64,000 bases of DNA from assembly GCF_014697615.1 (NCBI RefSeq), contig NZ_JACJSD010000013.1, forward strand, positions 1 through 64,000, in the 5' to 3' direction. The position numbers and the translations under genes were made by a program. How positions within the stretch are numbered: the stretch's first letter is position 1; each line of letters opens with the position of its first letter. The DNA comes from Nostoc sp. FACHB-280. Lineage in GTDB: Bacteria; Cyanobacteriota; Cyanobacteriia; Cyanobacteriales; Nostocaceae. Below the pieces are notes generated by a model. That model searched no databases, was not told the origin of the DNA, and saw only the letters and a program-made list of their open reading frames with translations. Shown piece after piece: positions 1-64,000 of the stretch.

Positions 1-158
1 TATTTTTTCTGTCATTCGTTTACTGTAGTCAAAGAATTATTTCATCTGGCGGTACATGGTCAACTTTTTGACTTCTCAAAACTTTATAATTATGGTGTTT
101 TCTCATAAATCACTTAGGATTGCTATATGTATTGTCAAGTACAACAACTTTTATCTTG

Positions 159-821
159 ATGACTACTAAAACATTGGGTTTAGAAGAAAATTTATATGAA
201 TATTTGCTATCTGTTTCTGTGCAGGAACCAGAAGTATTAAGGCAATTACGCCAAGAAACAGCGCAACATCCAATGGGAAGAATGCAAATTGCACCAGAAC
301 AAGGGCAATTGATGTCTTTGCTGGTAAAGTTAATGGGAGCGCAGAAAACTTTAGAAATTGGTGTGTTTACAGGCTATAGCACTTTGGCTGTGGCATTAGC
401 ACTACCAAAAACAGGCAAAATCGTAGCTTGTGATATTAGTGAAGAGTTTACTGCGATCGCTCGTCGTTATTGGCAACAAGCCGGAGTCGTCGAGAAAATA
501 GACTTACATCTCGCCCCAGCACTGGAAACTTTAGACCGTTTATTAGCAGATGGTGAAGCCGAAACCTTTGATTTTGCCTTCATCGATGCTGACAAAAGTA
601 ACTATGATAATTACTATGAGCGATCGCTACAACTAGTCCGTCCGGGTGGATTGATTGCCATTGATAATGTTTTATGGTCGGGTAGAGTTGCAGAACCCGA
701 AGTTCAAGACAATCGCACTAAAAAAATCCGCGCTTTCAACCAAAAACTCCACCAAGATTCCCGCATCACCCTCAGTTTAATTCCAATTGCCGACGGCTTA
801 ACCTTGGCACTTAAGAATTAA
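159..821 (+). CDS. SAM-dependent O-methyltransferase (CCoAOMT type)
   Basis: Class I S-adenosylmethionine-dependent O-methyltransferase of the caffeoyl-CoA/catechol O-methyltransferase family; such soluble enzymes methylate a hydroxyl of a small aromatic or related acceptor with a divalent metal. Visible motifs are the SAM-binding LEIGVFTGYST, the acidic FIDADKSNYDNYYE metal/SAM region and IDNVLWSGRV. About 220 aa, the normal family length. The frame is open upstream to a TTG at 120, but the ATG at 159 (MTTKTLGLEE) fits the family N-terminus better. It lies just upstream of mnmE on the same strand, separated by 51 bp holding a common cyanobacterial intergenic repeat (CCTCTGCGCCTCTGCGTGAG type), so the two need not form an operon. 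The acceptor substrate cannot be read from the sequence. Confidence 0.85.
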   Translation: MTTKTLGLEENLYEYLLSVSVQEPEVLRQLRQETAQHPMGRMQIAPEQGQLMSLLVKLMGAQKTLEIGVFTGYSTLAVALALPKTGKIVACDISEEFTAIARRYWQQAGVVEKIDLHLAPALETLDRLLADGEAETFDFAFIDADKSNYDNYYERSLQLVRPGGLIAIDNVLWSGRVAEPEVQDNRTKKIRAFNQKLHQDSRITLSLIPIADGLTLALKN

Positions 822-872
822 ATCTCAAAAAGACCTTTGCGCCTCTGCGCCTCTGCGTGAGATAAATAAAAA

Positions 873-2267
873 ATGCCCGAAATATTTGCCACCACCGGAA
901 CCATCGCCGCGATCGCTACTGCTGTTGTCCCCCAACAAGGTAGTGTTAGTATTGTGCGCGTCTCTGGTTCCCAAGCAATGGCCATTGCCCAAACATTATT
1001 TCACGCCCCAGGAAAGCAAGTTTGGGAAAGTCACCGCATCCTTTACGGTTACATCCGCCATCCCCAAACGCAAAAACTTGTGGATGAAGCTTTACTACTA
1101 GTCATGAAAGCACCGCGTTCTTACACCCGCGAAGATGTGGTGGAATTTCATTGTCATGGTGGAATTATTGCTGTCCAACAGGTTTTGCAATTATGTCTGG
1201 AAAATGGCGCAAGATTAGCACAGCCAGGAGAATTTACCTTACGGGCATTTTTAAATGGCAGACTCGATTTAACCCAAGCCGAAAGTATTGCAGATTTAGT
1301 CGGGGCGAAGTCTCCCCAAGCCGCCCAAACTGCCTTAGCTGGTTTACAAGGAAAGTTAGCTCATCCCATCCGCCAGTTACGCGCCAACTGTTTGGATATT
1401 TTGGCAGAAATTGAAGCACGAATCGACTTTGAAGAAGACTTACCCCCGTTGGATGATAAAGGCATAATATCAGCAATAGAAAAAATTGCCGCAGAAATTA
1501 CTCATTTATTAACAACTAGAGATAAAGGCGAACTGTTACGTACAGGGTTAAAAGTGGCAATTGTCGGTCGTCCGAATGTGGGTAAATCCAGCTTGTTGAA
1601 CGCTTGGAGTCGGAGCGATCGCGCCATTGTCACCGATTTACCCGGCACAACCCGCGATGTAGTGGAATCACAATTAGTAGTGGGTGGCATTCCAGTACAA
1701 GTGCTAGACACCGCAGGCATTCGAGAAACCGCCGACCAAGTTGAAAAAATCGGCGTAGAGCGATCGCGGCGTGCTGCTAATGCTGCCGATTTAGTGTTGT
1801 TCACCATCGATGCAAGTGCAGGTTGGACTGAAGGCGACCAAGAAATTTACGCCCAAGTACAAGACCGTCCCCTAATTTTAGTCATTAATAAAGTTGATTT
1901 AGTTGATGAAACTACAAGCCAACTTCTACAATCTAAAATTCTCAATATTCAATCTCAAATCCTCACCGCCGCCTCACAAAATCGCGGAATTGATGATTTA
2001 GAAACGGCGATTTTAGAAAAAGTTCAACTCGGTAAACTGCAAGCGGCTGATATGGATTTAGCAATTAATCAAAGACAAGCGGCAGCTTTAACCCAAGCTA
2101 AAATTTCTTTAGAACAAGTACAAGCCACAATTGATCAACAATTACCCCTCGACTTTTGGACAATTGATTTACGTGGTGCAATTCAAGCATTAGGAGAAAT
2201 TACAGGCGAAGAAGTTACCGAGTCGGTTTTAGATCGAATTTTTAGCCGCTTTTGTATTGGGAAATGA
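873..2267 (+). CDS. mnmE: tRNA modification GTPase MnmE
   Basis: MnmE (TrmE), the GTPase that works with MnmG to place a carboxymethylaminomethyl group on C5 of wobble uridine in tRNAs. The N-terminal folate-binding domain (about residues 1-125, with the conserved HGG and the [15 protein letters not shown] segment) leads into a helical domain that carries an inserted G domain. G-domain motifs are GRPNVGKSS (about residue 231), [16 protein letters not shown] and NKVD. The protein ends in the diagnostic C-terminal CIGK (CxGK). At 464 aa it is full length and nothing is missing. It is probably housekeeping, and no regulatory signal is evident. Confidence 0.97.
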
Positions 2268-2313
2268 TCACTCATCAAAAGTAAAATCTGAAAAACTCTA
2301 GCACTCAGAGAGA

Positions 2314-3294
2314 TCAACGGTTAACGCTACTCATATCAGAGTATCGCTCACCTGCTGCCACATTTTTGGGTGCAACAGTTTCAAGTTGATTTAACTCTTG
2401 TTCAGTCAGGGTAATTTCGGTAGCTGCAACATTTTCCTCCAAATAAGTACGGCGTTTTGTACCCGGAATGGGGACAATATCTTCTCCTTGAGCTAAAAGC
2501 CATGCTAGTGCAAGCTGACTAGGAGTTACCCCTTTTTTGGTAGCAATTACCTTGACTTGTTCTACTAATTGCAGATTTTTAGAAAAATTCTCACCTTGAA
2601 AGCGAGGAGAATGTCTGCGATAGTCGTCAGGTGCAAGATCATCAGGACTAGTAATTGCACCTGATAAAAACCCTCTTCCTAGTGGGCTATAGGCAACAAA
2701 CCCGATTCCTAATTCTCGCACAGTCGGCAAAATTTCATCCTCTGGTTCTCGACTCCAAAGAGAATATTCTGTTTGTAGCGCAGTAATGGGGTGAACTGCC
2801 GCAGCCCGCCGAATCGTGGCAGGGGCAGCCTCCGAAAGTCCTAAATAACGCACTTTTCCTTGCTGCACTAACTCTGCCATTGCGCCTACAGTATCTTCAA
2901 TAGGTACGGTTGGATCTACCCGATGTTGATAATAGAGGTCAATCACTTCAACTCCTAAGCGTTGTAGCGAAGCATCACAGGCTTGATGGACATATTCTGG
3001 TCTGCCACTAACTCCTTTCCAACCACCATCTTCAGTGCGGACATTGCCAAATTTGGTTGCTAAAACTACTTGATCCCGGAAACCTTTAATTGCTCTCCCT
3101 ACTAATTTCTCATTAGTAAAAGGCCCATACATATCAGCAGTATCAAGAAAATTAACACCTAGTTCCAATGCTCGATGAATTGTGGCGATCGCCTCATTTT
3201 CATCACGACCACTATAGAACTCAGACATTCCCATACAACCAAGTCCGATAGTTGAAATTTCTAACCCTTGTTTTCCTAGCTTTCTAGTTTTCAT
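2314..3294 (-). CDS. Aldo/keto reductase
   Basis: NADPH-dependent aldo/keto reductase (AKR superfamily TIM barrel), 326 aa. The catalytic tetrad is visible: Asp and Tyr in [10 protein letters not shown], Lys in VVLATKFG and His in YYQHRVD. The NADP-binding end carries [13 protein letters not shown]. The likely start is the ATG at 3294 ([12 protein letters not shown]). The frame is open another 68 codons upstream, but that stretch translates an inserted MITE and is not family sequence. It follows the SDR gene at 3626-4360 on the same strand, and an AraC regulator is divergent beyond, an arrangement common for aldehyde-detoxification cassettes. The MITE (3324-3468) now separates the gene from a palindromic operator candidate at 3550-3574. 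The natural substrate is unknown. Confidence 0.9.
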
Positions 3295-3323
3295 TAACAA
3301 TCTCCTAGTCAATAATTGGAAAC

Positions 3324-3468
3324 AGGACTTACGCAAAATCATGAAAAAACGTAGACGCGCAAGCGGCTTCCCGCAGGGTACCGCAAAGGGCGCATAGACG
3401 CGATAGCGGCTTCCCGCAGGGTAGGACACGAAGTTAAGAAGATTTGAGAGGGTTCTTGCGTAAGTCCT
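3324..3468. repeat. MITE-like repeat, family A copy 1
   Basis: A 145-bp element with perfect 12-bp terminal inverted repeats, AGGACTTACGCA at 3324-3335 and TGCGTAAGTCCT at 3457-3468. Inside are two copies of a GCGGCTTCCCGCAGGGTA block. Related copies lie at 23631-23747 and 47466-47582. It has no coding capacity. It sits directly upstream of the aldo/keto reductase start and creates a false N-terminal extension in that frame. No target duplication is evident at the ends. Confidence 0.85.
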
Positions 3469-3549
3469 ATGGAAAGAGAAAATAGAATCTTTCACCATAA
3501 TCTCTTTCCTTATAATCTAGTCATCCATTATTAGAGGTATTTACCCCTC

Positions 3550-3574
3550 TTCTGTTACTTGGAAAGTAACAGAA
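3550..3574. promoter_or_regulatory. Perfect palindrome, operator candidate
   Basis: TTCTGTTACTT-GGA-AAGTAACAGAA has 11-bp perfect arms around a 3-bp centre, between the SDR stop and the aldo/keto reductase. There is no T-tract on either strand, so a terminator is unlikely. The shape (GTTACTT/AAGTAAC) resembles operators of dimeric winged-helix redox or aldehyde regulators such as the HxlR family. That assignment is inference and no such regulator lies in the window. Confidence 0.45.
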
Positions 3575-3625
3575 ATAAAAGAAAAAACTCTGCATTTATC
3601 CCTGGCTATTTAAAGTGAAACGGAA

Positions 3626-4360
3626 TTATACAGGGCTGGCTGTTGGTCGAACAATTACTTCATTAATATCTACATAATCTGGTTGAGACACGGCATACAA
3701 GACTGCTTGAGCGATCGCATCTGGTTGCAGTGAAACTTTGCGGAATGCTTTTAACGCATCTTTGCCTGACTCTTGACTAATATCAGAACCAAGTTCAGTC
3801 TCAACTACACCGGGAGAAATTGTCGTGACGCGGATATTGTTTGATTCCTGGCGCAATCCTTCCGATATCGCCCACACAGCATATTTTGTCGCGCAGTAAA
3901 CCGCAGCTGTAGGAAATACCGCATGAGCCGCGATGGAAGCAGTATTAATAAACTGACCACTACCTTGGGCTTCCATAATCGGTAAACCAGCTGCAATTCC
4001 ATTCAATACGCCATGAATATTGACGTTAATCATGTTTTCCCATTCGTCAATTTTCAAGTCGTTAATCCGCGACAAAGGCATAATACCTGCATTGTTATAA
4101 ATAACATCAATTCGCCCAAACTTTTCCACTGCAAAGTCAATAAACGCTTTCACATCTTGGCGACTGGTGACATCTACCGCTTTGAATTCTGCTTGACCGC
4201 CAGAGGAGTGAATCTCTGCAACAATTTTTTCTAGCTTTTCAGTTCTTCTTGCGCCTAAAACAACTTTTGCACCGTGTTTTGCCAATAATTTAGCAGTCGC
4301 TTCTCCAATTCCACTACTAGCACCAGTAATGGCAATAACTTTATTTTCCACGTTGGACAT
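3626..4360 (-). CDS. Short-chain dehydrogenase/reductase (SDR)
   Basis: Classical SDR oxidoreductase with a Rossmann fold, 244 aa. The motifs are all present: TGASSGIGEA for the cofactor glycine loop, NNAGIMP, the catalytic Ser in NTASIAA and YCATK (YxxxK). It reduces or oxidises an alcohol/carbonyl with NAD(P)(H); the substrate is not predictable. It starts at an ATG at 4360 and is divergent from an AraC regulator at 4575, with 214 bp between them that must hold both promoters. The aldo/keto reductase follows 330 bp downstream on the same strand. Joint control by the AraC protein is a reasonable inference from the layout. Confidence 0.92.
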   Translation of the reverse strand: MSNVENKVIAITGASSGIGEATAKLLAKHGAKVVLGARRTEKLEKIVAEIHSSGGQAEFKAVDVTSRQDVKAFIDFAVEKFGRIDVIYNNAGIMPLSRINDLKIDEWENMINVNIHGVLNGIAAGLPIMEAQGSGQFINTASIAAHAVFPTAAVYCATKYAVWAISEGLRQESNNIRVTTISPGVVETELGSDISQESGKDALKAFRKVSLQPDAIAQAVLYAVSQPDYVDINEVIVRPTASPV

Positions 4361-4574
4361 AATAATTTTCCCTGGTGTTCAAAGACATATATCTTGGGAG
4401 GCTTGATTTTTTGGGCATCTACTTACTTGCCTAATTATTTCTCCTGCCCTTTTGTATATGTTCATAATATTGGCAATACTAAGATGTTGAAATGCACAAA
4501 GATCGCAATTCCTTGCCTAATCCTCCAAAGCTTTACTCATATAATGAGTTAGTGCAGGGGAATGGGAAATTATT

Positions 4575-5510
4575 ATGGCGATGGAACTGCTGACGCAAAC
4601 TCCAGTTATCGATGAATGTCAACAACTAGCAGCATTAATAGAAAAGCACACCACCGCTAAAGGAAACGGGACTCACAAAACAGCGATTTCTCAGATGGAA
4701 TTTATGCGGGAACCGTCACCAAAAGCAATCTGCGCTGTTTATCAACCAATTTTAGCGATCGTGCTTCAGGGTAAAAAAAAGGCGTTGCTGGGTGAAGAAA
4801 GCTATTTTTATGGCGAAGGTCAATATCTGGTTGTCTCCGTTGATTTGCCTATTAATGGATTTGTTGTAGAAGCAACACCAGATAAACCCTATTTAGGATT
4901 CAAGCTGAATTTAGATCCAGTTCAACTCTGTGAAATTATTACCCAAACTAAACCAAATATCACTAAAAAAGAACACTCTGTCAGAGGTTTGTTCATCAGT
5001 AATGCTTCAGCATCTTTACTTGATTGCGCCATCAGACTCACAAAGCTTTTAGATACGCCTCAAGATATTCCCATCCTCGCGCCAATGATGATACGAGAAA
5101 TTTATTACAGGCTATTAATGGGTGAACAAGGCGAAGCTGTACGCCAAATAGCCACATCTGGTAGTAATATGCAGCGCATTGCTGAGGTGATTAAACTGAT
5201 CAAAACTGAATATACCAAACCAATGCGAATCGAAGATTTAGCAGAACAGGCGAGTATGTCGGTTTCGTCTTTCCATCACCATTTCAAGAAAGTTACTTCC
5301 ATGAGTCCACTGCAATATCAAAAGCAATTAAGACTCTTAGAAGCACGTCGTCTGATGCTTGTTGAAAACTCCGCCGCGACAAATGCGGCTTATCAAGTCG
5401 GCTATGAAAGTCCATCACAATTCAGCCGTGAATATTCCCGGATGTTTGGTGCGCCACCAGTTAAAGATGTGGAACGTTTACGTTCACGGATAGCAGGCGG
5501 GAAACAGTAG
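4575..5510 (+). CDS. AraC-family transcriptional regulator
   Basis: AraC-family activator, 311 aa, with an N-terminal AraC_N-type cupin ligand domain (about residues 25-190, including YQPILAIVLQGKK) and a C-terminal double helix-turn-helix (about 210-305). The second HTH is conserved (AAYQVGYESPSQFSREYSRMFG). AraC_N proteins such as YqhC often sense aldehydes and switch on aldo/keto reductases or dehydrogenases. The divergent SDR and the aldo/keto reductase beyond it fit such a regulon, but the ligand is inferred. The ATG at 4575 or 4581 could start it. A 28-bp perfect palindrome overlaps the stop codon. Confidence 0.9.
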   Translation: MAMELLTQTPVIDECQQLAALIEKHTTAKGNGTHKTAISQMEFMREPSPKAICAVYQPILAIVLQGKKKALLGEESYFYGEGQYLVVSVDLPINGFVVEATPDKPYLGFKLNLDPVQLCEIITQTKPNITKKEHSVRGLFISNASASLLDCAIRLTKLLDTPQDIPILAPMMIREIYYRLLMGEQGEAVRQIATSGSNMQRIAEVIKLIKTEYTKPMRIEDLAEQASMSVSSFHHHFKKVTSMSPLQYQKQLRLLEARRLMLVENSAATNAAYQVGYESPSQFSREYSRMFGAPPVKDVERLRSRIAGGKQ

Positions 5511-5534
5511 AGACGTTGTATACAACGTCTCTAC
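5507..5534. repeat. 28-bp perfect palindrome (dispersed)
   Basis: GTAGAGACGTTGTA at 5507-5520 is followed at once by its reverse complement at 5521-5534, overlapping the stop codon of the AraC gene. There is no T-tract after it. Looser relatives occur at 40541-40573 and 53691-53726, so this is a small dispersed palindrome family and not a gene-specific site. Confidence 0.75.
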
Positions 5535-5602
5535 TAAGTAATTAAACAGGATTAATGACAGACTTTCTTTTCCTATAACCTGTAACCTCTTCCCTTCACA
5601 CC

Positions 5603-7198
5603 TCAATTCACTGTCCACCAAGCCAAAGCATACGGTTGAGTGGGAAGGTTGACTTGTTGGCGAAACTGCACACGGATTTTGTAATTACCATTTGCCGGCA
5701 CAGGACAAAAAATATGTTCTACACTATCAATTGGACTAATGGAAGAACAAACAGCAGCAGTTTCAGAGTTTTTCGCATCAGCCTTGACTAGATATAGGTC
5801 AAGATTATTCAAACCTTTATCGCTAAAACTTTCGCCAATATCAAACATCTGGTTTTGATTGCGATCGCTCAACTCAACTAATCTATCCCAAGCCAGTGTA
5901 ATCGAAACAAAACTCCCTTGCTTCAACGGCTTAGTTAACTGATAATCAACCGCATTTCCCGCCGTGACTTGGCGATAATCCCAACCGATGGCGGAAACAG
6001 CTTTCGTCGGTTCCCACTGACCTCCACTAAACTGTTGATAAGCCCGAAACGCATTTAAATGACCAGTCCCCATTTGAGCATCTAAAGGAATTTTTGGGTC
6101 TTGGTAAGCATCAGACTCTAACCAATTTTGATTTTGTTTATCGATGAGTGTCCGCGTCATTCCCAAACGTAAGCCGTTACCACTGTCTTGGACTTTATCG
6201 GCGGAGTTGAGTAAAACTGCTTTCATCACTTGATGACGACGACTGTCAACACTCCAGTTAGGTTTTTTGGTTCGCAGTTGGCGATCGCCAAATTCCTGTA
6301 ACAACGCTACAGTTGCTGTAACATGAGGCGCAGCAAAACTTGTACCTGTCGCTTTATTAAGTTTGCCGTCAGGATTCAGCAAAGGGATATTACTCCCCGG
6401 CGCAACTATACTAATAGCACGACGACCATCAGCATTAAACTCTCTTCCGGCTAACCTACCACTCACGCCCTGATTCAACCCCGCCAGGTTAGAAACATCT
6501 ACTTTATTAAAAATCCCACCCCGTCGGGATGAAAAAGCCACGTTAACTCCATTAAAATTATCTGTAGGAATCGGAATACCCCCTTTACCTTGATTGCCGG
6601 CGATCGCATACAAAACATCGTGAACCCGGCTCGACCAATCAATGCACATTGTTAACAAAGCATTCCCATCTAGAACAGCATCCGGTCGTGGATCACGGTT
6701 AAGGGGTTCGCCAAAGCTAAAGTTAATCGCGCGGACATCGCCACCATTTTGTAGTGCTATGTGCTGTGCTGATATGCACTCTTCTGGCTGACCCATATTT
6801 TTCGTAGATCCTACAGCCGAAGAATACAGCCTCGCTCCTGGTGCTACCCCTGGTAAAGCCTTATCTGTACTCACCATTACCCCAGCTACATTATAAGCAT
6901 GGGGGTCAACACCCGTATTTGATTTCGCAGGGCCATTGCGTAAAAAAACCGCCGCCAAAGATACAGTCCGATTTTTCGAGACCGCTTTATCCCACCCAAA
7001 CATTCCCGGACGACCGATTTCTACTTGACCAATGGCTATCTTGCGACCGATTAAATTGTAAGGAGGCTGATGTAGTTTTAAAGCATCAATACCATTTGTT
7101 CCTAAAGATGAAGATGTTTGTAAACCTGAAGCCATTACAGGCACACTCAAACAAGAAGCACTCAAACCCCAAATTAGCCAATTTAGTTTTTTGTTCAT
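5603..7198 (-). CDS. Secreted S8 (subtilisin-like) serine peptidase
   Basis: Subtilisin-family protein, 531 aa, with an N-terminal signal peptide (MNKKLNWLIWGLSASCLSVPVMASG) and so probably exported. The catalytic Ser lies in GTSFAAPHV, the oxyanion Asn in AIAGNQG and the His in PHAYNVAGV. At the place of the catalytic Asp (usually VIDTG) the sequence reads GQVEIGRPG, so the Asp appears replaced by Glu or displaced. The C-terminal third (about 400-531) is a beta-rich domain ending in a PPC-like YKIRVQF segment. No partner gene is adjacent. It may be a divergent peptidase or an inactive relative. Confidence 0.85.
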   Translation of the reverse strand: MNKKLNWLIWGLSASCLSVPVMASGLQTSSSLGTNGIDALKLHQPPYNLIGRKIAIGQVEIGRPGMFGWDKAVSKNRTVSLAAVFLRNGPAKSNTGVDPHAYNVAGVMVSTDKALPGVAPGARLYSSAVGSTKNMGQPEECISAQHIALQNGGDVRAINFSFGEPLNRDPRPDAVLDGNALLTMCIDWSSRVHDVLYAIAGNQGKGGIPIPTDNFNGVNVAFSSRRGGIFNKVDVSNLAGLNQGVSGRLAGREFNADGRRAISIVAPGSNIPLLNPDGKLNKATGTSFAAPHVTATVALLQEFGDRQLRTKKPNWSVDSRRHQVMKAVLLNSADKVQDSGNGLRLGMTRTLIDKQNQNWLESDAYQDPKIPLDAQMGTGHLNAFRAYQQFSGGQWEPTKAVSAIGWDYRQVTAGNAVDYQLTKPLKQGSFVSITLAWDRLVELSDRNQNQMFDIGESFSDKGLNNLDLYLVKADAKNSETAAVCSSISPIDSVEHIFCPVPANGNYKIRVQFRQQVNLPTQPYALAWWTVN

Positions 7199-7405
7199 AG
7201 TTATTAGTCAATGCTCAATAGTCATTAGTCATCTGTCAATGGTCAATAGTTCTTCTTCTTTACCCCTTATCCCCCTTATCTTTCTGATCCCCTCCCTCAC
7301 CATTTCCTGACAAAGCAAAATTAAATTGGTGAGAATTACTCAATATTTTGTTACAGCATTTTGTTACAATGCTTACAGACGAGGACGCTTAAAAACCCAC
7401 TAGCC

Positions 7406-8113
7406 ATGACCCAAAACCGATCTGAAAAGCCCATTGTGATTGCTCCATCTATCCTATCAGCCGATTTTAGCCGTCTGGGTGACGAAATTCGTGCAGTAGA
7501 CGCAGCTGGAGCAGATTGGATTCATGTTGATGTAATGGACGGTCGTTTTGTACCTAATATTACGATAGGCCCTCTGGTTGTGGAGGCAATTCGTCCAGTT
7601 ACTACAAAGCCTCTGGATGTCCACTTGATGATTGTGGAACCAGAAAAATATGTCGAAGGTTTTGCTAAAGCAGGTGCAGATATTATCTCTGTACACGCTG
7701 AACATAATGCTTCCCCACACTTACACCGCACACTCGGTCAAATCAAAGAACTTGGTAAACAAGCAGGGGTAGTACTCAATCCTTCCACACCCTTAGAATT
7801 TATTGAGTACGTACTAGAACTTTGTGACTTAGTACTCATCATGAGTGTTAACCCCGGTTTCGGTGGTCAAAGCTTCATTCCTGGTGTATTACCAAAAATT
7901 AGAAAACTGCGTCAGATGTGCGACGAACGCGGACTCAACCCCTGGATTGAAGTTGATGGCGGACTCAAAGCCAACAACACCTGGCAAGTTTTAGAAGCAG
8001 GCGCTAACGCAATTGTGGCTGGTTCTGCTGTATTCAACGCCAAAGATTATGCGGAAGCAATCACCAATATCCGCAACAGCAAACGCCCCACACCAGAATT
8101 AGCAAAAGTGTAA
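7406..8113 (+). CDS. rpe: Ribulose-phosphate 3-epimerase
   Basis: Rpe interconverts ribulose-5-phosphate and xylulose-5-phosphate in the Calvin cycle and pentose phosphate pathway, in the cytoplasm. The TIM-barrel motifs are complete: [25 protein letters not shown] (metal and catalytic Asp), [19 protein letters not shown] and WIEVDGGLK (second catalytic Asp). From the ATG at 7406 ([11 protein letters not shown]) it is 235 aa, the usual cyanobacterial length; the frame is open 15 codons further upstream without family similarity. A clear intrinsic terminator follows at 8138-8176, so it is the last or only gene of its transcript. Confidence 0.97.
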
Positions 8114-8137
8114 TTGTATAAACTTTTGCATTAATTG

Positions 8138-8176
8138 AAATAGGGTGGACATAATATTTGTCTACCCTATTTTTTT
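8138..8176 (+). terminator. Intrinsic terminator after rpe
   Basis: AAATAGGGTGGACA pairs with TGTCTACCCTATTT across a short TAATATT loop, and the second arm runs into a T-tract. It lies 25 bp after the rpe stop. Confidence 0.85.
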
Positions 8177-8234
8177 GCTTCACCTTCAAAACCATCACAC
8201 CGATTCTTAACTGTCACCTGTTACCTGTCACCTG

Positions 8235-8954
8235 TTACCGACTTCTCGCCCAACTTGTAGTTTTCCAAAAGATGAAAAATAAAGCAGCTGAAACTAAAGC
8301 CCCAAGATTCCATTTCACAGAATTTTTCAGTAAGTTTAATCGCTGAGTCGATTGATTAGCTTGTGCTTGTAGTTTGATTCTCTCTTTAGCTTGAGAAACC
8401 TCAGACAAAACTTTTGTTTTTAATTCTTGGGGATTACTTGCATCTACAGAACGACCTTGACTTTTCAGAAAACTTTCGATTTGCTCTGGTTTAGCTTGGC
8501 TCAATCGCTGTTCAACTTGTTCAGCTTGAGTTATTTGTTGCTGAGATAAGTTGTTAATTTGATTATAACTTTGTTTACTTAATCGGACAGTATTACTAAT
8601 ACCAATAGGGATAAGTAAAATAAATATTATTGCTAATAACAAACTTAACCAAGATAGTAATCTGACAGTAAAAAACTCCCACTTAGCTCTAGCATTTAAC
8701 TCACCAAAAAATACTAACCCTAAACCAATTAAAGTTACTGGTATTCTTTCAACTAATGCACCAAAAGTCTGAAATTCCCAAACAGGATTCATAAAGCTGG
8801 GCGGCACAAAAGTTTCCACTATATCGAATAACGCTAATAACAATAATCCATAACCAAGGACTCGTAAAATTGTCATTGAGCCTACTTGGTTAAACGCAAA
8901 TTCCTGCAACTCTTGAATTACAGGAATCAATTTATCAGTGTTTGATTTAGTCAT
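8235..8954 (-). CDS. HpsJ-like membrane protein
   Basis: A 239-aa membrane protein that resembles the HpsJ family, which is linked in filamentous cyanobacteria to hormogonium polysaccharide secretion and gliding. It has three N-terminal hydrophobic segments (ILRVLGYGLLLLALFDIV, IPVTLIGLGLVFFG, LLSWLSLLLAIIFILL), a polar coiled-coil middle rich in Gln/Glu (about 125-205) and a final transmembrane helix near the C-terminus. The ATG at 8954 (MTKSNTDK) is preferred to an upstream TTG. It is the last gene of a short minus-strand cluster behind a cyanoexosortase, which suggests a role at the envelope with exported, sorted proteins. The family assignment comes from recognition and was not tested by search. 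Confidence 0.7.
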   Translation of the reverse strand: MTKSNTDKLIPVIQELQEFAFNQVGSMTILRVLGYGLLLLALFDIVETFVPPSFMNPVWEFQTFGALVERIPVTLIGLGLVFFGELNARAKWEFFTVRLLSWLSLLLAIIFILLIPIGISNTVRLSKQSYNQINNLSQQQITQAEQVEQRLSQAKPEQIESFLKSQGRSVDASNPQELKTKVLSEVSQAKERIKLQAQANQSTQRLNLLKNSVKWNLGALVSAALFFIFWKTTSWARSR

Positions 8955-8969
8955 AATTTCTAACAAATG

Positions 8970-9164
8970 TTATGTAACAAGAAAAATCTCACTTTGACTT
9001 GTAATTTCTGTTTTCTGAAGTTCATCAATGTAGACTTCGCTTCTAATTTCCTCCAATTTCGGCTTTTTGAATGACTGCTTTTGGATAGCATTCAAGAAAA
9101 CTACAACCACACAGCCTAGAGTGACAGCTAATAATAAAATCCGCAGTTTACTCCAAATCTCCAT
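8970..9164 (-). CDS. Small membrane protein, possible short exosortase-system partner
   Basis: A 64-aa protein with one N-terminal membrane helix (LRILLLAVTLGCVVVVFL) and a charged tail. Its start codon overlaps the stop codon of the cyanoexosortase gene by one base (TAATG), so the two are translationally coupled. Cyanoexosortase A genes are usually followed by a larger exosortase-system-associated protein with a similar N-terminal helix. This may be a shortened version of that protein, although no decayed remainder is visible downstream because the HpsJ-like gene starts 16 bp on. Its function is not known. Confidence 0.6.
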   Translation of the reverse strand: MEIWSKLRILLLAVTLGCVVVVFLNAIQKQSFKKPKLEEIRSEVYIDELQKTEITSQSEIFLVT

Positions 9165-10042
9165 TAGCTTTCAGACCTTGTAATACTCTTTTTCTTAGCT
9201 TCTGCTTGATTGAGTAAGAACCAGTAAAATATACCAAAAAGTATGACTGTAATCACCCCAAATATTAAAGAACCGTCTCCAACATGCCAAAACTTAAACG
9301 AATTCTGATTTTGATTCGCTGCCATAACGGCTAAAATCGCCACTCTGACTGCATTCACAATAAAAGCAATAATTACAGCCACTATCGGCACAAATATTCT
9401 TTTTTTACGTTCTGGAGGAAACATTAATAAACCAATTACAGCTAATCCTAAAAGATGGCATATCCACTCTATACCAGCGCAATTTTCTGCTACTTTAATG
9501 CCACCTGTGGGTAAATTTATATAGACATCTTGGAGAGCTACTTCAAACCCAGCATACCAAAGCATTAATGTAGAGAGTTTAGCTGTCAAAATAGATAAGG
9601 GTTTAATATCTAATAATGCAAAGATTAATACTTTCGGAACACCAGCAAAAAAAATAATTACTAATTCTTGCCAATATTGCTTTAATCCCTGCCAACCAGA
9701 AGCTAGTAAACTCAGTCCTAACGCTGCTACGAAAGGCGCTACGTGAGTATAAACTGCAAATAATTTTCCAGGTGGAAAGTGTGTACTATACCAAAGTACA
9801 ACGCCGATTAAAACTGTGCCTAAAACACTAGAAATAACATCACTTTCTAGTTTCAGTTTATGTTTTTTATCTCCTAATAGTGAGAAGACAGCGAATAACG
9901 CTAAAACTGTCATTCCCAAATGAGAATCATCATCTGCTTTCCAAATTATCGTTAAAAGTGTTGCAACTAAACCTCCGCCTATTCCTAATAACCACAGTTG
10001 AGGGTTGGTGAGTGGTTGGTGAAAAATGCGAGTTGCTTTCAT
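9164..10042 (-). CDS. Cyanoexosortase (exosortase/archaeosortase family)
   Basis: Integral membrane transpeptidase of the exosortase family, 292 aa with about eight membrane segments. It would cut C-terminal PEP-CTERM-type sorting signals and release or anchor envelope proteins. The family's three catalytic residues are visible in order: Cys in AENCAGIEWIC, Arg in FIVNAVRVAIL (NxxR) and His in FWHVGDGSLIFG. It is the first gene of the cluster with the 64-aa protein and the HpsJ-like protein, so a link to polysaccharide and protein export is likely. No PEP-CTERM substrate gene is seen in the window. An AT-rich 500-bp region upstream must hold the promoter. Confidence 0.88.
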   Translation of the reverse strand: MKATRIFHQPLTNPQLWLLGIGGGLVATLLTIIWKADDDSHLGMTVLALFAVFSLLGDKKHKLKLESDVISSVLGTVLIGVVLWYSTHFPPGKLFAVYTHVAPFVAALGLSLLASGWQGLKQYWQELVIIFFAGVPKVLIFALLDIKPLSILTAKLSTLMLWYAGFEVALQDVYINLPTGGIKVAENCAGIEWICHLLGLAVIGLLMFPPERKKRIFVPIVAVIIAFIVNAVRVAILAVMAANQNQNSFKFWHVGDGSLIFGVITVILFGIFYWFLLNQAEAKKKSITRSES

Positions 10043-10545
10043 GTACTTTTTAGATTAAATGAATGATGACTATTAATTTGTGATCAAAATTTTTTAGTAA
10101 TTTTTTTAACAAGCATAGTATCTTAGAATACTACTTAAGTAAATATAATCAAACTTTTTTATAAATTTTTATTAAATCTTTAAGTTCACAAGTTACTCAT
10201 TTTCCTCTCAAAGCAGTGATAAATGCCTTATTCACAGGATTTAGATATCATTATTAGTTGATGAATTACGTAAATTTTGTGTAAACTTATTTTCTAGCAA
10301 TCATAAATAAAGTGTATTTTTATACTTTATATTGAGAGTTAGGATAAAAGTATTTTTCCGGTTTTTGAGATGCACAATTAGTAGAATATTGCAAGCATCA
10401 ACATGTATGTTTTGATGTTTTCTAGTCTTGAGTTTTTGTATGAGATATTTACAAACTATTAAGTACTATGGACAAGAAATTGCTGTCATCAATTTCTGAT
10501 TAGAATTTAAATTAGTAAGTTTTAAATTTTTATTATTCAGTAATT
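10043..10545. other. AT-rich intergenic region between divergent genes
   Basis: A 503-bp very AT-rich stretch between the cyanoexosortase (minus) and the gene at 10546 (plus). It must carry both promoters. No open frame, RNA gene or strong hairpin was recognised. Confidence 0.5.
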
Positions 10546-10974
10546 ATGAATGCGGGATTTGTGCATAAGATTCCGATGCTGCCCCTTGTACTATTGTGGT
10601 TAGCTTATGCCTTACTGGGATGGTATTTGGCAGTACATCACATTGTTTGGTTAGTGGGAGCTTTTATTGCGGCTGTAGCTATAGCTGTTGTCCGTAGAAG
10701 TAATACTTGGCTGGAAGAGTTAACGGCTTTTGGTTCTAAAATGTTAATTGTGATTTTAACTTTAGGTGCATCAGTAGCTTTAGTGGCAACTTGGTCAGTA
10801 TTGTTTAGTTTGTTTTTAATACCGATCGCAACTACATTGTTAGCAGATTTAGAAATGCGTTTTGCCGGCTTCGACAAAAAAGAGTCATTTCGGGTGTTAA
10901 CATTCCTGGCGGGAACAGGTTTATTTATTGGTGAAGCCGTAGATTTACTCTTCTTCCCTAGTAGTAGATTTTAA
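10546..10974 (+). CDS. Small integral membrane protein, unknown
   Basis: A 142-aa hydrophobic protein with about four transmembrane helices (LPLVLLWLAYALLGWYLA, WLVGAFIAAVAIAVV, MLIVILTLGASVALVATWSVLFSLFL, VLTFLAGTGLFIGEAVDLLFF). A short charged segment (LADLEMRFAGFDKKESFR) lies between the third and fourth. It resembles small conserved cyanobacterial membrane proteins of no known function. It is convergent with the 3' end of the split kptA gene, and the two stop codons overlap (10971-10974), which suggests this is the original chromosomal order at this edge of the inserted element. Confidence 0.7.
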   Translation: MNAGFVHKIPMLPLVLLWLAYALLGWYLAVHHIVWLVGAFIAAVAIAVVRRSNTWLEELTAFGSKMLIVILTLGASVALVATWSVLFSLFLIPIATTLLADLEMRFAGFDKKESFRVLTFLAGTGLFIGEAVDLLFFPSSRF

Positions 10975-11089
10975 AGCTGGCGGAGATATTCTGGCGGCAC
11001 AGCATCTACTAACCACACACCATTGTCAGAACAGTAGAAGATGTAACCCGCCTGATACATAGTCGCTGCATCCACCGCAAAAACTACGG
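10971..11089 (-). pseudogene. kptA: kptA 3' fragment (KptA C-terminus, split by mobile element)
   Basis: Encodes the last 36 residues of an RNA 2'-phosphotransferase (KptA/Tpt1). The segment starting FAVDAATMYQAG and containing FYCSDNGVWL and VPPEYLRQL is the typical KptA C-terminal end. The N-terminal 145 residues are at 23166-23600, 12 kb away on the same strand. At this junction the codons read GCC GTA GTT, and at the other CCC GTA GTA. The shared core CCGTAGT lies in the same phase, so joining the two ends gives an uninterrupted 181-aa KptA. Here the fragment is read in frame as the tail of an unrelated element gene. It is a disrupted gene that excision could restore. Confidence 0.9.
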
Positions 11090-11636
11090 CTTCACCAAAG
11101 TATGCACCTTTGCCTTGTGGAACTTTCAAATCTTCAGCAAGTATATGAGTAGGTGATTCAACTAGAGTTAACCCCACAGACATTTTCTGCATTTGAGTTA
11201 ATACCATCGGGTCAATATCTTTACCATCGATATCCTTACCCGTAACGAATAAATCACAATACAAATCATCTTGCAGATTGATGAAACCTGAGTAAACCGC
11301 ACCTTCAACCAGTCCAGTGAATAGATGACAAATCCATTTCTCAAGCCTTGATTGCTTAACTTCAACCTTGTTTTTATCCTTGTCCTCTTTCTGATAGTCC
11401 CTTTTAGCTACCTTAAATTTGATGTGATAGGGTTCAAATTTCCACTTTTTATCATTGAAGTCTTGAATTTCGGTAAACTTCGTAGCGTAAGCGTAAACGT
11501 GATAAAAGTCATCATCTTGACAGAATGCTAACTCTGCAAACTCCAATTTTGAGTAAGCATCCGACCAATCAGAACAACCCACAGACGCGTACTTTGTACC
11601 CTCTTTGGGAGCCATAAACCAAAATTGTCTAGGCAT
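10971..11636 (-). CDS. Element protein of unknown function fused in frame to the KptA tail
   Basis: A chimeric frame of 221 aa from the ATG at 11636 (MPRQFWFMAP); an alternative TTG lies at 11666. Residues up to about KGAYFGEA belong to the mobile element and are not recognised; they are rich in charged and aromatic residues (KWKFEPYHIKFKVAKRDYQKED). The last 36 residues are host KptA. In a circularised element the same gene would instead end VVVCNAYIPNIVRLSMNI (about 201 aa), with the integrase gene right behind it. It is the last gene of a tightly overlapping minus-strand operon starting at 12798. The fusion is a by-product of integration, so any protein made now carries a foreign tail. Confidence 0.7.
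   Translation of the reverse strand: MPRQFWFMAPKEGTKYASVGCSDWSDAYSKLEFAELAFCQDDDFYHVYAYATKFTEIQDFNDKKWKFEPYHIKFKVAKRDYQKEDKDKNKVEVKQSRLEKWICHLFTGLVEGAVYSGFINLQDDLYCDLFVTGKDIDGKDIDPMVLTQMQKMSVGLTLVESPTHILAEDLKVPQGKGAYFGEAVVFAVDAATMYQAGYIFYCSDNGVWLVDAVPPEYLRQL
11083..11097. repeat. kptA: Left attachment site of the kptA element
   Basis: ACTACGGCTTCACCA matches the right site ACTACGGGTTTACCA (23167-23181) at 13 of 15 positions. The first seven bases (ACTACGG) are identical and lie in the same kptA codon phase. The crossover must fall in those seven bases to give the family-typical GKPVV sequence in the rejoined protein. Confidence 0.8.
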
Positions 11637-12072
11637 TGATTTTTTCTTCCTTACTGAAGTGTTCAATTAATTGCAGACATCCCTTATAGAGAATCTCCGC
11701 GTGACATTTCTCTAAACCGTCTGGAACGGGTAAATAATTTTCAACGTTGATACACCAACACCCCAAGCTGTGAACGTAACCAGAATTGATATCAGTCGCT
11801 AATTGAATCACTCGCGCTAAATACTGTTGTTCCCAGAGTTCTAAACCTGTATACCTGCAACCTGTTGTCCAATTCCGTATCAATTTATTATTCAGCCATT
11901 CACGATATCTATACAATGCTTCCCCTGGTGTATCAACTAAATATCTAGCTTGAGTGTTTACTTTATGGCTCCAAGGATTACCGAGATTAAGAGCGTATTT
12001 CGTTCTTCCCACATACTCAAGCCCTCCGAGACTCCACAATATAGGAGTCATTTTTAAGATGTGTATGCTCAT
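11629..12072 (-). CDS. DUF4326-like protein
   Basis: A 147-aa protein that fits the DUF4326 pattern often found in phages and plasmids: an N-terminal YVGRT...NLGNPW segment, YRYREWLNNKL in the middle, then SLGCWC and, after a short linker, CHAEILYKGCLQLIE. The Cys, His and Gly residues are the conserved part of that family, whose function is unknown. Its first four bases overlap the nuclease gene upstream (ATGA), and its 3' end overlaps the start of the next gene by 8 bp. It is therefore in one translationally coupled operon with them. Confidence 0.7.
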   Translation of the reverse strand: MSIHILKMTPILWSLGGLEYVGRTKYALNLGNPWSHKVNTQARYLVDTPGEALYRYREWLNNKLIRNWTTGCRYTGLELWEQQYLARVIQLATDINSGYVHSLGCWCINVENYLPVPDGLEKCHAEILYKGCLQLIEHFSKEEKINA

Positions 12073-12545
12073 AAATCCTTTAAGGCGATTGCATTGATGC
12101 TAGTTCCTGGTAGTTTCCAGGCTTCCTCGCTGACTATCTGTAAGTAATTAAAGTAGTCAGGATGTATTAATTGCAGCAGTCTTAACAGTTTACGGAAATC
12201 TCCTAGAGCGAAGTTATCGTGTAGAATCCATCGCCCTTTACCCTCGAATAACAGCAATCCTTGAGGTGTGAACACAGTAAAATCAACCTTCCAAGTCAAT
12301 TCAGGAAAGTAATCATTTTCAGGTAGCACTAAAATCTCATGCTGTCTTCTAACAAAAGATGGATTGTATTTTCTGCATAGCTTCCCGTAGATTTGAAATT
12401 CGAGAACGCTGTCAAAATACTCTAAGTCTTTTTTCTGTGTCGCTGTTAATGCTGTTCCTGCTGGGATGCTTTGACCAGTTTTTGAGTTAAACCAAAACGG
12501 TTTAGCATTAATTTTGCTGTTTTTTCTTTTCGTTCCAACAGGCAT
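12069..12545 (-). CDS. DUF1064-like PD-(D/E)xK endonuclease
   Basis: A 158-aa protein resembling DUF1064, a group of phage and plasmid nucleases thought to act on recombination or replication intermediates. The likely active-site residues are Glu in DSVLEFQIYGKL, Asp in WKVDFTVF and the E-x-K in LFEGKGRW, which together make a PD-(D/E)xK core. The following RKLLRLLQLIHPDYFNYLQIV helix and strand complete the fold. It overlaps the gene upstream by 38 bp and the DUF4326 gene downstream by 4 bp. Nuclease activity and substrate are inferred from the motif only. Confidence 0.7.
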   Translation of the reverse strand: MPVGTKRKNSKINAKPFWFNSKTGQSIPAGTALTATQKKDLEYFDSVLEFQIYGKLCRKYNPSFVRRQHEILVLPENDYFPELTWKVDFTVFTPQGLLLFEGKGRWILHDNFALGDFRKLLRLLQLIHPDYFNYLQIVSEEAWKLPGTSINAIALKDL

Positions 12546-12798
12546 AAGCTTTGCTCACAATTCCTTGCCATTCATTGTAATTACGTGGTTGTAACTGTTC
12601 TAAAACCCTCGCTATTTTCTCAACCGCGTAACTTTCATCAAAAACAATCTCAACGGGAAATTTTTCTTTTTTACTCTCTCCCTTCAGGGGTGTAGTTGTC
12701 TTTAATTTGTACCCTTCCTTCGTCAGCATCAAGGGATGAAGCGCATATTTAAAGGGATTACCAAAAATTTTAGTCCAGTGTATTTGGTTCTCTGTCAT
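12508..12798 (-). CDS. Small element protein, unknown
   Basis: First gene (96 aa, MTENQIHWTK) of the coupled minus-strand operon 12798 to 10971. It is basic and aromatic in the N-terminal half and helical in the second half (AVEKIARVLEQLQ). No family was recognised. An AAAGG Shine-Dalgarno-like run lies just before the ATG, and a cluster of TTGGAGT/ACTCCAA repeats lies 18-52 bp upstream in the promoter position, so transcription of this operon is probably controlled there. Confidence 0.55.
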   Translation of the reverse strand: MTENQIHWTKIFGNPFKYALHPLMLTKEGYKLKTTTPLKGESKKEKFPVEIVFDESYAVEKIARVLEQLQPRNYNEWQGIVSKAYACWNEKKKQQN

Positions 12799-12815
12799 CT
12801 TTCATCCTTTTTTAC

Positions 12816-12850
12816 TTGGAGTAATACTCCAACTAATACTCCAAGTAATT
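12816..12850. promoter_or_regulatory. TTGGAGT/ACTCCAA repeat cluster, putative operator
   Basis: TTGGAGT-AAT-ACTCCAA (12816-12832) forms an interrupted palindrome, followed by a further ACTCCAAGTAAT unit at 12838-12849. The same heptamer occurs as three exact tandem 12-bp units at 20881-20916 and in reverse at 20972-20990 inside the same element. Its place just ahead of the 12798 gene suggests a repressor or replication-protein binding site. Confidence 0.6.
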
Positions 12851-12874
12851 TCAACTTAATAGAAATTATTTAAC

Positions 12875-13141
12875 TTATTCAGCGTCAAGCATAGCTTGAG
12901 CAGATTCGTCTGTAGCTTTCGATAAGAGGTCGAGAACCTTGTCAACAGCATTATTTTGCAATTCCCAGCAAGCTTTTTTAATTAAATCAAGTATTGCTGG
13001 AAATTTATTTAAACTTTTAGCAGCTTTGTCTAGTTCTTCTAGTTGTTCAACTTCATTAGCCAAAGTTGACAATTCTAACGCTGCATGACGAATAAGGGAA
13101 ACTACCCTATCTCTCGCTGTATTTTTTACGTTTTTTACCAC
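12875..13141 (-). CDS. Small helical element protein, unknown
   Basis: An 88-aa, mostly alpha-helical protein with heptad-like Leu spacing (LSTLANEVEQLEELDKAAKSL). It starts with GTG at 13141, supported by a GGAG Shine-Dalgarno sequence about 10 bases upstream (GGAGTAAAAATTGTG). No DNA-binding motif is clear, so it is not assigned as the element repressor. It lies alone between the operon starting at 12798 and the long gap to 13425. Confidence 0.5.
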   Translation of the reverse strand: MVKNVKNTARDRVVSLIRHAALELSTLANEVEQLEELDKAAKSLNKFPAILDLIKKACWELQNNAVDKVLDLLSKATDESAQAMLDAE

Positions 13142-13374
13142 AATTTTTACTCCGTGTAGTGGATGGAGATAAACTAACTTACTCTAAAAAAAAACGGCAA
13201 GATATAACCGGACTTTTGTAATATTCATTCATATTATTTTTTCTTCGTAGAAAAACAATTATTTTGCGTTAAAATCTAAATTTTTTATTTTTTTGGAATA
13301 GGGGAAAGCTTATACACAGAAAGTATGAATAATATTCTGGTACACTATATAACACTTTTAAATACAAATAACGA

Positions 13375-13404
13375 CAGAGGAAGCTAAAAAGCTTCCTCTG
13401 TTTT
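13375..13404 (+). terminator. Strong hairpin with T-tract, no gene upstream on this strand
   Basis: CAGAGGAAGCT (13375-13385) and AGCTTCCTCTG (13390-13400) form a perfect 11-bp stem with an AAAA loop, followed by TTTTG. On the plus strand no protein gene precedes it back to 10974. It may end a small RNA from the 13150-13370 gap or an antisense transcript, or serve the minus-strand gene at 13425 as a weak terminator. Confidence 0.65.
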
Positions 13405-13424
13405 GTTTATGTAATATGTGTTAC

Positions 13425-13648
13425 CTAAATTAACCCTTCCAGCTTCACACTCCACCTTGCAAAAGACGCTAACGAGTATTTATCTTTTTTCGGATGAGAA
13501 AAAATCACTCCTGCATCTCTGAGAACTAAGCCCTCATCTTTAAATTTCTGAGGTATGGGTATTTCTCTGATTATCGATTCACCATCATTCACCCTGATGT
13601 ATGTAACGCTGGAGTAATCACCAGTGGGGTAACGAAATCTGATTAACC
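13425..13648 (-). pseudogene. Second half of a frame-split element gene
   Basis: An open segment of about 72 codons reading WLIRFRYPTGDYSSVTY...KFKDEGLVLRDAGVIFSHPKK...SLASFARWSVKLEGLI and stopping at 13425. It looks like real coding sequence (no rare runs, balanced composition) but has no ATG near its beginning. It continues the 55-codon gene at 13643-13810 if the frame is moved back one base near AGC GGT GGT TAA. It is either a frameshift mutation, a sequencing indel or programmed slippage. A GTG inside it is the only plausible independent start. Confidence 0.5.
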
Positions 13649-13810
13649 ACCGCTTCTAAATTTCTTCTCCCAGTCTTCAGCGTTCAGGATATTGGTAGTG
13701 ATTCTGAAAATTTCACTAGTGGTAGGAACTGAAAACAATCGCCAGAGGTTATCAGGTGTGATGGTTCCCAACTGTGACCAAACTCCCAAATCATCTACGA
13801 CGGTAGCCAT
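13643..13810 (-). CDS. Short element gene, probably the first half of a frame-split gene
   Basis: A 55-codon frame starting MATVVDDLGVWSQLG and ending KKFRSGG, with its ATG inside the 3' end of the preceding gene (16-bp overlap with 13795-14025). The overlap and the aligned strand suggest a genuine translated gene. The reading frame that continues past its stop one base back is open for 70 more codons, so the real product may be about 127 aa. No family was recognised. Confidence 0.5.
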   Translation of the reverse strand: MATVVDDLGVWSQLGTITPDNLWRLFSVPTTSEIFRITTNILNAEDWEKKFRSGG

Positions 13811-14025
13811 AGAGATATACCCTCTACGTAATCATCCATGTCTACACCCGCATCATCGACACCATCAAGGTATTCTTCAGCTTCAATCTCAGCATTCAGA
13901 AATAATTCAATGAGTCCTTCTACAGTGCTTACCTGTCTGATGATTTCCCGGCATTCTTCAATACAAGGAGAAAGACCCCTTGTATTTATGCTTACAGCTA
14001 ATACGTTATAGGGGTCAAGAATCAT
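13795..14025 (-). CDS. Small acidic element protein, unknown
   Basis: A 76-aa strongly acidic protein (IELFLNAEIEAEEYLDGVDDAGVDMDDYVEG), starting 2 bp after the upstream gene at 14028 ends. Close packing with both neighbours implies one minus-strand operon from 14618 to about 13425. No family was recognised; acidic helpers of this size occur in phage tail and head assembly operons, but that is only a comparison. Confidence 0.5.
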   Translation of the reverse strand: MILDPYNVLAVSINTRGLSPCIEECREIIRQVSTVEGLIELFLNAEIEAEEYLDGVDDAGVDMDDYVEGISLWLPS

Positions 14026-14027
14026 GA

Positions 14028-14618
14028 TTACTTCAGCACCTCTGGATTAAAAGTTACACTGGCATCACCATTTTTAGCGAGAGCTTTACTTAACAAATCT
14101 GCTCTCACTTCAGCATAAGCAATGGTGTTAGTTGCGTTACTACCAAATGGGAAAGTGTAACTAGCACCTTCACGTTTCTTGTAACTACCGCCCAGCACCT
14201 TACTAGTAGTAGCTGTTTCAGTTCCAGTCGGATTAAATACAGTGATGGTTGCAGCTTTGAAACCCCTACGAGTAATTGAATCTGTTCCGTCGGCAGTTAT
14301 ATGATTTAAGTCACTTGCTGCACCGATATGTGTACTGATTACGCCTTGTGCGCGATTACTATATTTAACCAGTGTCGCAACTGGGTTAGTAGCAGGTACA
14401 TCAATACTGAATGGGTGAATCTTAGCCCCAACTTTTTTACCTGGTTTAGAACTAGCTGAACGTGTATAAGTTAACTTTTTCTTACCTGTTGCAAGTTCCC
14501 AGTATTCATGCAATTTAGTACCATTGGGAGGTTCTGGTAAATCTGTGGTAGTAGCGCCAGTGGTTTGCAGTAACAATAAAGCTCTCTGCAAAGATTTTCT
14601 ACCTCTATATAATCCCAT
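14028..14618 (-). CDS. Element protein, possibly structural, unknown
   Basis: A 196-aa protein with a basic N-terminus (MGLYRGRKSLQRALLL), many Thr/Ser/Gly residues and alternating hydrophobic strands (FKAATITVFNPTGTETATTS, ASYTFPFGSNATNTIAYAEV). The composition is that of a beta-rich structural protein, such as a minor coat or tail protein, but no family was recognised. It is the first gene of the minus-strand run 14618 to 13425, and 99 bp separate it from the next gene upstream. Confidence 0.5.
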   Translation of the reverse strand: MGLYRGRKSLQRALLLLQTTGATTTDLPEPPNGTKLHEYWELATGKKKLTYTRSASSKPGKKVGAKIHPFSIDVPATNPVATLVKYSNRAQGVISTHIGAASDLNHITADGTDSITRRGFKAATITVFNPTGTETATTSKVLGGSYKKREGASYTFPFGSNATNTIAYAEVRADLLSKALAKNGDASVTFNPEVLK

Positions 14619-14717
14619 GTCTTTTACCTTTGTGTTTTAGACTGTTTCACCAACGATAAACCCTAAATTTGATGTTTTATTTCTGCGAAAACCTTATGGT
14701 TTTTCCTAGAATTTCCC

Positions 14718-15524
14718 TCAATAAGTTTTTTGTAAAGCTTCAGGGAATCGCCCAGTGGTATCACATAGGATTCTCGGTTTAGGTAGTCCCTCGATTTTCA
14801 ATTCAGCGTGTGAAAAATACACATCAGCTATCGGGCGTTTTACTTGCTTCTTGTACGTTTTTCCTAATATCGTTTGAGTCCCTGTAACGTTCCAATTCTT
14901 CCTGCTTTCCGTATCAGTTAGCAATTCCTCATCATAGGTGTGGTTATTTAGTCCAAGTACAGCCTTAATCACTTTCTCCGCGTTATTTTCATCAAAACAA
15001 GCGAGTATAAATTCATAACCTTTAGTTTTATCTCGGTAGCTAAACTTAGTCCTACCTTTTTTGAAATGAAGTTTAGGTGTAGCAAAATCATTTTTGATTT
15101 TCAAAGCTAAAGCATTCACCTCTGACTGACTGAGATTTTCATCAACGATTCTATAGCTCACCATTGCTTGTACTGGTCGTCTATTCGCTGTATTAGCTTC
15201 TGACTGTTTTTCAATAAAGTGCAATGACACTTGAGGTTTAAGGTAATTACTCTCATGGAAAGTAGTTACAGGTATCCCATAAATGGGTTGAGCTTGAAAG
15301 GATTCACAGGCGAAGAAAAACGCTAACATTCTCGCTACGGTAAGCGTTATCGGGTCATTATCTTTATGAATACATACTCTTTTTGCAACGTGTCTTGAGT
15401 TCGTGAGGTCTAAAGAATCATCAGCTATATTGTCTAAATCTTTGAAATGTTCTTTTACTTCTTTATTCATGAATCTCAAGCAGAACTGTTGCAATAATTC
15501 AACGTCATTCGGTGGGTTAGTCAT
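14718..15524 (-). CDS. Element protein, unknown
   Basis: A 268-aa soluble protein from the ATG at 15524 (MTNPPNDVELL); a TTG three codons upstream is less likely. It is mixed alpha/beta with a Cys/His-containing middle (NSRHVAKRVCIHKDNDPITLTV) and a Lys-rich segment (TPKLHFKKGRTKFSYRDKTKGYEF). No domain was recognised. It is divergent from the plus-strand operon that starts at 15587; the 62 bp between them must contain both promoters. Confidence 0.5.
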   Translation of the reverse strand: MTNPPNDVELLQQFCLRFMNKEVKEHFKDLDNIADDSLDLTNSRHVAKRVCIHKDNDPITLTVARMLAFFFACESFQAQPIYGIPVTTFHESNYLKPQVSLHFIEKQSEANTANRRPVQAMVSYRIVDENLSQSEVNALALKIKNDFATPKLHFKKGRTKFSYRDKTKGYEFILACFDENNAEKVIKAVLGLNNHTYDEELLTDTESRKNWNVTGTQTILGKTYKKQVKRPIADVYFSHAELKIEGLPKPRILCDTTGRFPEALQKTY

Positions 15525-15586
15525 GACTTGCAAGTATAAAATAATACGTTATACTTACTTTAACCATTAATTTGATTTTTTGACTT

Positions 15587-15919
15587 ATGGCTGAACCAAC
15601 TTTAACTAATGTTTTTGGTACAGGCGCAACACAGGACGCAAGTACGCTAACAATTAGCAAATCTGCTTTAGCTACCGTAGGATTAACAGCATCAGGAAGT
15701 AATAGCGCAGAGTCTTTATTTGTTGCAATAATTTTACTTGCTCAGAGTTACTTAAATGACACAAATCAAGCAAATAATATAAATCAAAGCGTTTCAATTT
15801 CTACTGCCAGTACACCTAGTTTTGTTTCAAGAGACAACACAACGTATATCAGAGATTCAATAGCGATAGAAATAGACAAGTTAGCACCTACTCTTACTAT
15901 TGACCCAGACGATTACTAA
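15587..15919 (+). CDS. Element protein, paralogue of 16716-17168
   Basis: A 110-aa protein with the pattern FGTGATQDAS-LTISKSAL-VGLT-NSAESLFVAIILLA in the first half and an acidic end ...LTIDPDDY. The same order (FGNNATQNEE, YIKKSDLVGLT, NTAESLLIALI, VINPDNYGL) recurs in the gene at 16716-17168, so the two arose by duplication. It is the first gene of the plus-strand operon of the element. Function is unknown, but small paired proteins before long coiled-coil proteins are typical of virion or injection-apparatus operons. Confidence 0.55.
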   Translation: MAEPTLTNVFGTGATQDASTLTISKSALATVGLTASGSNSAESLFVAIILLAQSYLNDTNQANNINQSVSISTASTPSFVSRDNTTYIRDSIAIEIDKLAPTLTIDPDDY

Positions 15920-15939
15920 ACTACACAGGTTTTTCTACT

Positions 15940-16716
15940 ATGGTGATTGCAGCTAGAACGACAACAAATCTAGCTGCTACTATTACTCAAACGAATTTAG
16001 TAGCAGCCATCAAAACAGCAATGATTAATGCTGGGTTTAGTACTCTTTATGATGACTACACCAGCACAAACAGAATATTAGTTTATGAAGTTGTCAATGA
16101 CACTTCTAAAACCTACGGCAAGAATTATTTTGTAATTTCAATTAGTTCTGCTCTTGTAGTTGCAACACAGATTTTTAGCACCTGGAATGCAACAACTCAC
16201 ACAGGTACAGGTGGGAGTGCTGTTACTACTTTTAGTGCTTTTGCAACTGGTTCTAGTATTAGTTTTACTGCTTTTAGTGCAGGTGATGAACTCAAATTAG
16301 TCATAGCAGTACAAGGTAGTGTAGTTGTAATGATAGGTTCCCTTATTCCTGCTATTAGACCTAGTTGGTGGGACTTAAATCTATGGAATTGGGGTTTTTA
16401 TCCGACTGCTACAACTTTGAGTACATGGAAAAGCACCTCAATTAATCCTTATTCAAATGAAAACTATCAATTCTTAATTTTGACAAGTACTTTCCTAGCT
16501 ACTGCAAATCCACAAACTAACAAAAGAGATGTAATTACAGGTTTACTTTTAGCGAGTAGCTCTAACACTGGTATAGCTGGTAAAACGTCTGATGATATAG
16601 CGTGTGTCTGTGCTTCCGGTTCGTCTCGTTATGACACTATTCAACCAAACGGAACAACACAAATATTTACGATTTTAAATAATGCTTCCGGTGGTTTCGC
16701 TGTAAGGACAACGTAA
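15940..16716 (+). CDS. Element protein, beta-rich, possibly structural
   Basis: A 258-aa protein, very rich in Thr, Ser and Ala with short hydrophobic strands (LVLAV-type segments such as ELKLVIAVQGSVVVMIGSLIPAI) and a Trp cluster (RPSWWDLNLWNWGFYPT). The look is that of a phage tail or adhesion protein, but no family was recognised. Its stop overlaps the next start by one base (TAATG), so expression is coupled to the paralogue at 16716. Confidence 0.5.
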   Translation: MVIAARTTTNLAATITQTNLVAAIKTAMINAGFSTLYDDYTSTNRILVYEVVNDTSKTYGKNYFVISISSALVVATQIFSTWNATTHTGTGGSAVTTFSAFATGSSISFTAFSAGDELKLVIAVQGSVVVMIGSLIPAIRPSWWDLNLWNWGFYPTATTLSTWKSTSINPYSNENYQFLILTSTFLATANPQTNKRDVITGLLLASSSNTGIAGKTSDDIACVCASGSSRYDTIQPNGTTQIFTILNNASGGFAVRTT

Positions 16717-17168
16717 TGTATTTAGGAGGTAATTTTTATCAGGGAGATACTTTACTAAATTCTCAATTTTATTTATCTCCCTCAATATTTGATATCGTTA
16801 CAGCTTTTACAAATGCTGTTTTATGGAGTTCAGAAAGTTTAATTAGTCGCTCTAGTTCTCTAGCACTCTATTTTGGAAACAATGCAACACAAAACGAAGA
16901 ATATTTATATATCAAAAAAAGTGATTTAGTTGGCTTAACTCCATCAATTAATAATACAGCCGAAAGTTTGTTAATAGCTTTGATTAGTAGATTAATTGGT
17001 ATTAATGACGAATATACAGACGTTATTCTAATTAGTATTTTTGATACTTACATCAATCAAAACAAAATAACGCACACAATTTTAATTCAACTATTTTACC
17101 CAGCTACACCAGCACAGATAGAACTCGATGAACCTTTAGTAATTAACCCTGATAATTATGGCTTGTGA
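16716..17168 (+). CDS. Element protein, paralogue of 15587-15919
   Basis: A 150-aa protein whose last 100 residues repeat the pattern of the 110-aa protein two genes upstream (ATQNEEYLYIKKSDLVGLT, NTAESLLIALI, INPDNYGL at the end). The extra N-terminal 50 residues begin MYLGGNFYQGDTLLN. It overlaps both neighbours (1 bp upstream, 11 bp downstream). Function is unknown. Confidence 0.55.
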   Translation: MYLGGNFYQGDTLLNSQFYLSPSIFDIVTAFTNAVLWSSESLISRSSSLALYFGNNATQNEEYLYIKKSDLVGLTPSINNTAESLLIALISRLIGINDEYTDVILISIFDTYINQNKITHTILIQLFYPATPAQIELDEPLVINPDNYGL

Positions 17169-17739
17169 TGACAGTAGTAAAGCAACAGCGATTATTAAAC
17201 ATAAAGGAAAAGAAACAAAAATTGAAAGTAAATATCCTGGGATGACTTACACAAATGAATCTTCTTTAGATGCACAAGGAGAAGATATAGTTTGTGAATA
17301 TAAACTCACAAATTATTTACCTGATGGAAGCTCAGGAATAGAAATTTTCCGTATCAATCCAAATAAAAATATTTATGTGAAAACACCGCAGGATGGAGGT
17401 GTGACGGGTAGTGGCAACTATCCAGCTTTTGTTTTATATGCAGATGACGCTGTTATTAGTGCTAAATATTATCCTGACCAAGTAGTAAACATGACAGTTG
17501 CTTTTAATGGTAGCTGTTTAGGGAACGGATACTTGGTTGAGGTATTTGATAAAACCGGGAGAATTTTTAAAAAGTTTTTTCCAGGCGAACAACCAGAGGT
17601 GACTATTGTTTGTGATGACGAATGTCCACCCGGACACATTAAATGTAAACACAATGGCTACCCTGGATACTGTTGTGTATCTTGCAAAAGTACAGCAGAG
17701 AAAATTAATAATTTAGCAAACAAAGTAAAGGGAAAATAA
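17158..17739 (+). CDS. Element protein with cysteine-rich C-terminus
   Basis: A 193-aa protein with a beta-rich N-terminal two thirds and a cysteine cluster near the C-terminus (CDDECPPGHIKC...GYPGYCCVSC), followed by a short helical tail (STAEKINNLANKVKGK). The eight clustered Cys may bind a metal or form disulfides. It starts inside the previous gene. No family was recognised, although CPPG...CC segments occur in other proteins of cyanobacterial phage-like clusters. Confidence 0.55.
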   Translation: MACDDSSKATAIIKHKGKETKIESKYPGMTYTNESSLDAQGEDIVCEYKLTNYLPDGSSGIEIFRINPNKNIYVKTPQDGGVTGSGNYPAFVLYADDAVISAKYYPDQVVNMTVAFNGSCLGNGYLVEVFDKTGRIFKKFFPGEQPEVTIVCDDECPPGHIKCKHNGYPGYCCVSCKSTAEKINNLANKVKGK

Positions 17740-17803
17740 ACCGAGTGAAACTAAATAACTGTATCGACTGTTAATCAAATAAGTAAAGTATTAAAAATAA
17801 AAA

Positions 17804-18166
17804 ATGGCTGAACAATGCAAAGATATTGATGCAGCACTAGCCCGACTAAATGAAGCAATAAATAAATTAAATTCTAGGTTTGGTGTTTTAGAAAACAAAA
17901 TCTCAGGTTTGCAATCAAGCGTAAATGATTTAAATTCAAAGATTGGTGAGTTAAAGAATACCGATTCTGACATTAAAAGTAGAATCAATCGATTGGCTAA
18001 TGATGTAAATGATTTAAAAAAATTAAAACAGGGACAGCCGGATGATAAAACATTAAATAATTTAAGTAAAAGGGTAGGCAAACTAGAGACGTATTGCAGT
18101 AGTGTAGAGCAATATTTGTTAGGAATTACTAAATTAGTTACAGCCGTAAGGAATTTTTTAAGATGA
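17804..18166 (+). CDS. Coiled-coil element protein
   Basis: A 120-aa protein that is almost wholly coiled coil: regular heptads with Leu/Ile/Val (ARLNEAINKLNSRFGVLENK, ISGLQSSVNDLNSKIGELKN, SRINRLANDVNDLKKLKQ). Two Cys lie at positions 5 and about 99. The stop overlaps the start of the 760-aa coiled-coil protein (ATGA), so the pair is translated together and may assemble together. Fibre, stalk or tape-measure-chaperone roles are possible; none can be shown. Confidence 0.6.
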   Translation: MAEQCKDIDAALARLNEAINKLNSRFGVLENKISGLQSSVNDLNSKIGELKNTDSDIKSRINRLANDVNDLKKLKQGQPDDKTLNNLSKRVGKLETYCSSVEQYLLGITKLVTAVRNFLR

Positions 18167-20445
18167 CATTTCCAGCAACAACGCAAGCCTTAAAGCAATT
18201 AAAAGAAGCGACAGACCTAGCATCAGAATTTAAAAAATATGCTGATGGATTAAAAGATATTACTCAAAGTAGGGCATTAAAAAGCCAAATTTCAGCTATT
18301 AAAAACGGACTAACAAAAACATCAAAAACCGCGTCTGTAGCAAATGACCTTGCAAAAAAAGCAAATACAGCCGCTACTAATGCAAAAAAAATTACTGATT
18401 TATTGCAACAAGGTGCATTTAAAAAAATCAATCCTAGTTTGGGTAGTAGATTTAGCAATTTTCTTGCAGTACTAAATGCTGGTGCAACAACTTGGCTTAT
18501 TAAATCAAATGAAGGTATTCAAGAAATAAATCTTGAAACACAACGCAGAACTGAGGCAGATTTACAGGATAGTTTTACACGTACTATTAACAATTCAATT
18601 CAAATAAAAACATTGCAAAAACAAGGAGAAGAATTTAAAAAATTCCAGAATGATATTACTTATGAAGTGAGAGAGGGTAGAAAAAAAGTAGAAGAGAAAG
18701 TAGACGCGGCTAAGAAACAAGCTAACGATGCTCTCTACGAAACCAGGGAAGGGAGAAAAAAATTAGAAACTCAGATTAATGAACAAAATAGTAATTTCAA
18801 ATCTTTAAAATCTGAGTTTGACAAGGCATTGAAAAATATCGGTTCTGGTTTTCAGGAGAAAATTACAAAAACTGTTAGTGAGATTCAATCAAACCTTAAA
18901 AACACTGACAATCAAATTAAATCAGCTAATGAAAAAATTTCGGTGCAAGCAAAGATAATTTCTGATTTACAAACTGGATTCAAAACAGTTCAGGGACTAC
19001 CTAAAACTATAGATACTAAAATCGCTGAACTTAAAGAGTTTACCATCAAATTAGTGAATGGTAAACTACAGCCTGTAGAAGTGGAACAGAAAAAAATTAC
19101 CCAACAAATAAATACAATTCAACAAAACGGTATTTCACGCAAAGACATAGAAGCCACTAACGCCAGTCTACGCAAGACTTATGAGCAATCGTTTGAATTT
19201 AAAGCTCAACAGTGGCAGCAAGAAATTCAAAAACAGAATAATGAATTTTGGAATAAAAAGACAAAGGTAACTTTATCTAGCAATACTAAAATTACGCAGT
19301 CAAACACTGAGAAAATCACACAGCTAGAAAAGGACAATACCAGAATTAAAACTGATTTGGATAAAATCGGCAAGCAAATTAAGGAACAAGAGAAAGTGAA
19401 TCAAGAAGCTATACCAAAATTAAATTCTATACTTAATTTAATTCCCTTAATTCCTGCAAGAGTAGCTGACAATTTAAAACCATCTATCCCAACAATTCCT
19501 CAAATAGAGACTGCAACTGGTAAAGCAATGTGCAACAGTCTTAAAACAGGTTGTGGTAAAAAAGCCATTGATGATGCTGTTAACAATGTAAATGGCAACA
19601 CCAATCAAAATACAGGCAATATATTAGATGCGATTAACACAGGTGCTAATACTGCTCAATTAGAAATGTTGAATACCATTAACAATAAATTAGGTGTTCA
19701 ACTTCCTGATGGTTTATCTGGTACGTTCGGTAGATTATGGCAGTTATTACAAATTGATAGAGTCATCAACATTTTGACTCTGATAACTACTATGCACAAT
19801 GCAGCAATGTTAAGCAGAAGTGTAGGCGAAACTTTATTTAGTGGAATTGATAACATTGCTCAACTTGCAGGTTTTAAGTGGAAGAATGAGAAGGGTGAAG
19901 AAGTCGGTTTTGGTGGTTTAGTTTCAGAATGGACTGAAAACTTTTTCAAAACTATTTTTGGTGAAGACAATTACAACAACGCTAAAAAATCATGGAATGC
20001 AGCTAACAGAATGTATCAAGCTACGACTAATATGTTTTACCAAGTGCAAGGGATGTTTGATAGTGCTAGGAGTATCGCAGAATTAACAGCTAATAACACG
20101 GGTAAAATTGGGAATGCACTTAAAAAAGGTGGTGCAATATTTGAGAATGCTTTTCCGAATATGTCTGAAAACACTACTTCTAAAACTGCTTATCAGAAGA
20201 AGTGGGACAATATCATAGAAGGCTTAAACAATGCAGAGGAAACTGTTTCAGCGTTCAGTGCGATAACTGGTGAAATGGTTTCTATCGGTGAAAATTTCAA
20301 TGAATTGAAAAATCAGAGAGATGAATTTTTTAAAGCTAAAGATGATAGTGAAAAAGCAGTAACAGCACTGATTAATGGTGAGAAAGAAGCGGCTAAAGTT
20401 AATCAGAATGTAACTAAAGAACACACTCAAAAGTCTGAAGATTAA
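18163..20445 (+). CDS. Large coiled-coil protein, tape-measure-like
   Basis: The largest element protein, 760 aa. Residues about 1-430 are long coiled coil, rich in Lys/Gln/Asn. It includes a twofold repeat of the phrase YEVREGRKKVEEKVD / YETREGRKKLETQIN. A hydrophobic stretch follows (about 525-560, RVINILTLITTMHNAAMLSR), then a mixed helical C-terminal domain (GFGGLVSEWTENFFKTIFGEDNY and NTGKIGNALKKGGAIFENAF). Length, helix content and a central membrane-seeking part resemble phage tape-measure proteins, but no tail genes surround it, so this remains a comparison. It is followed 2 bp later by a membrane-anchored coiled-coil protein. Confidence 0.6.
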   Translation: MTFPATTQALKQLKEATDLASEFKKYADGLKDITQSRALKSQISAIKNGLTKTSKTASVANDLAKKANTAATNAKKITDLLQQGAFKKINPSLGSRFSNFLAVLNAGATTWLIKSNEGIQEINLETQRRTEADLQDSFTRTINNSIQIKTLQKQGEEFKKFQNDITYEVREGRKKVEEKVDAAKKQANDALYETREGRKKLETQINEQNSNFKSLKSEFDKALKNIGSGFQEKITKTVSEIQSNLKNTDNQIKSANEKISVQAKIISDLQTGFKTVQGLPKTIDTKIAELKEFTIKLVNGKLQPVEVEQKKITQQINTIQQNGISRKDIEATNASLRKTYEQSFEFKAQQWQQEIQKQNNEFWNKKTKVTLSSNTKITQSNTEKITQLEKDNTRIKTDLDKIGKQIKEQEKVNQEAIPKLNSILNLIPLIPARVADNLKPSIPTIPQIETATGKAMCNSLKTGCGKKAIDDAVNNVNGNTNQNTGNILDAINTGANTAQLEMLNTINNKLGVQLPDGLSGTFGRLWQLLQIDRVINILTLITTMHNAAMLSRSVGETLFSGIDNIAQLAGFKWKNEKGEEVGFGGLVSEWTENFFKTIFGEDNYNNAKKSWNAANRMYQATTNMFYQVQGMFDSARSIAELTANNTGKIGNALKKGGAIFENAFPNMSENTTSKTAYQKKWDNIIEGLNNAEETVSAFSAITGEMVSIGENFNELKNQRDEFFKAKDDSEKAVTALINGEKEAAKVNQNVTKEHTQKSED

Positions 20446-20447
20446 TC

Positions 20448-20864
20448 ATGAAAGACACAAAGATATTGATAGCCGCTAATTCTGCTAACCCTCAAGGGAT
20501 GACGATAACCTTAGAATCTACCAGTATTTTTCTCGGAATTATTGTTAGTATGTCAATGATTGTAGGAGTAGCTATCAAAGCAGTAAGTAAATTCAATTCT
20601 ATAGCGAATGAGATTAGAGATTTAAGAGAGGACTTGAATAAAACTGCAACGATATCTGACACAGTTAGAGAAATACACAAGGATGTTTTGTTGCTCGATA
20701 AACGTTTCGATGTTCATTTGCAGGACTATGAAAATAGAAAGGATACCGTACAGATGATTTTAGGGCAATTAAATGAGAAGATTGACCATAAAACACAACG
20801 GCTTGAGAGGGAAATTGAAGATATAGAAACCTATTTGCAGAAAGAGCAATCTTTTAAAACATAG
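20448..20864 (+). CDS. Membrane-anchored coiled-coil element protein
   Basis: A 138-aa protein with one transmembrane helix (about residues 26-46, STSIFLGIIVSMSMIVGVAI) and a long C-terminal coiled coil (EIRDLREDLNKTATISDTV, LNEKIDHKTQRLEREIEDIE). It begins 2 bp after the 760-aa protein and ends the operon that started at 15587. A holin-, spanin- or injection-type envelope role would fit but is not shown. Confidence 0.6.
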   Translation: MKDTKILIAANSANPQGMTITLESTSIFLGIIVSMSMIVGVAIKAVSKFNSIANEIRDLREDLNKTATISDTVREIHKDVLLLDKRFDVHLQDYENRKDTVQMILGQLNEKIDHKTQRLEREIEDIETYLQKEQSFKT

Positions 20865-20880
20865 GAGTATTTAAAATTAG

Positions 20881-20916
20881 TTGGAGTAATACTTGGAGTA
20901 ATACTTGGAGTAATTT
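20881..20916. repeat. Three tandem 12-bp iteron-like repeats
   Basis: TTGGAGTAATAC, TTGGAGTAATAC and TTGGAGTAATTT are directly repeated without spacers. Reversed copies (ACTCCAA at 20972-20978, AGTCCAA at 20984-20990) lie on the other side of a terminator hairpin. The same heptamer forms the repeat cluster at 12816-12850. This is either an iteron-type replication/copy-control site or a multi-site operator of the element. Confidence 0.7.
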
Positions 20917-20941
20917 TAAGGAGAAGCGAATATACAGATTT

Positions 20942-20968
20942 AACACCTAAAAAAATAGGTGTTTTTTA
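20942..20968 (+). terminator. Intrinsic terminator, end of the long element operon
   Basis: AACACCTA (20942-20949) pairs with TAGGTGTT (20956-20963) and runs into T6ATT. It lies about 80 bp after the last coiled-coil gene and between oppositely oriented TTGGAGT repeats. Confidence 0.8.
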
Positions 20969-21057
20969 TTTACTCCAACTACTAGTCCAAGTAATTTAGA
21001 GAATAGAGACATAAAAAATATATAGCTATACTGAATTAACCGTTAGAGAAATAAAAA

Positions 21058-21276
21058 ATGAGAGCTAAATTCTACGTAGACTCAATTACAACTTTCGCTC
21101 ATTCACCAGCGACAGAGGTTAGATTACAGCCTGTGATGGGAGGAAGTGAGGAAAATAGTAAGTTCTGGGCTATGACTCCATCAGGTTTACTTGAGATGAG
21201 GCTTGAGAATCCAGAAGCTCAAACATTTTTCAAGACTGGAACAGAGTACTATATTGACTTTTCTAAAGCTTCCTAA
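21058..21276 (+). CDS. Small phage-type protein, unknown
   Basis: A 72-aa protein, MRAKFYVDSITTFA, with LQPVMGGSEENSKFW, the phrase TPSGLLEMRLENPEAQTFF and the ending GTEYYIDFSKAS. This pattern matches small proteins of unknown function widespread in tailed-phage genomes. It is transcribed alone between two terminators (20942 and 21311). The gene at 21349 has the same type of ending. Confidence 0.65.
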   Translation: MRAKFYVDSITTFAHSPATEVRLQPVMGGSEENSKFWAMTPSGLLEMRLENPEAQTFFKTGTEYYIDFSKAS

Positions 21277-21310
21277 CTTGTTGTTACTTGGTGTAGACGA
21301 TGGATAACAG

Positions 21311-21339
21311 CACCCATTAAAACAGATGGGTGTTTTTTT
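21311..21339 (+). terminator. Intrinsic terminator
   Basis: CACCCAT (21311-21317) pairs with ATGGGTG (21326-21332) and is followed by seven Ts. It ends only 10 bp before the ATG of the next gene, so it may act as an attenuator for that gene as well as ending the one upstream. Confidence 0.8.
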
Positions 21340-21348
21340 GGTTTGATT

Positions 21349-21609
21349 ATGGATATTCCTTTAATTAGTCTGGATGAATTACCGAAAATACGGTTTAAAG
21401 TTGATACGCTTTCTTTTCACCAAGGATTTACTAAACAATCAGTGATTTTAGTACCTAAAGATAAAGCAATTAAGATTGACTTGTTACCACCTGATAGCTT
21501 TAATATTGATTTACAGGGAAAAATAGAATTAAATTTTAATTGGTTTGCAGCAGCAGAATACTTTGATTTAGGTAGAGAGTTTTATATTGAATTTCATCGA
21601 ATACAATAG
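21349..21609 (+). CDS. Small element protein, relative of 21058-21276
   Basis: An 86-aa protein from the ATG at 21349 (MDIPLISLDELP). The C-terminal AAEYFDLGREFYIEFHRIQ corresponds to AQTFFKTGTEYYIDFSKAS of the preceding gene, and KVDTLSF / YVDSITTF align near the N-termini, so both belong to one small-protein family. The 10-bp space between the upstream terminator and the ATG leaves no room for a promoter, so expression depends on read-through or on a promoter inside the hairpin region. Confidence 0.55.
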   Translation: MDIPLISLDELPKIRFKVDTLSFHQGFTKQSVILVPKDKAIKIDLLPPDSFNIDLQGKIELNFNWFAAAEYFDLGREFYIEFHRIQ

Positions 21610-21640
21610 ATATAGACATTTGCAATGTTGTAGAAAAAAT

Positions 21641-21675
21641 AACCACTTAGATTAAATTTCTAAGTGGTTTTTATT
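21641..21675. terminator. Bidirectional terminator between convergent genes
   Basis: AACCACTTAG (21641-21650) and CTAAGTGGTT (21660-21669) form a 10-bp perfect stem. T-rich sequence follows on the plus strand and on the minus strand (AAAAAATAACC read in reverse). It separates the 21349 gene from the convergent integrase. Confidence 0.8.
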
Positions 21676-21691
21676 TTTGATTTAGTTGTGC

Positions 21692-23098
21692 TTACTTGTC
21701 TTTCTCAGCTAACAGCTTATTAATCAATTCCTGTTGCTGTCGTAACTGTTCCTTGAGTAAATCTAACTCTGATTGTTGTTTCACTTCTGGATTAACTCTC
21801 TCAGCGAATATCGCTACATCTTGATAGTGTTTATTGCTTACGTCGATGGTATGACCACACCATTTACTAACTATCTTCTCATCAATTCCTAAATCGAAAA
21901 TTGCATGAGTAATAAACGTGTGTCGTGTGTTGTATGGAGATAGGTATTTAGTGAGTTTACCTTGTTCTATTAATGGCGGTATTATTCCTTTGCATTTCTT
22001 TTTATCATGCCCTCTCCATGCGAGACTGAAAACATCTCTGTCTATTATTTTTCCTGTTTTACTTTCAAAAACTACATCATGAGGTTCTTTTTTTGGAATC
22101 GATTTTAATAAGTTCCACAATTCACCGTCTTTCGGCATTGGAAACTTACGTTTTTCCTCTCCTTTATAAGACCTGTCATTTTTAAGTGGATAAAACTTTT
22201 TAGTTGCTCCATCGTGCGTCCATGCGATTATTATTCTTTCTTTATCCCATTCAACGTTAAACCATCTAAGTGCTATCGCTTCACCCGTTCTACATCCTGT
22301 GAGAAATTTGAATTTGAGGAAACTAAACCAATGAGAAAGCGCGGGTCTATTTTCCACATAATCAAGTATTATCTGCGCTTCTTCCCATGTATAGGCTTTT
22401 GATTGGTCAAGTACATCATCATCTGTTTCTATTTCCTCTTGCGTTTTACCTTGTGCGCCTAATCTTTGTATCTCTTCTGCCATACCTTCATACGGGTTGT
22501 GAGATAGTAATTTATTTTTCATTCCCAATCGATACGCTTTTGAGAGATTGACTAATAATTTTTTGACAGTTTCACAGCTTCTATTTTCAATTAGCCAATT
22601 TCTGATTTTTAAAGCATCTTCTGAGTTAGTGGCTTTAATCGCTGCTTCAAGAAAATTTTTGTATACCATTTGGTACGTATTTTTATACGTACTCTCTCTC
22701 AATCCTGGTTTTCTGTACTCACAATACATATCCCAGACTTCCATCAGTGATAATTCAGGTTTGGGCGGTATCTGATTATCAGATGGTAAACCGCCTTTTA
22801 CAACCCTCAGTTTTGCTCTTAACCCGTATTCTTCGAGAATCTCCTGATAACGTCCAAGGTTGAATATCCCCTCAGCCGTTGATAGCTTTCCCTCCTCAAG
22901 TTCTAGCTGTAGCCGTCGTTGTAACTTAGTCGCTGTAGCTTCCCAGTCGTCAGGATTAATCCCAGTACCTAGCTTGACTTGTTTACCATCTGCAAAGTAA
23001 GTACGGGGAAAGCAAGCCTTGATACTTCCGCTATCTGGTCTTACCGTTACCTGACCTTTCTTGGTCTTACCAGTCGGTGTTTTACTGCTATTTACCAT
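21692..23098 (-). CDS. Tyrosine recombinase (integrase) of the kptA element
   Basis: Site-specific tyrosine recombinase, 468 aa from the ATG at 23098 (MVNSSKTPTGK); a TTG lies three codons upstream. It has an N-terminal arm-binding region (about 1-110), a core-binding SAM-like domain (about 130-220) and a catalytic domain. Catalytic residues are Arg in LTGCRTGEAIAL, Arg-His in SPYNTRHTFITH (the usual HxxR His is Tyr), His in KWCGHT and the nucleophile Tyr in NKHYQDV. A C-terminal coiled coil (LLKEQLRQQQELINKLLAEK) follows. It lies 16 bp behind the truncated kptA frame on the same strand, so it is probably read from the kptA promoter while the element is integrated. It should catalyse excision and insertion at the ACTACGG core. 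Confidence 0.93.
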   Translation of the reverse strand: MVNSSKTPTGKTKKGQVTVRPDSGSIKACFPRTYFADGKQVKLGTGINPDDWEATATKLQRRLQLELEEGKLSTAEGIFNLGRYQEILEEYGLRAKLRVVKGGLPSDNQIPPKPELSLMEVWDMYCEYRKPGLRESTYKNTYQMVYKNFLEAAIKATNSEDALKIRNWLIENRSCETVKKLLVNLSKAYRLGMKNKLLSHNPYEGMAEEIQRLGAQGKTQEEIETDDDVLDQSKAYTWEEAQIILDYVENRPALSHWFSFLKFKFLTGCRTGEAIALRWFNVEWDKERIIIAWTHDGATKKFYPLKNDRSYKGEEKRKFPMPKDGELWNLLKSIPKKEPHDVVFESKTGKIIDRDVFSLAWRGHDKKKCKGIIPPLIEQGKLTKYLSPYNTRHTFITHAIFDLGIDEKIVSKWCGHTIDVSNKHYQDVAIFAERVNPEVKQQSELDLLKEQLRQQQELINKLLAEKDK

Positions 23099-23099
23099 A

Positions 23100-23132
23100 A
23101 TGCTCAATAGATGCTCAAATGTTCATGCTCAA
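23100..23132. repeat. Three ATGCTCAA repeats next to the integrase start
   Basis: ATGCTCAA occurs at 23100-23107, 23111-23118 and 23125-23132, with 11- and 14-bp steps, inside the element and 35 bp from the attachment core. They overlap the integrase start region. They may be arm-type integrase binding sites or an operator controlling integrase. Confidence 0.55.
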
Positions 23133-23600
23133 TCTTACAATATTTGGTATATAAGCATTGCATACTACTACGGGTTTACCATGTCTTGCACCGACAGTTG
23201 TGGCTGTAGTTATATCCTGTGATAAGTGGACATGGTGGCGAGACATTTTATTGAGTCCAGTTTGCAAAATAGACTCAACAGCTTTGTGTCCAGTACCGTG
23301 ATACAGCACATCAGGCGGGACAGCAGGTAGTAATTGTAAATCAACTTCTACGCTGTGTCCTTGGTTGGCGCGAATTAAAGTACCAGTAGAGTCAAAACTA
23401 AAGCGTTGTTTATCGTTAGTGGCGACTACTGCTGTTAATTCCTGGCGAGTAATAGGAAACTTATGTTTAGCACAAGCGGCTAAAAGTTCCTCCACTGCAA
23501 CCCAACCACCAGGCGCAAGTTTAATACCTAAAGATTCTGGCTGGTGGCGGAGATATTTGCTTAAGAATTTACTAATTTTGACTAGGCGGGGAGTATTCAT
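23115..23600 (-). pseudogene. kptA: kptA 5' fragment: RNA 2'-phosphotransferase, interrupted
   Basis: The first 145 residues are KptA/Tpt1, the NAD-dependent enzyme that removes a 2'-phosphate from RNA. Conserved catalytic residues are present: Arg18-His19 in KYLRHQPES, Arg in KQRFSF and Arg in GARHGKP. The winged-helix part (residues 1-75) and the H-G-T of YHGTGHKAV are typical. After GKPVV the frame runs into the mobile element, adds 16 foreign residues (VCNAYIPN...) and stops at 23115. The missing C-terminus (FAVDAATMYQAG...) is at 10971-11081. Joined at the shared CCGTAGT core, the two parts give 181 aa, the normal length. Whether the truncated form has activity is unknown. Confidence 0.93.
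23167..23181. repeat. kptA: Right attachment site of the kptA element
   Basis: ACTACGGGTTTACCA, the partner of the left site at 11083-11097. The first seven bases are identical; the rest is kptA coding sequence (the GKP codons in reverse). Confidence 0.8.
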
Positions 23601-23630
23601 ATAGCAGGGGGCAGGGTTAGAAGTAGAATC

Positions 23631-23747
23631 AGGACTGACGTAGAATCATGAAGAAACAACCGCAAAGGGCGCATAGACGCGATAGCGGCTTCCCGCAGGG
23701 TAGGACACGAAGTTAAGAGGATTCGAGAGGGTTTTTGCGTAAGTCCT
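23631..23747. repeat. MITE-like repeat, family A copy 2
   Basis: A 117-bp relative of the element at 3324-3468: the left end AGGACTGACGTA is imperfect and the right end TGCGTAAGTCCT perfect. The inner GCGGCTTCCCGCAGGGTA and GGACACGAAGTTAAGA blocks are nearly identical to copy 1. It sits just upstream of kptA, in its promoter region. Confidence 0.8.
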
Positions 23748-23822
23748 AAGAATCGTTAACTCAGCACGTACACTGAGCGAATTTGTACTGAGCGCAGCCG
23801 AAGTAGTCGAAGTGTACAGCAC

Positions 23823-25121
23823 TTAGAAATTTGCCATCGCCAGAATTTCTTTTAGTATCATAACTACTGCAATTCCTATCATTAAAATCAGTGTCAGCTT
23901 ACCGCCAGGAACAAACTGATTTGTATATTGCAGTTGTTGACGTTGTTTCCATGTGGCTAATGCGGGAATAATACCACCTAAAATTGAGATGCTAAAAGTA
24001 CCAGCAAAATCTAAAGCGGTGAAGAAAATGCTGGGGTTAATTGCACCTAAACCAAGGGGTGGTAGTAACACCAGGGAATATAAGGGTAAGCGGCTGGTGG
24101 AGTTGGTTTGTGTCTTGGCAAAAATATCTTGGAAGAAGTCTAGCAAACCGTAAACAAATCCAATAAAGGATGTGGCGATCGCAAATTCTGAAAAAATAGA
24201 TACCAACACTCCTAATAATTCTCCACCGCCACCAGCCCGCAGTACTTGGATGGGGTCGAAAATAGTTGTACTATGAATCGTCTCTGGACTGACACTACCC
24301 AAAATCACAGCATTCCAAGCTAAAAACATCACCAAAGGAATTGCTGAACCAACAATAATTGACTGGCGAACTTTACGACTATCTCCTTCTAACTGCGTTA
24401 CCACCACCGGCACAACGTTATGGTAAAACAAGGCAACTAACATGACTGGTACAGCCGTCCCCAATGCACTCCAGTTTTGAAACCGAAAATGTACACCTTG
24501 GACTTGGGTAACTCCTAATAAAAAGAGTCCCAAAAAAGACACAATCACAATTCCCACCAAGAAGTTATTCAATTTTTCAATGAATTTTTCCCGTCCTAAG
24601 TACATAATGCTGCCAAACAGCAATGTAAACGCTGCTGTTCCCACCCAGCTAGGTAAATAATTTTCTCCACCCCAAAGATGAGAAACCGCAGACATCAAAA
24701 TCTCACCACCTTGAGTAACATAAGCTACCAACAAAGCATAGTGCTGTAACATATATGCCACACCAGCTATCCCTGCTCCCGTAGTTCCCAGGGTGTTTTT
24801 AATCATTGCCATTAAGCCCACACTGGGACGACCAGCCGAACGCATGGTATTAACACTAACTTCGGCAATTAATAAACCAGAAACTAAAGTATATAGCCAG
24901 ACACCAATTAACAAGACTGTAGAAGGAATCACACCAGAAGGTAATGTCACCGCAGGTAACGCCAAAATTCCCGCGCCTACGGTTGTACCTGCAACTAAGG
25001 CGGTGCTTCCCAGAACACTCCCCGGTTGATGAGTTAGTTTGTTACCCTCAACCTGCACATGCGAAAACAAGCGCGTGACTTCTTGTTGATGTGTCTGGAA
25101 AGCCGTCTTAATTGTGGTCAT
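23823..25121 (-). CDS. Aromatic amino acid permease (HAAAP family)
   Basis: An inner-membrane transporter of 432 aa with about 11 transmembrane helices, resembling the tryptophan/tyrosine permeases TyrP, Mtr and TnaB (hydroxy/aromatic amino acid permease family). The first helix carries the family phrase STALVAGTTVGAGILALP, and the second GVWLYTLVSGLLIAEVSVN. It would import aromatic amino acids with a proton. It is a single gene; short tandem repeats fill the region upstream and a MITE lies downstream. The exact substrate is not determined. Confidence 0.88.
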   Translation of the reverse strand: MTTIKTAFQTHQQEVTRLFSHVQVEGNKLTHQPGSVLGSTALVAGTTVGAGILALPAVTLPSGVIPSTVLLIGVWLYTLVSGLLIAEVSVNTMRSAGRPSVGLMAMIKNTLGTTGAGIAGVAYMLQHYALLVAYVTQGGEILMSAVSHLWGGENYLPSWVGTAAFTLLFGSIMYLGREKFIEKLNNFLVGIVIVSFLGLFLLGVTQVQGVHFRFQNWSALGTAVPVMLVALFYHNVVPVVVTQLEGDSRKVRQSIIVGSAIPLVMFLAWNAVILGSVSPETIHSTTIFDPIQVLRAGGGGELLGVLVSIFSEFAIATSFIGFVYGLLDFFQDIFAKTQTNSTSRLPLYSLVLLPPLGLGAINPSIFFTALDFAGTFSISILGGIIPALATWKQRQQLQYTNQFVPGGKLTLILMIGIAVVMILKEILAMANF

Positions 25122-25215
25122 AGAAAAGATGTTAAGTTATGTAACCAATTATCTTAGCAGAGACTTTTGGTAATCAGTATTTGGTTAAAAAATGTGATTA
25201 ATGAGACTTGTTTGG

Positions 25216-25337
25216 TAGGGATGAGGGGGACAAGGTAGACAAGGAGGACAAGGGGGACAAGGGAGACAAAGCTTTTAATGCTGTAACCTATAACCTGTAA
25301 CCTGTAACCTCTAACCTCTCACCTGTAACCTCTAACC
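25216..25337. repeat. Two short tandem repeat tracts
   Basis: 25216-25268 holds variants of GGGGGACAA (heptamer/nonamer type), and 25281-25337 holds variants of CTGTAACCTATAACC. These are the short tandemly repeated repetitive sequences typical of filamentous cyanobacteria. They have no spacer structure of a CRISPR. Confidence 0.8.
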
Positions 25338-25339
25338 TC

Positions 25340-26566
25340 CTACAACAAAGCAATTTTTTGCTTGGGTGTATAACTGGGGAAGACTTTACTTAGTTGGTTG
25401 TCGTTTACAGATAGATGTTGTGCTAAGACATCAGAAATTACATCTCGAAAATCGGTGGTAACAGCCAAGTCTCGTTTTTCATAAAGTTGGGCTGTTTCTA
25501 AACCAGGCCATTCACCGTAAACTTTACCACCACGGACTTTACCGCCTAAAACCCACATAACATTGCCGTGGCCATGATCTGTGCCGCCGTTGCCATTTTC
25601 GCGTAATGTCCTGCCAAATTCTGACATGACTAATATGACTGTGTTTTGATAAACCGGGCCTAAACTTTGAGCTAAGGCGGCTAATCCTTTGCCTAAACTG
25701 CCTAAGCCTCTGGCTAAATAACCGCGATCGCTACCTTGATTAACATGGGTATCCCAACCACCCAAGGCCATAAACCCTAATTCAATTCTCGGATCTTTAG
25801 CCATGAGTTTACCTAATCGTTGAGCATCACCCGCAAAGCCATCGGGTAGGGGTGCGCCATTATTCGCCATTTTCATTTCTTGGGCTAAGTCTGTCATTAA
25901 GGCTTCACGGGCAACACGTCCTTGATGATAAGTTTGACTGAGGGCATCATCACCACCATACAATCGGTCAAATGCTGCACTTACTCGTGGTCTATCTATG
26001 GCAATTGGTTTGTTAGCATTTCTCCCGGAGGCTAAATTAGCAACTGGCATTTGACCATTTAAAATGCGTGGTTTGGTTGTACCAACACTCACTGCTTGGA
26101 TGGGTGTTTTATTGGAGATAGCACCCATTAAGCGATTCATCCAACCTTCGCTCACTCTTTGGTTTCCAGGAATGCCAATTTCCATATAAAACTGCGCGTC
26201 AAAATGGGAACGCGAGGGATCAGGGGAACCCGCAGCATGAACAAAGGCTAAATTTCCTTGTTGCCAGAAAGGCATTAATGGGGCTAGGGCTGGATGTAAA
26301 CCAAAGTGTCCATCTAAATCTAAAACACCGTGTTCTTGTCCGGGTTTGGCAAGGGCGATTTTTGGTCGGGCTTGATAGTATGCTGGCTCTGCATAAGGTA
26401 CGACAATATTTAACCCATCTGCACCACCACGCATAAAAATCACAATCAAACGCTGGCGATCGCTTTTCTTGGTAGCAGAATGCACTACCCAAGTATTACA
26501 ACTCACAGAAGCGATCGCAGTTGTCGAAAACAATCCTGCTTGAATTAGAAAATCACGTCTTTTCAT
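25340..26566 (-). CDS. DUF1501 protein with Tat-type signal
   Basis: A 408-aa exported protein of the DUF1501 family (alkaline-phosphatase/sulfatase-like fold). It begins with a twin-arginine-like signal, MKRRDFLIQAGLFSTTAIAS, with a Cys in SVSCN that could be lipidated. Family phrases are VIFMRGGADGLNIVVPY, LHPALAPLMPFW, SRSHFDAQFYME, GGWDTHVNQG and VILVMSEFGRTLRENGNGGTDHGHGNVMWV. The Asp/His residues there are the likely metal ligands. It is transcribed with the DUF1800 gene 59 bp upstream; these two families are almost always paired. The substrate is unknown. Confidence 0.92.
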   Translation of the reverse strand: MKRRDFLIQAGLFSTTAIASVSCNTWVVHSATKKSDRQRLIVIFMRGGADGLNIVVPYAEPAYYQARPKIALAKPGQEHGVLDLDGHFGLHPALAPLMPFWQQGNLAFVHAAGSPDPSRSHFDAQFYMEIGIPGNQRVSEGWMNRLMGAISNKTPIQAVSVGTTKPRILNGQMPVANLASGRNANKPIAIDRPRVSAAFDRLYGGDDALSQTYHQGRVAREALMTDLAQEMKMANNGAPLPDGFAGDAQRLGKLMAKDPRIELGFMALGGWDTHVNQGSDRGYLARGLGSLGKGLAALAQSLGPVYQNTVILVMSEFGRTLRENGNGGTDHGHGNVMWVLGGKVRGGKVYGEWPGLETAQLYEKRDLAVTTDFRDVISDVLAQHLSVNDNQLSKVFPSYTPKQKIALL

Positions 26567-26625
26567 ATTGGTAATCTAAAGTGCTGAGTGCTGTTCACTG
26601 AGCGAAGTCGAAGTACGAGTCGGGG

Positions 26626-28116
26626 CTAACGACGCATAAATTCTGGGCTACCCAAGACTAATGCGGCTTTGAGTTCTGGAGGACTAGCAGCGATCGCACT
26701 TTGGGTTTTGGGTGATAGAGAGTTACCCAAGGTGTTAATTAGCTGCGTAACATCCAGGGGTTGAACGCGGTTAATGCTTTTATTTTTGGGTTGATTATTG
26801 GCTGTACCTAGCAGTGGTAAGCGACCACTACCTAGCGCAGTGGCAAAACTCAGGCGACGGTTCATTGCTTCGGGATTCAACCAGACATCTTGTGTATTTT
26901 TGTACCCGTCTGGAGTGCGGCAACCGTACACAGGCATTTCTAACTGTTCCAGGTTACGAGACAGAGGTATGGTGTTGTTCACCTCTAGGCCTGTAGCCCG
27001 GACTGCGGAGACAGTATATTGAAGTGGGGTTTTAAATTTAGCGTTGAAATATTTTTTATCCCAAAATTCTGGGCTTTGAAATAAAGTTTCTAAAACGGCG
27101 CGAATATTGCCATCAGTATTACGGAAGCGTTGTGTCAGACGATCAACTAAACTAGCAGGTGGGCGATCGCTCACAAAATACTGAGCCAATTGATAACTAA
27201 TATGATGGGCTGTTGCTGGACTTTGCGCCAAGATATCTAAAGCTTGTTCGCCTTCCGCTTGACCACTAGCTTTAATAGTGTGTCCTAAAAAAACTTTATC
27301 ACTGGGATCATGAAACTTGGGGTCAAAGTAAAATAGCGACTTGCCATTTGTCTGTTGACCTGGACGTGCTATTCCCCAACCTGTAAAAATTCTCGCTAAA
27401 GCAATCACATCTTGTTGCGTATAACCACCATCTGCACCCAAAGTATGCAGTTCCATCAATTCTCGCGCGTAGTTTTCGTTTACCCGTGGCGTAGCACCAG
27501 GACGACGACTAGCTTTGTTTTGCGAGTTATCTAAATAAACTAGCATTGCGGGATGATGGGCTGTGGCTCCGAGTAAATCCCGAAATCGCCCTAAAGCATA
27601 AGGTCTGATTGCTTCTTGTTCATACGCTCCCACCCAGTAGCGAGCGTTTCCTTTACCAGAATAAACATTGAAATGGTTATACCAAAAGTCCACCATCACT
27701 TCTTGCAGTTGGCGGTTACTGCTAGTGGCTCGTAGTAACCGCGCTTTCACGGCTTCTTGTAAAATTTTGCCGCCTCTTCTTTGCAAAGCTTTCTTTTCTT
27801 CTGGGGTTGCTTGTGGTGGAACCTTAAGATAGTTTCTAAGTTCGACCGTATTTAAATTGAGTGTTTCTAGTTGCGAAAGCTGGCGGGTAAGGCTGGGTGG
27901 TTCTGATATAGAATTGGGTGCAAGTTGGGCTTTAATATAACGCTCTACACCTACAGACTCGACTTTTTGAATCTCTCCAGGTTTCGCCCCAAAACTCAAC
28001 CGATTAATTAGGTGTAATATTTTTGGGTCAACAGGCTTATTAGCTGCATAGATGGGGTCACTTCCTACCAACAAGATGAACAGCAACAATACCAAATATC
28101 TGGGTTTGACTGTCAT
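26626..28116 (-). CDS. DUF1800 protein
   Basis: A 496-aa exported protein with a signal peptide (LVLLLFILLVGSDPIYA) and the DUF1800 pattern: NRLSFGAKPGEIQKVES, MVDFWYNHFNV, NENYARELMELHTLGADGGYTQQDV, RIFTGWG and a C-terminal region with NPEAMNRRLSFA. The family is consistently coupled to DUF1501 proteins; the pair is probably a periplasmic or outer envelope system of unknown activity. It is the first gene of the two-gene minus-strand operon. Confidence 0.92.
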   Translation of the reverse strand: MTVKPRYLVLLLFILLVGSDPIYAANKPVDPKILHLINRLSFGAKPGEIQKVESVGVERYIKAQLAPNSISEPPSLTRQLSQLETLNLNTVELRNYLKVPPQATPEEKKALQRRGGKILQEAVKARLLRATSSNRQLQEVMVDFWYNHFNVYSGKGNARYWVGAYEQEAIRPYALGRFRDLLGATAHHPAMLVYLDNSQNKASRRPGATPRVNENYARELMELHTLGADGGYTQQDVIALARIFTGWGIARPGQQTNGKSLFYFDPKFHDPSDKVFLGHTIKASGQAEGEQALDILAQSPATAHHISYQLAQYFVSDRPPASLVDRLTQRFRNTDGNIRAVLETLFQSPEFWDKKYFNAKFKTPLQYTVSAVRATGLEVNNTIPLSRNLEQLEMPVYGCRTPDGYKNTQDVWLNPEAMNRRLSFATALGSGRLPLLGTANNQPKNKSINRVQPLDVTQLINTLGNSLSPKTQSAIAASPPELKAALVLGSPEFMRR

Positions 28117-28201
28117 AACTTGAGTTATCCTTGCTCAGTTGGCGAACACATCGTTATTTGACTGGCAAACAAGAAAAAAAGTTCAAAATCTCCTCAGTGA
28201 A

Positions 28202-29167
28202 TTACTGGATAAATTTAGCTACCTTTGCTAAATCTACATTACCACCACTGATAATTACACCTATTTTTGCATCTTTTACTGACAGCACATTGCTGAGTAA
28301 GGCGGCTGCGGCTAATGCACCGGTGGGTTCAACGACAATTTTCAGGCGTTCCCAAAGGAAAAACATACTGTTAATAATGGCAGTTTCAGAAACTGTCACC
28401 ATATCATCGACGTAATTCAGCACTAGGGGAAAAGTTAATTTACCTAAGCTGGGAGTCCTCACACCATCAGCAATTGTCGGTGGATTAATTACAGTTTGCA
28501 GAGTTTTACTGTGAAAGGAACGAGTTGCATCATCAGCTAGTTCTGGTTCGACACCAATCACTTTACAGGTAGGTAATAGAGCTTTTGTAGCGATCGCGCA
28601 TCCTGATATTAAGCCACCACCGCCACAACAAACTAATAAATAATCTAATTGCCCAACTTCTTGAATGAGTTCTAAAGCTGTGGTTCCTTGTCCGGCGATG
28701 ACGTGGGGATGATCGTAAGGCGGAATCAAGGTAAGATGGCGATCGCTGGCTAAGGTTTTGGCTAATTCTTCGCGGTCAGTTTCGTGGCGATTGTATAAAA
28801 TCACCTCTGCACCATAACTGCGGGTGGCTTGTTGCTTCACTTCCGGCGCATCGTCAGGCATAACAATAGTGGTGGGAATATGTAATAACTTTCCCGCCAG
28901 AGCGATCGCTTGGGCATGGTTTCCAGAGGAAAATGTAATTACACCCTGCTGTTTTTGAATTTCTGACAACTGCACTAAAGCGTTATAAGCACCCCGAAAT
29001 TTAAATGCACCTGTGCGTTGAAAATTTTCACATTTAAAAAATACTTCATTTTGGGTGCGATCGTTTACCATTCTCGAAGTCAGCACCGGAGTCTGATGCA
29101 CAACCCCCGCCAGTCGCGCCTGTGCTGCTTTTACATCGTCTACAGTGACAGAGTAATGCTGTGACAT
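28202..29167 (-). CDS. PLP-dependent threonine/serine dehydratase-like enzyme
   Basis: A 321-aa fold-type II PLP enzyme. The lysine that binds PLP is in AFKFRGAYNAL, the substrate loop in TFSSGNHAQAIAL, and the phosphate-binding loop is CCGGGGLISG. It has no C-terminal ACT domain. Length and motifs are closest to serine racemase / threo-3-hydroxyaspartate dehydratase types, so it may remove ammonia from threonine, serine or 3-hydroxyaspartate. It is a stand-alone gene in the cytoplasm, 86 bp downstream of the DUF1800 start in the opposite order, and unrelated to that pair. Confidence 0.88.
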   Translation of the reverse strand: MSQHYSVTVDDVKAAQARLAGVVHQTPVLTSRMVNDRTQNEVFFKCENFQRTGAFKFRGAYNALVQLSEIQKQQGVITFSSGNHAQAIALAGKLLHIPTTIVMPDDAPEVKQQATRSYGAEVILYNRHETDREELAKTLASDRHLTLIPPYDHPHVIAGQGTTALELIQEVGQLDYLLVCCGGGGLISGCAIATKALLPTCKVIGVEPELADDATRSFHSKTLQTVINPPTIADGVRTPSLGKLTFPLVLNYVDDMVTVSETAIINSMFFLWERLKIVVEPTGALAAAALLSNVLSVKDAKIGVIISGGNVDLAKVAKFIQ

Positions 29168-29257
29168 TGTGATGATTAAAGTTGAAAGTGCTGAGTCACC
29201 GAAGTTTGCTCAACGGGGGGAACCCCCGCACGCAACTTCTCGCTGAGTACTTAGTCA

Positions 29258-29320
29258 ATACTCCCCCTTGTCCTCCTTGTCCCCCTTGTCCCCCTTGTCT
29301 CCCTCATCCCCCTTCCCTAA
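29258..29320. repeat. CCCCCTTGT-type short tandem repeats
   Basis: Variants of CCCCCTTGTCCTCCTTGT repeat between the AAA ATPase stop and the dehydratase start. This is the same family as the tract at 25216-25268, in the opposite orientation. Confidence 0.75.
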
Positions 29321-29338
29321 ACGCCCACCACACTCAAC

Positions 29339-30541
29339 TTATACAAACTTCTGAGTAAATTCTGCAATCAAATCCACCCGTCCTTTGCGTAACATAGCTG
29401 GGTCTAATCTTTCTGTAGTGTTGCAAGTCATCAATACTACTAACCTCTGCTTCATTTGCAGCCCAGATTCATCAATGACGCTTTGGTATAAAGTGCCATC
29501 CAACAAACTCAAAATATGTTCGGTTTTGTTGTTAGATTGGGCAATTTCCGAAGCACGATTCTGCGCTAAATTATCAGCCTCGTTAATGATAATACAAATC
29601 CGTTCTAAGTAAGTTGGCGGGACAAAATTAGCGATCGCATCATGATCCAAAATAAATATCACAAACCCCAAAGGCATGAGAATTTCTTTGGCTACGGCTT
29701 GAGTCCAAGCAGTTTTACCTGTACCCGGTTCCCCATGTACCACCACCGCTAACTGATTTTGATTCAGAACCGCTTGCTGTAAACTATCGGTAAAGCTTTG
29801 AATATCGGCGGGAAATGTCCGAATGGGGAATTGACTGTGAACCTTACCCACACGACTTTGATAGCCACTTAACATCACCGCTAAATCGTAAGTGGCTTTG
29901 TTAACTAATGGCGCTAAATCTTTAGACATTAAAGTATACTGCCGTCTGCCGCGATCGTAAGGTTCAATTTGCAGCCAAAGATCATAATTTTCCCAATAAG
30001 CATTGACAGTATTGATCACATCCAACCGTTCCCAACTGACAAACTTCTCCACAGGGAAATAAAAATCTCTCTCAGAGTAATACTGAGTAATTATCGTGGG
30101 TCTACCTAATATTTGTAAGACTCTGATAACAGTAATTTCCTGTAAGCGATTCAAAACATAATCAATAGGTATACTGTTACGACTAACAAATTGTAATATC
30201 GGGGTTTCTGTACTCAAAACATCTTTATAACGATGGTCTGGTGATTGGGGATCTGGTGTAATATAATTCCAAAACTTCTCAACTTCATAACGAGTGTTTT
30301 CTGAGGCTACAGCAAATAAGTTTGCCCACCAAGTAAAATTATTTCTCCCCAAAACTTCACTGAATGTACTAGCTAAATTAAAAGTTTTTTGGGCAAATTC
30401 CTTACTATCATTCTGCGCCAGTTGCCATAAAAATTCCCAATCTATATCTCTTTGTAATGGTCGCCAACCACTAGTGAGTAAGTTTTGCTGTTTATTGTTA
30501 TTGGATGTGCTTTCGTTACCACTAAAATAATCAAATTCCAT
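29339..30541 (-). CDS. AAA family ATPase
   Basis: A 400-aa AAA ATPase with an N-terminal region of about 240 residues that is not recognised, followed by the ATPase core. Walker A is VVHGEPGTGKTAW (about residue 265), Walker B ERICIIINEADNLA, sensor-1 LVVLMTCNTTERLD and an arginine-rich AMLRKGRVDLI (second region of homology). The Walker B shows Asn-Glu in place of Asp-Glu. This layout resembles cyanobacterial single-gene AAA proteins of unknown substrate, possibly chaperone or remodelling factors. There is no neighbouring partner gene. Confidence 0.85.
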   Translation of the reverse strand: MEFDYFSGNESTSNNNKQQNLLTSGWRPLQRDIDWEFLWQLAQNDSKEFAQKTFNLASTFSEVLGRNNFTWWANLFAVASENTRYEVEKFWNYITPDPQSPDHRYKDVLSTETPILQFVSRNSIPIDYVLNRLQEITVIRVLQILGRPTIITQYYSERDFYFPVEKFVSWERLDVINTVNAYWENYDLWLQIEPYDRGRRQYTLMSKDLAPLVNKATYDLAVMLSGYQSRVGKVHSQFPIRTFPADIQSFTDSLQQAVLNQNQLAVVVHGEPGTGKTAWTQAVAKEILMPLGFVIFILDHDAIANFVPPTYLERICIIINEADNLAQNRASEIAQSNNKTEHILSLLDGTLYQSVIDESGLQMKQRLVVLMTCNTTERLDPAMLRKGRVDLIAEFTQKFV

Positions 30542-31062
30542 ATTTTTACTTCTTGTAAAAATGTTTGCTCAACTATAGCAGCCTTATTTGATTTCTCACC
30601 TACTTGTAAAGGTAGAAAATAGTCAGTAGAGGGTGGAGATTCGGAAATCAATTTATTATTTACAACTCATTCAAGAATGCTATGTGTATATCCAGGTAAA
30701 TAAAAATTACTTAACTTAACTTTTCTCATCAAAGTTATACAAGACTTAAAATTGTGCTGAATTAACAGGGGCGATAACTACATACTACAAGTATAGTCAG
30801 TTTTTTATGGTAATCAGGTAGATACAAGATATGCTTATGTTACAATGTAATATAAATAGTCGTCAAGGTATTTTCACTTTTGAATATTAAGTAACTTGTA
30901 CAACCAGTATTCCCACTTTTAGACCACATCTCTACAAATCGGACTGTAACTTGGTATAACTTGAGGCTTAGAGCCAGTTGATGCTAACTGTATGATAGAC
31001 AAAGTACCACTAAGCAAAAAGCTGCCGTTGTTGGAACTTATTAAAAAGAGGTATCAGAAATT
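30542..31062. other. Intergenic region between divergent genes
   Basis: 521 bp between the AAA ATPase and the DUF411 gene. No gene, RNA or strong hairpin was recognised. It must hold both promoters. Confidence 0.5.
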
Positions 31063-31569
31063 ATGAGTAAAATCCTACATATCTGCCTAAGCATAATCAT
31101 TATTGCTGTAGTTAGCATAACGAGTAATTCGGCATCTGCGATCGCAGCTAGTATTTGGGACAACGAAACAGAATCTTACTCCGGTAAGCAAGAAATCATA
31201 GTTTATCGTAGTCCTAGCTGTAGCTGCTGTGGAGATTGGTTAGAACACGTAAAAAAACATGGTTTTAAAATCAAGCAAGATATCAAAACCGACGAAATAG
31301 AAGCAATTAAACAAAAATACAACCTACCCTCAAAATTTGCCTCATGTCACACCGCAATTATTGACGGCTATGTCATGGAAGGTCATGTTCCCGCCGATGA
31401 CATCAAGCGTTTTCTCAAGCAAAAACCCCAACTTGCAGGTTTAGCAGTTCCAGCCATGCCTGTAGGCACACCAGGAATGGAAATGGGAGACACTAAACAG
31501 CCATTTTCTGTGATTGCATTTAATAAAAACGGTGATGTACAAGTATTTAATAGATATGAATCTTATTAA
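31063..31569 (+). CDS. DUF411 metal-binding exported protein
   Basis: A 168-aa protein with a signal peptide (ICLSIIIIAVVSITSNSASA) and a DUF411 domain of thioredoxin-like shape. A CSCC motif sits in YRSPSCSCCGDWLEHVKKHG, followed by LPSKFASCHTAIIDGYVMEGHVP and AVPAMPVGTPGMEM (Met-rich). The family (CopG-like) is linked to copper and silver handling in the periplasm. No copper resistance genes are adjacent. It is a single gene, and the copper link comes from the family. Confidence 0.88.
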   Translation: MSKILHICLSIIIIAVVSITSNSASAIAASIWDNETESYSGKQEIIVYRSPSCSCCGDWLEHVKKHGFKIKQDIKTDEIEAIKQKYNLPSKFASCHTAIIDGYVMEGHVPADDIKRFLKQKPQLAGLAVPAMPVGTPGMEMGDTKQPFSVIAFNKNGDVQVFNRYESY

Positions 31570-31821
31570 AAAACTTGTAGTGAAAATAGGGAATAGGAAC
31601 AAGAAATTTTGGCGTTGCATAAATGCGGGGTGAAATTTTATGATTTCACGTTTAAAACTCTTACTCTTTGCGCCTTTGCACGGCAGTCGCTTCAAGTCGG
31701 GAAACCCACCCAACGCGCTGCCTTGCCTCTGCGTGAGAAAAAAATTATTACACTTATTAGCAACACTGAAATTCTTAATTGTTCTTGATGATGATCACTC
31801 AAGAAATATCTTGTAATTGGT

Positions 31822-32448
31822 ATGACCATCGCAATCAACCAACTCACCCAACAGCAACCACTCAGCTTTGACGAATTTCTCGCCCACTATGGCGACAACA
31901 ACCGCTATGAACTGATTGATGGAGAAGTATTCGACTTGGAACCAACAGGCTTACATGAAGAAGTTGCAGCCTTCATTACCACCAAGATATGTGTCCAAAT
32001 CGATGCAAAAAACTTACCTTGGTTTGTTCTGCAACGAGGACTATTACGCCCTCACAACACAGGTATGACAGCATTTCGTCCTGATGTTGCAGTCGTCGAT
32101 CGCAATCAACTTACTCAAGAACCACTTTGGTCTGATCAATCAATTTTAACCCTGGGTAGTTCGCTAAAATTTGTCGCAGAAGTTGTGAGTAGCAACTGGC
32201 AAAATGATTATGCCCGTAAGCTTGAAGATTACGCAGTTTTAGGCATTCCTGAATATTGGATTGCAGACTACGCAGGTTTAGGTGGTACTCGACACATTGG
32301 TAAACCCAAACAACCAACCTTATCTATTTGTACCCTAGTAAATGAAGAATATGAAATTCAGCAGTTTCGAGGAAATCAAACCATCGTTTCTCTAACATTT
32401 CCAGACTTAAAACTAACAGCCGTACAAATATTGAGGGCTGGGAGATAA
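31822..32448 (+). CDS. Uma2 family (DUF820) restriction-endonuclease-like protein
   Basis: A 208-aa member of the Uma2/DUF820 family, which is greatly expanded in cyanobacteria and has a PD-(D/E)xK fold. Visible: SFDEFLAHYGDNNRYELIDGEVFDLEPTG, FRPDVAVVDR (acidic Asp), KFVAEVVSSNWQNDYARKLEDYAVLGIPEYWIADYAG (Glu and Lys). Nuclease activity has not been shown for most members. It stands alone; the HEAT-repeat gene follows 54 bp later on the same strand and may share a transcript. Confidence 0.88.
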   Translation: MTIAINQLTQQQPLSFDEFLAHYGDNNRYELIDGEVFDLEPTGLHEEVAAFITTKICVQIDAKNLPWFVLQRGLLRPHNTGMTAFRPDVAVVDRNQLTQEPLWSDQSILTLGSSLKFVAEVVSSNWQNDYARKLEDYAVLGIPEYWIADYAGLGGTRHIGKPKQPTLSICTLVNEEYEIQQFRGNQTIVSLTFPDLKLTAVQILRAGR

Positions 32449-32502
32449 AATTTATCATAAAAATATTTCGGTTATCTTTTCAAAATCACATCTAAATCCT
32501 AT

Positions 32503-33237
32503 ATGAATCTTCAAGAAGTCAAGCATCAATTTCCAGAAGCGGCGGGTGAAATTGAAATACTTGAAAGCCTCGGTTTTGCTTCCCGCAGTGACAATTGGAT
32601 TGATACCCTTGATATTGAACAAGCACAAACAGCTTGTTGGTTACTAGGAAAAATGGGTAATGATCAAGATGCTGATGTTTTAATCAGTATTTTATCTAGT
32701 CAAAGTTCTGAATTATGGATGCAGGCTGCAACATCTCTGAGTTTAATTGCGACTGAAAAACACCTGAAATCTTTATTGTCGATTTTATCCACTAGTTCTG
32801 ATCCTATACAGCGAAATAGTGTGGTGTATGCGCTGGCGTTTCTATCAAATTGCGAAGTCAATCAAGAAGTGATTAATGTATTAACAGAAATAGCCGCTAA
32901 CAAATCTGAAACTGCTTTTATCAGGGCGCAAGCATTAGAAGGAATTGGTAATAAACTCTCTCAGGAATTACCAGCAAATCTATATCAGCAAGCCGTGAAT
33001 GTGATTATTCAAGGGTTAGATGATGCTGAAGCTGAAGTGAGATTTTGGTCATGTTTTGCTGCGGGTGCTATCAAAATTCAGGAGACATTACCCAAGCTGC
33101 AAATATTGGCGCAGAATGATAAAACAATCGTACCAGGGTGGTGGTCAGTGGGTGAAGAAGCTGAAGATTCAATCACTTTGATGAATGGAGGCGAACCACC
33201 ACTGCGTGAACCTGAAACATCAACAAAACTGACGTAG
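32503..33237 (+). CDS. HEAT-repeat protein
   Basis: A 244-aa all-helical protein with HEAT-type repeats (ACWLLGKMGNDQDADVLISIL, MQAATSLSLIATEKHLKSLL, VRFWSCFAAGAIKIQETLPKL). It resembles the HEAT repeat proteins of cyanobacteria, some of which (CpcE/NblB types) handle phycobilins, but no specific bilin-lyase motif was identified. It is 54 bp downstream of the Uma2 gene. The role is a protein-binding scaffold by fold; the partner is unknown. Confidence 0.75.
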   Translation: MNLQEVKHQFPEAAGEIEILESLGFASRSDNWIDTLDIEQAQTACWLLGKMGNDQDADVLISILSSQSSELWMQAATSLSLIATEKHLKSLLSILSTSSDPIQRNSVVYALAFLSNCEVNQEVINVLTEIAANKSETAFIRAQALEGIGNKLSQELPANLYQQAVNVIIQGLDDAEAEVRFWSCFAAGAIKIQETLPKLQILAQNDKTIVPGWWSVGEEAEDSITLMNGGEPPLREPETSTKLT

Positions 33238-33319
33238 ATTTTTTCTCTTTCTTTGTGTCCTTTGCGCCCTTTGCGGTTCGATAAAAAGAATACTTTTTCA
33301 CAACTCAGTTAAGAGAATA

Positions 33320-33394
33320 GTAGGTTGAGTGTAGCGATAGCGTAACCCAACATTCTCAAGACTCTGTTGGGTTCCGTTCCTCCATCCAACCTAC
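33320..33394. repeat. Palindromic intergenic repeat
   Basis: GTAGGTTG (33320-33327) and CAACCTAC (33387-33394) bracket inner inverted parts (AACCCAACA / TGTTGGGTT). This is a REP-like dispersed palindrome common in cyanobacteria, between the convergent HEAT and ABC genes, where it could also end transcripts. Confidence 0.6.
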
Positions 33395-33414
33395 ACCTAG
33401 AATCATGGCTGTAA

Positions 33415-35301
33415 TTACATAGTTCCTACTTGCCGACTGCGTATGCGTTCTGGGCTACCTGTAGGAATGGAAGCAATTAATTTTTGTGTATATGCTTGCT
33501 TTGGTTCACGGTAGATGCTTTCGGCTGTGCCTTGTTCAACAATTTGACCGCGATTCATGACTAAAATGCGATCGCTCATAAATTTCACTACACTCAAATC
33601 ATGGGAAATAAAGATATAAGTTAGTTGAAATTCATCTTGTAATTCTTTCAACAAATTCAATACTTGCGCTTGTACCGATACATCTAGCGCCGAAACTGAT
33701 TCATCACAAATAATAAATCTCGGATTTAATGCTAAAGAACGGGCAATACAAATCCGTTGACGCTGACCACCGGAAAACTGATGGGGATAGCGGTTCATTG
33801 CATCAGGACTCAACCCCACCCTTTCTAATAATTCTGCTACTCTGTCGCGCCGTTGTTTTACTGTTTTACCCACAGCGTGAATTAACAACGGTTCCATAAT
33901 TGCGTCACCAACTTTTATCCGGGGGTCAAGGGCGCTAAAGGGGTTTTGAAAGACAATTTGCATTTCCCTGCGGAGTCTCTGCAATGCTTCACCCTTCAAC
34001 TTGGTGATATTCTGACCATCAAAAATAATCTCACCACTTATCGGTTCAATTAATCGCAACAAAGTCCGACCGAGAGTCGTTTTCCCGCAACCAGACTCAC
34101 CCACTAACCCTAAAGTTTCCCCTGGTTTGACATCAAAAGAAACATCATTAACCGCCATGTTGTAGCGTTTTGTCCCACCAAACACACCCCGCACCGGGAA
34201 ACCAACTTTCAAATTGCGGATTTGCAATAAAGGTGGTTTTTCTTCCAGATTTATCAAGCGAGTATTAATTTCTTCGGCTGTGACTTCTGGTGGCTGTGGT
34301 GGTTCTTTCGCCTGAATTAATAAATTTCCGTTAGCTGTTTCCTCCACACTCATATAATCTGCAACGGTCAGTAGTTTGTGCGGACGACGGTTAAGGGTGG
34401 GGCGACAAGCGACTAATCCTTTAGTATATGGATGTTGTGGATTACTAAAAATATCTGCGGCTGCACCATATTCTACAATTTTACCTTTGTACATCACCGC
34501 CACTTTATCGGCAATTTCCGAGATTAATCCCAAGTCGTGGGTGATGAAAATCAACGCCATCTCACGGGTTTGTTGCAATTCTCCCAACAAATCAATAATT
34601 GTGGCTTGCACTGTCACATCTAAAGCGGTGGTTGGTTCATCTGCAATTAACAGCAATGGGTTACAAGAAATTGCCATTGCAATCATCACCCGTTGCAACT
34701 GTCCGCCGGAAAGTTGGTGTGGGTAACGGTCTAAGATGGCTTCTTTGTGCTGTTTTACCAACTGTGCCAGTTTGTAATCATCTGGTGTGGGTGAATGGGG
34801 GTTAGTTTGCGGCCAAGTTTCGAGATATTGTTGTTTGATGAGTTCATCGCTAGGCAGAAGTTTAACTTCCTGTAAACCTGCGATCGCAATTTGCCTAGCT
34901 TCAGTTATCGAAACATTTTGATGGCGCATAATCGCTTCTGTTAGCTGAAACCCAATCGTATAAACTGGGTTCAGCGAACTCATCGGTTCTTGGAAAATCA
35001 TCGCCAAGTCACCGCCACGGTGTAGCTGCATTTGTTCTGGCGGTAACTCTACCAAATTAATCGGCTGGGCTTCTGGTTGCTGACGAAACCAAATTTCTCC
35101 ACCACTCACTCTACCGGGAGTTTGTAACAACCCCATAACAGCCAGCGAAGTAACAGATTTGCCACTTCCCGATTCTCCTACAATTCCTAGAGTTTCCCCC
35201 CGATGCAATTCAAAAGAAATTCCATCTACAGCTTTGAGACTGTTGTCATCACTGGAAAATTCAACTTGGAGATTGCGAACCTCTAGGACAGTTTCACTCA
35301 T
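33415..35301 (-). CDS. Peptide-type ABC transporter ATP-binding protein, two fused NBDs
   Basis: A 628-aa cytoplasmic ATPase with two complete nucleotide-binding domains in one chain, as in YejF/GsiA and equivalent to DppD+DppF. NBD1 (about 1-270) has [20 protein letters not shown] and [15 protein letters not shown]2 (about 355-610) has [23 protein letters not shown] and [12 protein letters not shown]. Each is followed by the oligopeptide-type [12 protein letters not shown] or [13 protein letters not shown] tail. It energises uptake of oligopeptides, glutathione or related solutes. No permease or binding-protein gene is adjacent, so the other subunits must be elsewhere. Confidence 0.93.
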
Positions 35302-35474
35302 AGGAGTTGCGTATGGATTTCACAGAAAATTATTTGGATTTTAGCAGTTGTTGAGATACTATGCTGGCAATCTGAAGTTTTTGCTCATTTTAGCTTGATG
35401 TCACACATAACCCGTCAGGCTTAACATAAATATGCTTTCCCCGTATTCATAGATTGGTGACTTACGCTGCATTA

Positions 35475-35514
35475 CAAAAAATTAAGGGTGTAAGTGAGTC
35501 AAACCCTTACACCC
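35475..35514 (-). terminator. Intrinsic terminator of the ssb/intron transcript
   Basis: Read on the minus strand, GGGTGTAAG (35514-35506) pairs with CTTACACCC (35494-35486) and is followed by TTAATTTTTTG. It lies 35 bp after the ssb stop codon at 35549-35551. Confidence 0.85.
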
Positions 35515-35548
35515 ATTCTCAACGACGATATTTTTACGTAACTCCTGC

Positions 35549-35551
35549 TTA
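35549..35551 (-). other. ssb: ssb stop codon in the 3' exon
   Basis: The first three bases after the group II intron are TAA on the minus strand. Splicing joins them to the TTC (Phe) codon at 37973-37975, so the spliced ssb message ends DDIPF-stop. Confidence 0.85.
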
Positions 35552-35592
35552 ATTAAACTAAGCATAAGTATCACTACTTATACTCGTCTCCA

Positions 35593-35626
35593 GAACCGGA
35601 CTTGAGCATTTCTACTCATCCGGCTC
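35593..35626 (-). ncRNA. Group II intron domain V
   Basis: GAGCCGG-ATGAGTAGAAATGCTCAA-GTCCGGTTC folds as the conserved 34-nt catalytic hairpin. It overlaps the last codons and stop of the maturase gene, and domain VI and the 3' splice site follow within 41 nt. Confidence 0.9.
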
Positions 35627-37336
35627 CTCAGATATCTGGTGTTTGACAGTCATACCTTTTGCTTGGTGGGTCTTGTCGTGACAGTGACCATGTATCAATA
35701 GGACATTACCGGGTTTGTTATTTCGGTGATTTCTATCCTCATGATGTACTTCCAAAATGTCACCATCCTTAAAGCGTCCTCCACATTTCGCACATTTGCC
35801 TTTCTGCCTTTTTAACAGGTCTGCTTTTCTGGGTGGTAATAGGGGGTGTTTTCCCATCCGGGTTCCCCAATAGGCATAATCGCCGTCATAGGGACTCTTT
35901 TCACCTTTAACCTTTGTGTGTCTGGTTATTTTGTGGTCGGAATATCTCATTAGAAACATTCCTTCATGAGTCATGAATCTCCAGTTAAAACTCCCATGAG
36001 TACGGTAGTATTTCCTTTTAATCCATTGATCTCCTTTATGGGGATGGCGTTTATTAGCCCATTCCCATAACAGTTTGTGTACCAAATCACTGAGTCTTTC
36101 AAATGCCTTCCTAGACACTACCGTACTGTAGTATCTAGACCAACCTTTGATGATGGGATTCAGTTTTCTAATAATAGCTTCCTGAGTTGCCCCAACCATT
36201 GATTGAACTAAATTTCGGATTGTGTCGTAGTGGTTTCTGATTGACTTTTTGCTAGGCTTGATGATGGTTTTAAAACCAAGTGGTTTACCATTAGATGATT
36301 TTCCAGTGTGGTGTTTTCCTACTCGATATTGCCGAATATTAAACCCTAGAAAATCAAATCCTGGCTTTTCTCCATTGAATTCATCAAGAGTATGACAAAT
36401 CCTAGTTTTGGAGTCCTTAAGTTCTAACCCCATATTGGTTAGCCATGATTGAATCAATTCTTTGCATCGATTAACAACTTCAATATCTTTGTGCATGATT
36501 ACGAAGTCATCAGCATATCGAATAATTGATAAACTTTGCAGTTTAATTCTTCTGCCTCCTCCATTATCTTTGGGAAGATATGGTAGCATTTGAACTTTTA
36601 TTTGCTCCTCTAATCCATACAGGGCTATATTAGCTAGAAGTGGAGATATTACTCCTCCTTGTGGCGTACCCTCTGGAGTTCTTTGGAATGTGTGTTTATC
36701 AATTACACCCGCTTTTAGCCATGACTTAATCTGCCTACGCAGCGTTGCACTGGTATTGAGTTTTTCCAGTAATGCTTGGTGATTGATTTTATCGAAGCAT
36801 TGGGCAATGTCAGCATCCAGCACGTATTTTGGCTGTTGCGATATTCCACAAAATATTGCTTCAATTGCATCATGACAGGAGCGTCCCGGTCTGAACCCAT
36901 AACTGTTGCTTTCAAACTTGCTTTCCCATTCAGGTTCCATTGCCATTTTCACCAAAGCTTGAGTAGCCCTATCGTGAATGGTCGGAATTCCTAGCGGTCG
37001 TTTTTCAGCTTTTCCAGGTTTGGGAATCCAAATCCTACGGGTAGGTTGGGGTTTATTGTCCAGGTTTAGATTGAAAGCAAGTTCTAATCTTTCTGTATCT
37101 GTTAGGACAATTTTTCCGTCTACTCCTGCTGTTTTCTTACCTCTGTTATCCTGGGTCACTCGCCTGACTGCTAACAACTTTGCAGACCTAGATTTAAAAA
37201 GCAAACGTTGTAGTTTGTGAACTAGCTTGACGTTGCCACTGCTAGAGGCTTGATAGATTCTCTTTTGTAGCTTGAAAACATTCTTTTCGATTTCTCTCCA
37301 AGGAATTGTTTTCCATTCATACCAATTAAGGCTCAT
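35612..37336 (-). CDS. ltrA: Group II intron reverse transcriptase/maturase
   Basis: A 574-aa multifunctional intron-encoded protein. It has reverse transcriptase blocks (RRIWIPKPGKAEKRPLGIPTIHDR, SYGFRPGRSCHDAI, VLDADIAQCFDKI, GTPQGGVISPLLANI), the active-site IRYADDFVI (YADD) and the thumb/maturase X domain (about 360-450, INPIIKGWSRYYS type). A C-terminal HNH endonuclease has CAKCGGRF...LEVHHEDRNHRNN...HGHCHDKTH. All catalytic residues are present, so the intron may still be mobile and splice-competent. Translation would start in domain IV about 640 nt into the intron. Confidence 0.96.
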   Translation of the reverse strand: MSLNWYEWKTIPWREIEKNVFKLQKRIYQASSSGNVKLVHKLQRLLFKSRSAKLLAVRRVTQDNRGKKTAGVDGKIVLTDTERLELAFNLNLDNKPQPTRRIWIPKPGKAEKRPLGIPTIHDRATQALVKMAMEPEWESKFESNSYGFRPGRSCHDAIEAIFCGISQQPKYVLDADIAQCFDKINHQALLEKLNTSATLRRQIKSWLKAGVIDKHTFQRTPEGTPQGGVISPLLANIALYGLEEQIKVQMLPYLPKDNGGGRRIKLQSLSIIRYADDFVIMHKDIEVVNRCKELIQSWLTNMGLELKDSKTRICHTLDEFNGEKPGFDFLGFNIRQYRVGKHHTGKSSNGKPLGFKTIIKPSKKSIRNHYDTIRNLVQSMVGATQEAIIRKLNPIIKGWSRYYSTVVSRKAFERLSDLVHKLLWEWANKRHPHKGDQWIKRKYYRTHGSFNWRFMTHEGMFLMRYSDHKITRHTKVKGEKSPYDGDYAYWGTRMGKHPLLPPRKADLLKRQKGKCAKCGGRFKDGDILEVHHEDRNHRNNKPGNVLLIHGHCHDKTHQAKGMTVKHQISEEPDE

Positions 37337-37972
37337 GACTTGTTTACCACTACTTGAAACTCCATCTTCCAGATAGCCGCTACACTGTCAGCATATCCAA
37401 TAGCTTTCCTACTGGCGTTAGCTTCTGTGTAAATCTTTCCCCTAGAGACATACGGATGACTTCCTACTTGAATATTGAGCTACCCAAGAGTACATCCAGG
37501 GGTTACTCCGTTCCTACTCTCAATATGACGCTAAGTTTAGGTTCCTACTTTCAGCCGGGTTATTTATGGAGCATCAATAATAGCCCTTTCACGCTATTAA
37601 ACCTTTCACCTTACCCGTTTTGGGCGTAGCCTATCAGCCTTTTGGCTACTTTGACATAACGACTGTTATCACGTAGGTTTCTTGCGTAACCATACTTAGC
37701 TTTGCTTGATGGGGTTCCAGTTTAGGCTACCAGTTACCACCTTTTGACCCATGCACCGCACCAGATAGGTTGTCAATCTACCCGATGTGGGTCACGCTTT
37801 CACCGAGATGCTTTCGGGGATGGAATTTCACCATCATTGAGAGTAAGTTAGCCACTTTAAGTTTTTAGATGAACTTAAAATTATGGTTGACTCCCACCTG
37901 TGGGCATTGGGCATCGATTTCTATGAAATCGAGCAGCCCATAACTCACAGTTTTGGAGTCAACGGATCGCAC

Positions 37973-38518
37973 GAACGGAATATCATCTGGATCTGGTTCT
38001 TCTGCTGGTGGCGTATAGCTGCGCTCAAAATTGCTGGGTTGATATACTGGTTCAGGGGTTTTGACTGGCGGCGCAACACTCACATTGCTGGTAGCGGGTG
38101 CAGGTGCGGGACGCGGTGAATCATAACTGGGAACCTCAGCTTGAGTATATGTTGCAGCTGAAGTTGCTGGTTGTGAGTAGGTTTCTGGGACTGATGAAGT
38201 AGTAACGAAACCTTGGCCTACAGGATGAATGCGTTGTACTGTCAGTTCAGCACGTTTTTCTTTAAAACCTTCGGGACGACGCTCAAATGTGATCATCCCT
38301 AAACGGCCTTCTATAATAACGCGATCGCCTTGATGATAATTTTGCTGCACTTCTGTAGCTAAATTTCCCCAACTGACAACTTTTAATGTTGCTGGCGGAT
38401 CTTCCGGGCGCTGGGAATTAGAAAACTGTACTAGCATTTCTGTAACTGCCAAATTATCTGCTGTGTAGCGTAATTGTGGCTCTTGAATAATATCTGCCAT
38501 TAAAACGCAACTGTTCAT
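37973..38518 (-). CDS. ssb: Single-stranded DNA-binding protein (ycf41/Slr1034 type), 5' exon
   Basis: OB-fold single-strand binding protein. The first 105 residues hold the OB fold (ADIIQEPQLRYTADNLAVTEM, LKVVSWGNLATEVQQNYHQGDRVIIEGRL), then a Pro/Ala/Ser-rich linker, then the acidic tip EEPDPDDIPF that recruits partner proteins. From the ATG at 38518, with AGGAGG 7 bp upstream, the spliced protein is 182 aa. A group II intron begins after the Phe codon, and the stop codon lies beyond it. Without splicing the frame reads 35 intron residues (VRSVDSKTVSYG...) to a stop at 37865, burying the acidic tip. The protein resembles the thylakoid-associated SSB-like protein of cyanobacteria. Confidence 0.9.
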
Positions 38519-38521
38519 CAC

Positions 38522-38815
38522 ATCCTCCTAATCTCAATAACTCCTAATCTTTAATTCGTAATTATGAATTAACTTATAAACTTCCTATTGTGCGTTATTT
38601 CTAGCATAAAAGCCAAGCGATGGCATTGCACACTAGTCATAAAACTACTGGCTACCTTCGCCTGACTAAAACGAGCATTGATTTCTGCATGAGTAGTATA
38701 ATTGTACCACTAAGCTAGAAAAAATACTATTATATTCACACAGAGCATCTAGATTAGGAGATTTGCTGCGTAAAAACCCATAACTTTGTGCTGCACACGA
38801 CCAAAAACTACTTAA
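38522..38815. other. Intergenic region, ssb promoter side
   Basis: 294 bp between ssb and the upstream pyruvate kinase. It should carry the ssb promoter and the end of the pyruvate kinase transcript. No further feature was recognised. Confidence 0.4.
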
Positions 38816-40339
38816 TTACCAAGAATGTAAAGCTCGTAATTGCGGCGTTTTCTTCGTTTGATGAGCTTCCATTCTGGTTAGCACATCGTCTAAAATTGCC
38901 ACTGCTTCGACAATATAAGGGCCTTTATTTAACATGACACATTCTGCCCGTTCGGACATGGCTGCGTCGGTCATTTCTGCGCGTGATGGTAGACCATTTT
39001 TCACTAGGTTTTCTAAGACTTGAGTTGCCCAAATTACTGGTATATGAGCCGCTTCACATAGCCAGAGAATTTCTTCTTGAATTTCTGCTAGACGTTGATA
39101 ACCAATTTCCACAGCTAAATCACCTCTGGCAATCATAATTCCAAATGCTTGTTTACCTGCGGCTTGGACAATTAATTCGGGAAGGTTAATGACAGCTGTG
39201 GGTGTTTCTATCTTGGCAACGATCGCAGGTATGCGAGTAGAATTTGGTAATCTCATTGCTAATTCTTGCTGCAAAGTGGCGATATCTTCTGGTTTCTGCA
39301 CAAAAGAATAGCCAATAATATCAACATCATTGGCGTTAGCAGCGATAAAATCTAAATCTTGTTTATCTTTCTCGGTGAGGGGAATGAGATTTAAGTCAGT
39401 ATTGGGAAAGTTAATGCCTTTATCGGGACGCAACTTTTCACCTTTGGGATGGGCGTGAGTAATTCGCAATAATGCGCCTTCTGGTGTAATAGCTTCGACA
39501 ATAGCGCCAATATGCCCATCATCAATCCATACAGGTGCGCCAACTTCTAATCTATCTACTACTTGGGGTAAGGTGCAGTTAATTTGGAAACAGTGAGAAT
39601 CAGTAATTGTTGGTAAATCTCGCTTCAACCACAAGCATTCACCAGGATAAATTCGTTGTTTTGCTTGGGGCGCAATGGCAGATTGAATGCGGATTTTTGG
39701 CCCACTCAAATCCATGAAGACTTTACAAGTACATTTTATTTCGGCTTCTGCTAAACGCACATGAGTAATCATGGCTGACCATTCGGTTGGGGTATCATGA
39801 GCGCAGTTAATTCGTACACAGTCTGTACCTTGTTGCACCAGATTCTTTACCAACTCATAATTAGTCGCTGCTTCTGTTGGTAATGTCACCATAATTTTGA
39901 CTCGGCGTTGCTGAGAAGTATTGCCGAATAGCTCTTGAGTGTGTATTTTTAATAAGCGATCGCCTTCAAAGAATGCTTCTAGGGGTGGCTGGCTAATTTG
40001 AGCATTCAAGGTTTCGTGACAAACTGCTGCTAAAGTTGCAATCACAGCGTCTAAATTGGCTAAAACTCTTGCCTCAATTCGTCCCAACGACGACAAACCC
40101 CAAGGCATTAAAGCGGCTTGTAAGGGACGCAAATCATGTCGTCTGAGTGCTAGATAATAAGCCAAATTTAAACTACTATCAATAAAAGCTGGTCTTTGAA
40201 TGCGCGATCGCCATCGACTAAAAATTTCTTGCCCTTCTTCATACACTGACTGCCGTAATTCTCGCAACGTAGCTAATAATATTTGCGAATCTGATAACTC
40301 TAATGCTGAATCTTCTGTTGGGAACTCAGTCAATAACAT
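38816..40339 (-). CDS. pyk: Pyruvate-kinase-like protein, atypical
   Basis: A 507-aa protein. Residues 1-140 are an all-helical extension not seen in normal pyruvate kinases. From about 145 a pyruvate kinase barrel follows: KIMVTLPTEAATNYELVKNLVQQGTDCVRINCAHD, VFMDLSGPKIRI, a B-domain-like insert, then VAKIETPTAVINL, GIMIARGDLAVEI and PVIWATQVLENLVKNGLPSRAEMTDAA. The usual MLSGET near the end is MLNKGPY, and the C-terminal regulatory domain is missing. Core barrel residues that hold Mg and phosphoenolpyruvate (R, K, E, D) look retained. It may be a second, divergent pyruvate kinase or a related enzyme with another role. Confidence 0.8.
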   Translation of the reverse strand: MLLTEFPTEDSALELSDSQILLATLRELRQSVYEEGQEIFSRWRSRIQRPAFIDSSLNLAYYLALRRHDLRPLQAALMPWGLSSLGRIEARVLANLDAVIATLAAVCHETLNAQISQPPLEAFFEGDRLLKIHTQELFGNTSQQRRVKIMVTLPTEAATNYELVKNLVQQGTDCVRINCAHDTPTEWSAMITHVRLAEAEIKCTCKVFMDLSGPKIRIQSAIAPQAKQRIYPGECLWLKRDLPTITDSHCFQINCTLPQVVDRLEVGAPVWIDDGHIGAIVEAITPEGALLRITHAHPKGEKLRPDKGINFPNTDLNLIPLTEKDKQDLDFIAANANDVDIIGYSFVQKPEDIATLQQELAMRLPNSTRIPAIVAKIETPTAVINLPELIVQAAGKQAFGIMIARGDLAVEIGYQRLAEIQEEILWLCEAAHIPVIWATQVLENLVKNGLPSRAEMTDAAMSERAECVMLNKGPYIVEAVAILDDVLTRMEAHQTKKTPQLRALHSW

Positions 40340-40709
40340 AAAGTTCTTTTCTCCTGTATGTATTGTGTAGCGAACTCAGAGGAAAGATGAGGAGTAGTTA
40401 TCAAGCTATTACCTGTTGTGTCAGCTAGAACATGGTAAATAAATTTACTCCTCATTCAATTTCATACGCATACTTATAGGAGGATAATTTGAGGATTTTG
40501 TGAGGATGGACTATTTTTGAAGTTCCCACTAAAAATTTAATAGTAGAGACGTAGCATTGCTATATCTCTACTATCAAGATGTCTGTTATAGCAGTAAGCA
40601 AAGTGCTTAGAACATCAGAGAATAAGTTTTATCTCTGTCATCTGTCAATGTAATTTGTATAGGAAATCACAATTATGATTTCATTCACAACCATTTCCTA
40701 TTTCCTTGG
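40340..40709. other. Intergenic region with an imperfect palindrome
   Basis: 370 bp. An imperfect palindrome at 40541-40573 (TAGTAGAGAC...TCTCTACTA) belongs to the same family as 5507-5534. Nothing else was recognised. Confidence 0.5.
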
Positions 40710-41066
40710 CTAACTACCTAAATCTAACTGTAGTTCTAACCCATTATTACCATCTGTAGATTGAGCCGCAGGTTGTAAAAAAATAGGGTTATCAGGAAGT
40801 GCGATCGCTCGATTAAAACGCAGTCCGTCAGCAGGTGATTTATTTGTTTGATTATTGTTGGAAGTGCGGTTTATTTCTCTTCCTTCAAAGAATTTCATGA
40901 AGTCATTTTCGGCAGTTCTTGTCCCAATTCCTTCTAGAGAATCACTAGTTACTTTGTAGTTTTCCTCGCTGGTATTGGAAGCTGGTAATGACTGAGCGTG
41001 AACCGGGCTTTCTAAGCTGACAATGGCTGCAAAAACTGTTAAGGCAGCAATAATTTGAGCTTTCAT
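40710..41066 (-). CDS. Small exported protein, unknown
   Basis: A 118-aa protein with a signal peptide (MKAQIIAALTVFAAIVSLESPVHAQS) and a hydrophilic, Asn/Ser-rich mature part (EGREINRTSNNNQTNKS). It ends NGLELQLDLGS. No domain was recognised. It is probably periplasmic or secreted. It is a single gene between the pyruvate kinase and the IS630 remnant. Confidence 0.65.
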   Translation of the reverse strand: MKAQIIAALTVFAAIVSLESPVHAQSLPASNTSEENYKVTSDSLEGIGTRTAENDFMKFFEGREINRTSNNNQTNKSPADGLRFNRAIALPDNPIFLQPAAQSTDGNNGLELQLDLGS

Positions 41067-41260
41067 AAGTTTTATCCCAATTCTTTTGTTGTGCTTGCTG
41101 TTATTATTTCAGCAAATAATTTTCGGAAGTTTTGCTATTAGATATAATCCACATCTGTCACTATTTTATTTAATGCGTAAATTTTCTGTCAATACTTTCG
41201 ATAATTTACTCGCAAAATAAAATTTATCTGTCATCCAATTTATAGTTATGAATTTTAATT

Positions 41261-42118
41261 TCAAATAAGTATTAAGATTAAATTCACTAAATTAAGTATC
41301 GTATTGTTTGATTTACCAGCATTATAAGCTTTAATAAGTAACTTGCCATCCAGATAATCAACCGCACCGTAGTATGTCTGTTTCTCTCGTTCGTTAACAA
41401 TGCCAATTGCTATTTCTTGGTCTGTTTTACCCCAGACATAACCAGTTATGTCTCCCCATAATAGATGGCACTCATCTATTAGTAATACTCTCAGTCTTCG
41501 GGCTTCTATCTCCTCTCTATTGCTTGCCAACAATGTAATACCATTTCACTTTAAAAATGATACGGATATGCAAGTAGCGCCTCGACTTCGCTCGGCGACC
41601 AGAAGCAGAGTTGCAGAGGAAGCGATTTCTATCAGTAATTTCGTGAAATGGTATAACAAGACTGTTTTTTTTGCAGCTACAGCCTCTTTGTCAGCCTTTG
41701 GGTTCAAGCCAGTAGTTTTTTTCCAACTAATTCCCGCCGCATCAAATAAATCATAATCACTCCGTTTCGATTCGTAGATGACATCATATTCAAAAGCCAA
41801 TTTGTACTCCTGTTCTCCAAGCTCCCAAATCTCCTTAGTCTGCAACCAATTTAATACTTCTTGTTGTTGTTCATCGCTCAGGTAACTGTTTCTACCTTCA
41901 TAATTTAAGCGCAATCAGCAAATTTCATATTCCTTATAAGCCTGCTTCCAGCTTGTTATTGAACCGACAGAGACATCTAAAATTGTTTGAATTTCCTCAT
42001 ACTTGTAGCCTTGATAAACCAGTTTCACTGCCAAAGCTTTTCTCACCTCACGAGCATCTGGACGCGCAATTGCTTCCATGTATTGTTGGCGTAATGGTTG
42101 CGAACCTAAAAGATGCAA
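41261..42118 (-). pseudogene. IS630-family transposase remnant
   Basis: Three pieces of one DDE transposase in order. The N-terminal helix-turn-helix part is at 41915-42118 (REVRKALAVKLVYQGYKYEEIQTILDVSVGSITSWK), the middle at 41546-41914 (LNYEGRNSYLSDEQQQEVLNWL, YDLFDAAGISWKKTTGLNPKAD) and the catalytic part at 41261-41533 (VLLIDECHLLWGDITGYVWG). They are separated by a frameshift at 41914/41915 and by a MITE inserted at 41539-41653. The C-terminal third with the last catalytic Glu is missing. It cannot transpose. It lies right at the end of a truncated DUF389 gene, which it probably interrupted. Confidence 0.85.
41539..41653. repeat. MITE-like repeat, family B copy 1, inside the IS630 transposase
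   Basis: Terminal inverted repeats CCATTTCAC (from 41541) and GTGAAATGG (to 41651) are flanked by TA on both sides (41539-41540 and 41652-41653), the target duplication typical of Tc1/mariner-IS630 elements. The block TTTAAAAATGATACGG...GACCAGAAGC is shared with 62057-62126. In both places it supplies the same C-terminal peptide, LLVAERSRGATCISVSFLK, to the interrupted gene. Confidence 0.85.
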
Positions 42119-42141
42119 TTTTTCTAATAATGGTTGAGTAG

Positions 42142-42348
42142 TTAAACCCTCATTGCCCCAATAATTACAGCCGTGCTGTTAGAGAGTAAACCAAATGTAG
42201 CGATCGCACAAGAACCAATAATTAAAATTAAATATGTGGTGTTGGGAGTAGATTCTGCAAAAAATTCTTCTACAAGCTGTTGTAGTTGTCCTGGTTCGAC
42301 TCTTCTTTTCTTGAAATCTCGAAAGCAGTTGTGAAGATTATTAATCAA
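42142..42348 (-). pseudogene. DUF389 membrane protein, N-terminal fragment
   Basis: 68 residues with EEFFAESTPNTTYLILIIGSCAIATFGLLSNSTAVIIGAMRV. This matches the start of DUF389 (TIGR00341) membrane proteins, where IIGAM is followed by several more membrane helices. Here the frame ends after IIGAMRV, right where the IS630 remnant begins. It reads from a TTG start with no ATG nearby. It is a truncated, probably non-functional gene; the rest is not in the window. Confidence 0.75.
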
Positions 42349-42559
42349 AGCAATTTCCTGAAATCAAATAATTCTCAACAGGGAATTTTAAACAATAGTT
42401 TTCACCAAAGTATCTACCTCAAGATGAAAATTCCGTATTAAGTATTAAATAATTCAAAATTCTGAAATCAGAATCAATTAATCCACTCATTCTGAGAGTG
42501 TATTTCTTGGAATCAGGAACAGACATAATTGACTGTTCCTGATTCTCTGTCATCAACAA

Positions 42560-45500
42560 CTATGCTTCTGGTAGTTCTTGGGAGAACTTTTTGTGAATTG
42601 TCTTGGATTTTTCGCCATCAGCCGCCACAGCAGTCATGATGTAGTCAATCAAGTTTTCTGAGAAGGGAACGCGGAGGTGAAATGTACCATCGGGTTTGAG
42701 CGCGATGGGATTCCCCGCAATATTCACAGTTGCATTGGGTTCTGTTGCACCGTGAATAATTAACTCGGCATCGGCGACAAACCAGAAATCGCGTTGGGGA
42801 CGGCTGAAGATGCGAACCGCTTGGGAACGAGCAATTGTTACCCAACCTTCGGTTTCTGTAGCATAGCCAAGTTCGATGAGATAATCGCGATCGCTGGTGG
42901 GAATTGCCACATAACGGTCATGGGTGATTTCTTCGCATTCATACTGCTGAATTAATTGGGGCGGCTGATAACTCATATCAATATCAGTCGCATCATAAAG
43001 CCGTAGTGCTAATTGTAAAATACCAGCATTTTGCAGCATTTGTTTGCGGGTTTCGGAAAGTTCCCAAGCCGCATAGGCCCATTTAGGAGTGCGTGGAGTC
43101 AGACTAATACTACTGCTGTCGATGGGTGAGGGGGATGTTTGCTCTTTAATTGCGGGATGTACATCTTCGGTAAACAGAGGGCTGAAGACGCGCACAATTG
43201 AAGAACGTGCAATACTTACCCAACGATCGCCAACAATAGAATAGCCAATTTCTGCAATGTAATCATGATCAGGTGTGGGGATACCCACAGAAGTATTGGA
43301 GGTGGCGAAGTCAAATTCGGATTGCTGGACTAATTGTGGCTGTTGATAGCTCATATCAATATTGGTAACATCATACAGCCGCACAGCTAATTGGAAAATG
43401 CCGCCATTTTGCAACATTTGTTTGCTGGTGTCGGAAATGTGCCAAGAAACCTCAGCTAATTGGTGTGTGCGTGGTATCAAACTCACGCTGCTGGTTTCAT
43501 CAACTAACACCACATTGGCAGCTTTATTAGTGACATGGGGACTGTCAAAGACACGGGCAATATCAGAATGAGCCAATGTCACCCAGCGATCATCTACATT
43601 GCCATAACCAATAGCTGCTATATAATCGCGCTCAGTTTCAGGAATCGCCACCGAGCCGCCAGAGGTGTGGATATCACATTCATATTGCTGCACCAAGTGG
43701 GGCTGTTGATAGCTCATATCAATATTGGTGACATCATACAGCCGCAAAATAAATTGGGATTGTCCGGCATTTTGCAGCATTTGTTGAGCAGTGGGGGAAA
43801 TGTCCCAAGTCACCTCGGCTAAATCATGGGTTTTGGGGATGAGAACCACTTTACTATAGGGATCAGCGATCGCTAAAATTTCCGTGGCGCTAATGGCTGG
43901 TGTTTGCGGTGTTGCTGCTGGTGGATTTATCCCCGACCAATCTCCTATCCCTGCACCTGGAAAACTTTCTGAATTAGTCACAATTAACTCCTCTGTTGCT
44001 TCTGGCTCAGGTTCTGCGGCATCTGCGACGAAATTCAATTTCTCGATTTCTGGGTCTATTTGCGAGTCTGTTGTGGGCAGATTTTCCGTGAGGTCAAAAT
44101 CCCAATCATCTTCATCTGTCGAGTTTTCGGTAATTTCTGGCAAGTCAATAGTTGCATTGATCTCTGTTTCTGTGGGACTGACTTCTAATGGTTCTGGAGT
44201 CGTTTCGACTGTGGCCTCTGGCTCGTCAGATATGGTTGATGATTCGGAATTGACTGTGGTTGACCTATCTAAAATTGGTGGATAGGCAGTATTCACAACT
44301 GCGGCTGGTGCTTCCATATCCCAAGGTGAGATGCTGAGATCGTCATTATTGTCTGGGCTGTGATGATTGTTGGAGTCTTTGCCAACAATAATGGAACCGA
44401 GCGCCGCCCCTGTACCTACAGCTAAAGCAGTATCTGTGGCGGAAGCTGCGATCGTGCCTTCCAGGACTTTTGCACCATTGTGATACCCATTACCGTTAGC
44501 CCAATTAGTGGGGGCAACTTCTGGCGGTTCGCTAATTGCTGTTGGTTCAGTGGCTGCGGCGATCTCTGGTGCAGGTGGTTGCGGGGTTGGGGGTGGTGTG
44601 TCTTCTGCTTCTGGGGGACTTGAGGGACTGGTTCTAATCATCCACAATAGCAAGCCTGCAATTACCGCTATGGGTAGCACTAACCACCACAGTGGTATTT
44701 GTCCTTGGGTGATAGGATTATTCGCGGCAGGTGCAGGGGTTTGCTGTTCAGCTGTAGCGGCTGGGGCAGTAGCAGGCTGTGGTGGTTGTTCACCTGTAGT
44801 AGCTGGGGCAGTGGAAGCTAATGGTTGCGGTTCCCCTGTGGCTGCTGCGGTGGGGGCTGTAGTGGCGATTGGTACTGGTGTCGTAAACGGAGCAGTACTA
44901 GCTTGCGGTGTGGCGGCTGGTGCCGATTGGGGATTGACAGCCAACAGTAGGGTAGGAGATTCACCTTTAGCGATCGCTGCTGCTTCTTCTGTTCTCGCTG
45001 TCTCTATCGCTTGTTTTCCTGGTTTTGCTAAAGCAAAGCCGAGAAAACCTGCGACAGCAGGGTTAGGATTCTTTTTATAAACGTAAACTAAAGGTTGAGA
45101 AAAAGGATATTTTGGATCATTGGGTAAAGCTTGATGTAAATGCAGTACCCGCACTCCAGGTAACTTACTGATTTGATTAACTCTGGCGTAACTAATGCCA
45201 TCTTTGCCCAGTTGTTTGACAATTTCGGCGGTATTATCTTCCGTTAATTTGGTAGCTGTATCTCCTGTAGAGAATTTTGCTGCTTTAAAGACTGGGTAAT
45301 TGTTGAGTGATTGACGTGTATCACTACTATCTGGACGATCAATAACTCTGATTTTGCCTGCTGGCCCGCCCAACTGTGACCAATCAGTAATACTTTTACC
45401 CCGGAAAATTCTGGCAAATTGTCTATCAGTCAAACTGCCTTTAAAGGGATTTTCTTCACCAACAATAATGGCAATTTTTTCGCGGTGTAACCGGACTTGC

Positions 45501-45871
45501 TCTAAACCTTGGGCTTTTTCTTCAGGAGTTAAACCACGCCCAATAGCTGCAATATCCGCTTGTCCTTCCAATACAGCTTTAATCGCTGCTTCTGTACCGT
45601 TGTTAGCAACTTCTACCTTTGTACCAGCAAACTGTTTCTCAAAACTTGCCTTCATGTTTTGATTCACCAGTGCCAAGGTACTAGAGCCATCAACACGCAC
45701 TGTAGATCCATTTTCCACTGTTTTGGGCAGTGAAAATGAGGGAGTGTCAGTGGCAGATTGTGCCAACACTGGTGCCGACACAAGCCAAGTCGCTGCCATC
45801 GGAGATGTAGCTAAAGCTAACGATAATACCAGGTTGACGATCGCACTATCTTGTTTTTGTTGTTGCCCCAT
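42560..45871 (-). CDS. PstS-like substrate-binding / DUF4912 fusion protein
   Basis: A very long exported or membrane protein, 1103 aa. A signal peptide (LVLSLALATSPMAATWLVSA) is followed by a phosphate-binding-protein-like domain (about 45-300, VDGSSTLALVNQNMKASFEKQF, DIAAIGRGLTPEEKAQG). Then come a Pro/Ala/Thr-rich linker, a transmembrane helix (about 395-415, PLWWLVLPIAVIAGLLLW) and a long acidic stretch. Three DUF4912 units follow, each with the phrases IPRTHDLAEVTWDIS, LRLYDVTNIDMSYQQP and IARS-VRVF. A last beta domain is NATVNIAGNPIALKPDGTFHLRVPF. DUF4912 units occur in cyanobacteria with unknown function. The topology suggests a periplasmic sensor tied to a cytoplasmic tail. Confidence 0.82.
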   Translation of the reverse strand: MGQQQKQDSAIVNLVLSLALATSPMAATWLVSAPVLAQSATDTPSFSLPKTVENGSTVRVDGSSTLALVNQNMKASFEKQFAGTKVEVANNGTEAAIKAVLEGQADIAAIGRGLTPEEKAQGLEQVRLHREKIAIIVGEENPFKGSLTDRQFARIFRGKSITDWSQLGGPAGKIRVIDRPDSSDTRQSLNNYPVFKAAKFSTGDTATKLTEDNTAEIVKQLGKDGISYARVNQISKLPGVRVLHLHQALPNDPKYPFSQPLVYVYKKNPNPAVAGFLGFALAKPGKQAIETARTEEAAAIAKGESPTLLLAVNPQSAPAATPQASTAPFTTPVPIATTAPTAAATGEPQPLASTAPATTGEQPPQPATAPAATAEQQTPAPAANNPITQGQIPLWWLVLPIAVIAGLLLWMIRTSPSSPPEAEDTPPPTPQPPAPEIAAATEPTAISEPPEVAPTNWANGNGYHNGAKVLEGTIAASATDTALAVGTGAALGSIIVGKDSNNHHSPDNNDDLSISPWDMEAPAAVVNTAYPPILDRSTTVNSESSTISDEPEATVETTPEPLEVSPTETEINATIDLPEITENSTDEDDWDFDLTENLPTTDSQIDPEIEKLNFVADAAEPEPEATEELIVTNSESFPGAGIGDWSGINPPAATPQTPAISATEILAIADPYSKVVLIPKTHDLAEVTWDISPTAQQMLQNAGQSQFILRLYDVTNIDMSYQQPHLVQQYECDIHTSGGSVAIPETERDYIAAIGYGNVDDRWVTLAHSDIARVFDSPHVTNKAANVVLVDETSSVSLIPRTHQLAEVSWHISDTSKQMLQNGGIFQLAVRLYDVTNIDMSYQQPQLVQQSEFDFATSNTSVGIPTPDHDYIAEIGYSIVGDRWVSIARSSIVRVFSPLFTEDVHPAIKEQTSPSPIDSSSISLTPRTPKWAYAAWELSETRKQMLQNAGILQLALRLYDATDIDMSYQPPQLIQQYECEEITHDRYVAIPTSDRDYLIELGYATETEGWVTIARSQAVRIFSRPQRDFWFVADAELIIHGATEPNATVNIAGNPIALKPDGTFHLRVPFSENLIDYIMTAVAADGEKSKTIHKKFSQELPEA

Positions 45872-46307
45872 AAGCTCCTAATCCCAGGTACAGAAAACAG
45901 CCAGTCCTCAATGTGATTTTTTGATCCAAGAGGAGACGCGCTAATTATACATCTGGTGTCAAGTTTCTTTGAAAAATGTGTGACTTATGTGTCCGAATCT
46001 ATACTGTGTTTTACTTTATCTTGACTTTTACTATTCTTCATGCTTTGTTTAGCTTTTTTAAACCATTCAGCAGCAAATAGGTGACAGGTTAGAGGTTACA
46101 GGTGATAGGTGACAGAGTTAAAAGTTTGTTACTGTCGTTTAAATTTACCGATGTCCTAACCAACTTGGATACTACGAGAGATGTCGATGTAACTAACACA
46201 TTTATGCCTAATTAGCCTAGGTTTTTTTCATAAAAATATACACACCTGAGATTGATGTATGAAATTGAGGTGTTAAGTGTGGGTATAGTATTTTTACACC
46301 CAAGTCT
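45872..46307. other. Intergenic region with a TGTCACC-type repeat
   Basis: 436 bp between the PstS-like/DUF4912 gene and coaR. It includes a short TAGAGGTTACAGGTGATAGGTGACAG repeat tract near 46080-46115. No gene was recognised. Confidence 0.5.
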
Positions 46308-47411
46308 CTAGCCTCCTGATAAATAACAGTGACAATTCGGCTTTTCAATGAGTGACTCAACCAAGGCATTGAGGGCTGTGGCTGCTAGTAAACCACCGCC
46401 TAAAGTGCCTTCTGTGGTGATTGTGGGAATTGCTTGTTGGATAATTTGGCGTTTGGCGGCGGGTGCATGGCTAAAGCCGATGGGCATTCCAATTATTAGG
46501 GCGGGTAGAATTTTTTGTGCTTTGATGGCTGTGCAGGCTGCTAATAATACAGAGGGTGCATAACCAATAACTACAATGCTACCTTGAGAGACTTGTAATA
46601 ATTTTTCTTGCCATTCTTGATGTTGCCAAAATTCCTGTTCGGCTTCTGTGGCGGTGGTGATGTGGGGGTTATTAATTAAAGTTGTGATGCGACAACCCAA
46701 ATGAGCTAATCTTGTTTGATCTAAAGCGGCGGCAACGGTAGGAATATCAACAAAAATCTCACAATTGGCTGATAAGGCGTGACGACTAGCGGCGATCGCT
46801 CCAGCACTGACTCTCACAAAAGATGCTAAACTCACATCGCCACAGGCTAAAACCAACTGTGAAATTAGGTGTTGTTCAATTTCAGAACGGTCAGATAAAT
46901 CAGGTAACAAACGTTGTAGAGATTCAGCAAATGCTTCTGAGTGGGTGTGTACCTGGGCATCTAAACCACTCCAAAGTTGTTCTAAGCCGCCTAATCCTAT
47001 TTGGGTTTCGACTTCTAACAATTTTAGTTGGGCTAGGACTTCCGCCTGCATAATTTGACAATGGCGATCGCGTCCTAATAATCCTTCTAAGGCTGAGGCA
47101 GTTTGTCGCAATTGGGCAATTTGCTGCATAATCGCCCGATACTGTTGTTGTAATTGTGCTGTCAGAGTTTCGGTTTCTGGTTCCATCTCCAAAATGTGGC
47201 GGATGTGGTTGAGTTGGAACCCTTGTTGCTTCAGCGCCACAATTCTTTGCAGCCGGATGACATCTTGTTCTGTGTAAAGACGATAGTTACTCGGCGATCT
47301 GACTGGTTGCGGCAACAAACCTAATTGATGGTAATGTCGTACCATACGCGGCGTAATGCCACCACCAACCGCTTCCGTTAGTTCTTTGATTGTTAAAGAA
47401 CAATTATTCAT
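46308..47411 (-). CDS. coaR: CoaR-type cobalt-responsive regulator (MerR-precorrin isomerase fusion)
   Basis: A 367-aa fusion. Residues 1-75 form a MerR helix-turn-helix (LTIKELTEAVGGGITPRMVRHYHQLGLLP), then a dimer helix. Residues about 165-360 form a precorrin-8X methylmutase (CobH/CbiC) domain (RVSAGAIAASRHAL, VVIGYAPSVLLAACTAI, ALIIGMPIGF-HAPAAKR). The last residues contain the Cys-His-Cys motif (NCHCYLSGG). This exact layout defines CoaR of Synechocystis, which senses cobalt through that CHC motif and switches on the coaT efflux ATPase, normally divergent to coaR. Here no coaT-like gene lies on either side; a MITE fills the upstream region. Confidence 0.88.
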   Translation of the reverse strand: MNNCSLTIKELTEAVGGGITPRMVRHYHQLGLLPQPVRSPSNYRLYTEQDVIRLQRIVALKQQGFQLNHIRHILEMEPETETLTAQLQQQYRAIMQQIAQLRQTASALEGLLGRDRHCQIMQAEVLAQLKLLEVETQIGLGGLEQLWSGLDAQVHTHSEAFAESLQRLLPDLSDRSEIEQHLISQLVLACGDVSLASFVRVSAGAIAASRHALSANCEIFVDIPTVAAALDQTRLAHLGCRITTLINNPHITTATEAEQEFWQHQEWQEKLLQVSQGSIVVIGYAPSVLLAACTAIKAQKILPALIIGMPIGFSHAPAAKRQIIQQAIPTITTEGTLGGGLLAATALNALVESLIEKPNCHCYLSGG

Positions 47412-47465
47412 ACATCACAGCCAAGCTAACCACATACTATTATTTTGAGGTGTAGACGAGATAAC

Positions 47466-47582
47466 AAGACTTACTCACAGGCTACGGGAAATCGTAGACG
47501 CGCAAGCGGCTTCCCGCAGGGTACCACAGAGACGCAGAGTTCACGGAGAAATAGGAGTTTGAGAGGTTTTTGCGTAAGTCCT
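47466..47582. repeat. MITE-like repeat, family A copy 3
   Basis: The left end AAGACTTACTCA (47466) is degenerate and the right end TGCGTAAGTCCT (47571-47582) perfect; inside is GCGCAAGCGGCTTCCCGCAGG. It lies upstream of coaR, where a divergent target promoter would be expected. Confidence 0.8.
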
Positions 47583-47614
47583 AGATAAATTTAATTTCAT
47601 AAGTAAGAATAGTC

Positions 47615-47648
47615 AGATCCCCGACTTCTTTGGAGAAGTCGGGGATCT
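47615..47648. repeat. Perfect hairpin AGATCCCCGACTTCT
   Basis: AGATCCCCGACTTCT (47615-47629) and AGAAGTCGGGGATCT (47634-47648) form a 15-bp perfect stem 12 bp after the carotenoid oxygenase stop. There is no T-tract on the minus strand. It is a dispersed cyanobacterial palindrome that may still act as a transcript end. Confidence 0.7.
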
Positions 47649-47659
47649 CGTGCAATTAA

Positions 47660-49048
47660 CTAAAACCCTTGTAACTGTTTCTCAGTCACCCAAGCAGCAT
47701 GAAACCCATAAGGTACACGTTGGGGAATTAGCACTCGTGCTACAGGTTCACCAGTAATATCTTGAGCATTCATCACCAATAATTCTGAAGTATTGGCTGT
47801 CTCATCGTGGACAAAAGTCATTAACCAGCCATCATCTTCAGCCGTGGCGTGAGGACGCGGTGCAAATACAGACTCACCACCATAACGCCCTTGCCCAAAT
47901 TCATGAATTTGGGATGTACCATGATCAAAATCATATTTAATTACACCGTCGAATAAAGGCACAGGTGTAGGGGCGCTTTTATTCACGTAGCCATAGCGAG
48001 TTTGTCGCCCCAACAAGTTTTCGTTGACGCGGGGAAATTCCCCAGCTATGTCATCTAATCTGGACTCAGACACAGCGCCAGTCTTGAGGTTAAACCGCCA
48101 TTGATGGAGTCGGGGAATATTCCCATCAGGATCATCAACGCCATTAACACCCAACACAGAAGTAGAACTCATTCGACAGGCGATTAAGACGACTTCATCA
48201 CCTTGCTGATAGGCGTTGAGGGTATGAAACACATAGCAAGCGGGACTTTCAAACCATTGAATCTTGCTGTTATCACCGTGACGTGGGAGAATGCCAAAAC
48301 GACTGGGGCGATCGCACTCAAACATGATCATGGGTTTTCCCTGCTGTATCCTTGCTGGATTGAAGGTCAAGGGTAAATCCATAAAAATTGTATAGTCTTC
48401 TGTAATGGCAAAGTCGTGCATCATCACAGGTTCAGGAATTTCAATCGGTACAGTGAATAACAACTCCCCGGTGGCGGAAACTATGCCGTATTGCAAATAT
48501 GGCGGCGTAAATGAATAGCCAAAAAACACCATTTCACCCGTAATTGGATCTACCTTTGGGTGTGCCGTAAACGGTGAAACAAGTTTGTCATTATATGTTT
48601 GTTCGCCAATTGTCTTTAACTCAGGTACTTGAATTGCATGAGGCGCACCAGCTTCCCACACTGCTAACAACTGACCACTATGCCACACTAAAGCAGTATT
48701 GGCGGTATTTCTCGATATTGTCGGCGCATCTGTTTGTGGTGGTTCTAGCAACCCAGTAAATATTGCTTTACCCGCTTCATGTTCTGTTTGCCATTTTTGC
48801 GTCTGCACATAACGGTTGCGATAAACCGCTTTACCGCCACTAATTCTGACACCGTGCAGCATTCCATCTCCATCAAACCAGTGATATTGACCAAGAGGTG
48901 AATATTGTGGGTTAGGGCCATTTCGCACAAACATCCCTGATAGTTCTGGTGGTAGTTCACCAATTACTTGCAGGTTTTCTGCCGTAATTTCTGCTGAAAT
49001 TGGTGCAAAATTGCCATCAAGATAAGGATTTACTGCTGTTGTGGTCAT
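47660..49048 (-). CDS. Carotenoid oxygenase (retinal pigment epithelium-type dioxygenase)
   Basis: A 462-aa member of the carotenoid cleavage dioxygenase family, a seven-bladed beta propeller with an Fe(II) held by four His. The His positions are seen in FTAHPKVDPITGEMVFFGYS, MMHDFAITEDYTIFMDLPL, YVFHTLNAY and VPYGFHAAWV. N-terminal phrases MFVRNGPNPQYSPLGQYHWFDGDGML are characteristic. The enzyme splits carotenoids or apocarotenoids; the regiochemistry cannot be read. Membrane association is typical of the family. It is a single gene, with a perfect hairpin after it. Confidence 0.93.
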   Translation of the reverse strand: MTTTAVNPYLDGNFAPISAEITAENLQVIGELPPELSGMFVRNGPNPQYSPLGQYHWFDGDGMLHGVRISGGKAVYRNRYVQTQKWQTEHEAGKAIFTGLLEPPQTDAPTISRNTANTALVWHSGQLLAVWEAGAPHAIQVPELKTIGEQTYNDKLVSPFTAHPKVDPITGEMVFFGYSFTPPYLQYGIVSATGELLFTVPIEIPEPVMMHDFAITEDYTIFMDLPLTFNPARIQQGKPMIMFECDRPSRFGILPRHGDNSKIQWFESPACYVFHTLNAYQQGDEVVLIACRMSSTSVLGVNGVDDPDGNIPRLHQWRFNLKTGAVSESRLDDIAGEFPRVNENLLGRQTRYGYVNKSAPTPVPLFDGVIKYDFDHGTSQIHEFGQGRYGGESVFAPRPHATAEDDGWLMTFVHDETANTSELLVMNAQDITGEPVARVLIPQRVPYGFHAAWVTEKQLQGF

Positions 49049-49402
49049 GATGTTGTCTACAAAACTCTGTGAATTTGCAATAGTACTTAATCTAATGATG
49101 ACAATATAGCAATCCTAGTAGGGAACAGGTGAGGTGTGGGAGGTTTGGGAGGGGTGGGAGGATGGTGAAGAAATCTTTCCCCCCACACTCCCCTCTCTTC
49201 CCACACTCCCAGAAGAGGCTAGTCAGCGAATAGGGTGCGCTAACAGTGTTAACGCACCCTACAAAAATTAATAGATTGTTGACAAAAGTAGATATATCTA
49301 AATAAAACCTACAAATGTAACCTCATGCAATATTGATAACTTGCCAAGCGTTGATAGTTGTAGTAAATATCTACGCTTCAAATATTTACTTAATATTTAA
49401 AC
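49049..49402. other. Intergenic region with GTTAACGCACCC-type hairpin
   Basis: 354 bp. TAGGGTGCG (49231-49239) and CGCACCCTA (49253-49261) bracket an inner inverted part (TTAACA/TGTTAA region), a dispersed cyanobacterial palindrome. A pyrimidine/purine-rich tract of GGGAGG/CCCTCC type precedes it at 49135-49215. No gene was recognised. Confidence 0.55.
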
Positions 49403-49582
49403 TTATGATTGTTGAGGCCCTTTAGCATCGCATTCTCTATGCCAGCATCTTTTGAGCAAATCAATCCGCCAGCTATGGGCAAAGCGTTGGGGATTTAATT
49501 CTAGTTGATGATCACGGCTAAATAAGGGCTGGTTGAGATATTGCCAAAGAGGAAATTTAATCTTGGTGTGTTTTTCTGCCAT
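49403..49582 (-). CDS. Small protein, unknown
   Basis: A 59-aa frame starting MAEKHTKIKFPLWQY with ...QPLFSRDHQLELNPQRFAHSW and ending in a Cys/Trp-rich piece RCWHRECDAKGPQQS. Composition and well-ordered codons look real, and small basic proteins of this kind occur conserved in cyanobacteria. The start ATG at 49582 has AAGAGG-like sequence before it on the minus strand only weakly. No domain was recognised. Confidence 0.5.
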   Translation of the reverse strand: MAEKHTKIKFPLWQYLNQPLFSRDHQLELNPQRFAHSWRIDLLKRCWHRECDAKGPQQS

Positions 49583-49976
49583 AAGAGGAACAAAGGAAAT
49601 ATATATAAGCGATCGCTTTATAGCAGCAGTGGAAATTTTTACTAAAAACTACCACTTACTGATTTTCTAGTTAAAGATGACATGATAAGTCTTCAATTGT
49701 CCTGGTGACAATTGCGGAATTTTACGTAAAGTTTTCTGTCCAGTTCGTTAGACTTAAGATAATTTTAAAAGTTCCTAAAGCTTAATACTGCTTGGTTCTG
49801 ACTGCTGTGACTGGCGGTTGTACTGAGTTCGTATCGGATATAGGTGTCTGTTTATCAGAGAAATTCTGACTGTTTGCCATCCTCGCAACACATTTATATA
49901 TCCTGAAACCAACACTTGAGTTACCATGTCTGCTATTGCTTTTGTGCATTTGCGTGGGGAGTAGTGAAAAATCAAT
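49583..49976. other. Intergenic region upstream of the kinase-like gene
   Basis: 394 bp between the small minus-strand gene and the plus-strand kinase-like gene. It should hold both promoters. Frames here on the minus strand are short and uninformative. No RNA gene was recognised. Confidence 0.4.
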
Positions 49977-51095
49977 ATGGCAACAGTTATCAGTCAGCAA
50001 AGCGTCGAGAAGTTAGTTGGCATTGCCGAGCAGTTTGTACTTCAAGGTAAGGTTAAGAGTGTCACAGCATTTGGCAGTGGAAATATTAATGACACTTTTT
50101 TAGTGACTCTCGATAGTGCAACCCCAGAACATGTTGTTTTACAGCGTATCAACACCCAAGTATTTCGCCAGCCGCAGCTGATTATGCAGAATATGCGGAT
50201 TTTTAGCGATCATGTTTATCAACGTTTGCAATGTACACCCCTCAACCGTCGCTGGGAAGTACCACGGGTGTTGTCAACTCAGGATGCTCAAGATTATTAC
50301 ATTGATGCGGAGGGTGATTTTTGGCGAGCGATTAGCTTTATTCAAAACTCACAGTCTTTTGATAGGATGCCAAATATTGAATATGCCCAGGAAATTGGCT
50401 ATGGCTTGGGGATGTTTCATAATTTGATTAGCGATTTACCACCAGAAAAATTAGCTGATACGCTGGCAGGTTTCCACATTACACCGCTTTATCTACGTCA
50501 TTATCAAGAAGTTTTAGCCAATATTAGCCCAAAATCATCGCCGGAAGTAAATTATGGCTTGCAGTTTGTGAGCGATCGCACCACTTCTGCACATATCCTA
50601 GAAGATGCTAAAGTTCAAGGCCTACTACCATTACGCTTGATGCACGGTGATCCTAAAATTAACAACGTCTTGTTTGATACATCAACCAACAAAGCTGCCA
50701 GTGTAATTGACTTGGATACCGTCAAGCCAGGGCTAATACATTATGATATTGGTGACTGTTTGCGCTCTGGTTGCAATCCAGTTGGCGAAGAAACCGACGA
50801 TTGGGATAGTGTTTATTTTGACACTGACTTATGCGCGGGAATTTTACAAGGTTATCTGGCGGTAGCTAAGGCGTTTTTGACAGAAAATGATTACGCCTAT
50901 ATGTACGATGGCATTCGCTTGATTACTTTTGAATTGGGATTGCGGTTTTTTACCGATTACTTAGCCGGGAATGTTTATTTTAAAGTCAAGCATCCAGAAC
51001 ATAACTTAGCAAGGGCGATCGTGCAGTTTAAGCTAACCGAAAGTATCGAATCCCAAGAAACCCAAATTCGCCAGATTATTCAGGATATGAAATGA
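49977..51095 (+). CDS. Aminoglycoside-phosphotransferase-family kinase
   Basis: A 372-aa protein of the APH/choline-kinase fold. A possible nucleotide-binding loop is VTAFGSGNINDTFLVTL with the Lys/Arg strand HVVLQRINTQVF. The catalytic loop is LMHGDPKINNVLFD (HGDxxxxN), followed by the metal-binding VIDLDTVKPGLIHYDIGDCLRSGCNP. Homologues phosphorylate small sugars or amino-alcohols; the family is not necessarily linked to antibiotic resistance. Its stop overlaps the start of the DOMON-like gene (ATGA), so the two are co-translated and probably work in one pathway. Confidence 0.85.
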   Translation: MATVISQQSVEKLVGIAEQFVLQGKVKSVTAFGSGNINDTFLVTLDSATPEHVVLQRINTQVFRQPQLIMQNMRIFSDHVYQRLQCTPLNRRWEVPRVLSTQDAQDYYIDAEGDFWRAISFIQNSQSFDRMPNIEYAQEIGYGLGMFHNLISDLPPEKLADTLAGFHITPLYLRHYQEVLANISPKSSPEVNYGLQFVSDRTTSAHILEDAKVQGLLPLRLMHGDPKINNVLFDTSTNKAASVIDLDTVKPGLIHYDIGDCLRSGCNPVGEETDDWDSVYFDTDLCAGILQGYLAVAKAFLTENDYAYMYDGIRLITFELGLRFFTDYLAGNVYFKVKHPEHNLARAIVQFKLTESIESQETQIRQIIQDMK

Positions 51096-51631
51096 ACGCG
51101 CAAAAATTTACTTTGCAACCTTTTAAATCTGACAATTTGCTACCGAATGTCCAAATTATTGGTAATATTGCCCGCAATGATCATCAACTAATGATTACCT
51201 ACAGCTTAATCGGTAATTTAACAGATATTATGATTGCGCCACCGTCAGATACGCCCACCCGCAAAGATGGACTCTGGGAAGATACCTGTTTTGAGTTTTT
51301 TGTAGGAATCCAAGACTCAGAATGCTATTGGGAATTTAACCTTTCCCCATCTGGACACTGGAATTTGTATCGCTTTACAGGTTATCGTCAAGGAATGGAA
51401 ACGGAAACAGCTTTGACAACTTTGCCATTTCATATTGACCATCAAGCAGAGATTTTTACCCTGCATTTAGATGTAGACTTGGTTAAAATTGTGGCATCCA
51501 ACCAAGACATTGATGTAGCAATCACGACTGTGGTTAAACAAAAAAATCATCAAGTGTCTTATTGGGCGTTAGCGCATAAAGGTGATGAAGCTGATTTTCA
51601 CTTGCGGGATAGTTTTTTAATTCGCTTGTAA
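51092..51631 (+). CDS. DOMON-like domain protein
   Basis: A 179-aa beta-sandwich protein resembling DOMON/DOMON-like domains (ligand- or sugar-binding). Phrases are MITYSLIGNLTDIMIAPPS, RKDGLWEDTCFEFFVGIQDSECYWEFNLSPSGHWNLYRF and ISYWALAHKG...FHLRDSFLI near the end. It has no signal peptide and so is probably cytoplasmic. It overlaps the kinase-like gene by 4 bp. The ligand is unknown. Confidence 0.8.
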   Translation: MNAQKFTLQPFKSDNLLPNVQIIGNIARNDHQLMITYSLIGNLTDIMIAPPSDTPTRKDGLWEDTCFEFFVGIQDSECYWEFNLSPSGHWNLYRFTGYRQGMETETALTTLPFHIDHQAEIFTLHLDVDLVKIVASNQDIDVAITTVVKQKNHQVSYWALAHKGDEADFHLRDSFLIRL

Positions 51632-51808
51632 ATCAAAATTGCCACAGATGGATAGACAGAACCTAGACACAGCAAGAATTCCCAATATTAAAGATGCTAT
51701 GAGGGGTCTAACCCATCAGGGGGTTAACCCAGCAGACGTAATGCAACCAGGAAAAATACAATCTTAGTAATCGATTACTTTGTTCAGGGTTTTATAGGCT
51801 ATATATTA

Positions 51809-51847
51809 AAGCGATCGCTACCACGGAACTGCGATCGCTTTTTATTT
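51809..51847 (+). terminator. HIP1-built intrinsic terminator
   Basis: AAGCGATCGC (51809-51818) pairs with GCGATCGCTT (51831-51840), followed by TTTATTT. The stem is made of two HIP1 octamers. It ends the kinase/DOMON transcript. Confidence 0.7.
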
Positions 51848-51903
51848 ATGGGTGTAAGAGAGTAAGGGTTTAGGGGTGTAAAAAGAAAAATAGAACTAGA
51901 AAT

Positions 51904-51960
51904 TTTCTATCACCTATCACCTGTAACCTGTAACCTATCACCCATAACCTTTAAAACCTA
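51904..51960. repeat. Short tandem repeat tract CACCTGTAACC type
   Basis: Variants of TATCACCTGTAACCTGTAACC directly before the YdcF-family gene. Further tracts of the same family lie at 52757-52800, 46080-46115, 25281-25337 and 8212-8238. Confidence 0.75.
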
Positions 51961-51961
51961 T

Positions 51962-52753
51962 ATGTTTTTATACCTTTCCAAGTTGCTACCACTATTTTTT
52001 TATCCCTTGGGATTGGCGAGTATCAGTTTGGTAGTAGCTTTGATTACAATCAGGAAAAAACCGCGTATAGCCACAGGTGCGATCGCCTTAGCGTTAATTT
52101 TATTGCTATTTTGTAGTAATGCTTGGGTGGCTAAGGCACTGGTGCGATCGCTAGAATGGCAAAATATACCGTCTCAGGAAATGCCAAATGCAGAAGCAAT
52201 CGTTGTTTTGGGTGGCGCGACTAAATCAGCTTTTTTCCCAAGACCAGGAGTTGATTTGAGTGAACAAGGAGATCGCGTAATTTATGCAGCACAGTTATAT
52301 CGGCAAAACAAAGCGCCTTTCATTATTCTCAGTGGTGGTCGCATTGATTGGCGTGGTAGCGGTGAAGCAGAATCAACAGATATGGCTAGTATTTTGACAT
52401 CAATTGGCATCCCAGCATCAGCAATTATTGAGGAACCAAGTTCTCTTAACACCTATCAAAATGCTGTAAATGTCAAACAAATTTTGCAATCTCGTGGTAT
52501 TAAAAAAATATTACTAGTAACTTCGGCTATGCACATGCCGCGATCGCTCAAAATCTTCCAGCGTCAAGGTATTAATGCTATCCCCGCGCCAACAGACTTT
52601 CTCGTAACTCAAGGCGAACTACAAGAACTTGTTAGCACACCTAAAGCTGCCTTGCTAAATTTATTACCCGACACAGATAACTTACATCAATTTACTAGTG
52701 CTTTGAAAGAATATATTGGTAGTTTTATCTATCGCTTACGTGGTTGGATTTAG
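51962..52753 (+). CDS. YdcF/ElyC family (DUF218) membrane protein
   Basis: A 263-aa protein with two N-terminal membrane helices (FFYPLGLASISLVVALITI, GAIALALILLLFCSNAWVA) followed by a DUF218 domain: AIVVLGGATKSAFFP, YAAQLYRQNKAPFIILSGGRIDW, EEPSSLNTYQNAVNVKQIL, LLVTSAMHMPRSLKIF. In E. coli ElyC and SanA affect envelope polysaccharide and peptidoglycan. The domain lies outside or in the periplasm. Short tandem repeats flank both ends. Confidence 0.88.
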   Translation: MFLYLSKLLPLFFYPLGLASISLVVALITIRKKPRIATGAIALALILLLFCSNAWVAKALVRSLEWQNIPSQEMPNAEAIVVLGGATKSAFFPRPGVDLSEQGDRVIYAAQLYRQNKAPFIILSGGRIDWRGSGEAESTDMASILTSIGIPASAIIEEPSSLNTYQNAVNVKQILQSRGIKKILLVTSAMHMPRSLKIFQRQGINAIPAPTDFLVTQGELQELVSTPKAALLNLLPDTDNLHQFTSALKEYIGSFIYRLRGWI

Positions 52754-52756
52754 CTG

Positions 52757-52800
52757 TCACCTGTCACCTGTCACCTGTCACCTGTTACCTGTCACCTATT
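52757..52800. repeat. Short tandem repeat tract TGTCACC
   Basis: CTGTCACCTGTCACC-type units repeated about six times between two plus-strand genes. Confidence 0.8.
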
Positions 52801-52809
52801 ACACAAATC

Positions 52810-53034
52810 ATGCGCCAAGAACTACCTCATATTATTCCTGCTCCAAAACCTGGAGTTGCGGAAGATTTTAGTGCTTACCAAACCACCCATGAATTTTATT
52901 ACGAAGTTCAGCAACGCTTAGAGTTTCAGCGTCATTGTGAATGGTATAACGCTATAGCAGAAAGTCACCGCCAAGAACTCAAAAAAATGCGCGGCGAACT
53001 CAACATTTTTCGGTGGTTCCTTCGCCGCTTTTGA
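52810..53034 (+). CDS. Small basic protein, unknown
   Basis: A 74-aa protein starting MRQELPHIIPAPKPG, with an acidic-aromatic middle (FSAYQTTHEFYYEVQQRLEFQRH) and a basic tail ending RRF. The frame also opens upstream through the tandem repeat, but the ATG at 52810 is clearly the true start. It resembles small conserved cyanobacterial proteins without a known role. It is convergent with ftrV; only 6 bp separate the two. Confidence 0.65.
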   Translation: MRQELPHIIPAPKPGVAEDFSAYQTTHEFYYEVQQRLEFQRHCEWYNAIAESHRQELKKMRGELNIFRWFLRRF

Positions 53035-53040
53035 AAAATT

Positions 53041-53313
53041 TTAGATAATTTCTAACTCGTTTTCGCGCAAGTGGGCTTTAAATTTTTTACTAAATTGAAC
53101 TAATACAGGCAAGTTAGCACTAACAGGTCTACCTTGCCATTGAGTCACAATATCCACAACTTCGCCTTCTGAGCCTTCAAGGTCAAAAGCTTGAGAGCGA
53201 TGTTCAGGATGATGGTACACTAATACCGATTTAACTACACGGACGCGATCGCCAACTTTCATAAGAGCATTTACACCTAGCTTTTGCGGTTCCACAATCA
53301 TCTCCACAGCCAT
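53041..53313 (-). CDS. ftrV: Ferredoxin:thioredoxin reductase variable subunit
   Basis: The small variable (alpha) subunit of ferredoxin:thioredoxin reductase, which passes electrons from photosystem I ferredoxin to thioredoxin. SH3-like fold phrases are KVGDRVRVVKSVLVYHHPEHR, GSEGEVVDIVTQWQGRPVSAN and VQFSKKFKAHLRENELEII. With the ATG at 53313 it has 90 aa; a start at MKVGDRVRV (53262) would give the more usual 73 aa. The catalytic beta subunit is not in the window. Confidence 0.92.
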   Translation of the reverse strand: MAVEMIVEPQKLGVNALMKVGDRVRVVKSVLVYHHPEHRSQAFDLEGSEGEVVDIVTQWQGRPVSANLPVLVQFSKKFKAHLRENELEII

Positions 53314-53771
53314 CCCTCATCGAACTTACTGAGTGAAAAACCAACCGTCTAAACCAGTTATTTTTCGCTTCTCATCAAGATAAACGCTTAAAATAGAGCG
53401 TTTTGAACTTTTACACAAACAAAGCCTGACAGTGCAGGCTTGGCTCATAGTTAACCAGCGACAAATGTCTCACTGCTTTTTTCCTCATTGCACTTGTCGA
53501 CGCTTATGGGTGTCTCAATAGCACTTTTTGAGGATTTTTCAGCTAACAGGCTAAGAAAGACCCGTTTTACCTTTTCTGTGCGCTTTAACAACAGTTCCAA
53601 TTCTACATCAAATGGCTATTTCGTTCCTATATGCTGTGCTTGGCAGTCATTAGATTTAGGCACGAAAGTGAGTTGTTGACATTGATACCTAGTTGTAGAG
53701 ACATTGTATACAAAGTTTCTACAACTACTGATAAGTTGCATCTTCATCAATAAACACTGTCAAGGTTTTGC
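53314..53771. other. Intergenic region, palindrome present
   Basis: 458 bp. The imperfect palindrome AGTTGTAGAGACATTG...CTACAACT lies at 53691-53726, same family as 5507-5534. A 63-codon frame at 53488 has no recognisable similarity and was not called. No RNA gene was recognised. Confidence 0.45.
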
Positions 53772-55727
53772 TTACTTATTTTGTGGACAAATGGACTGTA
53801 TTGGTTGAGGTAATTTTTGACAAGCTTGCTGAAATGTTTGGGGACTGAGTAAGCACCAAGCTAATAATCCCAGAGTTGTACCGCCAACTACCAGCAAAGC
53901 GAAGAATCTTCCCCTTACTCCAACAGACTTTTTCCGCCGACGAGGTTTCTTGACTGGTGCGGGAATTGGTTCAGGTACTGGTTCTGCTGTCAAGTCTAAA
54001 TCTAATAAGGCTTGGGAACTTTCTGTCAAAGTTGGTTCAGGTTCTTCGAGTTCTGGGATTTCTGTTTCCAGAATCTCTACTTCCACTTGTGGCGCTGATG
54101 AAGTGACTGGTACTAAGTATTCTTTAGAAAGCCGACAAAGAGTAAGAACCACTGATGTATTATCATGACCATTTTTTTGATTGGCCAGATGAATTAAATT
54201 TTCTACAGCTTCTGTTAGGGAAAGTTCACCAGATAACACAGGTATGGCAAAATCTTGCCAAGAATGTTCTACCCAATCGTTATCACTGAAACCATCAGAA
54301 CACAGTAGTAATAAACCTTCTTCATCGATGATGAATCTTTGAATTGTCACTCGCAAAAAGTCTGCTTCTTTTGTACCCAATGCTTGAGTCAAAGCCGTTG
54401 CATCTAATCTCTGGAGTGCTTGTCGATACAAACTCCGCCCGTAGCGGACTTCTCGCCAAGCCACATCATCATCGACTGTGAGTAATTGACAGTAATTACG
54501 AGTTATCCAGTAAGCGCGGCTATCACCAATGTTGGCTAAATAAAGTTCATGGGCATTGTCCGATCGCCATCCTGAAGTTGTTACTATTGGTTGGGGTAAT
54601 TGCAGCGCCATCACCAAGGTTGTCGCCATGCGTTCTCTACCTTGGCGTTTTTGTTCATCGTTCCGGGAACAAATTAAATTATTCACTACCCGCAAGCTGG
54701 CTTCTAGCTGTTCTTGCAGTAATTTGGGTGCTACAGGTTCAATTTGTTCACTTACTTCTGTTAATAAGGCACGGATTTGCAATTTTAAAGATTGTACTGC
54801 CATTTGGCTGGCAACTTCACCGCCTTGATGCCCACCAATCCCATCACAAACCATTGATAAGCGCGGGATGAGGGAATCGTAGGGTTCATTGGTGTTGGGG
54901 TAGCAAGTGTCTTCGTTTTGGGTGGGTTCTGTGCCGATATCGGTTGTACCGGCTACTTGCAGGCTGAGTGGTAGTTCGCCGGCGGCTGAAAGTAAGAGCG
55001 TATTCAGTTGACTGGTGATATTTTCTAAATTGACTGTGCGATCGCACATCTGCTCAACTATATTCTGTAATGATTCAGCTACTTGTGGCTGTGCCAATGC
55101 TATCCAAGGTTGCCAAGACTGAGCTAAATCACCTAAGCTGAGTTTTGCCTCGCCTGGGGTTGGATAAAGTTCTACAAGACGCACACACCAGCCTTGAACG
55201 CGCAAATTATCGCTAATGAGTAAACTTTGCTCAACCTTTTGTTCTACTAAAGGTTGCCAAAGTTGGAGAATTTGCCATAACCAATAAACCTGTCTCACGG
55301 CTGTGGCTTGTTCCCAAGCATCGGTGATGGTGGGGTATAAGTTACCTGTTGCATCTATGGGCGCATTTTCTAACAACAGGATGTCTTCTGCATCTTCCCC
55401 AGCAGCAACAAAGCCATAAACTTGGGGCAGATGTAAGTGCTGTTGATACAGTTTTAAATAAGGAATAACTGCTTGAGGTAAATCTTGTAATGTTTCTGGT
55501 GGTAGTCCTGGTTGTGTATCTAGCCAGATTTGCGGTTGAATAATCTCATATCGCTCTGCAACTTGCGTTCCTGGTGAGATATTAGCCGCTAAATTCCCAG
55601 TCGCCCAGAGGTAACGGTGAACTAAGGGAGTTTGACAATTATTACAGATGTGTTCTTCAAGGGGGTTAATTGGGCGATCGCACGTTGGATTTAGACAATA
55701 AATTACTCGTTGAGTAGAAATTATCAT
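53772..55727 (-). CDS. PP2C-family protein phosphatase with zinc-ribbon head and membrane anchor
   Basis: A 651-aa protein. Residues 1-45 form a zinc-ribbon-like Cys4 head (YCLNPTCDRPINPLEEHICNNCQTPL), followed by a degenerate kinase-like or regulatory region (about 55-250). A PP2C Ser/Thr phosphatase domain (about 265-510) has EPTQNEDTCYPN, VCDGIGGHQGGEVAS (metal Asp-Gly), ANIGDSRAYWI, LLLCSDGFSDNDWVE and GHDNTSVVLTL. The C-terminus is a basic linker and one transmembrane helix (FFALLVVGGTTLGLLAWCLL). It removes phosphates from unknown targets at the membrane. It probably works with cyanobacterial Ser/Thr kinases of the same N-terminal type; none is adjacent. Confidence 0.88.
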   Translation of the reverse strand: MIISTQRVIYCLNPTCDRPINPLEEHICNNCQTPLVHRYLWATGNLAANISPGTQVAERYEIIQPQIWLDTQPGLPPETLQDLPQAVIPYLKLYQQHLHLPQVYGFVAAGEDAEDILLLENAPIDATGNLYPTITDAWEQATAVRQVYWLWQILQLWQPLVEQKVEQSLLISDNLRVQGWCVRLVELYPTPGEAKLSLGDLAQSWQPWIALAQPQVAESLQNIVEQMCDRTVNLENITSQLNTLLLSAAGELPLSLQVAGTTDIGTEPTQNEDTCYPNTNEPYDSLIPRLSMVCDGIGGHQGGEVASQMAVQSLKLQIRALLTEVSEQIEPVAPKLLQEQLEASLRVVNNLICSRNDEQKRQGRERMATTLVMALQLPQPIVTTSGWRSDNAHELYLANIGDSRAYWITRNYCQLLTVDDDVAWREVRYGRSLYRQALQRLDATALTQALGTKEADFLRVTIQRFIIDEEGLLLLCSDGFSDNDWVEHSWQDFAIPVLSGELSLTEAVENLIHLANQKNGHDNTSVVLTLCRLSKEYLVPVTSSAPQVEVEILETEIPELEEPEPTLTESSQALLDLDLTAEPVPEPIPAPVKKPRRRKKSVGVRGRFFALLVVGGTTLGLLAWCLLSPQTFQQACQKLPQPIQSICPQNK

Positions 55728-55745
55728 ATATGATATTTTGCACCA

Positions 55746-55936
55746 TTCTCAATAACCGTAGGGTGGGTAATGCCACAACGTAAAAATTAGGATACGAGCA
55801 AATTAATGACATTGCCCACCCCACCTTATACCATGCTCAATAACTGTAGGGTGAGCCATACCATAACGTAAAAATAGGATATAAGCAAATGCCCACCCTA
55901 GCTTATACCATGCTCAACAACGGTAGGGTGGGCAAT
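55746..55936. repeat. Tandem repeat of a GTAGGGTGGGC unit, about 85-bp period
   Basis: Three imperfect copies of a unit with CTCAATAACCGTAGGGTGGG, ACAACGTAAAAATTAGGATA and GCCCACCC...ACCTTATACCATG, starting near 55748, 55832 and 55915 (the last partial). GTAGGGTGGGC and GCCCACCC can pair within a unit. It is a known type of cyanobacterial intergenic repeat. It lies upstream of the PP2C gene. Confidence 0.75.
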
Positions 55937-56011
55937 ATCTATAAATTGAAAACAATACCAATTGAAACAGAACTGACGTACAACAATCATCTGTTGATAA
56001 GGAGTATGGGG

Positions 56012-56312
56012 CAATACGTTTCAGTTAAGAAAACTAAATTACAAAAAACCAGCAAACGATAATTCAACAAAAAACGAACAAATGATTTTGGAGGGGGTTT
56101 GGGGGACGCAACCGTCACCCAATCGGGGGCTTGGGGAGCCACTGCGTTGGGGAGACAGCGCCGTGGGCGGGTTTCCCGACTTGAGGCGACTGTCGTCGGC
56201 TTTGCCGACTTGAAGCATGTGGCGTGGAGAATCCCCAAATCTTGCTCATTGTCTGATAGGTAGAGCAGAAAATTGAGAAATCAACTCTCATTACCTTAAC
56301 TGAAACGTATTG
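56012..56312. repeat. MITE-like repeat, family C
   Basis: An 18-bp perfect terminal inverted repeat: CAATACGTTTCAGTTAAG (56012-56029) and CTTAACTGAAACGTATTG (56295-56312). GTATGGGG occurs directly before the left end (56004-56011) and 2 bp after the right end (56315-56322), consistent with a target duplication. The inside is rich in G runs with GGCTTTGCCGACTTGAAG. It has no gene. The small frames across it are artefacts of its GC-rich inner part. Confidence 0.8.
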
Positions 56313-56389
56313 GGGTATGGGGATGTAAGGGTTTTGAATTAAGTACACCCCTAAACCCAGCCTTAAACAATTATCTTGAGGGACAAGAC

Positions 56390-56575
56390 TTAAGTGTTGA
56401 TCTTTGGCTGAGTCAACACTCCTGTATTCCGGGTTTCTCCATTATTTAGGCGATTAATTGTTAACAGTGGTACTTCTTGTCGGCACGACAGGCAAAACCA
56501 ATATAGTTCACCATGACGGACATGACGCAGTAGGGAACCACCGCAACACGGGCAAGTGTTGGCTCGCATACTCAT
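56390..56575 (-). CDS. Small zinc-ribbon protein
   Basis: A 61-aa protein with a CPCCGG near the N-terminus (NTCPCCGGSLLRH) and a CLSC near residue 33 (YWFCLSCRQEVP), four Cys that would hold one zinc. An AAGGAGGA Shine-Dalgarno lies 8 bases before the ATG at 56575. Similar short zinc ribbons are conserved in cyanobacteria with no assigned function. It is a single gene. Confidence 0.75.
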   Translation of the reverse strand: MSMRANTCPCCGGSLLRHVRHGELYWFCLSCRQEVPLLTINRLNNGETRNTGVLTQPKINT

Positions 56576-57468
56576 TCCAATGTCCTCCTTAAAAATAAGA
56601 TTGATGTTAAATGCAGGTAAAAAGGTTGTAAATTATTGCCGCATTTGAGCGGTATTGATGTAACCATTGAGGTTGATGCGATTTTTTATAATTTTTTTGT
56701 AGGCTGTTTCGTAGCTATCAAGCATTTAAGTAACGCTCAATTTTGTGGCATCAACGGATCATCTGCAAGCAAAATTCCGTTATCAACTGTGGCAAGATAA
56801 TTTAAGTTAAATTGCCGTTGAGTGTTACTAATGATGTAAGCTTGCTTGTGGTTGTGACTTTAGACGTTAACGTTATCCTTTGTAAAATTGCCGTGCAGAG
56901 TATGCACACTGGAAGTTGTAACCAAACTCGCTAAAGATAATATCCCAATTCTCCATAATTTGGAGGCGGAAATCGTTCCTATAAGGGGGCTACCTGAGCG
57001 ATTTTCATAAGTTGTTTTGGTTCGGACTGACAGAAAGTCTTACTATAAAGATTATTAAAATCTTTTCTCGAAGACAAAGCATTTTTACTGACTCTTTTAA
57101 GATTTCAATTAACTTGACTGGCTTGCAAGAGTGCAACAATAGTTAACAATAACGTCTCTGTCTACCGCTAAATTTAAGACTATTTACAGGTTGTAGTCAC
57201 TAGGTGTCTACACCTTTAAAATATAGCTCACCTTCCTTGATTTTCATCTACCTTGAGAATCAGAATTAGGCAGAATATTTTGTAGCGGAACTTACAAAAA
57301 CCTAGATTTTGTAGCTATAAATACTAAAAATCCCATACGGGATCAATTTTCTCAGAGGAACAATCTGTTTAAAAATCGGCAGTTACGAGGATCATTAACA
57401 TAAAGATTAAATAATACTAAAATTTTGTTAACTGCGAATATTAGGCATTAATTTCGATAAATAACTAA
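56576..57468. other. 893-bp intergenic region with long-range inverted repeat
   Basis: No protein gene. AGTAACGCTCAA (56729-56740) and TTGAGTGTTACT (56818-56829) can pair (one G-U) and enclose 77 nt; an RNA structure or the 5' region of the zinc-ribbon gene is possible. Promoters for both flanking genes must lie here. Nothing else was recognised. Confidence 0.4.
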
Positions 57469-58251
57469 ATGAAAATTGTAACTTGGAATGTTAATTCAAT
57501 TCGCACTCGGCTAGAACAGGTGATCCATTGGTTAAGTGAGAATCCTGTGGATGTGCTTTGTTTGCAAGAAACAAAAGTCATAGATGCCGATTTCCCGCGA
57601 TCGCCTTTTGTCGAATTAGGTTATCATCTCCACATCTCAGGACAAAAAGCTTATAACGGTGTTGCTCTCATCTCCCGTGAACCACTGAAAGATGTCTCAG
57701 CAGGATTCACCGCCATTTTGCCTCACCTAGAACCAGAATGGGATGAGCAGAAACGCGTAATTACAGGTGTGATTGATGATATTCGGATTGTAAATTTATA
57801 TGTACCTAACGGTTCCGCCATTGGCAGTGAAAAATATGAATTTAAGTTACGCTGGTTGACTGTATTACGAGAGTATTTACAATTTCTGCTGAAATCACAA
57901 CCAGCCATTTGCATCTGCGGTGACTTTAATATTGCGCTGGAATCAATCGATATTCACGACAAAGTAAATGCAGATAACCACATTATGTCTTCACCAGCAG
58001 AACGCCAAGCCTTGAGAGATATTCTGGAATTAGGCTTCGCTGATGCTTTTCGCAAGTTTACGGCTGAAGGTGGTCATTATAGTTGGTGGGATTATCGCAC
58101 AGCAGCCTTTCGCCGCAACTTAGGTTGGCGCATTGACCATCACTATCTCACACCAGTTTTGTATGAGCGTGCTAAAAGTTGCATTATTGACGTGAACCCT
58201 AGAAAATTACCCCAACCAAGTGACCATACACCAGTGATTGTGGAATTATAG
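57469..58251 (+). CDS. xth: Exodeoxyribonuclease III
   Basis: A 260-aa apurinic/apyrimidinic endonuclease and 3'-5' exonuclease of base excision repair (ExoIII/APE1 family). Motifs are KIVTWNVNSIRTR, VLCLQETK (metal Glu), GDFNIALESIDIHD (catalytic Asp-Asn), WWDYRTAAFRRNLGWRIDHHYL and the end PSDHTPVIVEL (Asp-His pair). Full length, none missing. The start is the ATG at 57469 (MKIVTWNVN), a long way from its upstream neighbour. Confidence 0.97.
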   Translation: MKIVTWNVNSIRTRLEQVIHWLSENPVDVLCLQETKVIDADFPRSPFVELGYHLHISGQKAYNGVALISREPLKDVSAGFTAILPHLEPEWDEQKRVITGVIDDIRIVNLYVPNGSAIGSEKYEFKLRWLTVLREYLQFLLKSQPAICICGDFNIALESIDIHDKVNADNHIMSSPAERQALRDILELGFADAFRKFTAEGGHYSWWDYRTAAFRRNLGWRIDHHYLTPVLYERAKSCIIDVNPRKLPQPSDHTPVIVEL

Positions 58252-58287
58252 TAATCAAGACCTCAAGCAACTAGCTGGCAATAGCTT

Positions 58288-58420
58288 ATACCGTTTCATT
58301 TTAAGAATGATACAAATGGACAAGCAGAGGTGCTGCTTCTTCTGCTTCCTCTGCTGTTTTAATGATAATTCTTTCAGTGAACACTAGGGCATAAGGCGTA
58401 TAAAATAAAAGTCTACGAAA
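58288..58420. repeat. Degenerate MITE-like repeat, family B copy 3, then kinase-gene debris
   Basis: TACCGTTTCATTTTAAGAATGATAC is a diverged form of the family-B end TACCATTTCACTTTAAAAATGATAC seen at 41539 and 62126. It is followed by a TTCTTCTGCTTCCTCTG low-complexity part and then by remnants of genes. The right end is not preserved. Confidence 0.6.
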
Positions 58421-58528
58421 CTAAAATTCAGACTTATATCGCCCAAGGTAAACAAATAGAGGGGATAAAAATTGGTTTAGAAGTTTTGCGATCGCTTGGC
58501 ATCAATTTACCAGAGAAACCAACACAAT
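58400..58528 (+). pseudogene. Fragment of a large kinase/AAA-ATPase hybrid gene
   Basis: About 40 codons reading VYETKIQTYIAQGKQIEG then IKIGLEVLRSLGINLPEKPTQ before a stop. The phrase QGK-EGIKIGL-VL-LG-PE-P is characteristic of the ATPase/TPR part of very large cyanobacterial Ser/Thr-kinase/histidine-kinase hybrids. Only this piece remains; it has no start codon and joins a thioredoxin-fold remnant in another frame. Confidence 0.6.
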
Positions 58529-58718
58529 AGGACTCGATATTTCTCAGTTTTTACAAGATTTATCCAGAGAAGTACATATCAATCACATCAATGCAGACAT
58601 CGCCAGTGGAATCCAGAGTGGAGTAATAGCTACCCCACCTTTGTTTATTAATGGGATTCATTATAGCGATCGCTGCAACAAAGCCCAATTGACGGCAGCC
58701 CTGATGAGCATTAATTGA
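58512..58718 (+). pseudogene. DsbA/thioredoxin-fold protein remnant
   Basis: About 65 codons ending FLQDLSREVHINHINADIASG then IQSGVIATPPLFINGIHY and a final SDRCNKAQLTAALMSIN-stop at 58718. This is the C-terminal end of a DsbA-like domain (cis-Pro in ATPPLFING is characteristic). The N-terminal part with the CxxC is absent. It is a relic, not expressed as a protein. Confidence 0.65.
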
Positions 58719-58866
58719 ACCGTAAAAAACCAATTAGCTCGTTATATTCATAAAAATTATCTTTATCACTCAAAAACCATCTCAAGTATAGTTAATAACA
58801 AAAACTGCATCACACCAGGAATATCTGCTGAGGTTTCAATTGATGTTAACTAAAAGGAGAGTTCCC

Positions 58867-59358
58867 ATGACGATAGATGCTCAAGGATTGATACAACCAC
58901 CAGGTCAAGGCACCTCCTACTGGTTTGACCGCGATTTATACACATTTAAGGCAGTGGGCGAAGATACAGGCGAAGCCTATGCACTATGTGAGGTGGTGGT
59001 TGCACCTCAAGGCGGTGGTACACCTCCTCATAAACACAGTCGAGAAAATGAATCGTTCTACATTCAAGAAGGAGAGCTAGAATTTCAGCTTGATGAACAG
59101 ATAATTGTTGCCACACCTGGAACATTTTTGCACTCGCCCAAAGGTCAGTTGCATCGATTTACCAACACTAGTTCGACTCCGGCAAAACTGCTGGTTTGGG
59201 TGACACCAGCAGGATTTGAAAAATTTATTGCCGAAGTTGGTAAAGCAACAAATACTCAGGTATCCCCTGCACCATCATTAAGTGCTGCCGATTTAGAAAA
59301 AATTCTTATTACCGCACCCAAATACGGGATTGAAATTATTCCGCCACCTGCTGCTTAG
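58867..59358 (+). CDS. Cupin domain protein
   Basis: A 163-aa single-domain cupin. Metal ligands are seen in GTPPHKHSRENESFYIQEGELEF (H, H, E) and the second-motif His in GTFLHSPKGQLHRFTN. The ATG at 58867 (MTIDAQGLIQP) follows AAGGAGAG at the proper distance; the frame opens 9 codons earlier, but without a ribosome site. Function may be a small dioxygenase, isomerase or regulator and cannot be fixed. It is first in a run with an alpha/beta hydrolase and an alcohol dehydrogenase. Confidence 0.85.
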   Translation: MTIDAQGLIQPPGQGTSYWFDRDLYTFKAVGEDTGEAYALCEVVVAPQGGGTPPHKHSRENESFYIQEGELEFQLDEQIIVATPGTFLHSPKGQLHRFTNTSSTPAKLLVWVTPAGFEKFIAEVGKATNTQVSPAPSLSAADLEKILITAPKYGIEIIPPPAA

Positions 59359-59446
59359 TGTAAAGAAGACAGTACAAACATCTTGACCGAACACATAGTG
59401 TCATTTCAAAAGATTGTTGACAATTCATTGACAAAAGGAAAATGTT

Positions 59447-60433
59447 ATGGTTACTCAAGTAAACTCACAAACAACTGAAGTTGCAGAAGATCCACGTCTT
59501 TCCAGGGAAACAAAGGCATTTTTGAACGTGCTGAATTCGGGTGGAGTGCCTTTGGAAACATTACCTCCACTGGAAGCGCGTCAAGTCCTTGTAGATGCCC
59601 AAGCTTCTGTTCCTGTAGACCTTTCAGGCATTGAAGAATCTGAGAAGACAATTACCACTGACGGTTATACGATTACCCTCAATATTGTGCGACCGGAAGG
59701 GGTCAAAGATATACTACCTGTTTTTATCTTTATTCATGGCGGCGGTTGGGTGCTGGGCGATTACCCAACGCATAAACGTATGGTTCGGGATTTGGTGGTG
59801 CTTTCAGGGTTTGTGGCTGTCTTTGTCAACTACACTCGCACACCAGATGCTCAGTATCCCCAAGCGATCAATGAAATCTACGCCGCGACCAAATGGGTTG
59901 CCGAGCATGGAGAGGAAATTGGTGTTGATGGCAAAAATCTGGCAGTCGTCGGTAACAGTGTCGGTGGAAATATGACAGCTGTCACCACGTTGATGGCGAA
60001 AGCCAAAGGCGGGCCACACATCAAGCTGCAAATCCTGATGTGGCCCATTGTAGACGCGAATTTTGAAACGGAATCCTACCATCAATTTGGCGAGAAGCGT
60101 TTCCTGACCACACCACTGATGAAATGGATGTATGACCTCTACATTGCCGACCCAGAAAAGCGCAAAGATATCTATGCTTCTCCCTTACAGGCAACAGTTG
60201 AGCAACTCAAAGGATTGCCGCCAGCGTTAATTCAGGTCGCCGAAAGTGATATCTTGCGGGATGAAGGCGAGGCCTATGGACGCAAGCTTGATGAAGCTGG
60301 AGTAGTAGTAACCACTGTGCGTTACAACGGTATGATTCATGACTTTGGACTGTTGAATGGTTTAGCCGATTTGCCAGCAACCCGTTCGCTTTTTGTCCAA
60401 GCAGCAGCAGAATTAAAGAAATATCTGCAATAG
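59447..60433 (+). CDS. Alpha/beta hydrolase (HSL-like esterase/lipase)
   Basis: A 328-aa esterase of the hormone-sensitive-lipase type: the oxyanion motif FIHGGGWVLGD, the nucleophile elbow VVGNSVGGNMT (Ser; usually GDSAGG), the catalytic Asp region QVAESDILRDEGEAY and His in RYNGMIHDFGLLN. It is preceded by AAAGGAAAAT. It sits in a line of cupin, this hydrolase and an alcohol dehydrogenase, a detoxification-like set, but substrates are unknown. GC content is higher than that of its neighbours, which may point to transfer. Confidence 0.88.
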   Translation: MVTQVNSQTTEVAEDPRLSRETKAFLNVLNSGGVPLETLPPLEARQVLVDAQASVPVDLSGIEESEKTITTDGYTITLNIVRPEGVKDILPVFIFIHGGGWVLGDYPTHKRMVRDLVVLSGFVAVFVNYTRTPDAQYPQAINEIYAATKWVAEHGEEIGVDGKNLAVVGNSVGGNMTAVTTLMAKAKGGPHIKLQILMWPIVDANFETESYHQFGEKRFLTTPLMKWMYDLYIADPEKRKDIYASPLQATVEQLKGLPPALIQVAESDILRDEGEAYGRKLDEAGVVVTTVRYNGMIHDFGLLNGLADLPATRSLFVQAAAELKKYLQ

Positions 60434-60533
60434 GATGCGATGATTGCTTTTTAGGTTCTTGATATATCGACAGCTTTATTGAGGAACAACCCAAGAATAA
60501 CGATCATTCTACAAATAGCCAACAGGAGAAATC

Positions 60534-60661
60534 ATGAAAGCGATCGCAGTCGATCCCACTCGCTCCATCCAAACACCGGAATGTTTTACTGAAATGCTCA
60601 TGCTCATTTAGAATCTGGACGAGCGATCGGCAAGTTAGTTTTAACCGGATTTGCACAATAA
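60534..60661 (+). pseudogene. Alcohol dehydrogenase/quinone oxidoreductase remnant with internal deletion
   Basis: It starts with ATG and AGGAG ahead, MKAIAVDPTRSIQTPE, then jumps to a C-terminal end seen in a shifted frame, AHAHLESGRAIGKLVLTGFAQ-stop. These are the first and last pieces of one zinc-free or zinc-type MDR reductase with about 300 codons missing. Its ribosome site is intact, so a short meaningless peptide of about 25 codons may be made. Confidence 0.65.
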
Positions 60662-60710
60662 TACAGATTAGTTCTTGCAAGCATTGATATTTAAACAGGA
60701 AACATTAAAC

Positions 60711-61712
60711 ATGATTCACGCTTATGCAGCTAAAACAGTAGGCGCAGAACTGGAACTATTTGAATACGATCCAGGTGTGCTGAAAGACCAAGAAGTAGAA
60801 ATTAATGTTGAATATTGTGGACTTTGCCATAGTGACCTGAGTATGCTCAAAAATGACTGGGGCATCAGTCGATATCCTTTTGTGCCTGGTCATGAAGTTG
60901 TGGGAACGATCGCAGCCGTTGGCGATCGCGTCACCACGCTCAAAGTCGGTCAGCGTGTCGGATTGGGTTGGTCTTCCCATTCTTGTATGCACTGCGAATA
61001 TTGTATGTCCGGCGATCACAACTTATGCCTAACCCTAGAGCAAACGATTGTCGGTCGTTATGGCGGATTTGCAGACAAGGTTCGCGCCCATGAAGAATGG
61101 GTGATTCCTCTGCCAGAAACGGTTGATCCTGCTAAGGTAGGGCCGCTGTTTTGTGGAGGTGTTACTGTGTTTAACCCCATTGTTCAATTCGATGTCAAGC
61201 CAACCGATAGAGTTGGTGTAATTGGGATTGGGGGGCTTGGACATATAGCATTACGATTTCTGAAAGCTTGGGGATGTGATGTTACAGCATTTTCAACCAA
61301 TCCAAATAAAGAGTCTGAAGCCCGTGAGTTAGGAGCAAATCACTTCATAAACTCCCGCGATGCCAAAGCGATCGAGTCTGTTACCAACTCGTTTGATTTG
61401 ATTCTCTCAACAGTAAATGCCGATTTAGATTGGGCAACGTACATTAATGCACTGCGTCCCAAAGGACGGTTACATTTTGTGGGAGTCGTACCAAACCCAA
61501 TTCAAGCTCATGTGTTTCCTTTAATTGCTGGTCAAAAATCCATATCGGGTAGCCCTACAGGTAGCCCGATAACAATCGCAAAAATGCTCGACTTTGCTGC
61601 GCGTCATGGCATTGAACCTGTTACAGAAACTTTTGATTTTAGCCAAGTAAATGAAGCACTCGCTCATCTAGAAGCGGGCAAAGCTCGTTATCGAATTGTC
61701 TTAAAGCATTGA
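60711..61712 (+). CDS. Zinc-dependent alcohol dehydrogenase (YahK/CAD type)
   Basis: A 333-aa medium-chain dehydrogenase. Catalytic zinc ligands are Cys in YCGLCHSDLSML and His-Glu in PFVPGHEVVGTI; structural zinc Cys residues are in CMHCEYCMSGDHNLC. The cofactor loop is VIGIGGLGHIALRF. The closest relatives are the NADP-dependent aldehyde reductases of the YahK/cinnamyl alcohol dehydrogenase kind. The ATG at 60711 (MIHAYAAKTVG) has AGGAAA ahead and is preferred over an upstream in-frame codon at 60675. It follows a pseudogene of a related enzyme. Confidence 0.92.
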   Translation: MIHAYAAKTVGAELELFEYDPGVLKDQEVEINVEYCGLCHSDLSMLKNDWGISRYPFVPGHEVVGTIAAVGDRVTTLKVGQRVGLGWSSHSCMHCEYCMSGDHNLCLTLEQTIVGRYGGFADKVRAHEEWVIPLPETVDPAKVGPLFCGGVTVFNPIVQFDVKPTDRVGVIGIGGLGHIALRFLKAWGCDVTAFSTNPNKESEARELGANHFINSRDAKAIESVTNSFDLILSTVNADLDWATYINALRPKGRLHFVGVVPNPIQAHVFPLIAGQKSISGSPTGSPITIAKMLDFAARHGIEPVTETFDFSQVNEALAHLEAGKARYRIVLKH

Positions 61713-61793
61713 TAAATTTTGGGTGTATTGCCCATACAGTTTTATCCACAGACGAAGCTGTAGCCCTAACACCAAACTAAAGAGGAAAGGTCA

Positions 61794-62123
61794 ATGAACG
61801 CTGAATACTACGACGATATTATTATCGGTGGCGGCAAAGCTGGCAAAACCTTAGCACCCGCATTAGTTACGGCTGGACGGAAAACAGCTTTGGTAGAACG
61901 CAGTTTAACCATGATTGGTGGTACCTGTATCAACGTCGCTGGCATTCCCACTAAAACAATGGTTGCTAGTGCCAAGGTGGCAGATATAGTTCGCAATAGT
62001 GCTGCTTATGGAGTGAACACTAATACACCCATGATTAATTTAGCCGCAGTCATTCAAACTCCGCTTCTGGTCGCCGAGCGAAGTCGAGGCGCTACTTGCA
62101 TATCCGTATCATTTTTAAAGTGA
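61794..62123 (+). pseudogene. FAD-dependent disulfide reductase (MerA/Lpd-like), truncated
   Basis: The N-terminal 88 residues of a pyridine-nucleotide disulfide oxidoreductase: the FAD-binding DDIIIGGGKAGKTLAPALVTAG and the redox site GGTCINVAGIPTKT (the second Cys, usually CVNVGCIP, is Ala here). After AAVIQ the frame runs into a family-B MITE end and reads LLVAERSRGATCISVSFLK. The rest of the gene (NAD and dimer domains) is missing. The AGAGGAAAGG ribosome site is intact. It is not functional as a reductase. Confidence 0.85.
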
Positions 62124-62126
62124 AAT
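62057..62126. repeat. MITE-like repeat, family B copy 2 (half)
   Basis: The reverse complement matches 41539-41610 nearly base for base (from TACCATTTCAC to GACCAGAAGC). The other half is missing and an IS4 fragment begins at the outer end. It supplies the last 20 codons of the truncated reductase. Confidence 0.85.
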
Positions 62127-62129
62127 GGT

Positions 62130-62417
62130 ATGAGGGTAATGAATTGGTTGACTTCAGATTCTCAGGAAGAACAGCAATGTTTGCAAGTGATTGCTCCTAC
62201 TGTTTCTTTCCGTACATCTTTACAGCAAAATCCTGATCCAGTTTCTTCCTTATCTTGGGCGACTTGGATTATTGCTCGACTTGCTGGTTGGTCTGGCTAT
62301 CGTTCTCAAAAACCTCCCGGCATTTCTACTTTGATTTGTGGGCTACGTCAATTTGAATACTTCTTTCAGGGCTGGAAACTTGCTCTTTTTGACATACTCC
62401 CCAGCCTAAAGGCGTGA
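62130..62417 (+). pseudogene. IS4-family transposase C-terminal fragment
   Basis: About 90 codons with ATWIIARLAGWSGYRSQKPP then GISTLICGLRQFEYFFQGWK, the typical C-terminal end of IS4 transposases. The catalytic DDE part is absent. At 62389 it is broken by the TnpB insertion, which adds FDILPSLKA in frame. It cannot transpose. Confidence 0.75.
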
Positions 62418-63750
62418 GGATTCTAGGCTCAAACAGCGATAGCAGGTATGACCCGACTTACATCACTTAACCCAACAGTCGATGCCCCGACTGCACAAAT
62501 ATTACGACTGGCGTTTTCATCCCTTCCATTTACTGATTGGCAAGATGGGCAGCGCCATTCTCTAATAGATAAATCCAACTCTTCTAAAACATGACCACAG
62601 CAAGAGCAGGTCTTAGTGCTGGGATACCATTGGTCGATGAAGACAACCAATTTATTCTTCTTTTTAGCAACCCATTCGAGGATTTGCAGAAACTCCCCAA
62701 ACGCCAAATCGGAGATTTTCCTCCCCCAAAGTCTTTGCATTCCTTTGAGGTTTAGTGTTTCAAAACATAGCACATCAAACTTATCAGTTAGTTCATGTGC
62801 CAATTTCCAAAACCAATCACGCCGACGATGAGAAATATCTTCATACTTGCGTACTAAATTCTTTCTGGCTCGTTCACGATTAGATGAGCCTTTAAGTTTT
62901 TTAGAATGCTGTCTGCTGGCTATTTTGATGGCGTTTAGGGATTGCTTGAAAAATTCGGGTGATTCAATTTTGCGAAAAACGTGGTCTTGGGGTTCCCCCA
63001 AGAGGAGCGATTTTTCAAGACAAGTACCGTTTGAGCAAGTGAGAAATGTCTTGAGTCCGAAATCAAAACCAGCGATTTTACCCGTCTTGACTTCAATTTC
63101 TGGTTTGTTCCCCTCATCAACTACCACAACCATAAATAACTCACCCAACGGTGTGCGTTTAATGGTTAAAGTTTTGACTGTTCCTTCTATCTCTCTGGAT
63201 TTCCAGAATTTATAAACTCGACTACCAATTTTTACTTTGTTACCACCCAGAAACTTATAACCAGCTTGTTTAAGGGTGAATGATTTGTACTTTTTAACTT
63301 TCTTAAATCCTGGTGGTCTAACTCCTCTTTTATTGTGTTTAAAAAATAGTTGATAGGCTTTCTCGATGCGTTGACAGATATCTTGAACTGCTTGAGAACC
63401 GACTGATTGCCAGAATAGGTTACGCTTTCTTAACTTAGCAATATGAGCCTGAAGTTTTGCACAACTCAAATGCTTGCCCCACATTCTGTAGTAGCATTTG
63501 TGTAGAGCAATGCAATGATTGTAGATGACCCCAGCCGCATTTATCATGCGTTTGAGATGTCTATTTCTTTTGTGTTGATATAGCTTAAACTTCAGTGTTT
63601 TCATATTAGTATTTTACCAAAAATCTTAAGCTAAAAACTCGGATTCTTCCTAAATTAAGCAAAGTCGCCCTGGAAGGGCAAGGCTTTATACCCATATTTT
63701 TGGTAAGGAAGTATGTACACCGTAGCCTTCACAAGGCTGGTTAGGGGGGA
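62389..63750 (-). mobile_element. IS200/IS605-type insertion carrying tnpB only
   Basis: On the minus strand it ends with the typical right end (GAATCCTCACGCCTTTAGGC then GGGGAGTATGTCAA, 62389-62425), which also forms a stem. The left end lies near 63740-63750, with a hairpin around CAGCCTTGTGAAGGCT (63727-63742); its exact limit was not fixed. No tnpA is present, so movement would need a transposase in trans. It interrupted an IS4 fragment. Confidence 0.8.
62429..63604 (-). CDS. tnpB: TnpB RNA-guided nuclease (IS605 OrfB)
   Basis: A 391-aa TnpB. The RuvC catalytic residues are all visible: Asp in KIAGFDFGLKTF, Glu in VLCFETLNLKG and Asp in NGRDENASRNI; the zinc finger is KTCSCCGHVLEEL...WRCPSCQSVNG. 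TnpB proteins use an omega-RNA made from the 3' end of the gene and the right end to cut double-stranded DNA, promoting retention of the element. That RNA would span roughly 62389-62600 on the minus strand. The protein is full length, so nuclease function is likely. Confidence 0.93.
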   Translation of the reverse strand: MKTLKFKLYQHKRNRHLKRMINAAGVIYNHCIALHKCYYRMWGKHLSCAKLQAHIAKLRKRNLFWQSVGSQAVQDICQRIEKAYQLFFKHNKRGVRPPGFKKVKKYKSFTLKQAGYKFLGGNKVKIGSRVYKFWKSREIEGTVKTLTIKRTPLGELFMVVVVDEGNKPEIEVKTGKIAGFDFGLKTFLTCSNGTCLEKSLLLGEPQDHVFRKIESPEFFKQSLNAIKIASRQHSKKLKGSSNRERARKNLVRKYEDISHRRRDWFWKLAHELTDKFDVLCFETLNLKGMQRLWGRKISDLAFGEFLQILEWVAKKKNKLVVFIDQWYPSTKTCSCCGHVLEELDLSIREWRCPSCQSVNGRDENASRNICAVGASTVGLSDVSRVIPAIAV

Positions 63751-63770
63751 TCTGTATCAACATTCATCAT

Positions 63771-64000
63771 CTACAACCCATTACCAATCAAAATAAAAGC
63801 CGACCAATAATAAGGATGATTAAACTCACTATTCTTACCAGTCAATAAAGCAATTTGCGCCTTTTGCAACGCCTCAGCTTTTGTAACTTTCCCAGCTTTC
63901 AACGCTGCATAAAACTCATTCATTAAAGCTTGTGTTCCACCATCAGATACAGCCCATAATGAAGCCATTGTGGCTTTTGCACCAGCTAATTGGATCTGAT
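63771..64000 (-). CDS. CHAT-domain protein, C-terminal part (runs off the edge)
   Basis: The last 76 residues of a CHAT (caspase-like) domain protein: QLAGAKATMASLWAVSDGG, NEFYAALKAGKVTKAEALQKAQIALL and the end HPYYWSAFILIGNGL, all standard for the C-terminal half of the cyanobacterial CHAT/TPR family. The frame continues open past the right edge of the window, so the start, the TPR repeats and the catalytic His-Cys are not seen. Family roles include protease-like activity in stress or death pathways. Confidence 0.88.
   Translation of the reverse strand, partial: QIQLAGAKATMASLWAVSDGGTQALMNEFYAALKAGKVTKAEALQKAQIALLTGKNSEFNHPYYWSAFILIGNGL

Follow-up and report, generated by a model that had tools for sequence, protein, structure and literature searches.

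The closest described systems are the nifD/XisA and hupL/XisC elements of heterocystous cyanobacteria (PMC4874684), in which a gene is split between short direct repeats, a recombinase gene lies near one end of the element, and relatives carry the gene intact. That survey reports many interruption elements in these organisms, with a serine-recombinase element in every ortholog group and a tyrosine-recombinase element in only six, and places those in genes lacking a role in nitrogen fixation in the serine type. A further parallel is found in temperate elements, for example the Sa3int phage in hlb, which interrupt host genes and may later re-form them; they too combine an integrase with a core inside a coding gene. 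The locus analyzed here lies in a 64,000-nucleotide stretch (the window) of the draft genome of Nostoc sp. FACHB-280, which comprises 113 contigs. It has the features listed above for nifD and hupL, but its recombinase does not appear to be XisA-like, its target, the RNA 2′-phosphotransferase (KptA/Tpt1) gene kptA, is not a nitrogen-fixation gene, and its far end looks incomplete; unlike the Sa3int-type phage, it has no recognizable phage packaging or capsid genes among the 10 of its ~18 ORFs compared with PHROGs. As the preliminary description supposed, the kptA element seems to be undescribed: kptA does not appear in Table 1 of PMC4874684, and no such element was found in the open-access literature on kptA excision, Nostoc interruption elements, and bacterial KptA, as far as its accessible text goes.

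The kptA gene is split between short direct repeats, and recombination of these would restore it exactly. The Pfam profile PTS_2-RNA (PF01885) aligned with the N-terminal part from profile position 2 to 151 (E 8.9e-47); the C-terminal part, on the same strand, matched positions 141-176 (E 1.6e-4), its 22.2 bits falling just short of the curated cut-off of 26. A whole-genome search with PF01885 returned these two pieces only, with no third piece and no second kptA copy. When the flanks were joined at CCGTAGT, the two copies of which are 12,084 bp apart, we obtained the 181-aa KptA that had been predicted from this shared motif; the joined protein aligned over its full length with nine KptA proteins of the same genus, and its PF01885 domain was complete. 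The preliminary description had kptA split in frame by an integrase-bearing element between short repeats, with which both the Pfam halves and the empty site in relatives agree, and its junction coordinates were correct to within one codon. It did not mention that the element's last gene and the C-terminal part of kptA are joined in frame, making one 231-aa ORF (10971-11666). At the opposite junction, the kptA 5′ frame stays open for 16 codons into the element (ORF 23115-23600, 161 aa). The CCGTAGT 7-mer by itself is at chance level, and one 8-mer and two other 7-mers are also common to both junction regions; we accept the boundary as real because of the empty site in relatives, not because of the 7-bp repeat.

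Table 1. Features of the kptA locus, in window positions, and the other elements of the integrase family for which both ends were located.
Feature	Position	Strand	Size	Remarks
kptA 3′ part, including far-side core	10971..11089	-		continues the frame of the element's last gene
Last gene of the element	10971..11666	-	231 aa	fused in frame to kptA C-terminus
Core CCGTAGT, far side	11083-11089	-		12 of 14 bases match kptA target, counting upstream neighbors
Inserted element, in kptA	11090..23173	.	12,084 bp	includes one core copy; repeat 7 bp; empty site in L005 and L007
Five small ORFs	11629..14025	-	76, 88, 96, 158, 147 aa	
ORF, family not recognized	14028..14618	-	196 aa	
Marker ORF of the element type	14718..15533	-	271 aa	matches in 58/199 genomes
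Five ORFs	15587..18166	+	110, 258, 150, 193, 120 aa	homologues in related elements
Coiled-coil ORF	18163..20445	+	760 aa	C-terminal half conserved; collagen-like repeats in homologues
ORF adjoining integrase	20448..20864	+	138 aa	homologues in several related elements
Tyrosine recombinase	21692..23107	-	471 aa	from TTG; ATG alternative at 23098
TGAGCAT-N4-TGAGCAT pair	23100..23117	-		sole such pair in window; putative integrase arm sites
Core CCGTAGT, integrase side	23167-23173	-		
kptA 5′ part, including integrase-side core	23167..23600	-		Pfam match
G042 element in aminotransferase V gene			7,853 bp	repeat 11 bp
Nostoc sp. S4 element in gpmB-like gene			7,497 bp	repeat 21 bp
G054 element in marR gene			14,272 bp	repeat 6 bp
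N. linckia FACHB-104 element in SDR gene				repeat 22 bp; halves on two contigs
S4 element at ftrV 3′ end	L067 9940-13965		~4 kb	repeat 19 bp
G042 element between genes			6,332 bp	repeat 12 bp
Nostoc MAG element between genes			~2.6 kb	repeat 10 bp

Uninterrupted copies of kptA, which the preliminary description had proposed seeking in related genomes and whose absence from every relative would have spoken against a split gene, exist at the matching position in two same-genus genomes, G005 (L007) and G006 (L005). Identity between the window flanks and these genomes was 93.5-96.4% on the N side, the C-side values being 92.7% and 89.5%, and in both loci the two flank alignments covered a single intact kptA, overlapping only around the core. 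Among ten other same-genus genomes, nine gave an uninterrupted match and one gave none. The window allele has ten private changes, of which 8 are synonymous and 2, in one codon, are nonsynonymous; the three alleles compared all disagree at one additional codon. Its omega was ~0.1, like that of intact pairs (the join used for this estimate is one silent base off the true empty site). Such an undecayed gene implies either that the insertion is recent or that KptA is still made by excision in some cells. In our reading, the insertion is young relative to the split from G005 and G006.

Across the family, kptA was matched in 135 of 217 genomes and not in the remaining 82, on account of which we regard the loss of kptA as tolerated and the gene as dispensable. 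The best match was split, partial, or stop-bearing in 12 of the 135 genomes, the window included. We recognized no second kptA bearing such an element among the 217 genomes (G052, G242, and G274 left out), and the idea that kptA is a recurrent attachment site was rejected. In G227, the two kptA pieces (L123/L124) are 24.6 kb apart with a break ~3 codons upstream of that in the window, and no homologue of the window integrase or cargo lies between them; the copies in G034, G016, G024, G118, G163, and G286, together with an extra piece in G231, resemble decaying remnants. ORFs near the G227 3′ piece resemble TnpB by reading, and N runs lie nearby. The kptA 3′ piece of G061 (L086 1628-1747) starts exactly at the PVV codons that form the target in the window and adjoins an ORF that, by reading, resembles an RNA ligase, with no integrase match.

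The recombinase gave domain matches to Pfam Phage_integrase (E 1.4e-12) and to the phrog_1 integrase family (E 1.1e-38). Its frame is intact and starts ~60 bp from the integrase-side core, i.e., close to one element end. Presumed XisA ORFs (477 aa) were assigned by their place beside the nifD 3′ piece in G009, G001, and the present genome. Among 14 ORFs that included these, the best alignment with the window integrase had 28.75% identity over 80 aa (E 6e-4), with a range of 27-29% over 71-80 C-terminal residues; phmmer found no match in the same set, and a whole-genome search with the window integrase retrieved none of the three. Judged by its sequence, the window recombinase is not XisA-like. 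The nifD gene of this genome is also split; its pieces lie on contigs 77 and 70, and the presumed XisA ORF adjoins the 3′ one.

Within the order-level set, 61 of 100 genomes gave some match to the integrase, mostly distant. The element family as defined here has 17 members, namely the window element, the best nine relatives (42-81% identity) from the 99 other genomes of that set, and seven more from named Nostoc and Anabaena assemblies (eight loci, one of which was the contig already found in G010). The sequence from integrase to junction is common to all but a few members and ends in a motif close to ATAATGCTTATA. Both ends were located in 8 of the 17 members, and counts for the far end cover these eight. 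Six of the bounded members lie in six different genes and two between genes, with repeats of 6-22 bp that all differ. Host genes were named by Pfam; the short N part of marR gave no match, and its C part was matched. After joining, the reading frames of the aminotransferase, gpmB-like, and marR genes are all open across the junction, indicating that members of this family ordinarily split genes in frame. Recombination at any core leaves such a split between repeats; by itself, the split is no evidence of a programmed switch, for which the informative test is the state of both element ends. This tyrosine-integrase family splits coding genes outside the nitrogen-fixation genes, and along with kptA no fewer than five other host genes join the sites where Nostocales integrase elements split or border coding genes; the kptA element is a real feature, of an ordinary kind. 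By reading, the S4 element at ftrV appears to replace the last codons of the gene with a substitute gene end, and the element in the gpmB-like gene may give the cut gene a new start, a TTG just upstream of the repeat (L064 17350-17450).

TGAGCAT pairs, scanned with ≤1 mismatch allowed, immediately precede the integrase gene in 14 of 16 elements (the exceptions are G028 and G054; G031 was outside the scan). Their position and repetition, and the likeness to lambda-type integrases, suggest that they are integrase arm sites. At the far end, two pairs each, spaced 77 or 87 bp apart, occur in the G042 aminotransferase, S4 gpmB-like, S4 ftrV, and FACHB-104 elements, and the Nostoc MAG element has one, so that 5 of the 8 bounded members have far pairs; in G054, TGAGTATT variants occur at distances of 152 and 65 bp from the end. 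Such pairs are rare, any being found in 6 of 100 random 64-kb sequences with matched dinucleotide make-up, and none in 104,324 bases of the relatives' kptA loci. The kptA element shares with its family the homologous integrase and the adjacent pair, and both its cores are present. Its far-end pairs are missing, the integrase-side pair being alone in the whole window. Far pairs would presumably be needed for excision; they may not be, given that bounded member G042 e1 has none, unless that element is truncated too.

The last gene of the kptA element is cut at ...GKGAYFGE and runs into kptA, whereas four homologues examined (FACHB-104, G158, G025, and G054) reach a stop of their own ~60 residues further on. 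Downstream of this gene, FACHB-104 and G054 each have an ORF with a Walker-type motif, which had no Pfam match and is ATPase-like by motif alone. A close comparison is the N. linckia FACHB-104 element (L066, L071, and L131), whose integrase is ~69% identical and whose gene set from integrase to last gene is largely syntenic. It differs from the kptA element in its SDR host gene, its 22-bp repeat, its far pairs, and its extension past the last gene. The 12/14 junction match to the kptA target was found anywhere in 7 of 200 shuffles of the element. From these comparisons, the kptA element looks like a deletion derivative with an absent far end and a shortened last gene, and it is probably poor at excising, which argues that kptA is broken rather than regulated.

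Our preferred explanation, to which we give a probability of roughly 0.7, is a gene-disrupting integrative element, probably truncated, that splits and most likely inactivates kptA. A tyrosine-integrase element of a many-target family, whose insertions often fall within protein-coding sequence, would have entered kptA by recombination at its conserved GKPVV codons, splitting this dispensable gene and most likely inactivating it. A full-length element may have inserted first, with its far end lost later by recombination or deletion at the 12/14 similarity. The lost segment would comprise the end of the last gene, the ATPase gene that follows it in relatives, and the far arm sites, up to the core; to judge from the relatives, this deletion joined what remained of the last gene to the C-terminal end of kptA. 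The main evidence against this reading is the undecayed kptA, which is expected if KptA is still made or if the insertion is very recent; the intact integrase frame also counts against it.

We regard as unlikely that the element is complete and excisable, its far end lying within the last gene and its repeats being variant, with KptA lost only while the element is integrated. The presence of both cores, the intact integrase, and the example of G042 e1 agree with such an element, as does a circle that, by reading, would keep the last gene open; however, the syntenic FACHB-104 element goes on past the last gene into the ATPase-like ORF and has two far pairs, and the homologues of the last gene have their own C-termini. 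Developmentally or stress-regulated excision, restoring kptA in some cell type as at nifD and hupL, is not supported and seems to us improbable. The resemblance in design that the preliminary description drew to these elements holds for the in-frame split, the short repeats, and the integrase at one junction; the undecayed halves, with their mostly synonymous private changes, and the abundance of interruption elements in heterocystous cyanobacteria (PMC4874684) also fit. The resemblance does not extend to mechanism: the integrase is at best weakly related to XisA, its relatives sit in unrelated genes or between genes, which counts against programming of the nifD/hupL type, the far arm pairs are missing, and kptA is often absent or decayed in the family, with no second copy recognized as bearing such an element in the genomes read. 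An assembly artefact, in which unrelated kptA pieces were misjoined, is conceivable in a draft genome of this kind but scarcely credible given the empty-site synteny on both flanks, the synteny of the element body with the FACHB-104 and G158 elements, and a 7-bp core too short for contig misjoining.

Most of the five small ORFs (11629-14025) are syntenic with the FACHB-104 and G158 elements, and ORF 11629-12072 matches DUF4326. PHROGs searches with 10 of the ~18 element ORFs identified the integrase and one family of unknown function, the only other two matches having E >0.06; no tailed-prophage genes (terminase, portal, or capsid) were detected among these 10. No convincing identity for the cargo emerged from PHROGs, Pfam, NCBIfam, PADLOC, solved structures, IMG/VR, or INPHARED. 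PADLOC and NCBIfam gave weak matches at most, and among solved structures the marker had no match, the 760-aa alignment had one low-complexity match, and the 196-aa alignment had a best E of 0.28. Viral contigs of IMG/VR yielded no useful match to the integrase or the 271-aa marker and one weak match to the 158-aa ORF, phage records (INPHARED) yielded nothing useful, and a search for near DNA matches of the element among plasmids was unproductive. PHROGs tail-fiber families were matched by ≤5 members of the 14-member 760-aa alignment, via collagen-like repeats, and not by the window protein.

Among the 58 of 199 genomes with the 271-aa marker, it often adjoins a 760-aa homologue (L105-L120), and this cargo pair marks a widespread, unclassified element type of the Nostocales. 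Two plasmids recorded as circular for Nostocales HT-58-2, L121 (CP019638.1) and L122 (CP019637.1), also carry the pair; the 15,633-bp one encodes ParAB as well and has a 1664-aa ORF that gave a MACPF match. Judging by its cargo, the element is of a common type that is missing from the virus libraries searched. We tentatively suggest, as a possibility that we hold at well under even odds, that the element is a member of a widespread lineage, not yet described, of virus-like Nostocales integrative elements, with a conserved module around the 271-aa and 760-aa proteins, varied replication ATPases or helicases, a HerA-like ATPase in one relative, an occasional plasmid form, and integrases that use many protein-coding genes as attachment sites, and that the copy in kptA is a deletion derivative that has become stranded. 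A related element in G044 (L112, 9350-17972) carries a DnaB-like helicase, an integrase, and one ATPase with weak HerA-like and terminase-like matches; the marker also had matches at three further places in G044.
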